DNA of 64,000 bases from contig JACPDI010000012.1 in NCBI GenBank assembly GCA_016184105.1, forward strand, positions 72,506-136,505, written 5' to 3'. Positions within the stretch are counted from its first letter, which is position 1, and each line of letters opens with the position of its first letter. The notes under the pieces were generated by a model, which was given only the letters and a program-made list of their open reading frames with translations, was not told the origin of the DNA and ran no database searches. This document shows positions 1 through 64,000 of the stretch, one piece after another. Made by a program: the position numbers and the translations under genes. This DNA is from Acidobacteriota bacterium. GTDB taxonomy: Bacteria; Acidobacteriota; Vicinamibacteria; Vicinamibacterales; 2-12-FULL-66-21.

Positions 1-85
1 TCGGAATCGTGTTCTTGCGCTCGACGATCCCCTGGAACAACTGAAGTTCGCGGAGTAGATCATTTTTGCGTACAACAAGTTCCAT
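1..85 (-). CDS. dnaN: DNA polymerase III beta sliding clamp, N-terminal fragment
   Basis: Only the first 28 codons are in the window; the gene runs off the left edge. The minus-strand translation begins MELVVRKNDLLRELQ and continues to IVERKNTIPI, the usual start of the beta clamp. A strong Shine-Dalgarno (GAGGAG) lies a few bases 5' of the ATG. It lies downstream of dnaA on the same strand, the standard dnaA-dnaN order. The clamp tethers DNA polymerase III to the template. Family identity rests on a short N-terminus plus conserved context. Confidence 0.85.
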   Translation of the reverse strand, partial: MELVVRKNDLLRELQLFQGIVERKNTIP

Positions 86-435
86 TCGTCTCCTCGCGGG
101 GCCGCCTGTTTCGTGGCCCTGTATTTCTTCAATGTGCAACTCAGTTCACCGCCACTGTTGCGGCGGTTGTCACTGCGGCGCGGGTGGCCTCGTGGCGGCC
201 TTGTATTTCCAATAATCGTCTAGAAAATAGAATAAAAAGTATATCAAGAATTAGGTGCTGTTGAAAAGCGGACGGCAGCCACTTAATCCTTGAAAATCAA
301 TAAATTAGGCTGTGCACGGATCCGGGGTGCGGGTGCGCATGCTCCGGCCACGTACGGCGGACAAAATCAGGCCCGCAGATCATCGACAGAACACCCACAC
401 CTCGCCGGAGAGAACACTGTGGAAAACCCGCTGGA
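86..435. other. dnaA-dnaN intergenic region, candidate DNA-unwinding part of oriC
   Basis: This 350-base spacer has no credible gene. Its middle (about 203-300) is strikingly AT-rich for this genome, including TAGAAAATAGAATAAAAAG at 221-239. A perfect DnaA-box-like TGTGGAAAA sits at 418-426 beside the dnaA stop codon. Two imperfect copies of a CGTGGC...TTGTATTTC motif occur around 115-130 and 191-209. The layout resembles bipartite origins (for example Bacillus subtilis), where boxes upstream of dnaA pair with an unwinding element between dnaA and dnaN. Origin function is inferred from sequence only. Confidence 0.5.
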
Positions 436-1770
436 CTACCGGAAAGACTCGATGAAACCGGTGATCTGGCTGTTGAAATCCTGGTCGGTCCTGCGCAGCT
501 CCTCGATCTTCCGGATCGAGTGAATGACGGTCGAGTGGTGCTTGCCGCCGAAGCTCTTGCCGATTTCCGGAAGCGACGCGTTTGTGAGGGCCTTGCACAA
601 ATACATCGCGATCTGGCGCGGCATCGACACGGACTTGGCGTTGTTGCGCGACTTCAGATCGCCGAACTTCAACTGGTAGAACTCGGACACGAACTTCTGA
701 ATCTGCTCGATCGTGACCGCCTTCTCCTCGTGGCCCAGCACCTTCCTGAGCACTTCCTGCGCGAGGGACAGCGAAATCTCGCGCCCCGTCAGCGACGCGT
801 ATGCGATGAGCCGGATGAGCGACCCTTCGAGTTCACGGATGTTCGATTTGATCTTCCCCGCGATGTAGATCGCCACGTCATCGGGCAGCGGGACAGCTTC
901 CGCTTCCGCCTTGCGCTTGAGAATCGCGACCTTGGTTTCAAGATCGGGGAGCTGGATGTCCGCGATGAGGCCCCACTCGAACCGCGAGCGCAGGCGCTCC
1001 TCGAGCGACGGAATTTCATGGGGAGGACAGTCGCTCGAGATGACAATCTGCTTCTGTGAATCGTAGAGCGAGTTGAACGTGTGGAAGAACTCGGTCTGCG
1101 TTCCTTCCTTGCCGGCGAGAAACTGGACGTCGTCGACGAGAAGGACGTCCACGCTGCGATAGCGCTCGCGGAAGTCCAGGATCTTGTCGTACCGGACCGC
1201 GTTGATCATCTCGTTCATGAACCGCTCGGACGAGATGTACGTCAGCTTCAGGCCGCGCGCGTTCGTCAGCACGTAGTGCCCGATCGCGTGCATCAGGTGC
1301 GTCTTGCCGAGACCCACCCCTCCGTAGATGAACAGCGGGTTGTACGAGCGCGACGGTGCTTCGGCGACGGCGCGCGACGCGGCGTGTGCGAACTGATTGG
1401 AGGGCCCGACGATGAACGTGTCGAACGTGTAGCGGGGATTCAGACCGGCTGGACTCGTGATCAGCGGCTGGTCGATCGCCGGCGTCGGCGGATCCCCCGC
1501 CGCAAACGGGGCCGCTCGCGGCTTCCCGTCGTCGATGACGAACTCGACCGTCGATCCTTTGCGGCCGACTTCGGCGAGCGCCTCGTCGATGACGGCCGCA
1601 TAGTGCTTGACCAGCCAGTCTCGAAACAGGGGGTTGGGCACACAGACCGTGATGGACCCGCCGCTTTCGGAGACGAACGCGGTGGGCTGGAACCAGGTCA
1701 GGAAGCTGTGCCGGTTGACCTTGGCTTCAATGCAGGTCAGAACCTGATCCCAGATGTTAGGGCCTGTCAT
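436..1770 (-). CDS. dnaA: Chromosomal replication initiator protein DnaA
   Basis: A 444-residue AAA+ initiator of normal length. Domain I (residues 1-80) starts with NIWDQVLTCIEAKVN. The ATPase has Walker A GGVGLGKTH at about 150-158 and Walker B LLVDDVQFL near 210. The C-terminal DNA-binding domain IV carries the signature GGKHHSTVIHS near 410. It binds DnaA boxes and melts the origin. It is divergent from rpmH and followed by dnaN on the same strand. The DnaA boxes just upstream (1812-1843) suggest autoregulation as well as an origin role. No clear Shine-Dalgarno precedes the ATG. Confidence 0.97.
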   Translation of the reverse strand: MTGPNIWDQVLTCIEAKVNRHSFLTWFQPTAFVSESGGSITVCVPNPLFRDWLVKHYAAVIDEALAEVGRKGSTVEFVIDDGKPRAAPFAAGDPPTPAIDQPLITSPAGLNPRYTFDTFIVGPSNQFAHAASRAVAEAPSRSYNPLFIYGGVGLGKTHLMHAIGHYVLTNARGLKLTYISSERFMNEMINAVRYDKILDFRERYRSVDVLLVDDVQFLAGKEGTQTEFFHTFNSLYDSQKQIVISSDCPPHEIPSLEERLRSRFEWGLIADIQLPDLETKVAILKRKAEAEAVPLPDDVAIYIAGKIKSNIRELEGSLIRLIAYASLTGREISLSLAQEVLRKVLGHEEKAVTIEQIQKFVSEFYQLKFGDLKSRNNAKSVSMPRQIAMYLCKALTNASLPEIGKSFGGKHHSTVIHSIRKIEELRRTDQDFNSQITGFIESFR

Positions 1771-1811
1771 GGGTACGGCTTCTGCCCGACTTTCGCCTCA
1801 TTTTGTGGGCC

Positions 1812-1843
1812 TTTTCCACATCTTTTTCCACAGTTGTGGAAAA
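1812..1843. promoter_or_regulatory. Cluster of three DnaA boxes upstream of dnaA (oriC part)
   Basis: Three 9-mers of the DnaA-box type: TTTTCCACA at 1812-1820 and 1824-1832, and the opposite orientation TGTGGAAAA at 1835-1843. Each differs from the E. coli consensus TTATCCACA at one position and all three are identical, so this is probably the local consensus. They fall between dnaA and rpmH, the commonest bacterial origin position. They may serve both origin binding and dnaA autoregulation. Confidence 0.75.
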
Positions 1844-1932
1844 CTTGGGGGGAGACCCTACCGGGCCGGCGAAACGGGAGGACGGTCAATCTAGCACACG
1901 GACAGAGGGGTCGCAACGCGGACCTATCTGCG

Positions 1933-1960
1933 TTGACAGTGCTCAGAAGCCTCCGATACT
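1933..1960 (+). promoter_or_regulatory. Probable sigma-70 promoter of the rpmH operon
   Basis: A perfect -35 box TTGACA at 1933-1938 is followed after 16 bases by GATACT (1955-1960), or after 18 by TACTAT. Transcription would start near 1967-1970, about 36 bases before the rpmH ATG. It would drive the overlapping rpmH-rnpA-yidD-yidC run. Confidence 0.6.
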
Positions 1961-2005
1961 ATTCATGTTTCGCCCTCATAGACGTCATCGGGCCGGGGAC
2001 ACGCA

Positions 2006-2140
2006 ATGAAAAGAACGTATCAGCCGAACAACCGCCGCCGCAAGCGGACCCATGGATTCCTCGTGCGGATGAGCACCAAGAACGGCAGACTCGTGCTGAA
2101 ACGGCGCCGTGCGAAGGGCCGCAAACGCCTGGCTTTGTGA
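2006..2140 (+). CDS. rpmH: 50S ribosomal protein L34
   Basis: A 44-codon gene. The translation begins [20 protein letters not shown] and ends GRKRLAL, a full match to the L34 pattern: very basic, with the N-terminal KRTYQP motif and the [10 protein letters not shown] tail. L34 is a small protein of the large ribosomal subunit. It is preceded by a TTGACA promoter and followed within a few bases by rnpA, the near-universal rpmH-rnpA pairing beside oriC. Confidence 0.97.
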
Positions 2141-2144
2141 GCAC

Positions 2145-2519
2145 GTGACCCAGGGGCCTGTCCCCGCTCCTGCCCGGTCCCTCCGGCCCCGCGAACGGAT
2201 TCGCCGGCGGCCGGAGTTCCAGCGCGTCCACGAGCTTGGCGCTAGAAAATCGGGCCGTTACATGACCGTGTTGTTCCTGGCCAACGGCCTTTCCCACGAC
2301 CGGCTGGGCATCATCGCGTCCCGCCGAATCGGCGGGGCGGTGCGAAGAAACAAGGCTAAACGCCTGATTCGAGAGATCTTTCGGCTGAACAAGCGGTCAG
2401 GGTCTGGCTGGGATATCGTCGTGATCCCGAAGCCCGAGCTGCCTGATGTCGATTTTGCCGCTCTCGAGGCCGATTACCGCCACATACGACAGCGCCATGC
2501 CAAGCGAGCTCGCGCCTAG
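2145..2519 (+). CDS. rnpA: Ribonuclease P protein component
   Basis: About 124 residues if started at the GTG at 2145, five bases after the rpmH stop. An upstream ATG at 2109 would overlap rpmH and add residues without family similarity. The core shows the RNase P protein pattern: RIRRRPEFQRVHELG near the start, then RLGIIASRRIGGAVRRNKAK with the RNA-binding basic helix, then LIREIFR. It is the cofactor of the RNase P ribozyme in tRNA 5' maturation. The gene overlaps yidD by 23 bases, implying translational coupling. Confidence 0.93.
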   Translation: MTQGPVPAPARSLRPRERIRRRPEFQRVHELGARKSGRYMTVLFLANGLSHDRLGIIASRRIGGAVRRNKAKRLIREIFRLNKRSGSGWDIVVIPKPELPDVDFAALEADYRHIRQRHAKRARA

Positions 2520-2757
2520 CTTCCCGGCACGCGTGGCCATTGCGGCGCTTCGTGTCTATAAGCTGCTGTTTTCACAATTATTTACAGGATCCTGCCGGTT
2601 CCTGCCTTCGTGCGCCGACTACGCCAGTGAAGCAGTGATGCGACACGGAGTTCTGCGCGGGGGCTGGCTGGCCGCCAGGCGGTTGAGCCGGTGCCACCCT
2701 CTTTGTGAGGGCGGGCACGATCCTGTGCCTGTAGGTCGATGGAAAAGCGGGTACTGA
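2497..2757 (+). CDS. yidD: Membrane protein insertion efficiency factor YidD
   Basis: An 86-residue protein starting at ATG 2497, inside the 3' end of rnpA. It has the YidD hallmark SCRFLPSCADYASEA followed by RHGVLRGGWLAARRLSRCHPL, with the conserved cysteines and a short amphipathic N-terminal helix (IAALRVYKLLFSQL). YidD assists membrane protein insertion near YidC. It overlaps rnpA at its 5' end and yidC at its 3' end, so rnpA, yidD and yidC are probably translated in a coupled way. Confidence 0.93.
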   Translation: MPSELAPSFPARVAIAALRVYKLLFSQLFTGSCRFLPSCADYASEAVMRHGVLRGGWLAARRLSRCHPLCEGGHDPVPVGRWKSGY

Positions 2758-4436
2758 TCGCCGTATTTCTTTCATTCCTGGTAATTTACGCTTACCAGGC
2801 GCTTGTGCCGGCTCCCCAGCCGTCACCAACCGCGACGCCGGCTGCGCCGGCCGAGCAGCAGCAGCCGGACGGCAAAACGACGCCTGCTCCCGGTACGGCC
2901 GTCGCCCCTTCGGAGCCTCCGGCTCCTGCCGCCGCCCCGCTCGTGGCCGACCAGGCCGCCCGCGACGTCGTGCTCGAGAACGACTCGATACGCGCGGTGT
3001 TCTCGTCGCGCGGCGCGGTCCTGAAGCGGTGGACGCTCAAGCGCTACACGGAGAACGGGCGCCAGCTCGAACTGGTTCCGCAGAGACTCCCTCCGGACGC
3101 GAAGCTGCCGTTCGACCTGGCATTCGACGACAAGTCGATCTCGACGGTACTGAGCGGCGCCCTGTATCGGCCGACGCTGGGCGGTTCGCCGGCAGGGCAA
3201 ACCTTGACGTTCGAGTACACGGACCAAGCGGGCCTTCACGCCAGGAAGGTGTTCTCCTTCGGCTCGAAACCGTACGTGCTGAACTTTTCCATTACAGCCG
3301 AGCAGCAAGGACGGCCGCTGAATCCGACGATCACGTTCGGGCCGGCCCTCGGCAGCGGCCGGAACCTCACCGGTGGCGGCAGCTACACGTTGCCGCGGGC
3401 GATCTACGCGAAAGACACCAAAGTTTCACGCGTCGACGCCGGCAAGCTCGGCAATCCCACGGTGGAGGAAGGCAACTTCACCTTTGGGGGGGCCGACGAT
3501 CACTATTTCCTCACGGCCATCCTGATGCCGCGCAAGGCCGTTCGGCTCGAATACCGGCCGCTGCTGGTCGGCGGTGCGACCGAGAAGGAATCGCAGCGCT
3601 TCGTCCAGTACACGGGCCGGTTTGCGTCTGCGCCTGAAAACGAACAGCTGTTCCTCGGCCCGAAGGACTTCGACGTGCTCGCGTCGATCGACCGCAACAT
3701 GACGCGCGCGATTGATTTCGGCATGTTCGCATGGCTCGTCGTCCCGCTGCTGCGCGCGCTGAAGTGGGTCAACGGGAGCGTCGGCAACTACGGCTGGTCG
3801 ATCATCATCCTGACGGTGCTCATCAACCTGGTGATGTTCCCGCTCCGTCACAAGAGCGTGGTCTCCATGCGCAAGCTGCAGGAGATCCAGCCGCAGGTGA
3901 AGGCCATCCAGGATCGGTATGCGAAGTTGAAAATGACCGATCCCGGCCGGCAGAAGATGAACGTGGAGATGATGAATCTCTACCGCGAGAAGGGAGTGAA
4001 CCCGGCCAGCGGATGCGTGCCGATGCTGCTCACCTTCCCGGTGCTGTTCGCGTTCTACGCGCTCCTGACCGTCGCGATCGAGCTGCGGGGCGCGCCGTGG
4101 TTCGGCTGGATTCACGATCTCTCGCTGCACGATCCGCTCTACATCACGCCGGTCCTGATGGGCGGCACGATGTTCTGGCAGCAGAAGCTCACGCCGATGA
4201 ACGTGGACCCGGTGCAGCAGAAGATCTTCATGTTCACCCCGATCATGTTCACCTTCTTCTTCCTGTGGGCGCCCTCCGGGGTGGTGCTCTATTGGCTGAT
4301 CAGCAATCTCTGGGCGATCGGCCAGCAATTGCTCACCAACCGGCTGATCGGGCCGCCTCCGCAGCACACGCTGCGTCCCGCAGCCGAGCGCAGGGTGAAG
4401 AAGGTCGGATCCGGCAAGAGCGACCAGGCACAGTGA
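2739..4436 (+). CDS. yidC: Membrane protein insertase YidC (Gram-negative type)
   Basis: 565 residues. The N-terminal membrane anchor (VLIAVFLSFLVIYAYQAL) is followed by a Pro/Ala-rich linker (residues about 27-75), a large periplasmic domain to about residue 325, and the conserved insertase core beginning VNGSVGNYGWSIIILTVLIN. The hydrophilic-groove region includes SGCVPMLLTFPVLFAFY. The large periplasmic domain marks the type found in bacteria with an outer membrane. It inserts and folds inner membrane proteins with or without SecYEG. The ATG lies inside yidD. Confidence 0.97.
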   Translation: MEKRVLIAVFLSFLVIYAYQALVPAPQPSPTATPAAPAEQQQPDGKTTPAPGTAVAPSEPPAPAAAPLVADQAARDVVLENDSIRAVFSSRGAVLKRWTLKRYTENGRQLELVPQRLPPDAKLPFDLAFDDKSISTVLSGALYRPTLGGSPAGQTLTFEYTDQAGLHARKVFSFGSKPYVLNFSITAEQQGRPLNPTITFGPALGSGRNLTGGGSYTLPRAIYAKDTKVSRVDAGKLGNPTVEEGNFTFGGADDHYFLTAILMPRKAVRLEYRPLLVGGATEKESQRFVQYTGRFASAPENEQLFLGPKDFDVLASIDRNMTRAIDFGMFAWLVVPLLRALKWVNGSVGNYGWSIIILTVLINLVMFPLRHKSVVSMRKLQEIQPQVKAIQDRYAKLKMTDPGRQKMNVEMMNLYREKGVNPASGCVPMLLTFPVLFAFYALLTVAIELRGAPWFGWIHDLSLHDPLYITPVLMGGTMFWQQKLTPMNVDPVQQKIFMFTPIMFTFFFLWAPSGVVLYWLISNLWAIGQQLLTNRLIGPPPQHTLRPAAERRVKKVGSGKSDQAQ

Positions 4437-4442
4437 GCAGAC

Positions 4443-4898
4443 ATGGCGAACGACCTCCACGACAAGCTGACGGCGTTTCTCAAGGACCTCACCGGTGCGC
4501 TCGGCCTCTCGCTGACCATCACGCTTGAAGACCGGGAAGACCATACACGGGTGGATCTCTCGGGCCCCGGCGGCGAGGTGCTGCTCCGCCGGAAAGGAGA
4601 GCCGCTCGACGCGATCCAGCACGTCGTGAACACCGCGTTCCGGCGCGGTCCGGCGGGCGAGCGGCACTTCGTCGTGGACTGCCTCGGCTATCGCCGGGGA
4701 AAAGAGGCGGAGCTCCGGCAGATGACGGACTACCTCATCGAACGGGCGCGGACGACGAAGGAGCCGCAGGAGATCGGGCCCCTCAATCCGTTCCACCGCC
4801 GCCTCGTGCACTTGCACGTCGCGCAGCATCCTGACGTGTCTTCGGAGAGCGTCGGCGACGCGTTCATGAAGACGGTGATTATCTCGGCAAGAAAATAG
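4443..4898 (+). CDS. jag: Jag/KhpB-type RNA-binding protein (KH and R3H domains)
   Basis: 151 residues, six bases after yidC. The first half is a KH-type fold (LSLTITLEDRE through GEPLDAIQHVVN). The second half contains the R3H module, with motif RRLVH at about residue 119 in NPFHRRLVHLHV followed by TKEPQEIGPL-type context upstream. The N-terminal Jag domain present in Firmicutes KhpB is absent, as is common outside Firmicutes. The family binds RNA and is linked to cell-envelope growth control. The yidC-jag-mnmE order is conserved in many bacteria. Confidence 0.9.
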   Translation: MANDLHDKLTAFLKDLTGALGLSLTITLEDREDHTRVDLSGPGGEVLLRRKGEPLDAIQHVVNTAFRRGPAGERHFVVDCLGYRRGKEAELRQMTDYLIERARTTKEPQEIGPLNPFHRRLVHLHVAQHPDVSSESVGDAFMKTVIISARK

Positions 4899-4937
4899 AG
4901 GCCGGGTACCAGGTACCAGAGGCCGGCACCAGGTCGG
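4899..4937. repeat. Short direct repeats between jag and mnmE
   Basis: The 39-base spacer consists almost wholly of near-repeats: AGGCCGG(G)TACCAGGTACCAG followed by AGGCCGGCACCAGGT. GGTACCAG occurs twice in tandem. It leaves mnmE without a recognisable Shine-Dalgarno. Similar low-complexity spacers occur at 26520-26550 and 50776-50810. Confidence 0.5.
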
Positions 4938-6284
4938 ATGACGAACGACACGATCGTGGCGATCGCGACACCGCCAGGGCGTGGCGGGATCGGCGTTGTC
5001 CGGCTGAGCGGCCCGGGCGCCCGCTCGATCGCTGGGCAGCTTGTCGAGAAGGGCGCGAGCCTCGCCCCCCGTCACGCGACATTCACGCGTCTCGTGCTGC
5101 CGAGCCGCGGGCCAATCGATCACGCGGTCGTCACCTTCTTCCCCGGCCCCGCGTCCTACACCGGCGAGGACGTCGTCGAGATCAGCGCGCACGGCAGCCC
5201 GGTACTGTTGGGGCAGGTTGTCGCGGCAGCGGTGACCGGCGGCGCGCGGCCGGCGAACCGCGGAGAGTTCACGCTTCGCGCATTTCTCAACGGCCGCCTC
5301 GACCTGGTGCAGGCCGAAGCGGTGGCCGATCTGGTCGCGGCCTCCACGCCGCTCCAGGCGAAAGTCGCGTTCGATCAGCTCGATGGAACGCTGACGACCC
5401 GGATCGCGGAAATCGACACGCTGCTCCTGGATCTCGTCGTCCGGCTCGAAGCCTCTCTCGATTTTCCGGAAGAGGGCTATCGGTTCGTCGAAGGAAACGA
5501 GGCGGCGTCGCGCATCGACGCGATCGCCGGCGCGGTGGAGGCGCTTGCGCGCGACGGACGCCGCGGGCGGCTGCTGCGCGAGGGGCTGACGTTGGCGATC
5601 GTGGGACGGCCGAATGTCGGCAAGTCGAGCGTCTTCAACCGGCTCGCTGGCGCGGATCGCGCGATCGTGAGCGAGACGCCGGGAACGACGCGCGACCTGA
5701 TCAGCGAGATCGTGGACATCGGGGGCTTTGCCGTCAGCCTCGTGGACACGGCCGGCCTGCGCGACGTACTCGACGCGGTCGAAGCGGAAGGAGTCCGGCG
5801 CGCGGAACACAGCGTGCGCGCGGCGGACCTCCTCGCGCTCGTGCTCGACGCAAGCGAGCCGCTCACCAGCGAGGATCGTGCGCTGCTCGATCGCACGGCC
5901 GCATTGCCGCGAGTGATCGTCGCGAACAAGAGCGATCTGCCGGCGGCGTGGACGGCCTCCGCGCTCCCGCATCCGCGCGTCGTGGCCGTTTCCGCGCGGA
6001 CGGGCGGCGGCTTCGACGGCTTGCGCGCGGCAATCGCGGGCGCCGCCGGCGCGGCCGAGCCGGGCGAGACCGCTGCGGTCACCAACATCCGCCACCTCGC
6101 GCTGCTGGAGCGGGCGCTCGAGCCGCTGCGGCGCGCGCGCGCGGCGGCCGCCTCGCAGGCGTACGAGGAGCTGGTGCTTGCCGATCTCCACGAGGCGCGG
6201 GGCGCGCTGGAGGAAGTGACCGGGCACCGATCGGCGGACGATCTGCTGGAAGCAATCTTCAGCAGGTTTTGCATTGGAAAGTAA
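4938..6284 (+). CDS. mnmE: tRNA uridine-5-carboxymethylaminomethyl(34) synthesis GTPase MnmE
   Basis: 448 residues. The N-terminal tetrahydrofolate-binding domain begins [22 protein letters not shown]. The G domain shows GRPNVGKSS (P-loop, about residue 222), ETPGTTRD (G2), DTAG (G3) and NKSD (G4). The C-terminal helical domain ends FCIGK, carrying the essential cysteine. With MnmG it installs the carboxymethylaminomethyl group on the wobble uridine. mnmG follows seven bases downstream, so the two partners are co-expressed. Confidence 0.97.
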
Positions 6285-6291
6285 TTGTCAA

Positions 6292-8136
6292 ATGAAAGCT
6301 CACTACGACGTCATCGTCATTGGCGCCGGCCACGCGGGGTGCGAGGCGGCGCACGCGGCGGCCCGAATGGGACGGCGGGTGGGCTTGTGCACGCTGTCGC
6401 CTGAAACCGTGGCGCACATGCCCTGTAACCCGGCAATCGGTGGGACCGCCAAGGGGCATCTCGTGCGCGAGATCGACGCGCTCGGCGGCCTCATGGGCCA
6501 GGCGATCGACGCGACCGGCATCCAATTCCGGTTGCTCAACCGGAGCCGCGGCCCGGCGGTCTGGTCACCGCGCGCCCAGGCAGACAAGCGCCGGTACAGC
6601 CAGTGGGTGCGCGCGCGGCTCGAGCAGGAGCCGAACATCGAGTGGATTTACGGAAAGGCCGGGCGCATTCTCGTTGACGGCGGACGCATCACGGGGCTGG
6701 CGCTCGAGGATGGCGAAGCGTGTGCCTGCTCGACGCTGATCGTCACGACCGGCACTTTTCTCAACGGGCTGATTCACATCGGGCCCGAACGGTACGTTGC
6801 GGGGCGGGCGGGCGAGCCGGCCGCCTGCAAGCTATCTGAGTCGCTGAAGTCGTTCGGCTTCCGATGGGGGCGGCTCAAGACCGGGACGCCGCCGCGGCTG
6901 CATCGCGGAAGCATTCATTTCTCGAGGTTCGAACCGCAGCCTGGCGACGATCCGATTGTGCCGTTCTCGTTCACGAGCGGCCGCATCGAGCGCGAGCAGG
7001 TCTGCTGTCACGTGCTCTACACGACCGAGCGAGTGCACGATCTCGTTCGGGCGAACATCGGGCGGTCGCCGCTGTACAACGGCCAGATTGCGGGGATCGG
7101 GCCGCGCTACTGCCCTTCCCTCGAAGACAAAGTGATGCGGTTCGCGCACCGCGAGCGACACCAGATTTTCCTGGAGCCGGAAGGCATCGGCGTCGACGAG
7201 ATCTACGTGAACGGCTTTTCGACGAGCCTGCCGCGCGACGTCCAGGAATCGCTCGTTCGCGCGCTGCCCGGCCTCTACGATGCCGTGATGATCCGTCCGG
7301 GCTACGCGGTCGAGTACGACTTCATCCAGCCAACCGAGTTGAAGCCGACGCTCGAGACCAAGCGGATTGCCGGGTTGTATCTTGCCGGCCAGATCAACGG
7401 CACGTCTGGCTACGAAGAGGCGGCCGCCCAGGGGATTATCGCGGGGATCAACGCGGCGCAGGCGAAAATCCGGGGAGCGCCGCTCGTGCTCGGGCGCGAC
7501 GAGGCGTACGTTGGCATCCTGATCGATGACCTGACCGCGCGCGGGTGCCTCGAGCCGTACCGGATGTTCACCTCACGCGCCGAGTATCGGCTGCTGCTCC
7601 GCACCGACAACGCGGATCTGCGGTTGACGCCGCGCGGCCGCGAAATCGGGCTCGTGGACGACCAGCGGTGGGAACGCTTCGAGGCGAGGCGGCAGCGTTG
7701 CGAGCGAAACCGCGCCGCGCTGGATCGGGCGGTCGTGGCTGTCGGCGGCGATCGCATTCCGGCGACCCAGGCGCTGCGGCGCCCGGAGGTCTCGCTCGAT
7801 GATCTACGGGCATCCGGGGCGGTGAGCCTTGAAATCAGCGAGCACGACGGGACCCTCGATGCGAGTACTATCGAGATCGACCTGAAGTACGAGGGCTATT
7901 TGAAACGCCAGCAGAGCGAGATCGAAAGGGCGCGGAAGTACGACCGTCGCGGAATTCCAGAAGATTTCCGTTATGACGGGCTGCCAGGCTTGTCGCGCGA
8001 AATGGTGCAACGGCTCGCCGAGATCCGCCCGTCCACGCTTGGGCAGGCGCAGCGCATTCCTGGCGTCACGGCGGCGGCCGTCGCCATCTTGGCCCGGCAC
8101 CTCGAGCGATCCGCGCCGGTGGAGCGGACGGTGTGA
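6292..8136 (+). CDS. mnmG: tRNA uridine-5-carboxymethylaminomethyl(34) synthesis enzyme MnmG (GidA)
   Basis: 614 residues from ATG 6292; a TTG at 6274 inside mnmE is possible but less likely. FAD-binding Rossmann motif [14 protein letters not shown] is at the N-terminus. The family signatures [20 protein letters not shown] (about 46-65) and [16 protein letters not shown] (about 366-381) are intact. The C-terminal MnmE-binding helical region ends in [16 protein letters not shown]. It works with MnmE on wobble uridine 34. The stop overlaps the rsmG GTG by four bases. Confidence 0.97.
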
Positions 8137-8780
8137 CGCAGAAGGAGTTCGGCCAGCGGCTGGCGCGCCGAGCGAAGCGTGCCGGCCTGACGCTGAACGG
8201 CGACCTCCCCTCCCGCCTCTGGACCTACTTCGACCTGCTTTTCCGCTGGAACGCCAAGATCAACCTCACGTCTCTCACACCGGACGCGCCAGACGAGGCG
8301 GTCGACCGGCTGCTGATCGAGCCTCTCGTCGCCGCACGCCACGTGGGAAATGGGGACGCCAGAGCCATTGACATCGGATCGGGCGGAGGATCGCCTGGGA
8401 TTCCGCTCATGCTGGCGGCGTCGCAAATCCGGCTGGTCATGGTCGAGTCCAAAGCGCGCAAATCTGCGTTCCTGCGCGAAGCCCTGCGCCAGTTGGGAGC
8501 CGGCGGTTCCGTCGAAACAGCTCGGTTCGAGGAGTTGCTCTCCCGCCCCGAGTTTCATGAGACGTTTGACCTTCTCACGCTGCGCGCCGTGAGGACCGAC
8601 GCCCGGACGTTGGCGGGGCTGCAGGCGTTCGTTCGCCCGGCCGGCCGGCTGTTCCTTTTCGGGGGCCCTATGGGGGACGGCCAGCCTCCGTGGCTCGTTC
8701 CCCCGCTCCGGTGGAAGGAAACTCTGCCGCTCACGGTTGAGTCCGTCCTGACCGTACTGGAAAAACTCCGAATCCCGTAG
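8133..8780 (+). CDS. rsmG: 16S rRNA (guanine527-N7)-methyltransferase RsmG
   Basis: 215 residues, GTG start in the overlap with the mnmG stop (GTGA). The motif [10 protein letters not shown] near residue 32 and the SAM-binding loop [18 protein letters not shown] near residue 78 are diagnostic of RsmG/GidB. It methylates G527 of 16S rRNA in the small-subunit decoding region. The mnmG-rsmG-parA-parB order is the standard origin-proximal arrangement. Confidence 0.96.
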
Positions 8781-8785
8781 TACGG

Positions 8786-8801
8786 TGTTCCACGTGGAAC
8801 G
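8786..8801. promoter_or_regulatory. parS: parS centromere site
   Basis: TGTTCCACGTGGAACG matches the 16-bp parS palindrome TGTTNCACGTGNAACA in 15 positions and is palindromic over its central 14 bases. It lies between rsmG and parA, a typical location. A degenerate second half-site (GTTCCACCTGAAC, 8812-8824) follows 10 bases later. ParB would load here for chromosome segregation. Confidence 0.9.
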
Positions 8802-8849
8802 CGACTGACCGGTTCCACCTGAACAATTACAATAGGGCGAACAACCAAT

Positions 8850-9656
8850 TTGCCTGCCCGCATCATCGCCGTCGCGAACCAAAAAGGTGGGGTCGGGAAA
8901 ACCACCACAGCCATTAACCTCGCAGCTTCATTGGCTTTAGCGGATCAGCGCGTGCTGCTCGTCGACCTGGATCCTCAATCGAACCTGACGAGCGGCGTCG
9001 GTCTGAAAGGGCAGTCGGGCGAGGCGGGGACGGTCTATGAAGCGCTCACCCAGGAGGACCACTTCTCCGATCCTCACGCCTTCATCATCCGCTCCACTGT
9101 CAAAGGCCTGGACCTTATTCCGGCCGACCGCAACCTGACGGGGGCCGAACTCGAGCTGGTGGCGCTCGATGCCCGGGAGTCCCGGTTGCGGCGATTGATG
9201 GAGGCGCTGCGCGGCGAGTACGACTACATCTTCATCGACAGCCCGCCCTCGCTCGGGTTGCTGACGCTGAACGCGCTCGTCGCGGCGGATGCCGTGCTCA
9301 TCCCGCTCAACTGCGAATACTTCGCGCTCGAAGGGCTCGCCGAGCTGGTCTCGACGCTGAAACGCGTGCGCGCCGCGTTGAATCCTGCGCTCGACATCGA
9401 GGGGGTTCTGCTCACGATGCACGACGAGCGCACGAACCTGGGCCAGCAGGTCGCGCGGGATATCCGCGGGTACTTCCAGGAGAAAGTGTTTCAGACCGTG
9501 ATCCCGCGCAACGTGCGGCTCGGCGAAGCGCCCAGCCACGGATTGCCCGTGATTCTGTACGACGTGAAATCGCGCGGCGCTGAAGCCTACCTCGCGCTCG
9601 CGCGCGAAGTGCTCGGACGCCGTGCGGCCGCGGCGCCGGCCAACGCCGCAAGGTAG
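8850..9656 (+). CDS. parA: Chromosome partitioning ATPase ParA/Soj
   Basis: 268 residues from a TTG codon. The deviant Walker A motif KGGVGKTT is at residues 12-19. Walker A', DYIFIDSPPSLG and NCEYFALEGL follow in family order. The N-terminus is short, as in Soj-type chromosomal ParA proteins that lack an extra DNA-binding domain. It forms nucleoid-bound ATP dimers that move ParB-parS complexes. parB follows after seven bases. Confidence 0.96.
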   Translation: MPARIIAVANQKGGVGKTTTAINLAASLALADQRVLLVDLDPQSNLTSGVGLKGQSGEAGTVYEALTQEDHFSDPHAFIIRSTVKGLDLIPADRNLTGAELELVALDARESRLRRLMEALRGEYDYIFIDSPPSLGLLTLNALVAADAVLIPLNCEYFALEGLAELVSTLKRVRAALNPALDIEGVLLTMHDERTNLGQQVARDIRGYFQEKVFQTVIPRNVRLGEAPSHGLPVILYDVKSRGAEAYLALAREVLGRRAAAAPANAAR

Positions 9657-9663
9657 CCGCACC

Positions 9664-10521
9664 ATGACTGAAAAGAGAGAACGCCACGCGCTCGGTCGCG
9701 GGTTGAGTGCGCTCATACCCGACGCGCCCGCGCCGGCGGCGCCGTCGGGCCGTCCCGCGGAAGTCGACATCGATCTCCTCGAGCCGAACACGTTCCAGCC
9801 ACGCGTTCACATGGACGACCAGCGGCTCGAGGAGCTTGCGCAGTCGATCCGCGCCAACGGCGTGATTCAGCCGATCGTCGCGCGCAAGCGCGATCGCGGC
9901 TACGAGATCATCGCCGGGGAGCGGCGGTGGCGGGCGGCGCAGCGCGCCGGCCTCTTGCGGGTGCCGGTCATCGTGCGCGACGTGCCGGACGAGAAGCTGC
10001 TCGAAGTGGCGCTCATCGAAAACATCCAGCGCGAGGACCTGAACGCCGTCGAGGAAGCGCGCGCCTACCAGCGGCTGTCGTCCGAGTTCAGGATGACGCA
10101 GGAGCAGATCGCGGGCGCCGTCGGAAAGGAGCGCTCGACGATTGCCAACGTGCTCCGGCTCCTCAAGCTCCCCGACGATGTGATCTCGCAGCTCTCGCGG
10201 GGCGACCTGACGATGGGACACGCGCGCGCGCTGCTCGGCATCGAGGACGCCGCCGCGCTGCGCCGCGCGGCGCGCGAGGTCGTCGAGCACAAGCTTTCCG
10301 TCCGCGACACCGAGCGGCTCGTGCGGCGCCTCACCGCGCCGGCGCCGAAACAGAAGAGCGACCGGGAGGCCGACGCCAACACGCGCGCCGCCGAGGAGAA
10401 GCTCCGGTTTGCGCTCGGCACGCGCGTGCGTATCCTGAGGAAGGGGCGCGGAGGGCGCGTGGAGATCGAGTTCAAGGACGAGGAGGAGCTGCAGAGGGTG
10501 TACGAGCGATTGACGGACTGA
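9664..10521 (+). CDS. parB: Chromosome partitioning protein ParB (CTP-dependent clamp)
   Basis: 285 residues from ATG 9664. The N-terminal ParA-interacting stretch (ALGRGLSALIPD) precedes the ParB/Srx domain with ENIQREDLNAVEEARAYQRL. The GERRWRAAQRAG nucleotide-binding motif lies near residue 85. The helix-turn-helix (MTQEQIAGAVGKERSTIANVLRLLKLP) recognises parS, and the C-terminal region would dimerise. Its partner ParA is immediately upstream and a parS site lies in the parA leader. Confidence 0.96.
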   Translation: MTEKRERHALGRGLSALIPDAPAPAAPSGRPAEVDIDLLEPNTFQPRVHMDDQRLEELAQSIRANGVIQPIVARKRDRGYEIIAGERRWRAAQRAGLLRVPVIVRDVPDEKLLEVALIENIQREDLNAVEEARAYQRLSSEFRMTQEQIAGAVGKERSTIANVLRLLKLPDDVISQLSRGDLTMGHARALLGIEDAAALRRAAREVVEHKLSVRDTERLVRRLTAPAPKQKSDREADANTRAAEEKLRFALGTRVRILRKGRGGRVEIEFKDEEELQRVYERLTD

Positions 10522-10549
10522 ATTCAGTCGGTTCGAGCCAGAGAGGATC

Positions 10550-11590
10550 ATGAAGAAACGCCTCACCGATTACGCCGCCTGCGCCGGTTGAGCGAGCAAA
10601 CTCGCCGCTGGCGAGCTCGCTCACGTGCTGAGCGGTCTGCCCGTTCCCGCCGATGAACGCGTCCTGGTCGACTTCAGGACCGCGGACGATGCGGGTGTGT
10701 ACGCGTGGCCAGGGGGACCGGCGCTCGTGCAGACCGTGGACTTCTTCACTCCGATCGTCGACGACCCCTACGTCTACGGGCAGATCGCCGCCGCAAACGC
10801 GGTGAGCGACATCTACGCGATGGGTGGACGGCCGCTCACCGCCCTCGCGATTGCCGGGTTCCCGCTCGCCGGCGGGCCGGACCCGGAAACGATCCAGGCC
10901 ATCTTCCGCGGCGGTTATGACAAGCTGCGCGAGGCTGGCGTGGTGCTCCTGGGCGGCCACACCGTGCAGGATCCGGAGATCAAGTTCGGGTACGCCGTCA
11001 CCGGCGAAATTGATCCCGCGCGCGTGCTCCGAAACGCCGGCGCGCGCGCCGGCGACGCGCTGCTGCTGACCAAGCCGCTCGGCACCGGCGTGATTTCCAC
11101 CGCGCTGAAGTTCAATCGAGCCGGCGAGGCGGCGGTCCGGGCGTCCATCGCCTCGATGACAACGCTGAACCGGGCGGCCGCGGACCTGCTCCGGGCGGCG
11201 GCGCCTGGCGTCGTGCACGCCTGCACGGACGTGACCGGATTCGGGCTGGTTGGCCACGGGTCGGAAATGGCGGCTGCGAGCCGCTGCACTCTGGTCCTGC
11301 AGGTGGGCGCGATTCCGCTGCTCGAAGGCGCGCTCGAGCTCGCGCCGAACAATGTGCCGGGTGGCGGGCGCGCGAACCGCGAATATTTCGGCAAGCGGGT
11401 CAGCGCCGCCTCAGCGAACGGTGCCCATCTGGCGCTCTTATATGACCCACAAACCTCGGGCGGGCTGTTGATTGCGGTCGAGCAGGGCGCGGAGCCGGCA
11501 ATGACCCGCCGTTTCGCCGATGCCGGAGTGCCTGTATGGCGCATTGGGCGCGTCGAAGAGGCGTCCGAGCACCTCGTGGCGGTGCGCTAA
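10550..11590 (+). CDS. selD: Selenide, water dikinase SelD, selenocysteine-containing (in-frame TGA)
   Basis: Makes selenophosphate from selenide and ATP. Read from ATG 10550, the frame is open for 346 residues except for one TGA at 10589-10591 (codon 14). The translation there is CAGUASK: the TGA codon aligns with the catalytic Cys17 and the following Lys17 with Lys20 of E. coli SelD. Downstream, glycine-rich AIR-synthase-fold motifs follow (VLLGGHTVQDPEIKFGYAVTG; CTDVTGFGLVGHGSEMA). A stop-respecting call would begin at GTG 10625 and lack the active site. A hairpin immediately after the TGA supports Sec insertion. AGAGG precedes the ATG with short spacing. selA, selB and selC are not in the window. 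Confidence 0.93.
10590..10622 (+). promoter_or_regulatory. Bacterial SECIS-like hairpin in selD
   Basis: Starting within the TGA codon, GAGCGAG (10590-10596) pairs with CTCGCTC (10616-10622). After a CAAA bulge, CTCGCC (10601-10606) pairs with GGCGAG (10610-10615) around a GCT loop. All 13 base pairs are Watson-Crick. The position directly 3' of the Sec codon, a bulge on the 5' arm and an apex about 16 bases after TGA fit the general layout of bacterial SECIS elements that recruit SelB. SelB binding is inferred. Confidence 0.8.
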
Positions 11591-11596
11591 GTATGG

Positions 11597-11602
11597 TATA
11601 AA
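11597..11602 (+). promoter_or_regulatory. Extended -10 promoter of the ATP synthase operon
   Basis: TGGTATAAAT contains an extended -10 element (TG at 11594-11595, TATAAA at 11597-11602). It lies just after the selD stop and about 50 bases before the first atp gene, so the operon probably has its own promoter. Confidence 0.45.
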
Positions 11603-11614
11603 TTGATGTTTTGT

Positions 11615-11638
11615 CCGGACGCGGACGAACCCGTCCGG
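11615..11638 (+). promoter_or_regulatory. Leader hairpin abutting the atp ribosome-binding site
   Basis: CCGGACG (11615-11621) pairs perfectly with CGTCCGG (11632-11638) around a 10-base loop. The 3' arm runs into the Shine-Dalgarno GGGAGGAG (11637-11644) of the first gene. It could modulate ribosome access or protect the mRNA 5' end. It has no T-tract, so it is not an intrinsic terminator. Confidence 0.35.
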
Positions 11639-11649
11639 GAGGAGAGTGA

Positions 11650-12075
11650 GTGCTTCCCGACCTGTCGGTGTTCTGGGTCATTTTTTTCGTGCTGCTGCTC
11701 GCGGCAATCGTCGACCGTCTGCTGCTTCGGCCGGTCACCCGCGTGATGCACCAGCGCGAGCAGGCGATCCGGTCGGCGCGGGAAATGGCCGACACGGCGG
11801 CGGCTCGAGCCGAGGCGGCGACGGCGGAGTTCGAGCAGCGAACGGCGGCCGCCCGCGGCGACGTGTACAAACAGATGGATGACATGCGGCGCGTCGCGCT
11901 CGAGCGCCGGCAGCACGTGCTGGCCGAGACGCGCGCCGAAGTCGAGAAAGCGGTGGCAGACGCTTCGGACCGTGTGAAGGCGGATGCCGAAGCGGCCCGC
12001 CAGAAGCTGCGCCGGGACGCGGAGTCGCTCGGAGCGGCGGCCGCCGAACGCATTCTCGGCCGGCAGGCTTCCTGA
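11650..12075 (+). CDS. atpF': F-type ATP synthase subunit b'
   Basis: 141 residues, GTG start behind a GGGAGGAG ribosome-binding site. A single membrane helix (SVFWVIFFVLLLAAIVDRLLL, residues 6-26) precedes a long Ala/Glu/Arg-rich amphipathic helix typical of the peripheral stalk. It pairs with the b subunit downstream. The presence of two different b-type subunits resembles photosynthetic bacteria, alphaproteobacteria and Acidobacteria. It opens the run b'-b-delta-alpha-gamma-beta-epsilon. Confidence 0.88.
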   Translation: MLPDLSVFWVIFFVLLLAAIVDRLLLRPVTRVMHQREQAIRSAREMADTAAARAEAATAEFEQRTAAARGDVYKQMDDMRRVALERRQHVLAETRAEVEKAVADASDRVKADAEAARQKLRRDAESLGAAAAERILGRQAS

Positions 12076-12089
12076 ACCCCAATCGCAGG

Positions 12090-12775
12090 ATGATCGTGCA
12101 CCTTCGCAGAATCCTCTTCACGTGTGTCGTGATCCTCTCTGCAGTCGCGGCGAGCGCCGGCGCGGCGCCGGCCGCGCAGGCGCATCAGCCCGCGCCGGCC
12201 GCCGAGCACGCGTCCCCGCCCGAGCAGCACGGCCAGCCCGCCGGAGCCGTCGTGGAAGGCGCAGCCGCCGAAGGCCATGCGGCGGAAGGGGAGCACGCGG
12301 AAGGGATCTGGCCCACCATCGCGCGGCTCGCGAACTTCGCGATCCTCGCCGGCATCCTCGCGTACTTCCTGCGCTCGCCGATCGCGAGCTATCTCGCGTC
12401 GCGCGGCGAGCAGATTCGCAGCGAGCTGGTGAACGCGTCCGAGCTGCGCCGGCGGGCGGAAACGCAGCTCGCGGAAATCGAACGGAAGATGGCGGCCCTG
12501 CCCGGCGAGCTCGAGGCGCTCCGGCAGCGCGGCGCCGCGGACGTGGCCGCCGAGGAGGCGCGGATCCGGGCGGCCGCCGAGGCCGACCGCGAGCGGCTGC
12601 TCGAGCACATGCGCCGCGATGTCGACATGCAGGTGCGCATCGCGCGTCGCGCGCTGATGAACGAGGCGGCGGAGCTGGCCACCGGAGTCGCCCGCCGCCG
12701 CATCGAGAAGACGATCACCCCGGACGATCAGATGCGACTGCTCGATCGCTACACGACACAACTCGGGGGCGCCCG

Positions 12776-12779
<4 letters not shown>
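12090..12779 (+). CDS. atpF: F-type ATP synthase subunit b with signal peptide and His-rich N-terminal extension
   Basis: 229 residues, well over the usual 155-170. The extra length is N-terminal. A probable signal peptide (RRILFTCVVILSAVAASAGA) is followed by about 45 residues rich in Ala, Glu, His and Pro. The canonical membrane helix (IARLANFAILAGILAYFL) comes next, near residue 77, then the stalk coiled coil. If the first helix is cleaved, the extension would face the periplasm; if retained, the subunit spans the membrane twice. The stop overlaps atpH by four bases (ATGA). Confidence 0.88.
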
Positions 12780-17168
<4,389 letters not shown>

Positions 17169-17187
17169 CCGACGAAAAAAAAAGACG

Positions 17188-17619
17188 ATGGCTGTTCCGC
17201 GCATACCGGAGTCGTTGACGCTCGAGATCGTGACGCCCGATCACGCGATCGCGCACGATCAGGTGGACGAAGTCGAGATTCCCGGCGCCGACGGGTACTT
17301 CGGCGTCCTCCCCGGTCACACGCCGCTGCTCGCGGCCCTGCAGGTCGGCGTGCTCTGGTACCGCAAGGGGGAGGAGAAGTCTTACCTGGCCCTGGCGTTC
17401 GGCTTCGCCGAGGTGATGCCGGATCGTGTCACCATCCTCGCGCAAGTGGCGGAGCGAGCGGAGGACATCGATGTATCGCGCGCGCACGGCGCCCGCGCGC
17501 GCGCCGAGCAGCGGCTGGGCAAACCGTCATCGGACGTGGACATGGAGCGCGCGCGCGTCGCGCTGCTCAAATCGCTGGCGCGACTGCAGGTTTCCGGCAA
17601 AGCCCGGATCCGGGCCTGA
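17188..17619 (+). CDS. atpC: F-type ATP synthase subunit epsilon
   Basis: 143 residues. The beta-sandwich domain contains VDEVEIPGADGYFGVLPGHTPLL, a clear epsilon signature, followed by a C-terminal helical hairpin (RARAEQRLGKPSSDVDMERARVALLKSLARLQV). It couples gamma to the c-ring and can inhibit ATP hydrolysis. An oligo-A stretch (17175-17183) precedes the ATG. It ends the atp run; no a or c subunit gene is in the window. Confidence 0.95.
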   Translation: MAVPRIPESLTLEIVTPDHAIAHDQVDEVEIPGADGYFGVLPGHTPLLAALQVGVLWYRKGEEKSYLALAFGFAEVMPDRVTILAQVAERAEDIDVSRAHGARARAEQRLGKPSSDVDMERARVALLKSLARLQVSGKARIRA

Positions 17620-17622
17620 CGC

Positions 17623-18384
17623 ATGCGCGTGTCGTGGGCGGCGCTCTCCGATCCGGGCCTGCGGCGTGACGTCAACGAGGACACGTGGTGCGCCCGGCCG
17701 GACATCGGCCTGTTCGTCGTGGCGGATGGCATGGGGGGGCATGCGGCCGGCGAGGTGGCCTCGCGCGTCGCGGTCGAGGCGATCGAGGAATTCGCCCGCG
17801 AGAGCGCCGCGGCCGACCGTCATCGCACCTGGCCGTTTCCGTACGACCCGGCGATCTCGCTGAACGGGAACCGTCTGAAGTCGGCGTTCCGCATTGCGAA
17901 CCGCCGGATCGCGGCCACGTCGGCCGGCGCCAGCGAGCTGCGCGGCATGGCGACGACGGCGTGCGGTGTGCTCGTGGGGAACGGCGCCGTGTCGGTTGCC
18001 CACGTCGGCGACAGCCGTGTCTACCTGCTGCGCGGCGGCGAGCTGCGACAGGTGACGATCGATCATTCCTGGGTGGAGGAGCAGGTTCGCGCCGGCGTGA
18101 TGGACGCGCATGCCGCGCGGCAGCACCCCTGGCGCAACGTGGTCACGCGGGCGCTGTCTGGCGGCGACGATCCGGAGGCCGACGTGGCCGACCTGCCGCT
18201 GCAGCCCGGCGATCGCCTCCTGCTCTGCTCGGACGGCCTGAGCGGCGTCGTGCCGCACGACGAGATCGCCGCGCGGCTCGGCGCGGAAGGGGCGCTCGAG
18301 GGGGTGTGCGCCTCGCTGATCGAGGCGGCCAACGCGGCAGGAGGGCCCGACAACATCACCGCGCTCGTACTCGATGTTTCATAA
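17623..18384 (+). CDS. PP2C-family serine/threonine protein phosphatase (Stp1/PrpC-like)
   Basis: 253 residues. Metal-binding motifs are in order: RRDVNEDTW near 15, VADGMGGHAAGEVAS near 33, AHVGDSRVYLLR near 127, CSDGLSGVV near 205 and GGPDNITALVLDV at the end. Such phosphatases oppose Hanks-type kinases. It starts three bases after atpC and its last 11 bases overlap the next gene (wzm), so it is wired between energy metabolism and polysaccharide export. No partner kinase is in the window. Confidence 0.92.
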   Translation: MRVSWAALSDPGLRRDVNEDTWCARPDIGLFVVADGMGGHAAGEVASRVAVEAIEEFARESAAADRHRTWPFPYDPAISLNGNRLKSAFRIANRRIAATSAGASELRGMATTACGVLVGNGAVSVAHVGDSRVYLLRGGELRQVTIDHSWVEEQVRAGVMDAHAARQHPWRNVVTRALSGGDDPEADVADLPLQPGDRLLLCSDGLSGVVPHDEIAARLGAEGALEGVCASLIEAANAAGGPDNITALVLDVS

Positions 18385-19171
18385 CCTGCGAGAGCTGCCG
18401 CGATACCGGGGCCTCATCCAGAGCCTCGTGGCGCGCGAGTTGAAAGCGCGCTACCGCGGATCGGTGCTCGGGTTCTTCTGGTCCTTCATCAACCCGCTCC
18501 TGCTGCTGCTCATCTACTCTTTTGTCTTCACCTTCGTAATCCCGGCGCGGTCGCCCGGGCACGAGCCGTACGCGCTGTTCATGTTCTGCGGCATCCTGCC
18601 CTGGACGTGGTTCTCGGCGTCGCTGCTGGAATCCTCGAACGTCCTGATCTCGGGTGGCAACCTGATCAAAAAGGTGCTCTTCCCCGCCGAGATCCTTCCC
18701 ATCGTCAGCGTCAGCGTGCTGGCGAACATGGTGCATTTCTTCTTCGGGTTGCCCATCCTCGCCGCGTTCCTGGTGTACTACCGGATGCCGCTCCAGCCGT
18801 CCGAGCTGGCCTGGTTTCCCGTTGTGGTCTTCGTGCAGCTGCTTCTCACGCTCGGCCTTGCCCTGTTCCTCTCGGCACTGACCGTCCATTTCCGCGACCT
18901 GCGCGACATCCTGTCGAACGTGCTGACGTTCTGGTTCTTCGCGACCCCGATTATTTACCCGATGCTGCTCGCACCGCCGCGGGCGCAGCGGTGGCTCAAC
19001 GCGAACCCGTTCACCCATCTCGCCATCTCGTACCAGGAGATCCTGTTCTACGAGGGCCCGTTCGGCCATTGGCGATGGCTGCTGGCGCTGCTCGTGGCAT
19101 CCGCCGCCCTGTTCCTGTTCGGGTACTTCATCTTCGATCGGCTGCGCGACTCCTTTGCGGAGGAGGTCTGA
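18374..19171 (+). CDS. wzm: ABC-2 type polysaccharide/O-antigen exporter permease (Wzm-like)
   Basis: 265 residues with about six membrane helices. The N-terminus LVARELKARYRGSVLGFFWSFINPLLLLLIY is the typical TagG/KpsM/Wzm cytoplasmic elbow and first helix; the C-terminus ends FDRLRDSFAEEV. It pairs with the Wzt ATPase six bases downstream to export a lipid-linked polysaccharide across the inner membrane. Which glycan it carries cannot be read from the sequence. Confidence 0.9.
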   Translation: MFHNLRELPRYRGLIQSLVARELKARYRGSVLGFFWSFINPLLLLLIYSFVFTFVIPARSPGHEPYALFMFCGILPWTWFSASLLESSNVLISGGNLIKKVLFPAEILPIVSVSVLANMVHFFFGLPILAAFLVYYRMPLQPSELAWFPVVVFVQLLLTLGLALFLSALTVHFRDLRDILSNVLTFWFFATPIIYPMLLAPPRAQRWLNANPFTHLAISYQEILFYEGPFGHWRWLLALLVASAALFLFGYFIFDRLRDSFAEEV

Positions 19172-19176
19172 CGCCC

Positions 19177-20556
19177 ATGCCGAAGGCCGGAAGCGGAATG
19201 GCAAACGCCATCGAAGTTCGCGACGTGACGAAAGTGTACCGGCGTTACGGCCACCGCCGGCAGTTCGCCACGCTCAAGAGCGCGTTGCTGTCGGGAAGCC
19301 TGATCCGGGACCTGCGCCCCGACGAGACGTTCACCGCGGTCAGTCACGTGTCGTTCGATGTCGCCAGGGGCAGCACGTTCGGCGTGGTCGGCAGGAACGG
19401 TTCCGGGAAGAGCACGATGCTGAAGCTCGTGGCGGGCATCTCGAAACCGACCGGGGGGGACGTCCGCGTCCAGGGCCGCATCTCGGCGCTGATCGAGCTG
19501 GGCGCCGGGTTCCACCCGGAGATTTCCGGCCGTGAGAACGTCTTCATCAACGGCATCATGCTCGGGCTCTCGAAGCGGGAGGTCGCACGCCGTTTCGACG
19601 AGATCGTGGAGTTCGCCGAACTGCGCGAGTTCATCGATGCGCCGGTGAAGACCTACTCCTCCGGCATGTACATGCGCCTCGGCTTCGCCGTCGCCATCCA
19701 CGTGGATCCCGACGTGCTCCTGGTGGACGAGGTGCTGGCCGTCGGCGACGAGGGCTTCACGCACAAGTGCCTCGACAAGTTCGCCGAGTTCAAGCGCCGC
19801 GGGAGGACGATTCTGCTCGTGACCCACTCCCTCAACCTCGTGGAGCGGTTTTGCGACGAGGCGCTGTGGCTCGACGCCGGAGCCGTGCGCGCGCAGGGGG
19901 ATCCCAGGCGGGTCGTCGACAGCTACATCAGGGACGTGGAACACAGCGAGGAAGCGCACCTGGCGGCCTCCGACTCGAGAGCGCACGACGCCATCGCGGC
20001 GTCAGCCCCGGCCGAGACGGCCGCCTCCCCGTCTCCGGCCGGCGAGCCAGCTGAGGCCGACGACCGGGCCGTGCGCAGCATGTACGACGCGGCCGAGGGA
20101 CGCTGGGGCTCGCGTGAAGTCGAGATCACCGACGTGCGGCTCACGACTCGTGGCGGAGAGGCCCGGCACGTGTTCGAGAGCGGCGAACCGCTGTCGATCA
20201 CGATGTCCGTTCGCGCGTCGCGTCAAATCGACGACGTCGTGTTCGGCATCGGCATCTACACGGCCGACGGGATTTTCTGTTACGGCACGAACACCGGCAT
20301 CGATGGCCTCGACGTCGCCCCCTTCTCCGGCGAAGGGACGATCACCCTCGATCTTCCGAGGCTCGAACTCACGCAGCGCACCTACAAGCTGGACGTTGCC
20401 GCGCACCGGCGCGACGGCCGGAACTACGACTATCACCGTCTCCTCTACACGTTCCGCGTCAAATCACGGACGCTGGACGTCGGCATCTACCGCCCGGCGC
20501 ACTCGTGGCGCTTTTCACCGAATATCGTCGTGATCAAGGCGCCGGACGCCCGGTAA
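19177..20556 (+). CDS. wzt: ABC transporter ATPase with C-terminal carbohydrate-binding domain (Wzt-like)
   Basis: 459 residues from ATG 19177, chosen because AGGAGGT lies at ideal distance; ATG 19198 is the alternative. The ATPase has Walker [10 protein letters not shown] (about 71-79), signature [12 protein letters not shown] and Walker [17 protein letters not shown]. After a low-complexity Ala/Pro/Glu linker (about 265-300), a C-terminal beta-sandwich (about 305-455) resembles the Wzt-C domain that reads the glycan's non-reducing-end cap. That suggests a capped O-antigen-like polymer. Confidence 0.9.
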
Positions 20557-21038
20557 TGGAGCCTCCTGCCGTGAGCGAGGCGGAGGCCGCCGAGCTGGTG
20601 CACCGATGGCGGAACGAGGGACGGCGGGTGGTCTTCACCAACGGCGTCTTCGACATCCTGCATCCGGGCCACCTGCGCTACCTGCAGGCGGCACGGGCGG
20701 AAGGCGATGCGCTGGTCGTGGCGGTGAACTCGGACCGATCCGTGCGCGCGAACAAGGGGCCGTCGCGGCCGGTCAACGCGGAGCAGGAGCGCGCCGAGGT
20801 CCTCGCCGCGCTCGCCTGTGTCGATGCCGTCGTGATTTTCGATGAAGAAACGCCGGAAGCGATCGTCCGCCGGCTGCAGCCCGACATCCTCGTCAAGGGA
20901 GCGGACTGGCCGGCGGATCACATCGTCGGCCGCGACACCGTCGAGGCCCGCGGCGGACGCGTGGTGCGGATGCCGGTGGAGAAAGGCTTCTCCACCAGCG
21001 CGATCATCGAGCGCGTGCGGCGTCTTCCCCGTCCTTGA
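20556..21038 (+). CDS. rfaE2: D-glycero-beta-D-manno-heptose 1-phosphate adenylyltransferase (RfaE2/HldE C-terminal type)
   Basis: 160 residues, ATG embedded in the wzt stop (TAATG). It has the nucleotidyltransferase motif [18 protein letters not shown] (HxGH) near residue 27 and the downstream [16 protein letters not shown] and [13 protein letters not shown] segments. It makes ADP-heptose for the lipopolysaccharide inner core. The kinase half found in E. coli HldE is absent, so a separate HldA-type kinase is expected elsewhere. Its place after wzm-wzt supports an LPS-related role. Confidence 0.9.
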
Positions 21039-21198
21039 TCGCGCGCTCGATTTGCGAGACCACGCTCGGCGGGAAGAGCATCGTGTTGTGCTCCTTCCGC
21101 GCGTGGATCTCGGCCTTCTCGAGGACCTCGTCGGAGTCCTTGCCCGTGATGACGGCGTTACAGCCGGGCATCACGTCACCACAGCGAAGCACCTTCAT
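21004..21198 (-). CDS. DUF1059 family small protein
   Basis: 64 residues. The sequence [21 protein letters not shown] with [15 protein letters not shown] matches the DUF1059 pattern (a conserved Lys-Leu-Arg-Cys start, a second Cys, and an A-x-HA-x-x-H segment). Function is unknown. It is convergent with rfaE2, overlapping its end by 35 bases, and divergent from mfd. Confidence 0.8.
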
Positions 21199-21264
21199 GG
21201 TTCTCCCCCCTGTCGAAGATGGCCGCCTGAGGGAGATCTTACGCCTGTCCGGGCTCGACCGGCG

Positions 21265-21273
21265 TGATAAAAT
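21265..21273 (+). promoter_or_regulatory. Extended -10 promoter upstream of mfd
   Basis: TGATAAAAT (TG at 21265-21266, TAAAAT at 21268-21273) is an extended -10 box 33 bases before the mfd GTG. No convincing -35 is needed with an extended -10 element. Confidence 0.45.
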
Positions 21274-21305
21274 GAAGGGTTCGCGACCTTGAAACGGGCT
21301 CGGCC

Positions 21306-24300
21306 GTGCAATCGACTTCCAGTTCCCTGACCCTGCGCTCGCTCCTCAAGTCGGCCGCCGGCCGCATGCGCAGCGGTCCGGGTGCCGGCCGGGTGACCGG
21401 GCTCACGGCGCCCGCCAAGGCGCTGTTTGTCGCCGCCGCCTCAGCAGAGAACCCATGCCTCGTGGTGGTGCCCAGCGACGGCGATGCCGAGCGGTTGACC
21501 TCCGACGCCCGCTTCTTCGTGTCGGCCCTCGAGGGGCTCTCGGATTCCGACGTCACGCGCGCTGTTCTGCCGTTCCCGTCTCCTGAAGTCGATCCCTACC
21601 GGGGGATGACGCCCCACTTCCAGGTGTCGTCCGCCAGGGCGCGCGCCCTGCACGCGCTCGCCACCGGCCGCGCGCGAATCGTGGTGGCGTCAGCCGGCGC
21701 GCTGCTGCCGCGGGTCAGCGCCCCGGCGCGCGTCATCTCGACGTCGATGGAACTGTCGGCGGGCATCGAGATCCCGCCACTCGATCTCGGCGCGTTGCTG
21801 GCTGATGCCGGTTACCGGCGCGAGGACCCGGTCGATCAACACGGCGAGTACTGCGTGCGCGGCGGCGTCGTGGACTTCTTCCCCGCCGGTGACGACTTTC
21901 CCGTCCGCATCGAGTTCATCGGCGACACGATCGAATCTCTCCGCCGTTACGAGCCGGCGACGCAGCGCTCCATCGAGACGCTCGATCGCGCCGGCGTCAT
22001 GCCGCTTCGCGATCAGCTCGACGCAGGGCTCAGCGACGCGCACGCCGACCGCTCGGCGACGCTCCTCGACTACCTCGCGCGGGGCCGCGCGTGGTCCGTC
22101 TTCATCTCTGAACGGGACGACGTCGCCGCGCGCGCGACGAAACGCCTCGAGCAGATTGCGGCGAGTCACGAGGACGCGCTCGCGAGGCTGCCCGGCACGC
22201 TGGTGCCGCGGCCCGAGGAGATCGTCGTCGGGCTGGAGCACTTCGATCCGCTGTTCGAGCGCGCCACCGTGCTCGAGGAGCTTGGCGTCGAAACCGGCGA
22301 CTCGACGGCGCGCCACATCCCGTGTCAGCCGGCGGTCGAGTTCCGCGGCCGCCTCTCCGAGTGGGTGGAGGACATCCGCCGCGCCCGCGATCGGCACGAT
22401 CAGGTCCTGTTCCTTGCGGGAACGCACGGCCGCGCGGAGCGCACCGTCGAGCTGCTTCGCGACTACGACGTCGTCGCCGTGGACCTCGACCGCGCGGAAG
22501 ACGCGCACGCCGCCGCCGTGCTCGTCGCCACGGGGCGCCTGTCCCGCGGGTTCCGGCTGCCGGACGCTGGACTGCAGATCTGGGCCGAGACCGACCTGTT
22601 CGAGGAAGAGCGCGGCGCGCGGGAGCGGCGGCGGGCGGCCAAGGGCGCGTTCCTTTCGGACTTCCGCGACCTGAAGGTCGGCGACCACGTCGTCCACGTG
22701 GACCACGGGATTGGTGTGTTCGTCGGGCTGAAGCAAATCACCGTCGGGAGCGACCGCCAGGAGTTCATGGAACTCCGCTACGCCGGCGAGGACAAGCTGT
22801 TCGTGCCGGTGGAGCGGCTGGACCTCGTTCAGAAGTACACCGGCGGCGCGAAACCCTCGCTCGACAGGCTCGGGGGGGTCACCTGGGAGCGCGCCAAGAG
22901 CCGCGTCAGGAAGGCGATGCGCGACATGGCTGAAGAGCTGCTGAAGCTCTACGCCTCGCGCCGGTCGATCGCGGGGCACGCGTTCAGCCCGGACACGCAC
23001 TGGCAGCAGGAGTTCGAGGACGCATTCGACTTCGAGCTGACGCCGGACCAGCGGAGCGCGGTCGCGGACATCAAGCGCGACATGGAGTCCCCCACGCCGA
23101 TGGATCGGCTGTTGTGCGGCGACGTCGGCTACGGAAAGACCGAGGTCGCCCTGCGCGCCGCCTTCAAGGCGGTGATGGACGGCAAGCAGGTGGCGTTCCT
23201 CGCGCCCACGACCGTGCTCGCGTTCCAGCACTTGAAGACGCTGACGCGCCGTTTCGCGGGCTTCCCCGTCACCATTGACATGGTGAGCCGCTTTCGCTCG
23301 AAGGCGGAGCAGAAGCAGACGCTCGCGGATCTCGCCGCCGGCAAGCTGGACATCATTGTCGGCACGCACCGGCTGCTCTCGAAAGACGTCGTCTTCAAGG
23401 ACCTCGGCCTGCTCGTGGTCGATGAGGAACAGCGGTTCGGCGTCGCGCACAAGGAACGCATCAAGCAACTGCGGAAGCGCGTCGACGTCCTGACGATGAC
23501 CGCGACGCCGATTCCGCGGACGCTGAACATGTCGCTGGTGGGCATTCGCGACATGTCGGTGATCGAGACGCCGCCGAAGGACCGCCTCGCCATCCAGACC
23601 AGCGTCGCGAAGTTCGACGCGCAGATCGTCGCGCGCGCCATCCGCAACGAGCTGGATCGCGGCGGCCAGGTCTATTTCGTCCACAATCGCGTCGAATCCA
23701 TCTACTCGGTGGCCAACCTGATCACACGGCTCGTGCCCGAAGCCCGCATCGGCGTCGCGCACGGCCAGATGGGCGAGGACGAGCTGGAGAACGTGATGGT
23801 CGACTTTGTCGCGAACAAGCACGACGTGCTGATCGCGACGACGATTATCGAGAACGGCCTCGACATTCCGAACGCGAACACGATGGTGATCAACCGGGCT
23901 GACCGCTACGGCCTGGCGCAGCTCTACCAGCTGCGCGGCCGGGTCGGGCGGTCGGACCGCCACGCGTTCGCCTACTTGCTCATCCCGCCCGAAGAAGCCC
24001 TCGCGCCGGTCGCCCGCAAGCGGCTCGCGGCGATCCGCGAGTTCAGCGACCTCGGCAGCGGGTTCCGGATCGCGGCCCTGGACCTTGAAATTCGAGGCGC
24101 AGGCAACCTGCTCGGCGGCGAGCAGAGCGGCCACATCGAGGCGGTCGGATTCGACACATACATGACGCTGCTCGAGCAGACCGTGCGCGAGCTCAAGGGA
24201 GAGGAACTCGAGGACGAGCGGCGCGCAGCGGTCAACCTCCGCGCGGATCTCAAGATCGACGAAACGTTCATCCCCGACATGAACCAGCGGCTCGCCGTAT

Positions 24301-24872
24301 ATCGCCGGATTGCCTCGGCACGTCACGACGACGAACTGGATGCCGTCGTCGCCGAGATCCGGGACCGCTACGGCGCGCTGCCGGCGACGCTCCTCAACCT
24401 CGCGGATTACTCGCGCATTCGCATCATGGCCGATCGGATCGGCATCGAGTCGCTCGACCGCGAGGGACAGGCCGTCGTCTTAAAGTTCAGGCCGGACGCG
24501 AAGATCGACGCGGCGTTTCTCGTCCGGCTGGTGCAGTCGCGCGGGGATCTCACGCTGGTGCCTCCGACGATTCTGAAGATCGACCTGCGGAAGGACCCGG
24601 GGATGGCCGCGCGGGAGGCGGCGCCAAGGGGCGCCCGGACCTGGCCGCCTTCGCCTGCGGCTTCGGCGCGGCGCGGCCTCGAGCCCAAACGCCGGGCCTC
24701 GACCGGCGTTTCCTGGTGGACCGCGCGGGCGACGGCAGGAGAGGTCACGCCCGGCTTCTCGCGCGACGATATCCTTCGGAAGCCGCTGGAAGATCCGCGC
24801 GCGCAGAACGGCCTGTTCGACCGGGTCGGCGGGCTGCTGGCGGTGTTGAGCGAAGGCCTCGCGGTAGGCTAA
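21306..24872 (+). CDS. mfd: Transcription-repair coupling factor Mfd
   Basis: 1188 residues, GTG start. Order: UvrB-homology region with HGEYCVRGGVVDFFPAGDDFPVRIEF near 180; the RNA-polymerase-interacting/Tudor-like domain with GDHVVHVDHGIGVFVGL near 460; the RecG-like translocase with P-loop CGDVGYGKTEVA near 605, DEEQRFGV, TATPIPRTL and QLRGRVGRSDR. It displaces stalled RNA polymerase and recruits UvrA. The last 85 residues (from about 1100) are Arg/Ala/Trp-rich and do not read like the usual C-terminal domain 7. Confidence 0.96.
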   Translation: MQSTSSSLTLRSLLKSAAGRMRSGPGAGRVTGLTAPAKALFVAAASAENPCLVVVPSDGDAERLTSDARFFVSALEGLSDSDVTRAVLPFPSPEVDPYRGMTPHFQVSSARARALHALATGRARIVVASAGALLPRVSAPARVISTSMELSAGIEIPPLDLGALLADAGYRREDPVDQHGEYCVRGGVVDFFPAGDDFPVRIEFIGDTIESLRRYEPATQRSIETLDRAGVMPLRDQLDAGLSDAHADRSATLLDYLARGRAWSVFISERDDVAARATKRLEQIAASHEDALARLPGTLVPRPEEIVVGLEHFDPLFERATVLEELGVETGDSTARHIPCQPAVEFRGRLSEWVEDIRRARDRHDQVLFLAGTHGRAERTVELLRDYDVVAVDLDRAEDAHAAAVLVATGRLSRGFRLPDAGLQIWAETDLFEEERGARERRRAAKGAFLSDFRDLKVGDHVVHVDHGIGVFVGLKQITVGSDRQEFMELRYAGEDKLFVPVERLDLVQKYTGGAKPSLDRLGGVTWERAKSRVRKAMRDMAEELLKLYASRRSIAGHAFSPDTHWQQEFEDAFDFELTPDQRSAVADIKRDMESPTPMDRLLCGDVGYGKTEVALRAAFKAVMDGKQVAFLAPTTVLAFQHLKTLTRRFAGFPVTIDMVSRFRSKAEQKQTLADLAAGKLDIIVGTHRLLSKDVVFKDLGLLVVDEEQRFGVAHKERIKQLRKRVDVLTMTATPIPRTLNMSLVGIRDMSVIETPPKDRLAIQTSVAKFDAQIVARAIRNELDRGGQVYFVHNRVESIYSVANLITRLVPEARIGVAHGQMGEDELENVMVDFVANKHDVLIATTIIENGLDIPNANTMVINRADRYGLAQLYQLRGRVGRSDRHAFAYLLIPPEEALAPVARKRLAAIREFSDLGSGFRIAALDLEIRGAGNLLGGEQSGHIEAVGFDTYMTLLEQTVRELKGEELEDERRAAVNLRADLKIDETFIPDMNQRLAVYRRIASARHDDELDAVVAEIRDRYGALPATLLNLADYSRIRIMADRIGIESLDREGQAVVLKFRPDAKIDAAFLVRLVQSRGDLTLVPPTILKIDLRKDPGMAAREAAPRGARTWPPSPAASARRGLEPKRRASTGVSWWTARATAGEVTPGFSRDDILRKPLEDPRAQNGLFDRVGGLLAVLSEGLAVG

Positions 24873-24875
24873 AAT
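24846..24875 (+). promoter_or_regulatory. Probable sigma-70 promoter of the SurA-like gene
   Basis: TTGAGC (24846-24851), an 18-base spacer and TAAAAT (24870-24875) lie across the mfd stop codon. The start site would be about 15 bases before the GTG of the downstream gene, giving it expression independent of mfd. Confidence 0.45.
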
Positions 24876-24896
24876 ATTGATTGTTCAGGGGTTGTT

Positions 24897-25970
24897 GTGA
24901 AGACACTTTTTGCAGGCATCGTCGTCGCTGGCGCGCTCGTGCTGCCCGCCTCCGCGGAAATCGTCGAGCGGGTTCTCGTGAAGGTGAACGGCGAAATCCT
25001 CACGAAGACACAGCTGGAGCAGCGCCAGATCGTTGCGCTGCGGCAGCGCAACCCGCAGATGAGCGAGGCGGACGTCCGCAACGACGAGCAACTGAAGAAG
25101 CTGCTCGACGAGGTCACGCCGGACGTGCTGGTGGACGCGATCGACGAGATGCTGTTGCTGCAGCGCGGCAAGGAGCTCGGCTACCGGCTGAGCGACGAGC
25201 AGTTCAGCCAGATTATCGCGAACATCAAGAAGGAAAACCGCCTCGAGAGCGAAGAGCAGTTCCAGGCGGCGTTGAAACAGGAAGGCATGACGCTGCAGGA
25301 GCTGCGCGACTCCATCGAGCGCCGCATGATCGTGGATCGCGTGCAGCAGGTGGACGTGATGCAGAAGATCAGCATCACCGAGGAGGACGCGAAGCGCTAC
25401 TACGAAGCGCACCCGCAGGACTTCACGAGCCCGGCGAGCGTGACTCTCCGCGAGATCCTCATCAACATCCCGGAGACGATGACACCCACCGGTGAGAAGG
25501 GGACGAGCGTCGCGCAGGACGAGGCGACACGGGCGCGTGTCCAGGAAATTCGCGATCGCGTGACGAAGGGTGGCGAAGACTTCTCGCGCGTGGCCTCTGA
25601 GGTCTCCGACGCGGCGTCGAAGGCGAACGGCGGCCTCATCGGGCCCATCGAGCCGTCGGAACTCGCGCCGGCGCTCCAGGAGACGCTCGCGAAGATGAAG
25701 CCGGGCGACGTGAGCGAGCCGCTGCGGACCGCCCGCGGCTACCAGTTGATCAAGCTCGAAACCGCGACCACCGACGTGCGCCAATCGTTCGAGGACGTTC
25801 GCGACAAGATCGCCGACGCGGTCTTCAACCAGAAGCGCCGGGGCGAGGTCCACAAGTACCTGCAGCGCGTCCGTGCGGAGGCGCTGATCGAGTGGAAGAA
25901 CGACGACCTGCGCCGCATGTACGAGCACAAGATCAAGTCCATGGCGGAAACCCCCGTCCCGGGCGCCTGA
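24897..25970 (+). CDS. Periplasmic SurA-like peptidyl-prolyl cis-trans isomerase / chaperone
   Basis: 357 residues, GTG start. A clear signal peptide (FAGIVVAGALVLPASA) is followed by a SurA-type N-terminal chaperone helical domain (VLVKVNGEILTKTQLEQRQ, residues about 25-165). A parvulin PPIase domain follows: SVTLREILINIP near 182, FSRVASEVSDAASKANGGLIG near 235 and GYQLIKLE near 283. It would help outer-membrane proteins cross the periplasm, consistent with barrel and OmpA-type genes in the window. Confidence 0.88.
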   Translation: MKTLFAGIVVAGALVLPASAEIVERVLVKVNGEILTKTQLEQRQIVALRQRNPQMSEADVRNDEQLKKLLDEVTPDVLVDAIDEMLLLQRGKELGYRLSDEQFSQIIANIKKENRLESEEQFQAALKQEGMTLQELRDSIERRMIVDRVQQVDVMQKISITEEDAKRYYEAHPQDFTSPASVTLREILINIPETMTPTGEKGTSVAQDEATRARVQEIRDRVTKGGEDFSRVASEVSDAASKANGGLIGPIEPSELAPALQETLAKMKPGDVSEPLRTARGYQLIKLETATTDVRQSFEDVRDKIADAVFNQKRRGEVHKYLQRVRAEALIEWKNDDLRRMYEHKIKSMAETPVPGA

Positions 25971-26006
25971 AGGGCGATCGTCCGAGACCCGGATCGTCAA
26001 CGAGCC

Positions 26007-26519
26007 GTGCAGCCGAACAGCAAAGCGTGGCAGCCCGCGTGGTACGCGGTGTGGACGCGCTCGCGACACGAGCACGTCGTTCGTGAGCAGCTCGAGCGCA
26101 AAGGGTTCGAGGTGTTCCTGCCCACCATCACGCGGTGGAGCCGCTGGAAGGATCGGAAGAAGAAGATCGCATGGCCGCTGTTCCCCGGGTATTGCTTCGC
26201 GCGGTTCGAGCCGGGCGAGCGGCTGCCGATCCTCAAGTGCAGCGGCGTGGTCAGCATCGTCTCATTCGACGGGGAGCCGGCGCCGGTGCCGGACTTCGAG
26301 ATTGACGGCATTCGCCGGCTCGTCACGAGCGATCTCCAGTACGATCCCTGCCCTCTCATCCGCGAAGGGATGATGGCGGAGGTCACGCACGGGCCGCTGA
26401 AGGGTGTCGTCGGGCGGCTCGTCCGCAAAGGGGCGCACGCGCGCCTCGTGCTGTCGGTTGATTTGATCGGCCAGGCGGTGAGCGTCGAGGTGGATGCCGC
26501 TGACGTGCGGGCTTACTAG
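26007..26519 (+). CDS. NusG-paralogue transcription antiterminator (UpxY/RfaH-like)
   Basis: 170 residues, GTG start. The NGN domain reads WYAVWTRSRHEHVVREQLERKG (residues about 12-33), then LFPGYCFARF near 67. A KOW motif follows near 125 (GMMAEVTHGPLKGVVGRLV). Essential NusG normally sits with secE and rplK, so this isolated copy is probably a specialised paralogue that binds RNA polymerase at selected operons, often for envelope polysaccharides. No ops-like target was identified. dusB follows in the same direction. Confidence 0.88.
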   Translation: MQPNSKAWQPAWYAVWTRSRHEHVVREQLERKGFEVFLPTITRWSRWKDRKKKIAWPLFPGYCFARFEPGERLPILKCSGVVSIVSFDGEPAPVPDFEIDGIRRLVTSDLQYDPCPLIREGMMAEVTHGPLKGVVGRLVRKGAHARLVLSVDLIGQAVSVEVDAADVRAY

Positions 26520-26550
26520 CAGGCACAAGGCACACGGTAAAAGGTCAAAG
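26520..26550. repeat. AAAGG-type low-complexity spacer before dusB
   Basis: The spacer is built from near-repeats of A-A-G-G-N-(A)-C/A: AGGCACAAGGCACACGGTAAAAGGTCAAAGG. A similar motif on the opposite strand (AAAGGCAAAAGGTAAAACC) is at 50776-50810. It gives dusB a purine-rich but poorly defined ribosome-binding site. Confidence 0.4.
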
Positions 26551-27627
26551 GTGAAGATCGGCCACGTTCAACTGCAACCGCCGTTCGCCATGGCGCCGAT
26601 GGCCGGGATGACCGATACGGCGTTCCGCCGCCTCGTGAAGCGCCACGGCGGATGCAGCCTTGTCGTCAGCGAGATGGTCAGTGCCGAGGGGCTCGTGCGG
26701 GGGATCGATCGCACGCTGGAGTACGCCGAGTACACGGAGGAAGAGCGCCCCGTCGCGATCCAGATCTTCGGCGGCGATCCCGAGACGATGGCGAGCGCCG
26801 CCCAGATTGTCGAAGGCCTCGGCGCCGACATCGTGGACGTGAACATGGGCTGCCCGGTGCCGAAGATCGCAAGGCACAATGCCGGCTGCAGCCTCATGCG
26901 CGAGCCGGCGCACGCGGCGGAGATCGTGGAGGCCATGGCGCGCGCGGTGAAGATTCCAGTGACCGTGAAGATGCGGGCCGGCTGGAACGAGCAGGAAATC
27001 AATGCCCCCGAGCTTGCCAGGATGGTGCAGGACGCGGGTGCGTCGGCGGTGGCGGTGCACGGGCGCACCGCCGCGCAGTCCTACGGCGGCGCGTCGGACT
27101 GGGACCTCATCGATCGTGTCGCCGCGAGCGTCTCGATCCCGGTCTTCGGCAGCGGAGACTGCGTTGAGCCGCACCAGGTGGTGGACCGGTTGTCGCGCGG
27201 CCGGGTGGCCGGTGTGCTCGTCGGCCGCGGCGCGTTGCGCAATCCCTGGATCTTCGCGCAGGCCGCGGAACTGGCGGCTGGAGGCTCACCGCCGCCGGTG
27301 AGACTGGAAGATCGCGGCCGCTTCCTGCTCGATTACATCGACCTGCTGTTGGAGGAAGGGATCGACGAAGCGGACGGGTTCCGCCATTCGGCCGGACGGG
27401 GTGGCGGCGCCTTCGCGATGCGCGCCACCGCGGCGCGTGGGCGGGAGCGCTGGGTCGTGAACAAACTGCGCGCGCTCGGCTCCTGGTACACGAAGGGACT
27501 CGAGAACGGCGGCCACCTGCGCGTGTCGATCAACTCGGCCGAGTCGATCGAGCAACTCCGGGACGCCATCGCGCAGTTCTTCCTCACGCGCGGCGCGGTC
27601 GCCCACGCCAGCCAGTCCGCCGGCTGA
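26551..27627 (+). CDS. dusB: tRNA-dihydrouridine synthase (DusB family)
   Basis: 358 residues from GTG 26551; an upstream ATG at 26494 would overlap the NusG-like gene and adds residues without similarity. The TIM-barrel start PFAMAPMAGMTDTAFRRL, catalytic Cys101 in DVNMGCPVPKIARHNAGCSL, the tRNA/FMN motif VAVHGRTAAQSY and the GVLVGRGALRNPW phosphate-binding turn are present. It reduces uridines in tRNA with NADPH and FMN. It is convergent with the next gene, whose end lies one base away. Confidence 0.93.
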   Translation: MKIGHVQLQPPFAMAPMAGMTDTAFRRLVKRHGGCSLVVSEMVSAEGLVRGIDRTLEYAEYTEEERPVAIQIFGGDPETMASAAQIVEGLGADIVDVNMGCPVPKIARHNAGCSLMREPAHAAEIVEAMARAVKIPVTVKMRAGWNEQEINAPELARMVQDAGASAVAVHGRTAAQSYGGASDWDLIDRVAASVSIPVFGSGDCVEPHQVVDRLSRGRVAGVLVGRGALRNPWIFAQAAELAAGGSPPPVRLEDRGRFLLDYIDLLLEEGIDEADGFRHSAGRGGGAFAMRATAARGRERWVVNKLRALGSWYTKGLENGGHLRVSINSAESIEQLRDAIAQFFLTRGAVAHASQSAG

Positions 27628-27628
27628 G

Positions 27629-28111
27629 TCAGCGCGCGTTCCGGAAATTGCGCGCCACAACCGCCGCCGTTCCGGCGTTCACCACGACCATCGTGAGGAT
27701 CGCCGCCGCGCGGTTCTTCTTCCACAGCTTTTCCGCGAAGTAGATCGACGTTGCGGTCGTTGCCGCCTTGATGGCGAGCGACGTGCCGAGCTGGTCGGAC
27801 GTCGAGGCCACGAGAGGATTGACCTCGCGTGCGCCGTTGTCGAGCGCGCGCGTCGTGCTGTACACGTCGAGCGCGTTGAGCGCGACGAGGCTCGAGTAGA
27901 GACCGACGAGCGCGGCCGGCCGCTTCGGTTCGCGGTCGCGGAGCCACTCGTATTCGGAGGCCTCCGCGATCGGCCGAGCGAGCGGCGGCCCGGCGCTTTC
28001 GCTGGCGGTGCCGCTGGCGGCGCTACCGAGGTCGAGGTTTTGCGCGAGGGCCGGCCTTGACGCGACAAGGGGCAGACCCAGCAGGATGAGCGCGAAGAGA
28101 AGCTTTCGCAT
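27629..28111 (-). CDS. Exported membrane protein, DUF5658-like
   Basis: 160 residues. A signal peptide (LLFALILLGLPLVASRPALA) is followed by a polar stretch. The pattern LNALDVYSTTRALDNGAREVNPLV then resembles DUF5658-type membrane proteins (Asp-x-x-x-Thr, Gly-x-x-Glu-x-Asn-Pro). One more hydrophobic helix follows (AAAILTMVVVNAGTAAVVA). Function is unknown. It is on the same strand as the downstream-numbered small genes but separated from them by a terminator. Confidence 0.75.
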   Translation of the reverse strand: MRKLLFALILLGLPLVASRPALAQNLDLGSAASGTASESAGPPLARPIAEASEYEWLRDREPKRPAALVGLYSSLVALNALDVYSTTRALDNGAREVNPLVASTSDQLGTSLAIKAATTATSIYFAEKLWKKNRAAAILTMVVVNAGTAAVVARNFRNAR

Positions 28112-28152
28112 GCCCCCTGCTTAAGCCGCTTCAGTGCCAGGGGCGAAGCTTC

Positions 28153-28176
28153 AAAAAACGGCCTGTTTTCGCCGTT
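28153..28176 (-). terminator. Rho-independent terminator on the minus strand
   Basis: Read on the minus strand, AACGGC and GCCGTT form a six-base-pair stem around an 8-base loop (GAAAACAG), and the 3' arm runs into a TTTTTT tract. It would end transcription coming from the Dabb gene and isolate the exported protein downstream. Confidence 0.7.
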
Positions 28177-28180
28177 CGCG

Positions 28181-28230
28181 CCCGCGTGCGCGGGTACAGG
28201 GCGGGCGCCGGGCGCACACGCGTGTGCGCC
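28181..28230. repeat. Two strong palindromes between minus-strand genes
   Basis: A perfect 20-bp palindrome (arms GGCGCACACG / CGTGTGCGCC) is at 28211-28230, and a second inverted repeat (CCCGCG-TG-CGCGGG) is at 28181-28194. With the terminator at 28153-28176 they make three consecutive hairpins between two genes. They may be terminator support, an operator or a protein-binding site. Confidence 0.6.
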
Positions 28231-28238
28231 AGTCGCAC

Positions 28239-28580
28239 TCAGGCGAGAAGCCCCCCCGCCGCGGACGCCGCGAGCATCTCGAAGTCGTACGCGAGGGCAG
28301 AATCGCTCGTGTGCCAGAACAGCTTCGCCAGCATCTCGTGCGCGGGATGTGCAAGGTACTGCCGCAGCGCGGCCTCGTCGTCGAGCTCGATGAGCGCCAG
28401 GAACGGATATTCCGGCATGGCCGCGGCGTAGCCGGCGCCGCGCATCGTGCGCTTCCCTACCAGGAATCGCCGGACGACGGGGATGTCGCGATGCGCCCGG
28501 TCAATCGCGGCGACGAGGCTTTCGCGGTCCGCCGCGGCGAGGCCGGCCTTGGGCCGGAAGAGCACGATGTGTGCGAGCAA
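28239..28580 (-). CDS. Dabb (stress-responsive alpha/beta barrel) domain protein
   Basis: 113 residues, TTG start. It has the Dabb pattern: AHIVLFRPK at the N-terminus, a central IPVVRRFLVGKRTM segment and the C-terminal ALIELDDEAALRQYLAHPAHEML. The ferredoxin-like barrel dimerises; members range from stress proteins to small-molecule binders, so no specific role is claimed. Its start overlaps the 3' end of the preceding small gene by 80 bases. Confidence 0.82.
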   Translation of the reverse strand: MLAHIVLFRPKAGLAAADRESLVAAIDRAHRDIPVVRRFLVGKRTMRGAGYAAAMPEYPFLALIELDDEAALRQYLAHPAHEMLAKLFWHTSDSALAYDFEMLAASAAGGLLA

Positions 28581-28800
28581 AGGGCTTGTCTCCTCGCGGC
28601 CTGAGCTGTCTGGCCGGCGGCCGCGCGCGCGCCGCTTCCGGCGAGTCCCACAGGCGTCCCCGCTCGAACCACTTCATCACCGCGTCGGGGTGGCGGCGCT
28701 GCAGCTGGCGCAGCGTGGGCAGCAGCTCGCCGGCATCAGCGGCGCGGAACGCCGTCGGCGCGTTCTCCATCACGATCGTCCAGTACTTGAAGCGGGGAAT
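28501..28800 (-). CDS. Small basic protein of unknown function, probable ATT start
   Basis: 99 residues if begun at ATT 28800. The N-terminal half reads like a real conserved protein (FKYWTIVMENAPTAF, TLRQLQRRHPDAVMKWFERG, LWDSPEAARA). The C-terminal 45 residues are Arg/Pro-rich and probably disordered or nucleic-acid binding. The coding frame extends cleanly to just past the ntrC-type stop with no ATG, GTG or TTG before the conserved start. GGAGG on the minus strand (about 28808-28812) sits seven bases before ATT, an ideal spacing. An internal GTG/ATG pair (IVMENA) would drop about ten plausible residues. Function unknown. Confidence 0.6.
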   Translation of the reverse strand: MPRFKYWTIVMENAPTAFRAADAGELLPTLRQLQRRHPDAVMKWFERGRLWDSPEAARARPPARQLRPRGDKPFARTHRALPAQGRPRRGGPRKPRRRD

Positions 28801-28802
28801 GG

Positions 28803-30203
<1,401 letters not shown>

Positions 30204-30295
30204 TTAGCGAGGCGGCGGTATTTTGACACAGAAATGCCTCTACAGGCGCGAATCTGCGCATCCGATACCTGCACTGAACGAGAGATTCACCCGCT

Positions 30296-30517
30296 ATGAA
30301 CATCACTGTCGAACGGAAAACGATCTCCATCATGAAGGCGTGCGAGCTGGTCGGTGTAAGCCGCCGCACGATCTACAACTGGATGGCCAGCGGGAAGGTC
30401 GAATACGTCCGGACCGCGGGCGGATCGGTGCGGATCTTTGTGGACACGCTCTGGCGCGAGCCGGACGTGCAGACCGGCCCGTACCGGCCGGGGCCCGCAC
30501 GGAAACAGGCGTCCTAG
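30296..30517 (+). CDS. Small helix-turn-helix protein (excisionase/MerR-like, HTH_17 type)
   Basis: 73 residues. The winged-helix pattern KTISIMKACELVGVSRRTIYNWM followed by GKVEYVRTAGGSVRIFVDTLW is typical of the excisionase/AlpA-type DNA-binding fold, in which the second part is the wing. GAGAG lies before the ATG. Members occur in mobile elements but also as chromosomal regulators; no integrase is nearby, so here it is more likely a regulator. Divergent from the NtrC-type gene. Confidence 0.82.
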   Translation: MNITVERKTISIMKACELVGVSRRTIYNWMASGKVEYVRTAGGSVRIFVDTLWREPDVQTGPYRPGPARKQAS

Positions 30518-30531
30518 CCCCGGGCGCCGCC

Positions 30532-30756
30532 ATGGCAGTGCCGCTTTCCGTGCAGAATACCGATCCGGGCGCAGACCTCATCGGCTCCCTCTTCCACCGG
30601 CTGAACAACCAGCTCGGGATTATCCTCGCCAACGCCGAGCTGCTGGAGCGCAAGGCGGCCGATGATATGAGCCGCCGGCGCGCCGCGCAGGTCGTGGCCA
30701 GCGCGCTCGACGCGATGACCACTGCCAAAGAGATCCGGCAGCGACTGGAACGTTAG
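30532..30756 (+). CDS. Stand-alone HisKA/DHp-like mini-protein lacking an ATPase domain
   Basis: 74 residues from ATG 30532, 14 bases after the HTH gene. The segment LFHRLNNQLGIILANAELLE closely resembles the H-box helix of histidine kinases (H-E-L-N-N-P-L), with His22 at the phospho-acceptor place. The second helix (AAQVVASALDAMTTAKEIRQRL) would complete a DHp hairpin. There is no catalytic ATP-binding domain, and the acidic residue that normally follows the histidine is Arg. It may be a phosphotransfer or dimerisation adaptor or a decoy. A longer reading frame from 30223 is rejected, as it overlaps the HTH gene. Confidence 0.7.
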   Translation: MAVPLSVQNTDPGADLIGSLFHRLNNQLGIILANAELLERKAADDMSRRRAAQVVASALDAMTTAKEIRQRLER

Positions 30757-31002
30757 TCAAACGCCAAAAATCGGACACAGTACCCAGCCAGGCGTCAATG
30801 TTTTGGCTCACAACGTCGCCTTCTGGCCCGTCGCTGCGCGTCTCTTCACAGAGTGGCACACCATATAAATCATTGTAAATTAAGTAGTTAGTGTCCTCTA
30901 TCGCCGGGCTTGGCTTTCGTTCTCTCTACGCTTGGGCTGCTGGTACCGCCGTTGCCATCACAGGGCTCGCCTCCGCCACGCGTGCCGCGGAGGAAGGAGA
31001 CC
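30757..31002. other. Intergenic leader before the sigma factor gene
   Basis: No credible gene. It contains an AT-rich segment (30861-30892, around ATATAAATCATTGTAAATTAAG) that probably holds the promoter, and ends with GGAGGAAGGAG just before the sigma factor ATG. A weak longer reading of the sigma gene from 30910 is not supported. Confidence 0.5.
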
Positions 31003-31929
31003 ATGGAGATGCACCGCCAGCCCCTGACCAGTCGAGAGTCCGACCGGATCGTCGCCGGCTTGCCTTTTGTCGAGTCGCTTGCCCGGCGTGTCGCCGCCTC
31101 GATGCCCCACTCGATCGACATCGGCGATCTGGTGCAGGACGGCATGATTGGTCTCATCGACGCCGCGCACCGTTTCGACGAGGACCGCGGCATCAAGTTC
31201 GAGACGTTTGCCGAGCGCCGCGTGCGCGGGGCGATGATCGACGCGCTGCGCCGCGAGGCCTGGCCCCGCGGCGTGCGCCGCGTCAGGCGTGAGCTGGAAG
31301 CCGCGCGCGAGCAGCTCCGCCGTGAGCTTGGCAGCGAGCCGAGCCTCGCCGACCTGGCGGCTCGAGTGGGTTCTGACGAGGCACGGCTCAACAGGACCAT
31401 CGTGCGCATCCACACGATCGAGTCCACTTCCCCGCTGTCGGCGGGCGAGCACCCGGATGCCGCCGCGCTGCCGCCCGTGCTGGTGCCGTCCGAGCCCCCT
31501 GCACCCGACAAGGCGTACGAAGTTTCCGAGGTGAAAGCGCGGATTCGGGCGGCGATCATGTCGCTGCCGCCGCGCGAGCGGAAGGTAGTCTCCCTCTACT
31601 ACTTCGGCGAGGTCACGATGAAGCAGATTGGCGCGGAGATCGGTGTCAACGAATCGCGCGTCTCCCAGCTTCACGCGCGCGCCATCCAGCGGCTGCGCAA
31701 GGCGCTCGGCGCCGAAGGCGCGAGCGGCCAGCAGGCCCGCGGCGACGTCGTGGAAATCGGGGCGGTCCTGAAGATGGCGAAGGCCAGCCTGGCGCCGAGG
31801 AAAGATGCTGCGAGCGCCGACCACGGGGGCCGGGGCGTGGTGCTGAACTACACGCGACCCCAGGTGGCGCGGCGCGCCGCCGGCCGCGTCACGCCACAAT
31901 ACCCTGCGCCACGCGCAGCAGCTCGCTGA
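31003..31929 (+). CDS. RNA polymerase sigma factor, FliA/WhiG (sigma-28) type
   Basis: 308 residues from ATG 31003, preceded by an excellent ribosome-binding site. Region 2 (LVQDGMIGLIDAAHRFDEDRGIKFETFAERRVRGAMIDALR) matches sigma-28; region 3 follows (LGSEPSLADLAARVGSDEARL). Region 4 is near the end (LPPRERKVVSLYYFGEVTMKQIGAEIGVNESRVSQLHARAIQRL). About 50 extra residues follow region 4. No flagellar gene is in the window, so it may direct motility, development or stress genes. Its 3' end overlaps the hybrid kinase tail to tail. Confidence 0.93.
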   Translation: MEMHRQPLTSRESDRIVAGLPFVESLARRVAASMPHSIDIGDLVQDGMIGLIDAAHRFDEDRGIKFETFAERRVRGAMIDALRREAWPRGVRRVRRELEAAREQLRRELGSEPSLADLAARVGSDEARLNRTIVRIHTIESTSPLSAGEHPDAAALPPVLVPSEPPAPDKAYEVSEVKARIRAAIMSLPPRERKVVSLYYFGEVTMKQIGAEIGVNESRVSQLHARAIQRLRKALGAEGASGQQARGDVVEIGAVLKMAKASLAPRKDAASADHGGRGVVLNYTRPQVARRAAGRVTPQYPAPRAAAR

Positions 31930-33451
31930 GGCGGAACGGCTTGGCGAGCCACCGGCAACCCGTTTCCTCCAGGAAGCGCTCGGCCTCGGTTCCGGCCACG
32001 TCGCCCGTCATGAAGATGATTCGCTGGGCGAGGCCGGGTGCTCCCTCGACAGCCATTCGATAGAACGCCATCCCGTCCACGCGCGGCATCTTCAGGTCGC
32101 ACACGATCACGTCGTAGGCGCGCTCGCGAACACGCGCGAGCGCCTCTTCGCCGTCACCGGCGCGATCCACTGTAAACCCGGCGTCGGCGAGCGCCTCGGC
32201 GACGGCGGTTGCCAGGGCGCTCTCGTCTTCGACCACCAGCGCCAGCGATCCGGACGTGACCGGGCCGGTGGCTCCGGGCGCGTCCGAGCGCGTCTTCATC
32301 GCACCGACCCCGGCGGGCACTTCCACGGTGAACGTGGCGCCCCGCCCCTCGTTCGACGTGACGCGAATCTCCCCGCCGTGCTCCTGCACGATGGCATATG
32401 CCACCGTCAGGCCCAGCCCCGTTCCCTTGCCGACCTCCTTGGTGGTGAAGAACGGGTCGAAGATCTTTGTCTGCACATCGTCCGGCACGCCCGGGCCATC
32501 GTCACTGACCTCGAGAATCACGACGTCGCGCTCGTTGTCGTACCAGGTGCGGACGATCAGCGAGCCGCGGCCGTTCGCCGCCAGCATGGCCTGCTCCGCG
32601 TTGATCACGAGGTTGAGGAGCACCTGCTGGATCTGGTGGGGGTCGGCGAAGACTTGCGGCAGCCCCGCCGCCAGCGCCTCGATCGTGCCGATGTTCGACA
32701 CGCGCTGATCGTAGGCGCGCAACGCGAGCGTCTCGCGGACAACGGCGTTCAGGTCGACCATCGTGCGCGTCGTGTGCCGCTTGCGCGCGAACGTCAGCAG
32801 GTTGCGCACGATTCGCGCGGCGCGCTCCGACTGCTGCAGGATCGTGTCGAGCCCGCGGCGTGTATCGTCTGACACGTCGTGTTTTGCGAGCCGTTCAGCC
32901 CACGTGAGGATCGTGGCGAGCGGGTTGTTCAGCTCGTGTGCGACGCCGGAAATCGTCTGGCCGAGAGCGGCCATCTTCTCGGCTTGCAGCAACTGGTGGT
33001 AAAGGTCTCGCGCCTGCATCTCGAGCCGCTTGCGCTCGCTCACGTCGCGCATGAGGCTCGCCACGTGCAGCCCGCCGTCGGCGTGCGCGTCGGCATGGGC
33101 GGTGACCTCGGCCCACATGGGGCTGCCGTCGGCGCGCCGCAGTCGCAGCAGGTAATCCGTGACCGACCCGTCGCGTTGCAGGCGCGAGAAGAAAGCCTCG
33201 CGGGCCTGCGGATCGGAAAAGCGATCGGGATCGAATGGGCGCGGCGCGTCGGTCGCCGGATCGGCGGGGAACCCGAACATGAGCCGGAGGTGCGCGTTGG
33301 CCGCGATCGTCTCGGACGCCGCGGCCCCGTCCGGCGAGACGCGGCCGATGTACACGCCTTCGTGGACCGACTCGAACAGCCGCTGGTACGCGTCGGCAGA
33401 CGATGGGGAGGATGGAGACTCGCGCCGCCTCACGCGGGCGGATTGTACCAT
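31889..33451 (-). CDS. Hybrid histidine kinase (PAS-HisKA-HATPase-receiver)
   Basis: 520 residues. PAS domain (about 20-140, with GVYIGRVSPDG and DVSERKRLE), H-box SGVAHELNNPLATILTWAERL near 168, N-box LLNLVINAEQA, and ATP-binding G boxes DDGPGVP and GKGTGLGLT. A C-terminal receiver follows (LALVVEDES, Asp in DVIVCDLKMPRVDG, Lys in RWLAKPF). No transmembrane helix, so a cytosolic sensor. It overlaps the 3' end of the sigma factor gene by 41 bases on the opposite strand and is divergent from the SDR gene. Confidence 0.94.
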   Translation of the reverse strand: MVQSARVRRRESPSSPSSADAYQRLFESVHEGVYIGRVSPDGAAASETIAANAHLRLMFGFPADPATDAPRPFDPDRFSDPQAREAFFSRLQRDGSVTDYLLRLRRADGSPMWAEVTAHADAHADGGLHVASLMRDVSERKRLEMQARDLYHQLLQAEKMAALGQTISGVAHELNNPLATILTWAERLAKHDVSDDTRRGLDTILQQSERAARIVRNLLTFARKRHTTRTMVDLNAVVRETLALRAYDQRVSNIGTIEALAAGLPQVFADPHQIQQVLLNLVINAEQAMLAANGRGSLIVRTWYDNERDVVILEVSDDGPGVPDDVQTKIFDPFFTTKEVGKGTGLGLTVAYAIVQEHGGEIRVTSNEGRGATFTVEVPAGVGAMKTRSDAPGATGPVTSGSLALVVEDESALATAVAEALADAGFTVDRAGDGEEALARVRERAYDVIVCDLKMPRVDGMAFYRMAVEGAPGLAQRIIFMTGDVAGTEAERFLEETGCRWLAKPFRLSELLRVAQGIVA

Positions 33452-33471
33452 CCGGCTGATAGACTTCGCCC

Positions 33472-34263
33472 ATGTTCGACAAGAACCTGCTGAAGGGGCG
33501 CGTCGCGATTGTCACGGGGGGCGGGACCGGAATCGGCGAGGCCATCGCGACAGGGCTTGCGTCGGTCGGATGCCGCGTGGTCATCGCCAGCCGCAACGCG
33601 GAGCATCTCGAGGCCGGCGTGGCCGCGGTGCAGCGGTCGGGTCAGGAGGCCAGCGCGTTCCAGGTGGACGTCCGCGATCCGGAACAGGTGGACGCCATGG
33701 TCGCGCACGCCGTCCGCACGTTCGGTCGCGCCGACATCCTCGTGAACAACGCCGCGGGCAACTTCGTCTGCCGTGCGGAAGAGCTTTCACCGAACGGCTG
33801 GAATGCGGTGATCAGCATCGTGCTGAACGGCAGCTTCTACTGCGCGAGGGCGTTTGGCCGTCACCTCATCTCGCGAGGGCAGGACGGGGCGATCGTCTCG
33901 GTGCTCGCCAATTACGTGTGGACCGGCAGCCCCGGCACGATTCACTCGGCGGCGGCAAAGGCCGGAGTGATGTCGATGACGCAGACGCTGGCCGTCGAAT
34001 GGGCGCAACACCGGATCCGCGTCAACGCGGTCGCGCCCGGGCCAATCGAATCACCTGGCGCCGCGCGGCAGTTGTGGAGCACGCCCGCAGCGGTGGAAAG
34101 GATCACGCGCGCCGTGCCCCTGGGGAGATGGGGGCGTCCATCCGAGGTCGCCGACGCCGTCACCTTCCTCGCGTCGCCGTTGGCCGGGTTCATCACTGGA
34201 GAAACGCTCACCGTCGATGGCGGGAACTGGATGGGCAGAGGGCCGTACGGATTCCTCGAGTAG
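33472..34263 (+). CDS. Short-chain dehydrogenase/reductase, 2,4-dienoyl-CoA reductase-like
   Basis: 263 residues. NAD(P)-binding TGGGTGIG near 16 and NNAAGNF near 92 are intact. The active-site region reads HSAAAKAGVMSMTQTLAVEW: the Lys is present but the classical Tyr of Y-x-x-x-K is His. This pattern and the NNAAGNF motif resemble peroxisomal/mitochondrial-type 2,4-dienoyl-CoA reductases, which lack the canonical Tyr and reduce dienoyl-CoA in unsaturated fatty acid oxidation. No beta-oxidation neighbour confirms it. Confidence 0.82.
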   Translation: MFDKNLLKGRVAIVTGGGTGIGEAIATGLASVGCRVVIASRNAEHLEAGVAAVQRSGQEASAFQVDVRDPEQVDAMVAHAVRTFGRADILVNNAAGNFVCRAEELSPNGWNAVISIVLNGSFYCARAFGRHLISRGQDGAIVSVLANYVWTGSPGTIHSAAAKAGVMSMTQTLAVEWAQHRIRVNAVAPGPIESPGAARQLWSTPAAVERITRAVPLGRWGRPSEVADAVTFLASPLAGFITGETLTVDGGNWMGRGPYGFLE

Positions 34264-34386
34264 CGAGGCATTTCTCGGATTACAACATCAATAATATCAA
34301 TTGTTTAGCTCATCACGACTGCACTGTTGGCGCACGCGCTTGGTGGGCGTCAATATTTCGATCTGTTTCTGAAGTATTATTCATAT

Positions 34387-34881
34387 ATGAGGGCAATAAA
34401 CAGAATAAAAGACGATATAGATATTAAAATTCTGAATTATCTTCAGATAAATGCCCGCATTTCAAACGTCGAAATCGCCAGGAAGGTGGGGCTTGCGCCC
34501 TCAGCGGTGTTGGAGCGCATCCGGAAGCTGGAGCAGGGCGGGGCGATTCGCGGCTACGTGGCGCTCATAGACCCCGGAGTGGTTGGCCAGCGGATGCTGG
34601 CGTTCATTGCCGTGCAGACGTCGGATCTTCCCGGCGAGGAGCGGATCGCGCGGACGCTCGCGCGCATGCCGGAAGCGCTGGAGGTGCATCACGTCGCGGG
34701 CGAGGACTGTTTCCTCGTGAAGGTACGCGCGCGCGACGCGGAGCACATCGGCGAGCTGCTGAAGAAGAAGATCGGCCGCATTCCGGGCGTGCGCTCCACG
34801 CGCACGACCATCGTGCTCGGGACCGAGAAAGAGACGCCGATTCTGCCGATGGAAGCGGGCGGCGAAGAGACTGCGCCGTGA
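34387..34881 (+). CDS. Lrp/AsnC family transcriptional regulator
   Basis: 164 residues from ATG 34387. N-terminal HTH: DDIDIKILNYLQINARISNVEIARKVGLAPSAVLERIRKLEQGGAIRGY. C-terminal RAM ligand domain: MLAFIAVQTSD through FLVKVRARDAEHIGELL and TTIVLGTEKET. Such regulators sense amino acids. The stop overlaps the exporter gene (GTGA), so it probably controls that exporter in response to an amino acid. The first 60 bases are markedly AT-rich compared with the rest of the gene. Confidence 0.92.
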   Translation: MRAINRIKDDIDIKILNYLQINARISNVEIARKVGLAPSAVLERIRKLEQGGAIRGYVALIDPGVVGQRMLAFIAVQTSDLPGEERIARTLARMPEALEVHHVAGEDCFLVKVRARDAEHIGELLKKKIGRIPGVRSTRTTIVLGTEKETPILPMEAGGEETAP

Positions 34882-35816
34882 GCCCGCACGGATTGTCGCA
34901 GCGGCAGAAGGCGATCGGCGCGTTCCTGGCGGTCTGCCTGATCTGGGGCACCACGTACCTGGCCATCAGGGTCACGCTCGAGACGATGCCGCCGTTCCTG
35001 ATGGCGGGTCTGCGCTTCACGCTCGCCGGCGCGCTCTTCGCGGCGGGGCTCGCATCTCGAGGCCGCGGCCTGCCGGCGGTCCGCTTCTGGTGGCCCCTCA
35101 CCGTCATGTCTTTTCTGCTGCTCGTGCTCGGCAATGGCGGCGTAGTGTGGGCCGAGCAATACGTCACCAGCGGTATGACGGCGGTGATCGTCGCCTCGAA
35201 TCCCTACTGGATGGTTGGTGTCGAAGCGCTGGCGGGAGGCGACCGCATCACCGGGCGCGCGCTCCTGGGCTTGACGATCGGCTTCAGCGGCATCGTGCTG
35301 CTCGTCTGGCCGGAGCTCGGTGGTGGCGGCGCAACGGCGAGCGGATTCGTGGCGGGGATCGTCGCGCTGCAGATCGCGTGCGCCGGCTGGGCGTGGGGAT
35401 CGTCCTGGTCGAAGCGCCACACCCAGGATCAGGATGTCTTCACGACGACGGCGCTGCAGATGCTGCTTGCGGGCGTGATGCTGCTTGCCGTGGGTACGGC
35501 GCTGGGCGAATGGAAGGATCTGCGGTTTTCCGCGCGAAGCGTGACGGCATTTTTCTACCTGGCAACCGTCGGGGCGATCGGCGGCTTCGCGGCCTACGCA
35601 TACGCCCTGAAGCACCTGCCCATGGCACTGGTTTCGCTATACGCCTACATCAACCCGATCATCGCCGTGGCGCTCGGCATGCTTCTCCTGGGAGAGCCGT
35701 TCAGCGCCCGCGCGGGAGCGGCGGCCGCAATCGTCCTGGCAGGCGTGGCGTTCGTCCGCACGCCCGCGCTCGAGGAACGGGTTCCGGAAACCGCTAGAAT
35801 GAACCGGTCACGATGA
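34878..35816 (+). CDS. EamA/DMT family exporter (RhtA-like)
   Basis: 312 residues with about ten membrane helices in two EamA repeats: IGAFLAVCLIWGTTYLAIRVTL with MPPFLMAGLRFTLAG in the first; YLATVGAIGGFAAYAYALKHLPMALVSLYAYINPIIAVALG in the second. The family exports amino acids and metabolites. GTG start overlaps the Lrp regulator by four bases, supporting an amino acid exporter under Lrp control. The C-terminus overlaps the next gene by four bases. Confidence 0.9.
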   Translation: MSPHGLSQRQKAIGAFLAVCLIWGTTYLAIRVTLETMPPFLMAGLRFTLAGALFAAGLASRGRGLPAVRFWWPLTVMSFLLLVLGNGGVVWAEQYVTSGMTAVIVASNPYWMVGVEALAGGDRITGRALLGLTIGFSGIVLLVWPELGGGGATASGFVAGIVALQIACAGWAWGSSWSKRHTQDQDVFTTTALQMLLAGVMLLAVGTALGEWKDLRFSARSVTAFFYLATVGAIGGFAAYAYALKHLPMALVSLYAYINPIIAVALGMLLLGEPFSARAGAAAAIVLAGVAFVRTPALEERVPETARMNRSR

Positions 35817-36769
35817 ACAGGCTTCCACGAATCATGGACCTCGGCGCCGGATCGGCGGGCTGGGGCTTCTACCTGTGTGCCCGCAAGGAGCTGCGCTCGG
35901 GGCGGAGCGGAGACTTTCTCTCGGTCGTCTTGCAGGACAACTCCGGGCAGATCACCGCGAAAGTCTTCCAGGATGTTGACGTCCTGCGCGGGGAGTTCGA
36001 TGCCGGCGAGTTCGTCAAGGTCCTGGGGCGGGGGAGCGTGTACAACCAGCGGCTCGAGCTCGTTCTGGACAAGATCCGTCGCGTGCAGGAGCGCGACCGC
36101 AGCGATGGTTTCCGCGAAGAGGACTGCATCCCCTGCGCGCCGCGCCCGATCGAGGAGATGTGGGGGGAGCTCGAGGCGCTTGTCGCGCGGGAAGCCCGGA
36201 ACCCATGGGTGCGCGAGCTGCTCTCACGGGTCCTGGCGAAGTACGGCGAACGGCTGCGCGTATGGCCGGCGGCGCAGATGGTGCACCACGCCTATCGCGG
36301 CGGGCTGCTCGAGCACGTGTTGAAGATGGCGGAGGTCGCCGTGCCGCTCGCGCGGGCCTACGGCGCCGATGCGGATCTCGTGCTCGCCGGCGCGTTGCTG
36401 CACGACATCGGCAAGCTGGAGGAGCTCGACTACGAGTGCGTGGCGCAGTACTCCACCGCGGGGAACCTCCTGGGGCACATCACGCTCGGCGCGCAGATCG
36501 TCCGCGATGAAGCGTCTCGGATCGAGGGCTTCCCCGAGGCACTCATCGTCCAGATTTCACACCTGGTGCTGTCGCACCACGGTTCGAAGGAATTCGGCTC
36601 ACCCGTCGAGCCGATGACCGTCGAGGCCTTCATCCTGGCGGCGGTCGACGACCTGGACGCCAAGATTCACCAGGTGCGCCGGCACGTCGCCGAGGACGAA
36701 GGCGAGGGGGATTTCACCGGCTATCACCCCCGCCTCAGGCGTGTGCTCTTCAAACCGTCCGGCCGCTGA
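35813..36769 (+). CDS. 3'-5' exoribonuclease YhaM-like (OB-fold plus HD domain)
   Basis: 318 residues. The N-terminal OB-fold (FLSVVLQDNSGQITAKVFQDVD, residues about 38-95) is followed by a linker and an HD phosphohydrolase domain. The HD motif is LLHDIGKLEEL near 198, with metal ligands HHAYRGGLLEHVLKM near 160 and LSHHG near 258. This OB-HD architecture is that of YhaM/CBF1. It trims RNA or single-stranded DNA ends. It is translationally coupled to the exporter. Confidence 0.88.
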   Translation: MNRLPRIMDLGAGSAGWGFYLCARKELRSGRSGDFLSVVLQDNSGQITAKVFQDVDVLRGEFDAGEFVKVLGRGSVYNQRLELVLDKIRRVQERDRSDGFREEDCIPCAPRPIEEMWGELEALVAREARNPWVRELLSRVLAKYGERLRVWPAAQMVHHAYRGGLLEHVLKMAEVAVPLARAYGADADLVLAGALLHDIGKLEELDYECVAQYSTAGNLLGHITLGAQIVRDEASRIEGFPEALIVQISHLVLSHHGSKEFGSPVEPMTVEAFILAAVDDLDAKIHQVRRHVAEDEGEGDFTGYHPRLRRVLFKPSGR

Positions 36770-36896
36770 TCAGGCGCACGAGGAACAGGATCACGGCGAT
36801 CACCAGGAGAACCCAGATGAAGTTCCCCAGGGTGTAGCCACTGACCATCCCCAGCAACCAGAGCACGATGAGGATGATCGCAATCGTTTCGAGCAT
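36750..36896 (-). CDS. lmo0937-family tiny membrane protein
   Basis: 48 residues, too short for most gene callers. Translation begins MLETIAIILIVLWLLGMVSG, continues YTLGNFIWVLLVIAVILFL and ends VRLISGRTV. This matches the lmo0937 pattern of two membrane helices separated by a Gly-Tyr-Thr-Leu-Gly turn. A good Shine-Dalgarno (AGAGGAG) precedes the ATG on the minus strand. Function unknown; often stress-induced. It overlaps the yhaM-like gene end by 20 bases and abuts the start of the divergent next gene. Confidence 0.85.
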   Translation of the reverse strand: MLETIAIILIVLWLLGMVSGYTLGNFIWVLLVIAVILFLVRLISGRTV

Positions 36897-37596
36897 GGTT
36901 TCGCTCCTCTCGCCTCAGCCGAAGTGCAACGGGAGTGCCACGGGAGCGCGACGCGCAACCATTCGCGCGCTAGTTGCAGTCGCCGCAGGCGTTATCGCGC
37001 TCGGTGGTCGCGCTTCGGCGCAACAAGCTCAGCGGGCAAGTGGGAACTCGGAAGGCCATCCAGTCGTACGCACGTTGACGTTTCTCGGCGGTGGAGCGAC
37101 CGGACTGGGTCTGCACGAGGGAGCGCACGTGGCGTTCGACCTGGCGTTCGGCGCGCGCCCCGGTGTGAAGCGCGTGGACTATCTGGGGATTCCGTTCTTC
37201 GCCGTGACGCACCACCCGGTGTCGCGGCGCCGCGAGTTCACGATTTCCTCCGCAGGATTCTGGGCGCAGCACGCGACGAGCGAGTGGCTCCTCACCACGC
37301 GCCCCAATATCCGGCGCGCGCGTGCGCCGTTTGCCAAAGGCCTCCTAGCATTCAACGTGCTGGCGTCGGTGGCGTACGGAGGCGCTGCGCTGACGCGGAC
37401 CGGCCCCGCTGAACGCGACACGCGAGGCCTGGCGGCGAGCTTCGGCCCGCGAGGCATGGACGAACGGTGGGCGGGAGTCCTGGTGCTTGCCCCCGCCGCT
37501 CTCGACGCGTACCGGTATTTCTCGCCCGACGCGAAATGGGCCGCATGGGCCTCGCGGGCGGTGAAGGTGGGAATGGTGCTGATGGTGATGCGGTAG
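36895..37596 (+). CDS. Exported or membrane protein with an HEGAH motif, unknown function
   Basis: 233 residues if begun at ATG 36895; the start is uncertain since it overlaps the divergent lmo0937 start and no good ribosome-binding site is visible. A signal-like segment (ALVAVAAGVIALGGRASA) precedes GLGLHEGAHVAFDLAFGARPG, whose HEGAH fits a zinc HExxH motif. Hydrophobic stretches follow (GLLAFNVLASVAYGGAAL, VLVLAPAALDAYRYF). It could be a degenerate membrane metalloprotease-like protein, but no second metal-ligand motif is evident. Function not assigned. Confidence 0.65.
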   Translation: MVSLLSPQPKCNGSATGARRATIRALVAVAAGVIALGGRASAQQAQRASGNSEGHPVVRTLTFLGGGATGLGLHEGAHVAFDLAFGARPGVKRVDYLGIPFFAVTHHPVSRRREFTISSAGFWAQHATSEWLLTTRPNIRRARAPFAKGLLAFNVLASVAYGGAALTRTGPAERDTRGLAASFGPRGMDERWAGVLVLAPAALDAYRYFSPDAKWAAWASRAVKVGMVLMVMR

Positions 37597-38043
37597 TCAG
37601 GCGCGCGGGCCGAGCGCGAAGGTCATGGTGCCTTCCACCGCAACCTTCCCGTTCACGCGCGCCACCCCGCGAAGCACGCCCATCCGGCTGCGCAGGCGCC
37701 GGACGGTCGCCTCGATGACGACAACGTCCCCCGGATGCACGGGGCGCCGGTAGCGCACCCGCTGAATCCCCATGAAGAGCGCGAGCTTCTCGCGATTTTC
37801 CGGCTTCGCCAGGATCATGATCGCGCCGACCTGCGCCACCGCCTCGGTGAGAATGGTCGGCGGCAGCACGGGACGGCCCGGCCCCACGTGCGACAGGTAC
37901 CGTTCGTTCATCGAGACGCTCTTGATGCCGACGATGCGCTTGTCGGGTTCGAGCTCGATGATGCGATCGACGAGCAGGAAGGGATAGCGATGGGGCAGGA
38001 TGCGCTCGATCGCGGAGTAGTCCAGGGGCAGCGTCAGGTCCAT
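37597..38043 (-). CDS. fabZ: 3-hydroxyacyl-ACP dehydratase FabZ
   Basis: 148 residues from ATG 38043; an upstream in-frame ATG at 38067 adds eight residues. The hotdog-fold signature IERILPHRYPFLLVDRI carries the catalytic His, and the central helix LPPTILTEAVAQVGAIM carries the catalytic Glu. It dehydrates 3-hydroxyacyl-ACP in fatty acid synthesis. The usual lpxA/lpxD neighbours are absent. It is divergent from the GAF-SpoIIE gene with almost no spacer. Confidence 0.9.
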   Translation of the reverse strand: MDLTLPLDYSAIERILPHRYPFLLVDRIIELEPDKRIVGIKSVSMNERYLSHVGPGRPVLPPTILTEAVAQVGAIMILAKPENREKLALFMGIQRVRYRRPVHPGDVVVIEATVRRLRSRMGVLRGVARVNGKVAVEGTMTFALGPRA

Positions 38044-38057
38044 GGCCAAATCCTGAG

Positions 38058-38063
38058 TATAAT
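38058..38063 (+). promoter_or_regulatory. Consensus -10 box just upstream of the GAF-SpoIIE gene
   Basis: TATAAT at 38058-38063, only 11 bases before the ATG at 38075. If used, the transcript would begin a few bases before the start codon, giving a near-leaderless mRNA. It lies inside the longer reading of fabZ on the other strand. Confidence 0.4.
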
Positions 38064-38074
38064 TCATCTTTTTG

Positions 38075-39826
38075 ATGACCGTTCGCGCCAGCGATCAGCA
38101 GTTAATCAGCACGCTCTTCGACCTCGGACGCCAGGTGACGTCCGTGCTCGACTTCGACGAGCTGATCCAGCAACTCCCGCAGTTGATCTCCCGTCTCATT
38201 CGCTTCGATGCCTTCACCGTCTACCTGCTGGACGGGAAACGTGGCGAGCTGCGGGAAACAGGCGGCGTCGGATATCCCAAGGGTGACCGACCTTTCACGC
38301 TGAAGATCGGCCAGGGGATCGTCGGCGCCGCGGTGGCGGAACAGCAGCCGATCCTCGTCAACGACGTGCTGTCGGATCCCCGGTACGTCGAAGTCGTTCC
38401 CGGCATCCGCTCCGAGCTGGTGATGCCGCTGATCCACCAGGCGCGGGCGATCGGCGCGCTGAACCTCCTCAGCTCACAGCCGGGGCAGTTTTCCGAAGAG
38501 GACGTCCCGATCGTGAGGCAGTTCGCCGCGCACGTCGCCGTGGCCCTGGCCAACGCGCGCCTGTTCGTGCGCGAGCGCGCGGATGCGGAGGCCTTCGAGA
38601 CGCTGGCCGAGATCGGCAGGGAAGTCGCGGCAGTGCTCGAGGTGGACGAGCTGCTGGCGCGAATCGCGCAGCTGGCCAGGCGGGTGATCGACTACCGGAC
38701 GTTCGGCATCTTGCTGCTCGACGAGCCACGCGGGATCCTGGAGATGAAGCTCGCCGTGCAGTACGGCGAGAAGGTGCAGATTCCCAACGTGAAGCTCGGC
38801 GAGGGCATCACGGGATACGCGGCGCTGCACAAGGAGCCGGTGCTGGTCCCCGACGTCTCCGCGGACCCGCGATACCTCCCGGTCGTCCCGGACGTCCGCT
38901 CCGAGCTGGCGATCCCGCTGCTGCTGAAGGACCGGTGCATCGGCGTGTTCGACCTGGAGAGCCCCGAGCTGGACGCGTTCAGGAAGCGCGATATCGAGAT
39001 TCTGACGCTGCTTGCCAGCCAGGCGGCGGTGGCGATCGACAATGCACGGCTGTACCAGGAGCTCCGCGAAAACGAGGCGCGGATGGAAAAGGAGCTGCGC
39101 TTTGCGCAGCGCGTCCAGACCGCACTCCTGCCGACGGAGCTGCCGAAGAAACTGAAGTCGATTGACGTGGCAGCCGCCTTCGAGCCCGCGCGCGAGCTGG
39201 GTGGTGATTTCCACGACTTCCTCATGCCCGACTCGAACACGCTGGTGGTCGCCGTGGGGGACGTGTCGGGGAAGGGAGTGCCGGCGGCCCTCTACAGCGT
39301 GTTCGCGGCGGAGCTCGTGCGGAGCCGTACGTTCAGGCGCAAGTACCTGCCGGAGCGATCGTCGCCGGCCGGCGTGCTCTCGTCGATCAACACGATCCTG
39401 AACCAGCGACAGCTCGAGGAGTACTACTGCACGCTGTGTTACACGAACATCGACCTGAAACGCCGGGTGGTGACCATCGCCAACTCCGGCCTGCCGTACC
39501 CCGTGCGCTGCACCGCCACGACGTGCGCGCAGATCGAGCTTCCCGGCGTGCCACTCGGGTCGTTTGTCGGGAGCACGTACGACGAGCTGACGCTGCCGCT
39601 CAAGGCGGGCGACACCTACGTGTTCTGCTCTGACGGCATCTTCGAGGCGTTCGACGTGAATGGGTGTGAATTCGGCGCCCGCCGGCTGCTCCAGGTCATC
39701 GACAAATACCGCGACGCCACCGCGCGCCAGATGGTCGATGCGATCATGGGCGCGACCCGCGACTTCCGCGGGGAGGCGCCCCAGAACGACGACATGACGG
39801 CCGTTGCCATCCGCGTCGCCGCCTAG
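38075..39826 (+). CDS. GAF-GAF-SpoIIE (PP2C-type) serine phosphatase
   Basis: About 583 residues. Two GAF domains (about 10-165 and 175-335) carry the paired motifs VNDVLSDPRYVEVVPGIRSELVMPL and VPDVSADPRYLPVVPDVRSELAIPL. A coiled-coil linker leads to a PPM phosphatase: RELGGDFHDFL, VVAVGDVSGKGVPAALYSV and FCSDGIFEAFD. Such RsbU/RsbP-like proteins dephosphorylate anti-anti-sigma factors in response to small ligands or redox state. No anti-sigma partner is in the window. Confidence 0.93.
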   Translation: MTVRASDQQLISTLFDLGRQVTSVLDFDELIQQLPQLISRLIRFDAFTVYLLDGKRGELRETGGVGYPKGDRPFTLKIGQGIVGAAVAEQQPILVNDVLSDPRYVEVVPGIRSELVMPLIHQARAIGALNLLSSQPGQFSEEDVPIVRQFAAHVAVALANARLFVRERADAEAFETLAEIGREVAAVLEVDELLARIAQLARRVIDYRTFGILLLDEPRGILEMKLAVQYGEKVQIPNVKLGEGITGYAALHKEPVLVPDVSADPRYLPVVPDVRSELAIPLLLKDRCIGVFDLESPELDAFRKRDIEILTLLASQAAVAIDNARLYQELRENEARMEKELRFAQRVQTALLPTELPKKLKSIDVAAAFEPARELGGDFHDFLMPDSNTLVVAVGDVSGKGVPAALYSVFAAELVRSRTFRRKYLPERSSPAGVLSSINTILNQRQLEEYYCTLCYTNIDLKRRVVTIANSGLPYPVRCTATTCAQIELPGVPLGSFVGSTYDELTLPLKAGDTYVFCSDGIFEAFDVNGCEFGARRLLQVIDKYRDATARQMVDAIMGATRDFRGEAPQNDDMTAVAIRVAA

Positions 39827-39859
39827 GTAGAAGATTCTGCGGTTGATACGGCGCGCAGG

Positions 39860-40222
39860 CTAGTAGCCGTACCCGCGCTTGATATCGAGCTTGTGCTGTT
39901 GCAGATGCAGCCCGACGGCGGTACCGCCGAAAGTGGCGAGCTCATTGACCCGCCCCTTGACGCGGACTCGAGCGCCTTTGGTCGGGATGCGACCCCCCTG
40001 CGCGACCACCGTCAGCTCGCCTGAACCGTCGTCGACCTTGTAAAGCCGGTAGGGCAGCAGCGGTACGCCCCATGAGCTGGTGACCACACCCTCCACGCTG
40101 ACGGTCTTGTTGTAATAGCGGCCGGGATTCGCGCGGAGCTCCCCGATTCTCGGCGTTCGCAGCGCGCAGCCGCCGAACGAAATGGCGAGAATGGCGGCGA
40201 GGACGAGTTTCAGGATTCTCAC
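39860..40222 (-). CDS. OB-fold lipoprotein
   Basis: 120 residues from GTG 40222. The N-terminus RILKLVLAAILAISFGGC is a lipoprotein signal with the lipobox Cys at residue 19. The mature part has an OB-fold-like pattern (NKTVSVEGVVTSSWG, VDDGSGELTVVAQGG, ARVRVKGRVNEL). It would be anchored to the inner or outer membrane. A longer frame to 40387 runs through the upstream tandem repeat and is rejected. Specific function unknown. Confidence 0.78.
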   Translation of the reverse strand: MRILKLVLAAILAISFGGCALRTPRIGELRANPGRYYNKTVSVEGVVTSSWGVPLLPYRLYKVDDGSGELTVVAQGGRIPTKGARVRVKGRVNELATFGGTAVGLHLQQHKLDIKRGYGY

Positions 40223-40249
40223 AGCAAACCACCCGAGTACGTTCAAGGC

Positions 40250-40415
40250 CAAGCCTGCCGCCCCGCGTCCGCCGCAAGCCTTGCGCGAAGGCAGAGCCGC
40301 TAAAGCAGGCCACCCAAAAGTTGCAAGCCTGCCGCCCCGCGTCCGCCGCAAGCCTTGCGCGAAGGCAGAGCCGCTAAAGCAGGCCACCCAAAAGTTACAA
40401 GCCTGCCGCCCCGCG
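40250..40415. repeat. 74-bp tandem repeat, 2.2 copies
   Basis: A unit starting CAAGCCTGCCGCCCCGCG recurs at 40250, 40324 and 40398, exactly 74 bases apart. Copies 1 and 2 are essentially identical over the whole unit; copy 3 stops after about 18 bases. Each unit contains complementary-looking AGCCTTGCGCGAAGGC and CTGCC/GGCAG segments able to fold. It lies upstream of the minus-strand lipoprotein and before the PDZ gene. Confidence 0.85.
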
Positions 40416-40654
40416 AGGAGAAGAAATGCCGCGACGGATCGCCAACGCCCGGTGAGTTAAGACGGGATGCGGCGATGCCAGCGCCTGCCTGAGGTTACGC
40501 ACCCCGTTGACCCGTCGCGACTGCTGGCCTCCTCATCAAAAGCTGTGCCTCTGTTTTTCCGAGGATTTCAGCAGGGCCGACGCCTCGTGCGTCCTGCGCC
40601 GGGGACGCCGCTGACCTCCGGAGCGAACGTTTCCCGGCGCGCCAGCGCGAGCCT
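40416..40654. other. Non-coding stretch before the PDZ protein gene
   Basis: No open frame with family similarity or credible ribosome-binding site. The following bases hold an ECF-type promoter; otherwise nothing recognisable is seen. Confidence 0.4.
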
Positions 40655-40684
40655 GGAACAACCTTTTGGAGATCGGGCGCGTCT
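40655..40684 (+). promoter_or_regulatory. Possible ECF sigma promoter of the PDZ protein gene
   Basis: GGAACAACCTTTT (40655-40667) and GCGTCTGA (40679-40686) resemble an extracytoplasmic-function promoter: an AAC(C) -35 core at 40660-40663 and CGTC -10 core at 40680-40683, about 16-17 bases apart. The start site would fall just before the GGAGG ribosome-binding site at 40693. An envelope-stress role suits a secreted PDZ protein. Confidence 0.4.
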
Positions 40685-40706
40685 GATCCCATGGAGGTCA
40701 GAACTC

Positions 40707-41537
40707 ATGCACAGGTGGAGGGTAGCGGCCCGCCTCGTCGCGGCCGTCGCCGTTGTGGCGGCGCTCGCGGCGGTTGCGCCCGGCCTCTACGGGCAGGATC
40801 GCCGGCCATCGCCGCGTGGCGATCGCGCACGTTTCGCCGGGTGGTTCGGCGGGCAGATCGGGATCACGGTGTCTGACGCGGAGTCAACCGGCGGCGTCGT
40901 CGTGGACGAGGTCCGGTCGAACAGTCCCGCGGGGAAAGCCGGTGTCAGGGAAAAGGACGTCATCATCGAATTCGACGGCGAGCGTGTGCGGAGCGCGCGG
41001 CAGTTCGCGCGGCTCGTGGATGAAACGCCCCAAGGGAAGCCGGTCAAGATGGTCCTGCAGCGGAGCGGCCAGCGCACGACGGTCGACGTGACGCCGGAAG
41101 CGCGGGCGTTCGGCCGGGTCATGCCGCTCGAGCGATTCACGATGCCCGAGATGCCCGAGATGCGCAACCTCGAACGGCACCTGGCACTGCCTGAAATCGA
41201 GGTCTACACGTCGCGCCAGGCGCGTCTTGGCGTGCAGCTCGAGGACCTGGAAGATCAGTTCGCCAGCTACTTCGGCGTGAAGCGCGGGGCGCTGGTCACC
41301 AACGTCGCAGACGGCTCGCCGGCGGCACGAGGGGGCCTCAAGGCTGGCGACGTCATCACGAAGATCGCGGACGAGACGGTTGAGAGCACGGGCGATGTGC
41401 GCCGTGAGATCCGGCGGATCGATGACGGCAGGGAGTTCGCGGTCGAGATCGTGCGCGATCGGAAGCCGATGACGCTGAAGGTCAAGCTGGATCCGCGGCC
41501 GGCAGCGCGCCGGCCGGGCACCGTGACCCCGTACTAG
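40707..41537 (+). CDS. Secreted protein with two PDZ domains
   Basis: 276 residues from ATG 40707, with GGAGG well placed. A signal peptide (VAARLVAAVAVVAALAAVAPGLYG) precedes PDZ1 (about 50-130: IGITVSDAESTGGVVVDEV, NSPAGKAGVREKDVIIEFDG) and PDZ2 (about 175-260: LGVQLEDLEDQFASYFGV, GSPAARGGLKAGDVITKIAD). No trypsin-like protease domain is present, so it is a DegP-like PDZ adaptor or sensor rather than a protease. It overlaps the next minus-strand gene by four bases. Confidence 0.88.
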   Translation: MHRWRVAARLVAAVAVVAALAAVAPGLYGQDRRPSPRGDRARFAGWFGGQIGITVSDAESTGGVVVDEVRSNSPAGKAGVREKDVIIEFDGERVRSARQFARLVDETPQGKPVKMVLQRSGQRTTVDVTPEARAFGRVMPLERFTMPEMPEMRNLERHLALPEIEVYTSRQARLGVQLEDLEDQFASYFGVKRGALVTNVADGSPAARGGLKAGDVITKIADETVESTGDVRREIRRIDDGREFAVEIVRDRKPMTLKVKLDPRPAARRPGTVTPY

Positions 41538-42700
41538 TTGGCTTTGGCGCGGGGCGCCGCAGCGGGCGCGGCGCCAACGAGCATCGCGAGCTGCGCCGCC
41601 ATGATGGCGGCCACCGCCCGGACATCCTCGGATTGCTCGCGCTCGTGCCGGACCTCGGCGGCCATCACTCCCGCGCACCCTCCGGGGGTCACGAGCGGCG
41701 CGACGATCGCGCCGCTCGTCAGCACGTCCCCCTTCACCGTGTGCACCTTGCCCTCGCGATAGGCTGCTGCGGTGGCGTTGTCCGCGTCGCCTGGGATCGT
41801 TCCCATCCGCGCCAGCGCGGCCCCGGTGTAGCCGTGCGCCGCGGTCGGGATCAGCTCCCGGCCGTCCGGGTCCGCAATCCACAGAATGATGCCGGACGCG
41901 TCGAGAATTCGCGCGGCGCGGTCGAGCAGGACGTGGATCTCGCGCGGGTCCGTCACCCGCGCCAGGTCGGCGCACAGCGCCGCAGCCGCCGGGAGGTCGA
42001 CGGCCGGAAACGGCGCTCTCGGCGCGTCCAGCGTCAGGGTCAATCCGGACAGGTCGCCAGCCGGTTCCGACGCGACGTCCTGGGCGAAGTCCCCTTTCAC
42101 CGGCCGGGTACCGGCCGCAAACGCGAGGATCAGCATGAAGAAGATCCCCAGGCCGGAGGTGCCCGCGGCCAGCAGTCGCTTCCGCGATTCGATGGCGCCG
42201 GCGAGCCGCGCGCGGTGCGGCAGTTCCGAAGCCCGGGCCGCGTCGAGCTCGGCCGCCACCGCCTGGCTCATTTCGAAGCCATCGGCGAAGATCACGTCCG
42301 ATGCAAGGAGGCGCTGTCCCGACACGGCATAATCACGCGCGCGGCGATCCATCCGCGCGAAATCGTCGAGCGCGACGAGGGCGGCATCGATTCGGGCGCC
42401 GGCTTCGGGCGACTGCGCCTGCTGGCGCAGTGCGGTGAGCCGTACCCTCAGCGAGTCGAGAGACGCCGAGACGCGCGTCGTCCAGTAGTCGGTGCCCTGC
42501 CCGATCGCCACGTACGCCTGCTGCGCGGCGCGGGTGTCGGCGATCGACACGCCGGCCGCACGGGCATCACGCTCGAAGGCCGCCAACTCGTTGTGATGGG
42601 ATGCGAGCGCGCGTTCCGCGCGCAGGTACTGCCAGGCCGCCGCCCCGACCGAGAGGGCGAAGAGAACGGCTACGGTCAGCCGCGCTCCGCGTCTGCTCAT
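41534..42700 (-). CDS. Membrane-anchored GAF-domain sensor protein
   Basis: 388 residues. Membrane helix at 8-25 (LTVAVLFALSVGAAAWQYL), an extracytoplasmic helical region (about 26-165), a second membrane helix near 175 (AGTSGLGIFFMLILAFAAG), then a cytoplasmic GAF-like domain (about 225-370: LLDRAARILDASGIILWIADPDG, GVMAAEVRHE). There is no kinase, cyclase or phosphatase output, so it must act through a partner. It is divergent from the lipid kinase gene. Confidence 0.78.
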   Translation of the reverse strand: MSRRGARLTVAVLFALSVGAAAWQYLRAERALASHHNELAAFERDARAAGVSIADTRAAQQAYVAIGQGTDYWTTRVSASLDSLRVRLTALRQQAQSPEAGARIDAALVALDDFARMDRRARDYAVSGQRLLASDVIFADGFEMSQAVAAELDAARASELPHRARLAGAIESRKRLLAAGTSGLGIFFMLILAFAAGTRPVKGDFAQDVASEPAGDLSGLTLTLDAPRAPFPAVDLPAAAALCADLARVTDPREIHVLLDRAARILDASGIILWIADPDGRELIPTAAHGYTGAALARMGTIPGDADNATAAAYREGKVHTVKGDVLTSGAIVAPLVTPGGCAGVMAAEVRHEREQSEDVRAVAAIMAAQLAMLVGAAPAAAPRAKAN

Positions 42701-42733
42701 GATCGCGCCTCCGGGACGTTACTATAGCACCGC

Positions 42734-43663
42734 GTGAAAGCAGCAGCCCTGATCATCAATCCCATATCCGGAGCGGGCGCCGACACGCACGCGGCCGAAC
42801 GGCGGGCGGCGTTGGCGCGCGAGGTGGCCGGGCGCGCCGGCCGTGCGATCGAGATCGCCGTCACCTCCCGCGCAGGGCACGCCCGCGAGCTGGCCGAAGC
42901 GTTCAAGCGCGCCGGCGCGCCCGTCGTGATCGTGTGGGGCGGAGACGGCACGGTGAACGAGGCTGCGTGTGCCCTTGCTCACTCGGGCGTGCCGCTGGCC
43001 ATCGTCCCGTCCGGCTCGGGGAACGGGCTGGCGACGGAGCTGCGGTTCGCCGTCGATCCCGCGGCGGCGCTCGAGGGGGCGCTCCACGGCAGCGACCGGC
43101 GGGTGGACGCCGGTGAGATGAACGGCCGTCTCTTCGTCAACATCGCGGGCATTGGCTTTGACGGCCATGTCGCCCACCAGTTCCAGCGGCTGCCCAAGGG
43201 CAGGCGCGGCGGCCTGCCGTACCTCATGATCGGCCTGCGATCGGTCTGGCGATACCGCGCCGCGCGCTACACGATCGACGCCGGCGGCGAGCGCTGCGAC
43301 ACGGAGGCCCTGATCGTCGCGTTCGCCAACGGCTGCCAGTACGGGAACAACGCCGTGATCGCGCCGCTTGCCTGCGTGGACGATGGGAAGCTGGAGATGG
43401 TGGTCGTGAAACCGTGGCCGGCCGCGGCAAACTTCGTGCGGCTGCACCACCTGTTCCGGCGGACGGCTCACCGCGCGCCGGGCGTTCTGACGCGGACCGT
43501 GGAACACGCACGCGTCACCAGCGACCATCCCATGGAGATGCACGTGGACGGGGAAATCGTAGAGCCCGCACGCGAAGCGGTCGTGCGCGTTTTACCGCGT
43601 GCCCTCACGCTGCGCAGCCCTGTCAGTACGTCGGCAGGTACGGCTCGAGATACCGCGCGATGA
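42734..43663 (+). CDS. Diacylglycerol kinase-family lipid kinase
   Basis: 309 residues, GTG start. The DAGK catalytic pattern is present: IINPISGAGAD near 7, VIVWGGDGTVNEAACAL near 64 and IVPSGSGNGLATEL near 90. The C-terminal domain contains AGIGFDGHVAHQF and the substrate-side motif MEMHVDGE. It phosphorylates a lipid such as diacylglycerol or undecaprenol-like substrates; the exact lipid cannot be read. Its end overlaps ccdA tail to tail by 41 bases. Confidence 0.9.
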   Translation: MKAAALIINPISGAGADTHAAERRAALAREVAGRAGRAIEIAVTSRAGHARELAEAFKRAGAPVVIVWGGDGTVNEAACALAHSGVPLAIVPSGSGNGLATELRFAVDPAAALEGALHGSDRRVDAGEMNGRLFVNIAGIGFDGHVAHQFQRLPKGRRGGLPYLMIGLRSVWRYRAARYTIDAGGERCDTEALIVAFANGCQYGNNAVIAPLACVDDGKLEMVVVKPWPAAANFVRLHHLFRRTAHRAPGVLTRTVEHARVTSDHPMEMHVDGEIVEPAREAVVRVLPRALTLRSPVSTSAGTARDTAR

Positions 43664-44345
43664 TCGTGAATTGATTCGTGAAGATCAGGACGCCGATCGC
43701 GATGAGGAGCACACCCGAGGCGACTTCGACGGCGTGATAGTGCCTCCGGATGCGCGCGCTCGCGTGGAAGAAGCGATTCATCGCGAGCGCGGTCAGCAGG
43801 AACGGGATGCCCAGGCCCGCCGAGTAGACCGAGAGCAGCTTGACACCATCGCCGATCGTTTCCTGGCGTCCCGCCATCACGAGGATGCCGCCGAGGATCG
43901 GGCCGATGCACGGCGTCCATCCAAAGGCAAACGCGATCCCCACCACCATCGCGCCCAGCAGTCCCGCGGGCTTCCGCTGCGCATGCACGCGCTTCTCGGC
44001 GTCGAGAAAGGGCAGCCGGAACACGCCCATCGTGTGCAGCCCGAAGACGATGATCAGCACGCCGGCAATCTTGCCCAGAAGCGGCAAGCGGCTCATGAGG
44101 AACTCGCCGACGACGCTGGCCGACGCGCCGAGCGCAATGAACACGAGCGAGAAGCCCGCCACAAACGCCAGCGAGGATGAGAGCAGCTGCCAGCGCGAGC
44201 TGGAGCTCGCCGTTCCGCCGCGGAACTCCTCCATCGACAGCCCGGACACGAACGACAGGTAGCCCGGGATCAAGGGCAGCACGCAGGGGGAAATGAACGA
44301 CAGGAAGCCCCCCACGAACGCGGCGAGGTATGACACTTCAGACAT
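43623..44345 (-). CDS. ccdA: Cytochrome c biogenesis / thiol-disulfide interchange protein CcdA
   Basis: 240 residues with six membrane helices. The redox-active cysteines are in FISPCVLPLIPGYLSF near 20 and GWTPCIGPILGGIL near 150. It carries reducing equivalents from cytoplasmic thioredoxin to periplasmic partners for cytochrome c maturation. It starts three bases after nuoG on the same strand, so the two are probably cotranscribed. Confidence 0.93.
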   Translation of the reverse strand: MSEVSYLAAFVGGFLSFISPCVLPLIPGYLSFVSGLSMEEFRGGTASSSSRWQLLSSSLAFVAGFSLVFIALGASASVVGEFLMSRLPLLGKIAGVLIIVFGLHTMGVFRLPFLDAEKRVHAQRKPAGLLGAMVVGIAFAFGWTPCIGPILGGILVMAGRQETIGDGVKLLSVYSAGLGIPFLLTALAMNRFFHASARIRRHYHAVEVASGVLLIAIGVLIFTNQFTIIARYLEPYLPTY

Positions 44346-44348
44346 GTA

Positions 44349-46127
44349 CTATTCGACGCGTCTCAGGAGGATGAGGTCCGGACGGGACGTCTTTTCCGGC
44401 TCGCCGGCGAATTTCACCGGGAGCAGGTCCTGGAACATGAAATCCCACTTCCACCGTTCCGACGGGTTGGACGCCTGGAGCCACGTCCGCGCCGGGACGG
44501 GACGCGTGAATTCGAGCGTCGCCATGGCGGCATATGCCGGATTCGACGACAGGGCGGAAGCGGCCGCGCCGCGCACGTGCGCCGCGTCCGTGTAGGTGAT
44601 TGTGGACACGCCAAGCGACACCGCGACGTTCACCAGGATCTGCCAGTCTTCCGTCGCGTCGCCCGACGGGAGCAGCACCTGTGAGGCCGCCTGCACGCGT
44701 CCCTGGCCGTTGGTGTAGACGGCATCCTTCTCGACGTAGGCCGCGCCTGGCAGGATGAAGTCCGCCGCCTCGGCCAGCGGCGTCATCGACACACCCTGCA
44801 CAACCAGGAGCGGCAACCGGCCTGAGCGGCGCGCGTCGATGAGCCAGTGCACGTCGCCGATGCTGTGCTCAGGCCCCGGGTCGAGCACGTACACCGCCTT
44901 CACGGCGCCGCTTTCGACCGCGGCGCGCAACGCGCCGGCATCCGGCTGCGCGGCACCGGCGGCGACAAGCCCGAGGTCGCGTGCGCCGTTCACGTTCGGC
45001 GCATCGACGGGGGGGACGGGGAACCGGGTGTTCGCCGGCTGCTGCTTCCGGCTCGACGTCCACGACACGGCGATCGGCGCGCCGCCGAGGGCGGAGGCGA
45101 GCTGCTTCACGAGGAACATTTCCTCGAGAGCGGCGTGGGCCGAGACGAGGAACCCGAGCCTGCCGCCGGACGCGTCGGCCCGCTCGCGCAGCTTCGCGAG
45201 CGCGTCGTGCCAGGCCATCGGCTCGAACGAGTTCGCGGCGCCGCGCACGAACGGCCTGCGGACGCGCTGCTCCCCTTCTACCCAGTGGAAGTTGAACCGG
45301 CCGATGTCGCACATCCAATAGCTGTTCACATCAGGGTTGAAGCGCGGCGTCATCCGGATCAGGCGCGCCCCCTTGGCCCACTCCGGCTTCGCCTTGATCC
45401 AGGCCGTCGTGTTGCAGCCCTTCTCGCACAGCGTGCAGATCGTGTCGACGGCGTGCGGGTTGTCCCACGGCCGCGACTTGAACCGGTAATCGCGCGTGGT
45501 AATCGCGCCTACCGGACAGACATCCATCAGATTCCCGGAGGTGAGCGAGTGCACCCCCTGCTCCTGGAAGGTGGCTATCTCGCTGCCGTTCCCGCGATCG
45601 ATGATGCCGATTTGGGCGTCGCCATCGATCTCGCGCATGTAGCGCACGCACCGCGTGCAGAGAATGCAGCGGTTGCGGTTCAGCATCAGCGTGGGGCCGA
45701 AGTCCACGTCGGCGCGAACCCCCTCGCCGTCGAAGACGCGCCGCGGGAACTCCATCCGGCTGCGGTTGGGGCCGAACGTATACGAGAAGTCCTGGAGCGG
45801 GCACTCGCCCCCCTTGTCGCACACCGGGCAATCAAGAGGATGGTTGATGAGCAGGAACTCGAACACGCTCGCCCGCGCTTCCACGACCTCAGGCGTATCG
45901 GTGTAAACCACCATGCCGTCAGTGCATACCGTCGAGCACGACGTCTGCAGCTTCGGCATCTTCTCCACCTTGACGATGCAGACGCGGCAGGACCCGTCGA
46001 CGCCGAGGCCGGGGTGATAGCAGTAGTAGGGCACCTTGATGCCGTGCTCGATCGCGGCCTGGAGGACGGTCCGGCCCTTTTCCACCGTGATCTGCCGGCC
46101 ATCAATCGTGAGCGTGACGGTTTCCAT
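44349..46127 (-). CDS. nuoG: NADH-quinone oxidoreductase subunit G (NuoG)
   Basis: 592 residues. The [2Fe-2S] ferredoxin domain (KVPYYCYHPGLGVDGSCRVCIVKVE, residues about 31-55), the His/Cys motif (HPLDCPVCDKGGECPLQD, near 96) and two [4Fe-4S] binding stretches (NRCILCTRCVRYMREI; DTICTLCEKGC) are complete. The molybdopterin-like C-terminal half is shortened compared with E. coli NuoG (908). It transfers electrons from NADH within complex I. No other nuo gene is in the window. A minisatellite lies just upstream of its start. Confidence 0.93.
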   Translation of the reverse strand: METVTLTIDGRQITVEKGRTVLQAAIEHGIKVPYYCYHPGLGVDGSCRVCIVKVEKMPKLQTSCSTVCTDGMVVYTDTPEVVEARASVFEFLLINHPLDCPVCDKGGECPLQDFSYTFGPNRSRMEFPRRVFDGEGVRADVDFGPTLMLNRNRCILCTRCVRYMREIDGDAQIGIIDRGNGSEIATFQEQGVHSLTSGNLMDVCPVGAITTRDYRFKSRPWDNPHAVDTICTLCEKGCNTTAWIKAKPEWAKGARLIRMTPRFNPDVNSYWMCDIGRFNFHWVEGEQRVRRPFVRGAANSFEPMAWHDALAKLRERADASGGRLGFLVSAHAALEEMFLVKQLASALGGAPIAVSWTSSRKQQPANTRFPVPPVDAPNVNGARDLGLVAAGAAQPDAGALRAAVESGAVKAVYVLDPGPEHSIGDVHWLIDARRSGRLPLLVVQGVSMTPLAEAADFILPGAAYVEKDAVYTNGQGRVQAASQVLLPSGDATEDWQILVNVAVSLGVSTITYTDAAHVRGAAASALSSNPAYAAMATLEFTRPVPARTWLQASNPSERWKWDFMFQDLLPVKFAGEPEKTSRPDLILLRRVE

Positions 46128-46148
46128 AACCTTGAAATCTTATCAAAG

Positions 46149-46252
46149 ACGGAAGGCGAAGGTTCAAAACGGAAGGTTCTAAACGGTGGGTTCAAAACGG
46201 TCGGTTCTGAACGGAAGGTTCAAAACGGAAGGTTCAAAACGGAAGGTTCAAA
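46149..46252. repeat. 14-bp minisatellite, left array
   Basis: About seven tandem copies of a 14-base unit, consensus ACGGAAGGTTCAAA. The last three copies (46211-46252) are identical; earlier copies vary (GTGGG, TCGG, TTCTAA). The first is lengthened by six bases. The array fills the space upstream of nuoG. Confidence 0.85.
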
Positions 46253-46318
46253 AATAGTGTTCTAAGAGTGGGTGTTACCAAAGTCCACCAGACATCGGGG
46301 ACAGCTCAGCAAGTGCAT

Positions 46319-46648
46319 ATGCCTCGCTTGCTCAAGGCGCTCTTTGTCGCGGGACTCGATTGTCAGGCGGACCGCGCGGCGTGGCGCGCTTGTATGCGAG
46401 CATGCGTCAAGGCCCGGCTCAACGCGTCGATGTGGGCGGCGGTGGGCGGCGGACTAGGATCCGTAAGATATTGCGCCCTGAATGCCACCAGAGCAGGGGC
46501 CACTGGGCCGTACGTCGCCGCCGGCGTGTTCTTTGGATGTGTGTTACTCGGTGCGAGTATGACCGGGGGCACCGCGATCGTCTATCAGTTCGGCGCGCAG
46601 GATTCGTGCGATGCGGCCTCGAACTGCGGGCCTCAACCACCATGTTAG
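46319..46648 (+). CDS. Hypothetical membrane protein in the minisatellite-bounded cassette
   Basis: 109 residues from ATG 46319 (a GTG at 46268 would give 126). The N-terminal part has Cys-rich AAWRACMRACVKARL. Hydrophobic stretches follow (MWAAVGGGLGSV and PYVAAGVFFGCVLLGASMTGG), then a Cys-rich tail (DSCDAASNCGPQPPC). Base composition is less GC-rich than neighbouring genes. No family recognised and no good ribosome-binding site, so it is tentative. Confidence 0.4.
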   Translation: MPRLLKALFVAGLDCQADRAAWRACMRACVKARLNASMWAAVGGGLGSVRYCALNATRAGATGPYVAAGVFFGCVLLGASMTGGTAIVYQFGAQDSCDAASNCGPQPPC

Positions 46649-46661
46649 TGGGAGGGTGGAG

Positions 46662-46832
46662 GTGGCTATTTCGCTTGGTCCGTTTCGCCCGCTAGCTATC
46701 ATCGTAGTGGGGTGCCTGACGTTCCTCCTTTCGATGATCGCCTTCGGCGCGATCGGCATCACGCTTTCTGTATCAGAACCTTCCGGCAGAACCTGTCGTC
46801 TTGAACCCCTCGTCTTGAACCCCCCGTCTTGA
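46662..46832 (+). CDS. Possible small membrane protein in the cassette
   Basis: 56 residues from GTG 46662, preceded by GGAGGGTGGAG. One hydrophobic helix (LAIIVVGCLTFLLSMIAFGAIGI). The C-terminus is encoded by the right-hand minisatellite (EPLVLNPPS), which argues against a conserved protein. Listed because start, ribosome-binding site and membrane helix are coherent; may be spurious. Confidence 0.3.
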   Translation: MAISLGPFRPLAIIVVGCLTFLLSMIAFGAIGITLSVSEPSGRTCRLEPLVLNPPS

Positions 46833-46837
46833 ACCTT
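46796..46837. repeat. 14-bp minisatellite, right array (opposite orientation)
   Basis: Three copies of CGTCTTGAACCC(C/T)(T/C) at about 46797-46838, the last one degenerate, with looser copies back to 46775. The reverse complement, AGGGGTTCAAGACG, is the same family as the left array unit ACGGAAGGTTCAAA (shared GGTTCAA and ACG). The two arrays thus flank 46253-46795 in inverted orientation. Confidence 0.7.
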
Positions 46838-46840
46838 TCG

Positions 46841-49576
46841 TTACTTGAACTGCGCGAGCGTGATCCTATCCGGGTCGGGGTCGACGCGCCGGAGCTGCCC
46901 TTTGAGCGGCAGCGTGACCTCGGTACGACGCTCGCGGACGCGGATCTCGTGGGTATCCGACGCGCCCGAGACGTAGCGGACGGCCAGAGGAAACACCACG
47001 TCGAACAGCTCGGGTTGCTCCTGCTGGAAGACGAGGCGCACGACGGGCCCCCCGCTGCCCCCGCCCACGATCTGGTGATCGACGCGCACCGTTGGCAGGT
47101 CCGAGCTGAAAATCCACCCGTCGAAAAACCGATCCAACGTCTCACCCGACTCCGCCTCGAACGCCTTCCTCACGTCGTCGGTTCCCGCCTTGCGGAAGCG
47201 GGATTCGAAGTAGAGGCGCCGCAGCCCGCGGAAGAAGGCGGTGTCGCCGACGAGCCGCCGCAACATGTCGAGCACGACCGCCGACTTGTTGTAGAGGACC
47301 GCGCGGAAGGCGCGGCTGTCGCCGCGGATGTGGCCGAGGCGATACCCGAGGGAAATCGGTCCCTGGTTGCTGTAAGTGACGGCCCAACGGCGCATCTGCC
47401 GCAGCACGCTCATGAACGCGTCGGCCCCGCGTTCCTCCCTGCAATACAGCGCGGCGAAGTACTGCGCGAAGCCCTCGCTGATCCACTGCTCGTGGTAGTT
47501 CTGCCAGCCCACCGCCTGGCCCCACCACTGGTGCGCGATCTCGTGCGCGAGGAAGAACGACGGAAAACTCTCGAAGTTGACGGGATCGTTGCGCCACGTC
47601 AGGCTGCTCTGCACCGGCGGCTGGTTGAGGATCGCGAAGTAGGCCGGGCTGTGGCCGCCGGGCACCTCGCTCTCGGTCACCGCGAGCGTAAAGGCGGGGT
47701 ACGGCGTGTCCCCCGCGACGCCCGAGTAAAACTGGAACATCGCGGCCGCGCGTTCCTGGAACGTCCTGCCGCGCGACTCCTGGCGGGGATTGGACGTGAC
47801 AGCGAGGCGGACGAAGGTATCTGCAGCCCCGGCCTGGCTGCCGCTGCGCACGCTCGTCGCCGCCGATTCGGCCGACGGCGTCGTCATCCTGACGTTCAAC
47901 ACGTGCGGTCCGACGAAGCGGCTGATGACGCACGCCAGATAGCGGAGCGGCCGCCGCGCGTGAAAGGTGTACTGGCGCCAGCGCGTGTCGCCGCGCTCGA
48001 TCGGCGTGCTCACGGTGCGCGTCTCCGTCAGCTCGCCGCTGCCGACGCACGCGAGATCCTCCGGGACGGTGACGCGCAGCATTGCCGTCGCGTAGTCGGT
48101 GACCGGCGCCTGCGGATACCAGTGCGCGCGGTTGCTGTAGATGTAGCGACGCTCGGGCTGCGCCAGCGGGAAATCGGACACGAATTCCTGCGTCTGGTCC
48201 GGCGCGACCGCGATCGCCTCGCGGTCCAGGACCTGCGGCCCGAGACGGCCGGCGTAGGTCACCGTCAGCGACAACTGCTGGTCCTTGAACGCCATTGACG
48301 GCAGGCTGACGATGATGCTGTTCTGGCCGACGACGCGGAAAAAGAGGAGCCGGCCCAATTGTGGCGAGCCGATGGACTGGACCGCGAGCGATTCAGCCAG
48401 CTTCAGGGTGAGGGTGCCGATCGACGGGGCCCGCACTTTGAGCGCGATCGTCGTCCGTCCCTCGACCCACTCGCGATCGGGGTTGAACGTCGTCGCGACG
48501 TCGTAGCTCTGAATGTCGTAGTCGGCCAGGTCGTCTTCGTCGTAGAACCGCCCGCGTGATTCGAGCTTCTGGGGAGACGGATACAGGGCGATGTTGCGGC
48601 GCCGGCGCCGATCGAACAGCGTCACGTCCTCCGCTTCGCTCGACGAGCGAGCGACGGTCAGCGTCCCGTGCTTCTTCGTGCGGACTTCGGCGAGAAAGTC
48701 CCCATAGCCCGGCGTGAGCGACCAGTTGCTGCCCGGTGACAGGTCGGTGGCGATCGCGAAGCTCTGCCCGATCTGCGAGTCGAAGAAGGCCCGAGCGCCG
48801 CGCGCGTCCTTTTCAGTGCCCTCGGTGGCGGTCAGCGCGCCGGAGGAGACGCGTTCGGCGTACTCAGCCGGGTTCAGGCGGACAAGAGCGGTGTCGAACG
48901 ACGCCTCGAGCGTCTCGCTGCCCGCGAAGATCCGCACCTGGCGGCGCTCGGCAGCCGGCCCGGGCGAGAACCGCATCGTGCCGTTGCCCACGAGGACGAG
49001 CGCCGTCACTCCCGCCGCGGTTTCGGCGACGTACACACGCCCTTTCGGGAGGGTGAGCGAGAAATCGATCGAGGTAATCGTCAGATCGCGTGCGGCGAAC
49101 GGCCGCGCGGTCTCGAGCTGCAGCTGGGAGAGGCCGTCGAGCGACGAGATCTGCTCCTGCCCGGAGATGAACCAGCGCTGCTCGTCCTCGCGCGAGCGCC
49201 GCACGTCGAGCCGCCAGGTGACGATCCGCCCCGAGCGGCCGCGTTCGAAGAGCGCCTCGACCAGCAGCCGGTGCCCTTCGCCCGCCACCGCACCGACCAG
49301 CGGCTGGCGGTCGCGTTCGCGAATCGTGACCTTGGTCATGCCCCCGGCGAACAGGGGCTTTGCAAAGGCTTCAGCCGCTTCGCTGTTCGCCCCGGGCGCC
49401 ACGAGCGCGAGGTAGCCGTCGAGGCTCCCGCCCAGCAGGGCTTTCTCTATCTGCTGCAGGACGGTCGCGATCCCGTCGGTCGCAGGGGCGGTCTGCGCCG
49501 CGGCAGGGGCAAACGGCGCCGCGGCGGCAATGAACGCCAGCACTGCGATGCGCGCGCGCAGCAGGGAGGACACCAC
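46841..49576 (-). CDS. Secreted M1-family metallopeptidase
   Basis: 911 residues, GTG start. A signal peptide (RIAVLAFIAAAAPFAPAAAQ) is followed by about 350 residues of unassigned N-terminal domain, then an M1 aminopeptidase-like fold. The zinc site is complete: LAHEIAHQWWG near 680 with a downstream Glu in WISEGFAQYFAALY, 18-19 residues later. The canonical GAMEN exopeptidase motif is replaced by EVPGGHSPAY, so it may not be a classical aminopeptidase. Exported and likely periplasmic. It is last of a minus-strand run. Confidence 0.88.
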   Translation of the reverse strand: MVSSLLRARIAVLAFIAAAAPFAPAAAQTAPATDGIATVLQQIEKALLGGSLDGYLALVAPGANSEAAEAFAKPLFAGGMTKVTIRERDRQPLVGAVAGEGHRLLVEALFERGRSGRIVTWRLDVRRSREDEQRWFISGQEQISSLDGLSQLQLETARPFAARDLTITSIDFSLTLPKGRVYVAETAAGVTALVLVGNGTMRFSPGPAAERRQVRIFAGSETLEASFDTALVRLNPAEYAERVSSGALTATEGTEKDARGARAFFDSQIGQSFAIATDLSPGSNWSLTPGYGDFLAEVRTKKHGTLTVARSSSEAEDVTLFDRRRRRNIALYPSPQKLESRGRFYDEDDLADYDIQSYDVATTFNPDREWVEGRTTIALKVRAPSIGTLTLKLAESLAVQSIGSPQLGRLLFFRVVGQNSIIVSLPSMAFKDQQLSLTVTYAGRLGPQVLDREAIAVAPDQTQEFVSDFPLAQPERRYIYSNRAHWYPQAPVTDYATAMLRVTVPEDLACVGSGELTETRTVSTPIERGDTRWRQYTFHARRPLRYLACVISRFVGPHVLNVRMTTPSAESAATSVRSGSQAGAADTFVRLAVTSNPRQESRGRTFQERAAAMFQFYSGVAGDTPYPAFTLAVTESEVPGGHSPAYFAILNQPPVQSSLTWRNDPVNFESFPSFFLAHEIAHQWWGQAVGWQNYHEQWISEGFAQYFAALYCREERGADAFMSVLRQMRRWAVTYSNQGPISLGYRLGHIRGDSRAFRAVLYNKSAVVLDMLRRLVGDTAFFRGLRRLYFESRFRKAGTDDVRKAFEAESGETLDRFFDGWIFSSDLPTVRVDHQIVGGGSGGPVVRLVFQQEQPELFDVVFPLAVRYVSGASDTHEIRVRERRTEVTLPLKGQLRRVDPDPDRITLAQFK

Positions 49577-49584
49577 TCACCGTA

Positions 49585-50775
49585 TTAGACGCCGGCGGGC
49601 GCCGATTGTATCGATCGTTTCAGCAGCAGGACGGTCAGGTCATCCGCGAATCGCGTGTCCTGCGCGTGGCGCTCGACCGCTGAGAAGATGAAGCGGCCGG
49701 CGGCGGCCAGATCCCCGGCGGAGAGGTTGTTCAGCGCGCGCTCGAGTCCCGCGTCTTCGAAGGGGTCGCCGTCGGGGTTCTCGGCCTCGGTGATGCCGTC
49801 CGAATACAGGACGAGCAGATCCTCGGCGTCGAGCGTCGCGCGCTCGGTGACGTAGGTGGACTGTTCGAACATCCCGAGCGCGACGCCCGTCGCCGGCAGA
49901 CGCAGCGATTCTCCCGTCGCGGCGCGGCGGAGCAGCGGCGGCATGTGGCCGGCGTTCACGTAGGTGAGGTGGCCGCTCGCCGGATCGTAGATCCCAAAGA
50001 ACAGCGTGATGAAGCGCGACGGGGGCGCATGCCGCGCCACCTGCGCGTTCAGGCGCTGCACCAGGTCGCCGGGCTCGAGCGCTTCGTCCACGAGCGTGCG
50101 GAGAATCGCGAGAAGCAACGCCATCAGCAGTGCCGCTGGACTGCCCTTGCCCGCGACATCTCCGACCGCGATGGCGAGACGCCCGTCGGGCAGCGGCAGG
50201 ATGTCGTAAAAATCACCGCCCACGGTGTTCGCCGGCCGCGTCAGCCCGCACGCGGCGACCCCCGTCGCGCTCCATGTGCCCGCGGGCAGCATGGCCAGCT
50301 GGATGTCGCGCGCCACCTCGAGGTCCCCTTTGAGGGAAAGTCGATCCGCGACCTCGAGGAGGATCAGCAGGTTCAGGAGAATCAGGCTGCTGACGAGCCA
50401 CAGCGTTCCCGGCACCCACGTGGGTGCGGGAAGCCGGACGTCGAAGATGGGGACGCCGGCAACCGGGACCGTGCGCGGCCCGAATCCGCGAAACAGGCTG
50501 AACAGGCCGAACACCGCCGCGACGAGCGCCGCCGCGTAGAGCACGCGGCGCGGCGGCGAGAGCCGCATGGTGAAGGCGAGGAAGAGCAGCCGCGCGTGCA
50601 CCGCCCAGCGCTTGAACGCCGGCAGTTGCCGCATGGCATCGCGATCGATCCCCCGCGCGAAGAAGCGGTACGCCTCCGCCGTGTCCCTGGTCAGCAGCCG
50701 TTGAACGTCGTCGGCGGACAGATCTCCGGCGTAGTCGCCGAAGAACTTGCGGGCACGGGCGGTGAGCTTTCGCAT
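49585..50775 (-). CDS. Membrane-anchored SpoIIE-type serine phosphatase
   Basis: 396 residues from ATG 50775; a longer frame into the kbl gene is a shadow. The cytoplasmic N-terminus is followed by two membrane helices (VLYAAALVAAVFGLFSLF near 80; TLWLVSSLILLNLLILLEVA near 120). A PPM phosphatase follows: VARDIQLAMLP, NTVGGDFYDIL, IAVGDVAGKGSPAALLMALL, VLYSDGITEA and DDLTVLLLKR. It probably controls an anti-anti-sigma factor. Second SpoIIE-type phosphatase in the window; it lacks GAF domains. Confidence 0.92.
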   Translation of the reverse strand: MRKLTARARKFFGDYAGDLSADDVQRLLTRDTAEAYRFFARGIDRDAMRQLPAFKRWAVHARLLFLAFTMRLSPPRRVLYAAALVAAVFGLFSLFRGFGPRTVPVAGVPIFDVRLPAPTWVPGTLWLVSSLILLNLLILLEVADRLSLKGDLEVARDIQLAMLPAGTWSATGVAACGLTRPANTVGGDFYDILPLPDGRLAIAVGDVAGKGSPAALLMALLLAILRTLVDEALEPGDLVQRLNAQVARHAPPSRFITLFFGIYDPASGHLTYVNAGHMPPLLRRAATGESLRLPATGVALGMFEQSTYVTERATLDAEDLLVLYSDGITEAENPDGDPFEDAGLERALNNLSAGDLAAAGRFIFSAVERHAQDTRFADDLTVLLLKRSIQSAPAGV

Positions 50776-50810
50776 GAACGTAGTTTTTCTTGGTTTTACC
50801 TTTTGCCTTT
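50776..50810. repeat. Short AAAGGCAAAAGGTAAAACC repeat-like spacer
   Basis: Minus-strand reading shows AAAGGCAAAAGGTAAAACC between kbl and the phosphatase gene, similar to the spacer at 26520-26550. AT-rich for this genome. Confidence 0.4.
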
Positions 50811-52004
50811 CTAAATTATCCCCAGCTCCCTCCCGACCTTCGCGAACACGTCGAGCGCGAACTGCAGCTCCTCGCGGGTGTGCGTCGCGGTGACGATCGT
50901 CCGGACGCGCGCCTTGTCTCGCGCGACGGTCGGGAACGCGATGCCCTGCGCGAAGACGCCTTCCTCGAACAACCGGTCGGAGAGCCTCATCGCCAGCGCG
51001 CCCTCGCCGGCGATCACCGGCGTAATCGGGCTCTCGCTGATGCCGGTGTTGAACCCGAGCTTCTGGAGACCGGCCTTGAAGAAGCGCGTATTCTCCCAGA
51101 GCCGGTCGATGATCTGCGGTTCTTCGAGAAGCACGTCGATGGCGGCGATGCACGAGGCGGCGACCGAGGGAGGGTGAGACGTCGAGAACAGGAACGGCCG
51201 TGCGCGGTGATGCAGGAACTCGACGAGGTTGCGGCTGCCGGCCACGTAGCCGCCAAGCGCGCCGACTGCCTTCGAGAGCGTCCCGACCTGCACGTGCACG
51301 CGGCCGTGGCAGTTGAAGTGATCGATCGTGCCCCGTCCGTTCTGTCCGAACACGCCGCTCGCGTGCGCGTCGTCGACCATCATGATCGCGCCGTGCTCCT
51401 CGGCGGCCGCGCAGAGATCCGGCAGCGGCCCGACGTCCCCGTCCATGCTGAACACGCCGTCGGTGATGAGGAGCCTGCGCGGGCCGGCGGGCAGATCCTG
51501 GAGGATCTTGCGCGCGGCCGCGACGTCGCGATGCGCGAAGACCTTGATCGTGGCGCGGCTCAGCCGGGCCCCGTCGATGATGCTCGCGTGGTTCAATTCG
51601 TCGGAGACGATGAAATCGTCTTTCGAGAGGACGGCGGACACCGTGCCCGCGTTGGCGGCGAAGCCACTCTGGAACACGACGACCGCTTCCGTCTTCTTGA
51701 ACTCGGCGAGCTTCCGCTCGAGCTCCATGTGGATGTCCATCGTGCCGGCGATGGTGCGCACCGAGCCGGTGCCGGCGCCATATTTCTCGAGCGCCGCGCG
51801 CGCCCGCTCGCGCAGCCGAGGGTGAGTCGTCAATCCGAGGTAGTTGTTGGACGACAGGTTGACGACCGATCGGCCGTCGAAGGTCGTGCGCGCTTTCTGT
51901 TCATCCCCCAGGATGCGAAGGCGCCGATAGAGGCCCTGCTGTTTGAGTGAATCAAGCTCCTCGCCGAGATACGCGAGGGGATCGGTTCGCTGCGAGATGG
52001 CCAT
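50811..52004 (-). CDS. kbl: 2-amino-3-ketobutyrate CoA ligase / glycine C-acetyltransferase (alpha-oxoamine synthase family)
   Basis: 397 residues. PLP-dependent alpha-oxoamine synthase: SSNNYLGLTTHPRL near 51, GAGTGSVRTIAGTMDIHMELE near 76, VDDAHASGVFG near 210 and PLP-Lys in VGTLSKAVGALGGYV near 245. Length and the TIAGTMDIHMELE motif favour Kbl; BioF and serine palmitoyltransferase are close relatives and cannot be excluded. Kbl cleaves 2-amino-3-ketobutyrate to glycine and acetyl-CoA in threonine degradation; the usual partner Tdh is not in the window. Confidence 0.85.
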   Translation of the reverse strand: MAISQRTDPLAYLGEELDSLKQQGLYRRLRILGDEQKARTTFDGRSVVNLSSNNYLGLTTHPRLRERARAALEKYGAGTGSVRTIAGTMDIHMELERKLAEFKKTEAVVVFQSGFAANAGTVSAVLSKDDFIVSDELNHASIIDGARLSRATIKVFAHRDVAAARKILQDLPAGPRRLLITDGVFSMDGDVGPLPDLCAAAEEHGAIMMVDDAHASGVFGQNGRGTIDHFNCHGRVHVQVGTLSKAVGALGGYVAGSRNLVEFLHHRARPFLFSTSHPPSVAASCIAAIDVLLEEPQIIDRLWENTRFFKAGLQKLGFNTGISESPITPVIAGEGALAMRLSDRLFEEGVFAQGIAFPTVARDKARVRTIVTATHTREELQFALDVFAKVGRELGII

Positions 52005-52042
52005 GATTGGCCAAGTATACGCCGCGCGTCAGCCCGCGTAGA

Positions 52043-52086
52043 GCCGTGCGGCCACGGCAGGATCGACGCGTGCCCGCGCGGGCACG
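52043..52086 (-). terminator. Paired hairpins after the AI-2E transporter gene
   Basis: A perfect 18-bp palindrome (CGTGCCCGCGCGGGCACG, 52069-52086) directly follows the AI-2E stop codon, and a second hairpin (GCCGTG-CGGC-CACGGC, 52043-52058) follows. Neither has a T-tract, so termination would need Rho or act as a stability element or partial terminator before kbl. Confidence 0.5.
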
Positions 52087-53091
52087 TCAGTCCTGCTTGC
52101 CGATCGTTTCCTGGTAGATGACCTGCAGGATGGCCGCGGTGGGGATGGCGAGGATCGCGCCGAGCACGCCGAGCAGGTTCCCGCCGATGAGCAGCGACAC
52201 GATCACCGTGACGGCGCTCACGCCGACCTGCCGCGACATGATCTTGGGCACGAGCACGTGGTTCTCGAGCTGCTGCTGCAGCAGGTAGAAGAGCGCGACC
52301 ATGAGCGCCTTCTGGTAGGAGATGGTCAGGGCCACGGCGATGCCGGGTACCGCCGCGATGATCGGGCCGACGACGGGGATCATCTCGCCGACGCCGGCGA
52401 TGAGCGCCAGGACGTAGAAGTACGGCACGCCCAGGATCCAGAGCCCGATGGCCGCGGTCGTGCCGATGGTGGCGGCCAGCAGCAGCTGGCCGTTGAGCCA
52501 CGCGCTGACCTTGCGTGTCGCCTCGGCCGATGCGTTCGCAATCTGTGCGCGTCGCGGCTTCGGGAACAGCCGCAGGAACGTATTGCGCAGGCTGTCGGCC
52601 TCGAGCAGGAGATAGAACGTCAGGATGAGAATCGTCAGCACGCCAGCGAGGCCGCCGACGATCCCAAGCGCGGCGCCCGTGATCGTGCCCACCGCGCCGC
52701 TCGTGCCGGGCGCCTGTTCGACCGCCTCGCGCAGCGTGAGACGCTCCCGCAGGAGGCCTCTGTCGATCAGGTACTCCTGCGCGCGGTCGAACATGCGCGG
52801 CGCGGCATCCCAGAGTCCCTTCGCCTGCTCGATGAGCGGCGGGGCGACGAGCGAAATCACGATCGCCGCCGAGCCGAGGATCACGACGTACAGCAGCAGG
52901 ATGGCAAGCCAGCGGGGAATCCGGCGCTGCCGCTCGATCAGGCGCACCACGGGCGAGAAACCGATCGCGAGCAGCCCCGAGATGTAGATGAGCAGCAGGA
53001 CATGCCGCACGAGAAACGCGGCATAGAGGATCGCGACGGCGAGGGCCGCCACCGCGATCGTCCAGAGGATCGTCTGCTTCTGATCGCTCAC
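52087..53091 (-). CDS. AI-2E family transporter (TqsA/PerM-like membrane protein)
   Basis: 334 residues with seven to eight membrane helices, GTG start. The family pattern includes IAVAALAVAILYAAFLVRHVLLLIYISGLLAIGFSPVV at the N-terminus. YVLALIAGVGEMIPVVGPIIAAVPGI and the C-terminal QQQLENHVLVPKIMSRQVGVSAVTVIVSLLIGGNLLGVLGAILAIPTAA are typical. Members export autoinducer-2, or act as ion antiporters; substrate unknown here. It begins immediately after the aminotransferase stop, so the two are cotranscribed. Confidence 0.9.
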   Translation of the reverse strand: MSDQKQTILWTIAVAALAVAILYAAFLVRHVLLLIYISGLLAIGFSPVVRLIERQRRIPRWLAILLLYVVILGSAAIVISLVAPPLIEQAKGLWDAAPRMFDRAQEYLIDRGLLRERLTLREAVEQAPGTSGAVGTITGAALGIVGGLAGVLTILILTFYLLLEADSLRNTFLRLFPKPRRAQIANASAEATRKVSAWLNGQLLLAATIGTTAAIGLWILGVPYFYVLALIAGVGEMIPVVGPIIAAVPGIAVALTISYQKALMVALFYLLQQQLENHVLVPKIMSRQVGVSAVTVIVSLLIGGNLLGVLGAILAIPTAAILQVIYQETIGKQD

Positions 53092-54312
53092 TCAGCGCCC
53101 GAGGAAATCACGCGTGAAGGCCGCCATCGCATCGTAGACCCCGCTCAGCTCTTCCGGCGCGGCGAGAAAGACGAGACGCATGAATCCCTGCTCAGCGGGC
53201 AGCCCGAATCCGGAGCCGTAGACGCAGAGCACGCCGGTCGCGCGAAGCAGTCCGAGCACGTAGTCTTCGTCCGTCCGCCCCGGCGGAAGCTCCACCCGCG
53301 GCATCGCGTAGAAGGCCGCCGCCGGCGGGACGCACGAGATGCCCGGGATCGCGTTGAGCCGCGACGTGGTGAGCGCCGCGCGCTCGCGCAACGCCGCGCG
53401 AAACACCGCCTGGTGCGAGCGGTCGCCGGTGAGCGCGGCGACGATGGCGTGCTGCATGGGACCGGCCGCGCAGAGACGGCCGTCGGCGAGCTTCTTGATG
53501 GCGTCGAGCACACCGTCCAGCCGCGCGTTCCCTCCGACCGCCATCCAGCCGGCGCGCCAGCCAGGCGCGAGGTACGCCTTCGAGAGCGACGAGAACGAAA
53601 TAATCGCCGCATCCCGGTCGAGGCTGGCCAGGGCGGGCACGGGACCGTCGTAGGCCAGATCGCCGTACACCTCGTCGGCGAGGATCGGGATGCCGTGCGA
53701 CTCCGCCAGCGCGATCAGCTGCAGCCGAACGTCGGGCGGATACACGGATCCGGTCGGATTGTTCGGATCGATCACGACCAGCGCGCGCGTGCCCGGGTTG
53801 ATCAGGGTGCGCATGTGATCGAGGTCGGGCAGCCAGCCGCGCGACGGGTCGACGCGGTAGTACGCGGGCGTCGCGCCGATCTTCGCCAGGACGGCGGTGT
53901 ACAGCGGGTAGGTCGGCAGCGGCACGAGGACCTCGGTGCCGGGATCCACCAGCGCCTGGAGCGCGATCTCGATGCCTTCCGAGGTGCCCGACGTGATCAC
54001 CACGCGGCCGGCGTCCACCGGCATGCCGCGCGAGGTCAGCTCGGCGGCGACGGCCTCGCGCGCGGGCGGAATCCCGGGCGACGGGGTATACCCGTTGTGA
54101 CCGTCCCGTATCGCCCGCGTGACCGCTTCGACGAGGTGTGGAGGAGTGTGAAAGCCGAAGGGGATCGGGTCGCCAATATTGAGGTACCGGACCTTTCGCC
54201 CGGCCGCCTCGACCTTGCGCGCCTCCGCCACGATATTGCGGATCGCGTAGACGAACCCCCCAATCCGGCCTGCCACAGGGATGGCTGCGGCCGTTCGCGT
54301 ACTCATTAGCAA
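53092..54312 (-). CDS. Pyridoxal-phosphate aminotransferase class I/II (AlaA/AspB-like)
   Basis: 406 residues. Fold-type I features: NIGDPIPFGFHTPPHLVEA near 45, ITSGTSEGIEIALQAL near 107, IDPNNPTGSVYPP near 170 and the PLP-Lys in SFSSLSKAYLAPGWRAGWM near 247, with conserved Arg after it. Closest in pattern to alanine/valine-pyruvate-type aminotransferases; the amino acid substrate cannot be fixed from sequence alone. Divergent from the VWA gene and followed without gap by the AI-2E transporter. Confidence 0.88.
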   Translation of the reverse strand: MLMSTRTAAAIPVAGRIGGFVYAIRNIVAEARKVEAAGRKVRYLNIGDPIPFGFHTPPHLVEAVTRAIRDGHNGYTPSPGIPPAREAVAAELTSRGMPVDAGRVVITSGTSEGIEIALQALVDPGTEVLVPLPTYPLYTAVLAKIGATPAYYRVDPSRGWLPDLDHMRTLINPGTRALVVIDPNNPTGSVYPPDVRLQLIALAESHGIPILADEVYGDLAYDGPVPALASLDRDAAIISFSSLSKAYLAPGWRAGWMAVGGNARLDGVLDAIKKLADGRLCAAGPMQHAIVAALTGDRSHQAVFRAALRERAALTTSRLNAIPGISCVPPAAAFYAMPRVELPPGRTDEDYVLGLLRATGVLCVYGSGFGLPAEQGFMRLVFLAAPEELSGVYDAMAAFTRDFLGR

Positions 54313-54378
54313 GAGATGTTAGCTGCGTAAGTTTGTGCTGGCAATCAGCTGGATCATGCACTTTTTACACGACCATGA

Positions 54379-55437
54379 GTGTTTCCGCCGGCGAAACCGA
54401 CCGAAATCCGCGAAATCATTAGGAAATTCGCCGATCGAAAGCTGGCGCGGACCTTGGTGGTGTCGTGCTGCGTGAGGACTGCGACCTCAGCGTTGCTCGC
54501 GTGCCTGCTCATCTCGCCGGGACCAGCTCCGAGCGCAACCGAGGCGACGCGCGCAACCGGACCCGTGGACGCCGTCCCGGCGGGACAGGCGGCCCCGCGC
54601 TTCCGCAGCTCGGTGCAGATGGTCACGGTCGCGGCGGTGGTCCGCGATCGAAAAGGGCGCTTCATGCGCAACCTGACGCGGCACGACGTGCAGGTGCTCG
54701 ACAAGGGAGCGCCGCGCGCCATCAGCGACTTCCGCGTCGACGTGGAGGCCCCGGTGAGCATCGCCCTGCTGTTCGATGAAAGCGGGAGCATGAGCGTGTC
54801 CTCGAAGGCGCTGGCGGCGCGCGCCGCCGCGGCGCACATTCTTGCGACGCTGGATCCCAGGCGCGACGAGGTCGCGGTCTTCGCGTTCGACTCCCGGCTC
54901 ACGGCGACCGAGCCGTTCACCTCCGACATCGAAGGCGTGAAGACACGCCTGAAGAGCGCGGAGCCATTTGGGACGACGGCGTTGTTCGATGCGGTGGCGG
55001 CCGCGGCGGCGCGCATGGCGGAACGCGGCGCGCGCCGCAAGGCGATTGTGGTCCTCACCGACGGCGTCGACACGGCCAGCCAACTGCGGCCCGAGGAAGT
55101 CTCCCGCGCGGCGAGCGCCATCGACGTGCCGGTCTACGTGCTCGCGGTCGTGTCACCGCTCGATCATCCGGGCGCCGACACGGCGGTCGAGACGCAGTTC
55201 GAGGAATCGGCCGCGGATCTCGCCAACCTGGCGCAATGGACGGGGGGCGACGTGCTCACCGCCAGCGTGCCGGCGCACGCGAGCGTCGCGGCGCGGCAGA
55301 TCGTCTCGGAGCTCCGGCACCAGTACGTGATCGCGTTCGAATCGGGGACCGAGCCCGGGTGGCACCCGATCGAAGTTCGAGTGAAGGAGCGCAGCGCGGT
55401 GGTACGCGCGCGCAGCGGATACGTGGTGAGGTCGTAA
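54379..55437 (+). CDS. Acidobacterial-type VWFA-related secreted protein
   Basis: Up to 352 residues. GTG 54379 gives a long basic N-terminus; GTG 54472 would leave a classical signal peptide (RTATSALLACLLISPGPAPSA), so the true start may be 54472. A short beta-rich N-terminal segment (VTVAAVVRDRKGRFMRNLTRHDVQVLDKG) precedes a VWA domain with an intact MIDAS motif (LLFDESGSMS near 134, later TDGVDTASQ). This domain order is the TIGR03436 acidobacterial VWFA-related type. It would be extracytoplasmic and metal-binding. Confidence 0.85.
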   Translation: MFPPAKPTEIREIIRKFADRKLARTLVVSCCVRTATSALLACLLISPGPAPSATEATRATGPVDAVPAGQAAPRFRSSVQMVTVAAVVRDRKGRFMRNLTRHDVQVLDKGAPRAISDFRVDVEAPVSIALLFDESGSMSVSSKALAARAAAAHILATLDPRRDEVAVFAFDSRLTATEPFTSDIEGVKTRLKSAEPFGTTALFDAVAAAAARMAERGARRKAIVVLTDGVDTASQLRPEEVSRAASAIDVPVYVLAVVSPLDHPGADTAVETQFEESAADLANLAQWTGGDVLTASVPAHASVAARQIVSELRHQYVIAFESGTEPGWHPIEVRVKERSAVVRARSGYVVRS

Positions 55438-55477
55438 GGTCCGGCAGACGTCCGGGCCGTTTGGGAGGCACTAGCAC

Positions 55478-56113
55478 ATGCGGAAGGCACTATGGGCAAC
55501 GGTCATGGTGGCGCTCGTCAGCGTGAGCGCCGGTGCGTGCGCGACGAAGAAGTTCGTGCGGACGCGCGTGGGGGAAGTCAACGACAAGGTCTCCACGCTG
55601 TCGAAGAGCGTCGAGGAGACGCAGGAGCGGACCCGGCAGAACGAGCAGAGGATCGGCGATGTCGATCAGCGCGTGACGCAGGTCGCTGACGAGAGCAAGG
55701 CGGGCATCGAGAAGGTCAGCCTCCGCGCGGAGGAGATCGAGCGCGCCACGAAGCGGCTGGTCTACGAAGTGGTCATCAGCGAAGACCAGGGCAACTTCAA
55801 GTTCGCCAAGAGCGATTTGCCGGACGAGGCGCGCACGGAGCTGGATCGCCTGGTCGAGCAGTTAAAGGCCGACCCGCAGGGCGCCTTCATCGAGATCGAA
55901 GGACACACCGACAACGTCGGGACTCCCGAAGTGAACAAGCGCATCGGCCTCGAGCGCGCCGAGGCGGTCAAGCGGTACCTCTACGAGACGCACCAGGTGC
56001 CGCTGCACAAGATGAACGTGATCACCTACGGCGAGGAAAAGCCGATCGCGCCGAACGACACTCGTGACGGCCGCGCGCAGAACCGCCGTGTCGTCGTGAA
56101 GGTGCTCACCTAA
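55478..56113 (+). CDS. OmpA-family peptidoglycan-binding protein, probable lipoprotein
   Basis: 211 residues. The N-terminal signal ends at a possible lipobox Cys (VSAGAC, residue 21), followed by a heptad coiled coil (VGEVNDKVSTLSKSVEETQERTRQNEQR). The C-terminal OmpA domain (about 95-210) carries IEIEGHTDNVGTPEVNKRIGLERAEAVKRYL and ends NRRVVVKVL, with the Asp and Arg that bind diaminopimelate. The coiled coil resembles Lpp/TolB-linked spacers. It would link the outer membrane to peptidoglycan. Confidence 0.88.
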   Translation: MRKALWATVMVALVSVSAGACATKKFVRTRVGEVNDKVSTLSKSVEETQERTRQNEQRIGDVDQRVTQVADESKAGIEKVSLRAEEIERATKRLVYEVVISEDQGNFKFAKSDLPDEARTELDRLVEQLKADPQGAFIEIEGHTDNVGTPEVNKRIGLERAEAVKRYLYETHQVPLHKMNVITYGEEKPIAPNDTRDGRAQNRRVVVKVLT

Positions 56114-56120
56114 AGGACGA

Positions 56121-56138
56121 GGGGTCACCAACGACCCC
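56121..56138 (+). terminator. Hairpin after the OmpA-type gene
   Basis: GGGGTC (56121-56126) pairs with GACCCC (56133-56138) around a 6-base loop, eight bases past the stop codon. No T-tract follows, so it is at most a weak or Rho-assisted terminator. Confidence 0.35.
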
Positions 56139-56148
56139 GTGCGTGCTA

Positions 56149-56241
56149 CCGGAGACAGGGGAGCATTGGTGCCGGGAGAAGACCTCGCGGCACTTCTTAA
56201 CGCCAGCACTTTCGCAGGGTGCTCAGCTTTCCTGTCTCCGG
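56149..56241. repeat. Long-range inverted repeat in the barrel-gene leader
   Basis: CCGGAGACAGG (56149-56159) and CCTGTCTCCGG (56231-56241) are perfect reverse complements 71 bases apart. They could form an 11-bp stem in the leader mRNA or a looped operator. Between them is no gene. Confidence 0.5.
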
Positions 56242-56295
56242 CAGCCCGTTCTACAGCCCACGCCCCGAACCTCCGAAACTACGAACGGAGGTTCC

Positions 56296-56916
56296 ATGCA
56301 CCGTTTCCAGACGGCCGGCGCACTCGCCGCACTGGCGTTCCTGCTTCCTTCACCGGCCAGCGCCGACATCGGACTGGGGCCGCGACTTGCGGTCGTGCGC
56401 GGCGATACGGTGGCCGGCAGCAGCGGCGATCGTTACACCGGCGGCGTGCTTCGCGCGCGCGTGTCCCCAAGAACCGCGCTCGAGCTCGCCCTCGACTGGC
56501 GCGCGGTCGTCAATCAGAGCCTCAACGAGCGCACGCGCGATTACCCCATCCAGGGCACGCTGCTCCTGTACCCGGTGCGGGCGTCGCTGTCGCCGTACCT
56601 GCTGGGCGGCATCGGGTGGTACTCCCAACGCGTGGAGTCGCTCGATGCCGCGAGCACGGTTCTCGACAGCACGACGACACGAAAATTCGGCTACCACGCG
56701 GGGTTCGGTGGGGAGCTGCGGCTCGGGCGGCGCGCGGCGGTTCACGTGGACTATCGGTACACCTTCATCCGCTTCGGTGCCGACCAGGTCACGGCGGAGC
56801 CGGCCGACACCGCGTCAGGCGGCCTTCGCATTCCAGTGGTCGCTTCCCTCGCGGAAAAGCTCAAGCTGTCGCACGAAGGCTCGATGTGGACGGGCGGGCT
56901 GACGGTGTACTTCTGA
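56296..56916 (+). CDS. Outer-membrane beta-barrel protein
   Basis: 206 residues from ATG 56296, preceded by CGGAGG. A signal peptide (TAGALAALAFLLPSPASA) is followed by alternating hydrophobic/aromatic strands (LLLYPVRASLSPYLLGGIGWY, FGYHAGFGGELRLGRRAAVHVDYRYTFIRF). It ends SMWTGGLTVYF, with a C-terminal Phe typical of BAM-recognised barrels. Similar in form to eight-stranded OmpW/OmpX-like proteins; no ligand can be assigned. It would be folded with help from the SurA-like chaperone. Confidence 0.82.
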   Translation: MHRFQTAGALAALAFLLPSPASADIGLGPRLAVVRGDTVAGSSGDRYTGGVLRARVSPRTALELALDWRAVVNQSLNERTRDYPIQGTLLLYPVRASLSPYLLGGIGWYSQRVESLDAASTVLDSTTTRKFGYHAGFGGELRLGRRAAVHVDYRYTFIRFGADQVTAEPADTASGGLRIPVVASLAEKLKLSHEGSMWTGGLTVYF

Positions 56917-56932
56917 CCGCGGCGAGAGACTT

Positions 56933-58213
56933 CTACGCCGGCAATCCCTTCTGCGCGAGCTGCTCGAGCGCGGCCGCGAAGGTGTCGACCTCCTCCACCG
57001 TCGTGTAGACGTTCGGCGTGACGCGGACGCCTTCGTATTCGGCGTGCACGATCGGTGTCGCGATGATCCGCCAGCGGCTCCACAGATAGTCGACGACTTT
57101 CGGCGTCGGGATGCCGACGACCTGGACGGTCGCGATCGCGCCCGAGGCGCCCTCCTTCAAGTCGGTGTGGATCCTGATTCGTGGATGCGCCTGCATCCGC
57201 GCCGCCCAGCGGTCGCGGAGGTACCGCAGTCGCGCCAGCTTGCGGTCCGATCCGATCCCCTCGTGGAAGGTCAACGCCTCGGCAATCGCGTTGTGGTTGG
57301 CGGCAGGGTGCGTCCCGATTTCCTCGAACTTCCGGATGTCTGCGCTGCGCGACGCGGCAGCCGGCGTGAGCGGCCAGAGAGCCGGAATGTGCTCGCGCCG
57401 CACGTACAGGAACCCTGTTCCGATCGGGGCGAGCAGCCACTTGTGCAGGCTCGTCCCGTAGAAGTCGCAGCCGAGGTCGGCGGCCTTGAACGGGAAATGC
57501 GCAAAGGCGTGCGCGCCGTCCACGATCGTCTTGATGCCGCGGGAGCGCGCCATGTCGCAGATCGCTTTCACCGGGAAGATGTGGCCGGTGAGATTCGTGA
57601 TGTGGCAGAAGTGAATGACACGGGTCTGCGGCGTGATCGCGCGCTCGAAGCGCTGCACCAGATCCGCCGCGGAAGGGGGCGGCACCGGGAAGGAGATTTT
57701 CGTCAGCTTGACTCCGTCACGCCGGACGCGCTGCTCCCAGGTGTCGAGCATGCGCCCGTAATCCTGGTTGGTCGTCAGGATCTCGTCGCCGCGCTTCAAA
57801 TCGAGGCCGAGCTGCGCGATCTGCAGCGCCTCGCTCGCGTTTCGCGTGATGGCCAGTTCCTCCCCGTCGCACCCGAACTCGGCGGCAAGCCGGCGGCGGA
57901 CGCTTTCGATGTTGGGTTCGAGGATCTGCCACATGTGGTACACCGGGGCCTGATTCGACACGTCAAGGTATCGTTTGAGCGCCTCGTGGACGACGCGCGG
58001 GCTCGGGCAGCAGCCGCCGTTATTGAGATTGATAATCGTGCGATCGAGCGTGAAGGCCTGCTGGATCTCGCGCCAGTAGCGTTCGTCGCCGGCGAGGTCT
58101 TCCGGCGGGACTCCCGCGGCGCGCGAGGCGGCCGCCCGGAGCCGACCCCGCTCGAGGGCAAGCGCCGAAACGGCCAAGCCGCTTTTTTGGAGGAAATTAC
58201 GGCGTGTCAGCAT
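56933..58213 (-). CDS. Tat-exported class V aminotransferase-like PLP enzyme (isopenicillin N epimerase-like)
   Basis: 426 residues. The N-terminus LTRRNFLQKSGLAVSALAL is a twin-arginine signal. The body is a fold-type I, class V PLP enzyme: NNGGCCPSPRVVHEAL near 64, ITRNASEALQI near 120, VDGAHAFAHFPF near 230 and the PLP-Lys in YGTSLHKWLLAPIGTGFLYV near 255. Relatives include isopenicillin N epimerase and selenocysteine-lyase-like/cysteine desulfurase-like enzymes. Tat export suggests folding with PLP before secretion. Substrate unknown. Confidence 0.85.
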   Translation of the reverse strand: MLTRRNFLQKSGLAVSALALERGRLRAAASRAAGVPPEDLAGDERYWREIQQAFTLDRTIINLNNGGCCPSPRVVHEALKRYLDVSNQAPVYHMWQILEPNIESVRRRLAAEFGCDGEELAITRNASEALQIAQLGLDLKRGDEILTTNQDYGRMLDTWEQRVRRDGVKLTKISFPVPPPSAADLVQRFERAITPQTRVIHFCHITNLTGHIFPVKAICDMARSRGIKTIVDGAHAFAHFPFKAADLGCDFYGTSLHKWLLAPIGTGFLYVRREHIPALWPLTPAAASRSADIRKFEEIGTHPAANHNAIAEALTFHEGIGSDRKLARLRYLRDRWAARMQAHPRIRIHTDLKEGASGAIATVQVVGIPTPKVVDYLWSRWRIIATPIVHAEYEGVRVTPNVYTTVEEVDTFAAALEQLAQKGLPA

Positions 58214-58268
58214 GGGGCCTCACTTCTGCCGGCAGAGCAGCCGATAAGGAGGGGAGTATAGAACAACG

Positions 58269-58799
58269 ATGAGGCTGTTTGCGTACGGTCCGGCCATCCT
58301 GAGGCTTGCGCTGGCTGCCGTCTTTGCGGCCCACGGCGCCCAGAAGCTGTTCGGGGTGTGGGGCGGTGGCGGCCTTCGTGACACCGCCGTGTACTTTGCC
58401 GCGCTTGGTTTCGATCGGCCGCTGTTCGCCGCATTCAGCGCCGTGAAGCTCGATCCGGCCCACGCGGCAATCGTCCTGGCAGGCCTGGTGGGCGTTGTCG
58501 AATTCGGGGGTGGCCTGCTGCTGATTCCGGGGTTGCTGACGCGGTGGGCCGCCGCGGCGCTTGCCATCGAAATGGCGGTTGCGGCCTACAAGGTCCACCT
58601 CAGGAACGGGTTCTTCCTCAACTGGTCGGTGGCGTCCGGCGTGGGGCACGGAGTCGAGATGAACCTCGTGCTGATTGGCGGGCTCATCTGCCTCCTGTTC
58701 ACCGGCGCCGGCGCCCTTTCCGTCGACGGCTGGCGGCAGGAATCACGCGAGCAGGCGGCGCTCGGCCGGGCACGCCTGCGATCCAAGGTCAATCACTGA
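58269..58799 (+). CDS. DoxX family membrane protein
   Basis: 176 residues with four membrane helices. The DoxX pattern is clear: AILRLALAAVFAAHGAQKLFGVWGG at the N-terminus, then a central GLVGVVEFGGGLLLIPGLLTRWAAAALAIEMAVA. The C-terminal part VEMNLVLIGGLICLLFTGAGALSVD completes it. DoxX proteins are linked to respiratory or oxidative-stress functions. Divergent from the Tat PLP enzyme, with a short shared upstream region. Confidence 0.85.
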   Translation: MRLFAYGPAILRLALAAVFAAHGAQKLFGVWGGGGLRDTAVYFAALGFDRPLFAAFSAVKLDPAHAAIVLAGLVGVVEFGGGLLLIPGLLTRWAAAALAIEMAVAAYKVHLRNGFFLNWSVASGVGHGVEMNLVLIGGLICLLFTGAGALSVDGWRQESREQAALGRARLRSKVNH

Positions 58800-58900
58800 C
58801 TCCCTTCCTTCACACCGCGCCATGAGGAGGTCCGCGTCCTCTGCGCGTTCGGCGGTGAATATGTTAGATTGATGCCTCTTTCCTCGGAGGCTTCCTCTCC

Positions 58901-59497
58901 ATGGCGCCGAAAGACGATTTCGGATTCAGCCGCCGTGACTTCCTGAAGACCGTCGGCGTTGGCGGCATAGCAGCCGGCGTGGCCGGGCCACCCGAAGCCG
59001 GCGCGCAGACGGCTGCGGTGGGTCCCGGCGCGGTACCCATCACCTTGACGATCAACGGCAAGGCGCATCGGCTCGAGGTCGAGCCGCGCGTCACGCTGCT
59101 GGACGCCATGCGCAACCGTCTGAACATGACCGGTGCGAAGCGCGTGTGCGATCGGGGCGCCTGCGGCGCCTGCACGGTGATCGTGGACGGCCGCACCATC
59201 TACGCGTGCTCGGCGCTCGCGATCGAGATGCAGGGGAAGAACATCCGGACCGTCGAGGGGCTGTCGGAAGGCACCGTGCTGCATCCGGTGCAGCAGGCCT
59301 TCTGCGAGCACGACGCGCTGATGTGCGGCTTCTGCACGCCCGGGTTCGTGACCGCCACCGTCGCGCTCCTCGAGAGGAACCCGAACCCCACCGCGGAAGA
59401 AGCCCGCAAGGCGCTCGACGGCAACATCTGCCGCTGCGGCACCTATTCGCGCGTGCTGGAGGCCGCGCTCAGCGCGAAGGGGGTGAAGCGTGGCTAG
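58901..59497 (+). CDS. Tat-exported [2Fe-2S] subunit of a molybdenum hydroxylase (PaoA-like)
   Basis: 198 residues; GGAGG lies ten bases before the ATG. A twin-arginine signal (FSRRDFLKTVGVGG) precedes a plant-type ferredoxin domain (CDRGACGACTVIVDG near 84) and an alpha-helical [2Fe-2S] domain (GFCTPGFV; GNICRCGTY). This subunit carries the complex through Tat, as PaoA does. The two other subunits follow with overlaps (eight bases to the next gene). A TGTTAGATT extended -10-like box precedes it. Confidence 0.92.
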   Translation: MAPKDDFGFSRRDFLKTVGVGGIAAGVAGPPEAGAQTAAVGPGAVPITLTINGKAHRLEVEPRVTLLDAMRNRLNMTGAKRVCDRGACGACTVIVDGRTIYACSALAIEMQGKNIRTVEGLSEGTVLHPVQQAFCEHDALMCGFCTPGFVTATVALLERNPNPTAEEARKALDGNICRCGTYSRVLEAALSAKGVKRG

Positions 59498-61634
59498 CTG
59501 GCCGTCCTCACCAACGCTGCTCGGCAAGAGCACCCGGCGGCTCGACGGCCCTGCCAAGGCGAGCGGCCGCGCGACGTACGCCTACGACATCCGGCGCCCC
59601 GGCATGCTCTACGCCCGGATCGTCCGGTCGCCGCACGCGCATGCGCGGGTTCGCGCCGTCAACGTCTCGGCGGCCGAGAAGGCCCCAGGCGTTCGCGCGG
59701 TCCTCCCGCTCGTCGACGTGTCGCAGCCGGATGCGGCCAAGGCGATGTACCAGGGAGACGAGGTGGTCGCGATCGCTGCCGACACCGAAGAGCAGGCGCA
59801 TGACGCCGCACGGCTGGTCACAGTCGACTACGAGGTGTTGCCGCACCTGGCCACCGTCGAGCAGGCGATGCGCCCCGAAGCCCCCGCCGTGTTCCCGAAG
59901 GGGAACGTGACGCAGGGATCGCTCGAGGAAGAAGGGGATCTCGCGGCGGGCTTCGCCGCCGCGGCGCATGTCGTCGAGGGCACGTACTCCACCCAGGTGC
60001 AGACGCACAGCTGCCTCGAGACGCACGGCTGCGTTGCCGAGTGGGAAGGCGATCGCCTGACCGCATGGGTCTCGACGCAGGCGGTCCATGCGACGGCCAA
60101 CGGCGTTGCCACCGCGCTCGGCGTGCCGCAGACCAACGTGCGCATCATCACCGAGTACATGGGCGGCGGCTTCGGGAGCAAGCTGGGGCCCGACTTCGAG
60201 GTGGTCGTCGCATCGAAGCTGGCCCGGCAGGCCGGAAAACCCGTGAAGCTGATGCTCGACCGCAAGGAGGAACAGCTTGGCACGGGCAACCGCCCATCGG
60301 CGTACGCGAAGGTCCGCGCCGGCGTGGACGCGCAAGGCAAGTTCGTGGCGTTCGACGCAGAAACCTGGGGCACGGGGGGCGCGGGTCAGGGCGCGGGGTT
60401 CCCGCTGCCGTATCCGGTCTACGTCTGGACCAGCCGGCGTCGCCGCCATCGCGACGTGTACATCAACGCCGGTCCGCAGCGCGCCATGCGGGCCCCTGGC
60501 CATCCACAGGGTTCCTTCATCACGGAGGTCGTGATCGACGAGCTGGCGGACAAGCTCGGGATGGACCCGCTGGAGTTGAGGCTGAAGAACCTCCCGCCGG
60601 AGGAGCCGAACCGGATGTGGGGGAAGTACTTCCAGATGGCGGCGGCCAGGATTGGCTGGAGCCGCCGGCACAAGACCGGGGATCCGGCCCCCGGGCCGAT
60701 CAAGCGCGGGCTTGGGTGCGCGGCGAACCGGTGGGGAGGCGGCGGCAGCCAGCAGACGCGCGGCCACGCCGAAATCCATCCCGACGGCAGCGCGCTGATT
60801 CGCATCGGCACGCAGGACATCGGCACCGGCACGCGGACGGTGCTGGCGCTCATCGTGGCCGAGACGTACGGGCTGCCCCTGGGCGCCGTGAAGGTGGAGA
60901 TCGGCGACAGCCGGTATCCGTTCGCGCCGGGAAGCGGCGGCAGCGTCACGATCGGATCGGTCTCTCCTGTTGCCCGCATCGCCGCCGAGCAGGCGCTGGG
61001 ACAGCTCGTCGCGAAGGTTGCGCCCTCGATCGGCGCGGATCCGCTCGCGCTGGCCGCGAAAGACGGCAGGATTTTCGTGAAAGACGACCCGTCGACGGGC
61101 GTCACGTGGAAGGAGGCGTGCACGCTGCTCGGCACGACCCCGATCGTGGTGGACAGCCAGTGGGAAAAAGGGCTGTCGAGCGTCGGAACGAGCGGCGTGC
61201 AGTTTGCCGACGTCGAGGTGGACGTCGAGACGGGCGTCACGCGCGTGAAGAAGATCGTGTGCGTGCAGGACACCGGGCTCATCGTCGACAAGCTCACCGC
61301 CGAGAGCCAGTGCTACGGCGGGATCACGATGGGCATCGGGTTCGCGCTCTACGAGCACCGGATCCTCGATCGCAACACGGCGCGCATGGTGAACCCGAAC
61401 ATGGAGTGGTACCTGCTGCCCGGCCCGTCAGACATCCCGGAGATCGACATCACGCTGGTCGATCAGCCCGAGCGCGGCGTCGTCGGCCTCGGCGAGCCGC
61501 CGACGATCTCGACAGCGGCGGCGATCGCCAACGCGGTGGCCAACGCCATCGGTGCGCGCGTTCGCGACCTGCCCGTGACGCCCGCGCACGTGCTGGCGGC
61601 GCTCGACCGGCAGCGCGAAGGAGGAACGCTGTGA
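59490..61634 (+). CDS. Molybdopterin-binding large subunit of an aldehyde/xanthine-type oxidoreductase (PaoC-like)
   Basis: 714 residues, GTG start overlapping the Fe-S subunit gene. Family motifs are in order: the N-terminal GKSTRRLDGPAKASGRATYAYDI; GGGFGSKLGPDFEVVVASKLAR near 221; AMRAPGHPQGSF near 331; GSGGSVTIGSV near 485; and the Glu region VVGLGEPPTIS near 670, which supplies the catalytic base. Length matches PaoC (732). It oxidises an aldehyde or heterocycle with Mo-MCD or Mo-MPT. It has no signal of its own. Confidence 0.92.
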   Translation: MASWPSSPTLLGKSTRRLDGPAKASGRATYAYDIRRPGMLYARIVRSPHAHARVRAVNVSAAEKAPGVRAVLPLVDVSQPDAAKAMYQGDEVVAIAADTEEQAHDAARLVTVDYEVLPHLATVEQAMRPEAPAVFPKGNVTQGSLEEEGDLAAGFAAAAHVVEGTYSTQVQTHSCLETHGCVAEWEGDRLTAWVSTQAVHATANGVATALGVPQTNVRIITEYMGGGFGSKLGPDFEVVVASKLARQAGKPVKLMLDRKEEQLGTGNRPSAYAKVRAGVDAQGKFVAFDAETWGTGGAGQGAGFPLPYPVYVWTSRRRRHRDVYINAGPQRAMRAPGHPQGSFITEVVIDELADKLGMDPLELRLKNLPPEEPNRMWGKYFQMAAARIGWSRRHKTGDPAPGPIKRGLGCAANRWGGGGSQQTRGHAEIHPDGSALIRIGTQDIGTGTRTVLALIVAETYGLPLGAVKVEIGDSRYPFAPGSGGSVTIGSVSPVARIAAEQALGQLVAKVAPSIGADPLALAAKDGRIFVKDDPSTGVTWKEACTLLGTTPIVVDSQWEKGLSSVGTSGVQFADVEVDVETGVTRVKKIVCVQDTGLIVDKLTAESQCYGGITMGIGFALYEHRILDRNTARMVNPNMEWYLLPGPSDIPEIDITLVDQPERGVVGLGEPPTISTAAAIANAVANAIGARVRDLPVTPAHVLAALDRQREGGTL

Positions 61635-62620
61635 GGCCCTTCGCTTACGTGAACGCGAAAAACGAGCGCGAAGCCCTGGCCGCGCTGGGGGCGACGCGCG
61701 GGCGCGTGCTGCCGATTGCCGGCGGCATGGACCTCGTGGCGATGATGAAGGACTACATCGCGCAGCCGGACCGGCTCGTCAACGTGAAGGAGCTCGACCG
61801 CGGCATCGCGACATCCGCCGGCGGGCTGCAGATCGGCGCTGCGGCGAAGCTGGTCGATCTGGCGGAGCACCCGGTGGTGCGGCGAGAGTACCCGGCGCTG
61901 GCGGACGCCGCCGGCGAGGTGGGCACGCCGCAGATCAGGCACGCCGGCACCGTCGGCGGGAACCTCGCGCAGCGCCCGCGCTGCTGGTATTTCCGCAACG
62001 AGGAGTTCGACTGCCTCAAGAAGGGCGGGGCGCGCTGCTTCGCGGTGGATGGCGAGAACCAGTACCACGCGATTCTCGGCGGCGGCCCCTGCCACATCGT
62101 GCACCCGTCGAGCCTGGCCGTGCCGCTCGTCGCGCTCGGCGCGAAGATCCGCATCGCGTCGCCGTCGGGATCGCGCGAGGTCGACGCCGGCGAGTTCTTC
62201 GTGCTGCCATCGCAGAATCTCGCGCAGGAGAACGTGCTCGCGCCCAACGAGCTGGTGACGCACGTCCTCGTACCCGCCGCGCGCGGCAGGAAGAACGCCA
62301 CGTACGAAGTGCGGTTCAAGCAGTCGCACGACTGGCCGCTCGCGATGGCGACGGCGGTGCTCGACATCACGGCCGGAAGAGTCCGGGGCGCGCGAATCGT
62401 CATGGGCGCGGTGGCGCCGGTGCCCTGGCGGTCGGATGCGGCCGAGGCGGCACTCGTGGGCCAGGCGATCACCGAGCAGACGGCAGCGGCGGCGGCCGAC
62501 GCCGCGCTCAAGGACGCGCAGCCCATGACCGACAATGCGTACAAGGTGCAGATCGCGCGCACCGCCGTGAAGCGCGCGATCCTGAAAGCGTCGGGCGCAC
62601 CGGTGCCCGCGGGCGCGTAG
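61631..62620 (+). CDS. FAD/[4Fe-4S] subunit of a molybdenum hydroxylase (PaoB-like)
   Basis: 329 residues, GTG start overlapping the large-subunit stop (GTGA). FAD-binding LPIAGGMDLVAMMKD near 27 and AGTVGGNLAQRPRCWYFR near 105. Cys118, Cys128, Cys136 and Cys154, with GENQYHAIL between, form the inserted [4Fe-4S] site known from PaoB and 4-hydroxybenzoyl-CoA reductase beta subunits. It passes electrons from the Fe-S centres to an acceptor. Confidence 0.92.
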   Translation: MRPFAYVNAKNEREALAALGATRGRVLPIAGGMDLVAMMKDYIAQPDRLVNVKELDRGIATSAGGLQIGAAAKLVDLAEHPVVRREYPALADAAGEVGTPQIRHAGTVGGNLAQRPRCWYFRNEEFDCLKKGGARCFAVDGENQYHAILGGGPCHIVHPSSLAVPLVALGAKIRIASPSGSREVDAGEFFVLPSQNLAQENVLAPNELVTHVLVPAARGRKNATYEVRFKQSHDWPLAMATAVLDITAGRVRGARIVMGAVAPVPWRSDAAEAALVGQAITEQTAAAAADAALKDAQPMTDNAYKVQIARTAVKRAILKASGAPVPAGA

Positions 62621-62629
62621 GAGCACGAC

Positions 62630-62848
62630 ATGGACCACCCGACACCCGCATCCCGCCTCGTGACACCGCTGCACTGCTCGCACCTGCGGCACAAGGGCAT
62701 GTACGTCAGGGCCGAGGAGGACCCCGATCTCACCAGCGTGCTGGGCGCCACGGCGTACTGGTGCGCGAAGACGCAGAAGTCCTTCGGCCCGGACGGCGAC
62801 GCCGTGAGCCGCGATGCGTGCCAGCACGGGCGAGGGTGTTGCGGGTAA
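62630..62848 (+). CDS. Cys-rich small protein of unknown function after the molybdenum hydroxylase genes
   Basis: 72 residues, nine bases after the FAD subunit. Five cysteines (16, 45, 64, 70, 71) with nearby histidines (VTPLHCSHLRHKGMYV; CQHGRGCC) suggest a metal or Fe-S site. No membrane helix or signal. The position in the operon suggests a maturation, electron-transfer or assembly role for the hydroxylase, but this is inference; I do not recognise the family. Confidence 0.6.
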   Translation: MDHPTPASRLVTPLHCSHLRHKGMYVRAEEDPDLTSVLGATAYWCAKTQKSFGPDGDAVSRDACQHGRGCCG

Positions 62849-62896
62849 CGCCGCTGTCAAGGCCGAAGGCCGGCAATGCTTTCGCGGCCTCGCCGG

Positions 62897-62902
62897 TATA
62901 AT
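62897..62902 (+). promoter_or_regulatory. Consensus -10 box upstream of the DUF1326 protein gene
   Basis: TATAAT at 62897-62902, 21 bases before the ATG, with GGGGGG as ribosome-binding site (62913-62918). No convincing -35. It suggests the DUF1326 gene is transcribed independently of the hydroxylase operon. Confidence 0.4.
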
Positions 62903-62922
62903 CGAGCCGGTAGGGGGGAACC

Positions 62923-63594
62923 ATGCGAAAGCTCATCGCTTGCGGCGCCGCTGGGCTCGTCGCCGCGCTGACCGCGTCGGAGGCCCGCGCGGCGGACTCG
63001 CCGTCGATCGCCGGCCATTACGTCGAAACACGCACCGCCGAGGTGTTCACCGGCGGGTGCCTCATGAACAGCGAAGGGGAAACCGGCGGGCGCGAAGCGC
63101 TCATGGCCTGGCGCATCGACCGCGGTGCTTTCGCGGGCGTTCCGCTCGACGGCCTCAGCGTGGTCGCCGCCGTGACGGCCGACGTGAACCTCGGCACGCG
63201 CGAGCTGGGCGGCGTCCCGCCGAGCTCGATCCGGTCGGTTGTTTATGTGGACGATCGGGCGACCCGCGCGCAGCGCGACGCGCTCGTCACGCTCGTCCGC
63301 TCGCTCTCGAATGGCTTTGTCGGCGAGGTCGTGGCCGTCAAGCCGGTGGCGATTGGCTTCTCGCGCGACGAGCACGCGATTGCCGTTCGCGCGGGGGATG
63401 CGGCGATCGACGTCGGCACCCACATGGCGCACGACACGAACTGCAGCGCGTTGCAGTGGTTCCATCCGCTCGCGGCCATCGACAGCGCGACCCTCGGCGT
63501 GACCAATCGCCAGGCGTACAGCGGCGCGCTGCTCGGCAGGCGGTGGGAACAGATCGATCGCCGGTCGGCATTCTTTGGAGAGTTCAGATACTGA
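62923..63594 (+). CDS. Exported DUF1326-like protein
   Basis: 223 residues. A signal peptide (LIACGAAGLVAALTASEARA) is followed by IAGHYVETRTAEVFTGGCLMN, then EALMAWRIDRG and SVVAAVTADVNLG, a pattern like DUF1326 proteins. Function unknown. Four bases overlap the next reading frame (CTGA), so the two are probably translated together in a metal- or redox-related periplasmic unit. Confidence 0.72.
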   Translation: MRKLIACGAAGLVAALTASEARAADSPSIAGHYVETRTAEVFTGGCLMNSEGETGGREALMAWRIDRGAFAGVPLDGLSVVAAVTADVNLGTRELGGVPPSSIRSVVYVDDRATRAQRDALVTLVRSLSNGFVGEVVAVKPVAIGFSRDEHAIAVRAGDAAIDVGTHMAHDTNCSALQWFHPLAAIDSATLGVTNRQAYSGALLGRRWEQIDRRSAFFGEFRY

Positions 63595-64000
63595 CCATCC
63601 TGCTGCTCTCGCTCCTGATCCAGGCGGCGGGCGGCACGGCGCCGCTCACCGTGTCGAAGACCGACGCCGCCCCGCCGGAAGCGCTCGCGCCGGGCGTGTA
63701 CACGCTGCGCTTCGCGCTCCAGCCGATGAATGGCGATCACCTCGGCGTCTCGCCGCACCGCGAGTTTCTGCTCGTCAGCCCCGCCGCGGTGGACACGAAT
63801 CCCGCGCCCGCGGGATACCAGGGAACGGTCGATCTCTCGAAGCAGACAACCGGCGCGTCGCACCCGGCGGCGTGGAGCATCGATCCGCCGGCGACCACCG
63901 ACGAACCACTGCGCTCGTTGACGAACGATGCCGGTCACCACGGCGTCGTCTTCAGTGCCGGGACGCTGCGGTTCGGCGTGATCCTGATCGGGAAGATCGA
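63591..64000 (+). CDS. Exported protein of unknown function, partial at right edge, probable CTG start
   Basis: At least 136 codons, open to the window end. The most plausible start is CTG 63591, sharing four bases with the previous stop (CTGA), with GGAG at 63577-63580 about ten bases before. It yields a signal peptide (TILLLSLLIQAAGG). An ATA at 63588 is the alternative; a GTG near 63650 would lose the signal. The mature part (PEALAPGVYTLRFALQP; GHHGVVFSAGTLRFGVILIG) is beta-rich. Family not recognised. Confidence 0.6.
   Translation, partial: MTILLLSLLIQAAGGTAPLTVSKTDAAPPEALAPGVYTLRFALQPMNGDHLGVSPHREFLLVSPAAVDTNPAPAGYQGTVDLSKQTTGASHPAAWSIDPPATTDEPLRSLTNDAGHHGVVFSAGTLRFGVILIGKI

Follow-up and report, generated by a model that had tools for sequence, protein, structure and literature searches.

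The spacer between nuoG and an M1-family peptidase gene in this acidobacterial genome is filled by two arrays of a polar 14-bp unit that face each other across a short stretch of cargo DNA. Our findings point to such inward-facing arrays as a dispersed class of intergenic repeat element and not to a one-off mobile cassette: the nuoG/M1 'cassette' belongs, with many other loci, to one wider class. The window referred to below is the whole 64,000-nucleotide stretch that was analysed, which comes from the 4.24-Mb draft of the source genome (G000).

The facing arrays and their cargo

The nuoG/M1-peptidase spacer is 713 bp long. Its features and those of the flanking genes are as follows.

44349..46127, minus strand: nuoG, NADH-quinone oxidoreductase subunit G
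46128..46148, minus strand: region just upstream of nuoG, with TGATAAGAT close to the ATG (comparison with relatives)
Reaching to about 46149, plus strand: diverged partial unit of the left array (sequence)
About 46158..46260, plus strand: left array, seven units of GGTTCNNNACGNNN (14 bp) (TRF, unit scan)
46262..46783, no strand: cargo, about 0.52 kb (525 bp), GC 0.615, no DNA match in the rest of its genome or in 11 relatives
46268..46648, plus strand: hydrophobic open frame of 126 aa (109 aa from the ATG at 46319), no family match, atypical codon usage
46656..46832, plus strand: hydrophobic frame of 58 aa whose final codons and stop lie inside the right array (sequence, codon usage)
About 46784..46837, minus strand: right array, three full units and one degenerate inner unit, inverted (TRF, unit scan)
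46836..46850, minus strand: diverged unit-like sequence GTTCAAGTAACGAAA, containing the M1 peptidase stop codon (direct reading of the sequence)
46841..49576, minus strand: M1-family peptidase

TRF reported one 14-bp array at 46158-46253 (6.9 copies, score 143) and another at 46796-46835 (2.9 copies, score 73), and a scan of the locus with the unit placed seven units on the plus strand (46161-46254) and four inverted units on the minus strand (46784-46835). These counts bear out the original prediction, made from the sequence alone, of about seven copies on the left and at least three inverted copies on the right. Its placement of the element between the start of nuoG and the end of the peptidase gene was also correct: 33 bp separate the beginning of the left array from the nuoG ATG, and 5 bp lie between the end of the right array and the stop codon of the M1 gene. 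A two-unit pattern matched seven times in the window, always inside the two arrays, where shuffled sequence is expected to give 0.00 matches, and the left and right arms are 75-81% complementary across 42-51 nt. The consensus drawn from 97 units at nine loci is GGTTCWRVACGRNR, in which GGTTC and ACG are near-invariant; the other positions are variable and are partly homogenised inside each array.

The sequence TGATAAGAT near the nuoG ATG, probably promoter-like, resembles the TGATATAAGATC and TGTATGATC that relatives have at this position. In every relative examined a TATAAGAT or TATGATC-like element precedes the nuoG ATG by only some 6-12 bp, which suggests a leaderless transcript. Elsewhere in the window, at 40250-40415, a 74-bp unit is present in 2.2 copies of 98% identity; it has internal hairpins, is unrelated to the 14-mer and is likely to be placed between genes.

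The DNA between the arms had been described as a lower-GC cassette holding one or two small membrane-protein frames, and each half of that description stands in part. The GC content of the cargo, 0.615, is below the window mean of 0.673 and falls at about the 6th percentile of 525-bp windows, but the low GC of the spacer comes mostly from the arrays themselves (0.455 on the left, 0.549 on the right). Two hydrophobic frames do exist, but the codon usage of the 126-aa and 58-aa frames scores -0.13 and -0.08 log-units per codon against a median of +0.21 for long ORFs, and no family matched either frame significantly. Judged in this way the cargo does not look like host coding DNA. It has no DNA match in the rest of its own genome or in 11 relatives, and we reject its identification as a known gene, since comparisons with families, with plasmids and with the whole order gave no homologue that rose above background.

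Distribution of the repeat

We searched the source genome and the order (162 genomes) with a three-unit query, allowing two mismatches and using the reversed query as a control. The source genome gave 63 matches, against 0 for the control, at about a dozen loci, which rules out a unique cassette. A second genome of the same family and another genus, Acidobacteria bacterium isolate MAG16 (JAIVJE; G006), gave 49 three-unit matches at about 35 loci, as the variant GGTTCCGCACGRNT. Among the other 160 genomes of the order one had a single two-mismatch match and the rest had none. The core GGTTC...ACG is common to unlinked loci and to two genera. The two carriers are not sisters on a NuoG tree, and the genome nearest to G006 on that tree, G005, is without the 14-bp repeat: its distribution is patchy.

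Wider searches gave little. A repeat borne by viruses was rejected on zero matches among 2.9 million viral contigs, and a widespread repeat was rejected after 84,980 species had been searched for exact three-unit matches. That search returned several JAIVJE contigs and, here and there among unrelated bacteria, other 14-mers, which by our estimate are no more than chance could give. Nonomuraea and other actinomycete contigs also hold 14-bp arrays with a GGTTC..ACG-like core, probably by chance among many tandem repeats. Within the source genome the end of contig C35 and the start of contig C28 terminate in the same array sequence; from this sequence the two contigs are probably adjacent, the assembly having broken inside the repeat.

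Across the family the M1 peptidase gene and nuoG keep their order. In G007, G008 and G011 the spacer is 45, 46 and 61 bp long. In G002, G004, G005, G006 and G009 it is ~510-610 bp long and carries a conserved antisense gene that is unrelated to the G000 cargo; this gene encodes ~140 aa with an N-terminal membrane segment and is absent from G000, G007, G008 and G011. The G006 spacer also holds a different, 9-10-nt CGAACC-type array. On this comparison we reject vertical inheritance of the cassette, since the relatives have either the 45-61-bp spacer or the unrelated antisense gene. Two of the checks that accompanied the original prediction, a genome search for the unit and a comparison of the site in relatives, yielded further copies of the repeat and, among the relatives compared, none with the same cassette; the outcome that was to count against the prediction thus did not arise.

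Polarity and a common architecture

Both carrier genomes have many intergenic sites with head-to-tail copies of the polar 14-bp unit. Wherever two arrays are paired they face inward, the left on the plus strand and the right on the minus strand, at 10/10 loci (C12, C16, C18, C23, C28/C35, C29 and C35:8k in G000, and three in G006). In G006 most arrays are solos of 2-7 units, and among asymmetric solo arrays 18/21 read away from the nearer gene end (P=0.0007); for all asymmetric arrays the proportion reading away from the nearer ORF is 31/37 (P=2e-5). With gene ends taken from a simple codon-usage gene finder, an array lies a median of 9 bp from the nearer one. Overlap with a stop codon is frequent, and arrays next to start codons lie 11-48 bp from them. 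The read-away rule is independent of the direction of the neighbouring gene, and arrays are found between convergent, aligned and divergent genes alike.

At the variable unit positions the similarity of arms within a locus is 0.24-0.56, against a mean of 0.37 for arrays from different loci, while homogenisation within an array is 0.39-0.82. We reject a local inverted duplication as the origin of the arms, the left and right being no more alike than arrays of unrelated loci. Close inspection of three paired loci by eye revealed no target-site duplication, the boundaries there being blurred by diverged units.

The cargo differs at every locus compared, which does not support a discrete cassette type. 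The pair at C29:21728-23632 of G000 has 17 left and 9 right units and encloses about 1.5 kb of unrelated DNA: a gene for a 23S-rRNA-intervening protein and a truncated IS256-type transposase that breaks off at the start of the right array, unique in the genome except for one 72-bp match. The arms at C16, C18, C23 and C35:8k enclose almost no DNA or none.

The same inward-facing architecture is built from unrelated 7-, 9- and 11-mers, and this marks it as a general class of spacer repeat. In a 464-kb sample of G000 we found a (GGGGTTCGA)n array facing its own complement in a spacer, a (AAAGGGGGACA)2 array facing (TGTCCCCCTTT)2, with units specific to that locus, and a heptamer family, AGGCACG/TGCCTCG, in spacers. 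The 9-10-nt GGGGTTCGA family occurs with the same geometry both in G006, upstream of nuoG, and in G000 (C22:133.3k). The sister genome G007 is without the 14-mer. We counted 91 tandem repeats of period 5-25 in 45.6 kb of its spacer DNA, where shuffled sequence gave 4.5 (30 against 3.3 in G000), and 28/192 spacers contain inverted 7-mer arrays, whose outer edges lie ~10-20 bp from gene ends. Its spacers are packed with inward-facing heptamer families (CCAGCTT, AACTCCA, GGCAGCA, GATTGCC, CTCGTGG) at ~20x the shuffled level. Polarity is kept within a heptamer family: among related left arms in G007 the comparisons are 52 same and 9 opposite, most of the disagreements listed involving the near-palindromic GCAGCTG linked to another family, and in G000 they are 6 and 0.

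A parallel is offered by the heptamers GGGAATC of Xanthomonas and GGGGA(C/T)T of Nostoc, which are dispersed in spacers, lie near whichever gene adjoins the 5' end of the unit and at a distance from the following one, overlap stop codons and are often arranged as convergent inverted pairs; for these repeats of unassigned function a role through G-quadruplexes has been proposed (PMC4692102). The present arrays resemble them as polar intergenic tandem units that read away from the nearer ORF, form inverted pairs and overlap stop codons. They differ in that the unit is 14 bp long and its consensus GGTTCWRVACGRNR is without the G-runs that a quadruplex requires, as are the heptamer families CCAGCTT and AACTCCA; in that there are several families per genome; and in that unrelated DNA lies between the arms of two pairs, 525 bp in one and about 1.5 kb in the other.

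Other known systems share single features only. REPINs and BIMEs (PMC3116915), moved by RAYT (Y1) transposases, are likewise short extragenic inverted pairs of fixed polarity, with solos as remnants and families specific to a genome, but here the arms are tandem arrays and not one imperfect palindrome, paired arms are not more conserved and the arrays do not lie beside the Y1 transposase genes of G000 or G006. Drosophila foldback elements and Galileo (PMC3573991) have, by description, internally repetitive terminal inverted repeats. They are eukaryotic, far larger and have a transposase lineage. The BrickBuilt minisatellite MITE of Porphyromonas gingivalis is a multi-copy intergenic minisatellite type with inverted-repeat ends, but has one direct 23-bp array between short inverted ends, whereas here the inverted ends are the arrays (PMC4596501). 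The TAACTGA heptamer repeats of the Beggiatoaceae are short direct spacer repeats with a patchy distribution across lineages, but lie mostly just upstream of start codons, with only one indirect (inverted) repeat reported (PMC4679880).

Origin of the inward-facing arrays

The explanation that we favour, tentatively and at a little below an even chance, is that the nuoG/M1 locus is one copy of a dispersed foldback-like (inverted-array) intergenic element, each arm a tandem array of the polar 14-bp unit, which always reads inward from both edges of the spacer. Such an element would spread into short spacers by copying, the dispersal step and its enzyme both being postulated from the pattern; its arms would then, in the order of events that we propose, expand, contract or vanish by slippage, and unrelated DNA, such as the 525 bp at nuoG/M1, would come to lie in the middle of a few copies by chance capture. 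The data, all in keeping with this, show dispersed, patchily distributed copies of fixed polarity, unique cargo and, in some relatives, a short spacer where this locus has its arrays. Because the polarity is fixed at scattered sites, which random palindromes would not give, common descent by copying is suggested, and fixed polarity together with the core at unlinked loci and the patchy distribution is best read as the copying of inverted-array elements.

Set against copying are the want of visible target duplications, of homologous middles and of a linked transposase, arms no more alike within a locus than between loci, and many copies that consist of just 2-3 units between two genes. Several families obeying the same rule in one genome would, moreover, each need its own mobiliser. 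A RAYT-driven REPIN was considered and rejected: Y1 transposase genes are present, two in G000 and one in G006, but none has an array within about 1.5 kb. The non-autonomous mobile unit of the original prediction is partly supported: it is favoured by the other dozen or so loci, by the inward orientation of pairs and by the 45-61-bp site in three relatives, and disfavoured by the points just listed and by the many solo arrays.

Foremost among the alternatives, though in itself unlikely, is that these are ordinary minisatellites, made by replication slippage and hairpin template switching in tolerant spacers without a mobile element, with gene ends marking the limit of growth. Arrays that are homogenised within a locus and different between loci fit this well, as do locus-specific units such as the (AAAGGGGGACA)2 and (TGTCCCCCTTT)2 pair and the excess of tandem repeats in G007 spacers, and heptamers are over-represented in many bacteria (PMC4692102). 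Independent slippage does not predict a core common to unlinked loci and two genera, or a polarity fixed for each family.

More doubtful is that the arrays are functional structures under selection, either hairpins that end transcripts or insulate genes, or arrays that bind a nucleoid or RNA-binding protein. The single strand of the spacer folds much better than shuffled sequence (z = -5.1, from 20 shuffles only), arrays lie within about 10-30 bp of gene ends, and the core is conserved while other positions drift. The arms, however, have no extra mutual similarity, so that their pairing is not being maintained; most G006 copies are solo; arrays occur irrespective of gene orientation; and a hairpin needs neither polarity. 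A search of Rfam for a known RNA matched no family to the array.

The least probable of the three, a long shot, is that the arrays are repair scars in which broken spacer ends were extended 3' with repeats, by templated or terminal addition, and joined, sometimes catching filler DNA: this speculative scheme would directly give facing arrays, each running in the direction away from its gene, its one-sided and two-sided extension would match solo and paired arrays, and it agrees with the IS256-type transposase cut off at the right array of C29 and with the target duplications not being seen, but the variation of units within and between arrays is unlike the product of a single template. To our knowledge, no activity that extends ends by adding repeats is known in these bacteria, and this too counts against it.

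It is also conceivable, if improbable, that one machinery, active in several phyla, either extends ends or transposes and in this way places polar tandem arrays, whatever their sequence, at the two edges of a spacer. If this is true, the inward-facing rule would be the signature of the array-laying machinery and not of any one repeat sequence. The geometry described in Xanthomonas and Nostoc is now seen in another phylum, in repeats that have no G-runs and, within one genome, in several families of unrelated sequence. This shifts the question away from the repeat sequence and towards the process responsible for its placement. In these genomes the arrays are a likely source of spacer length, of new stop codons and of breaks in assembly.
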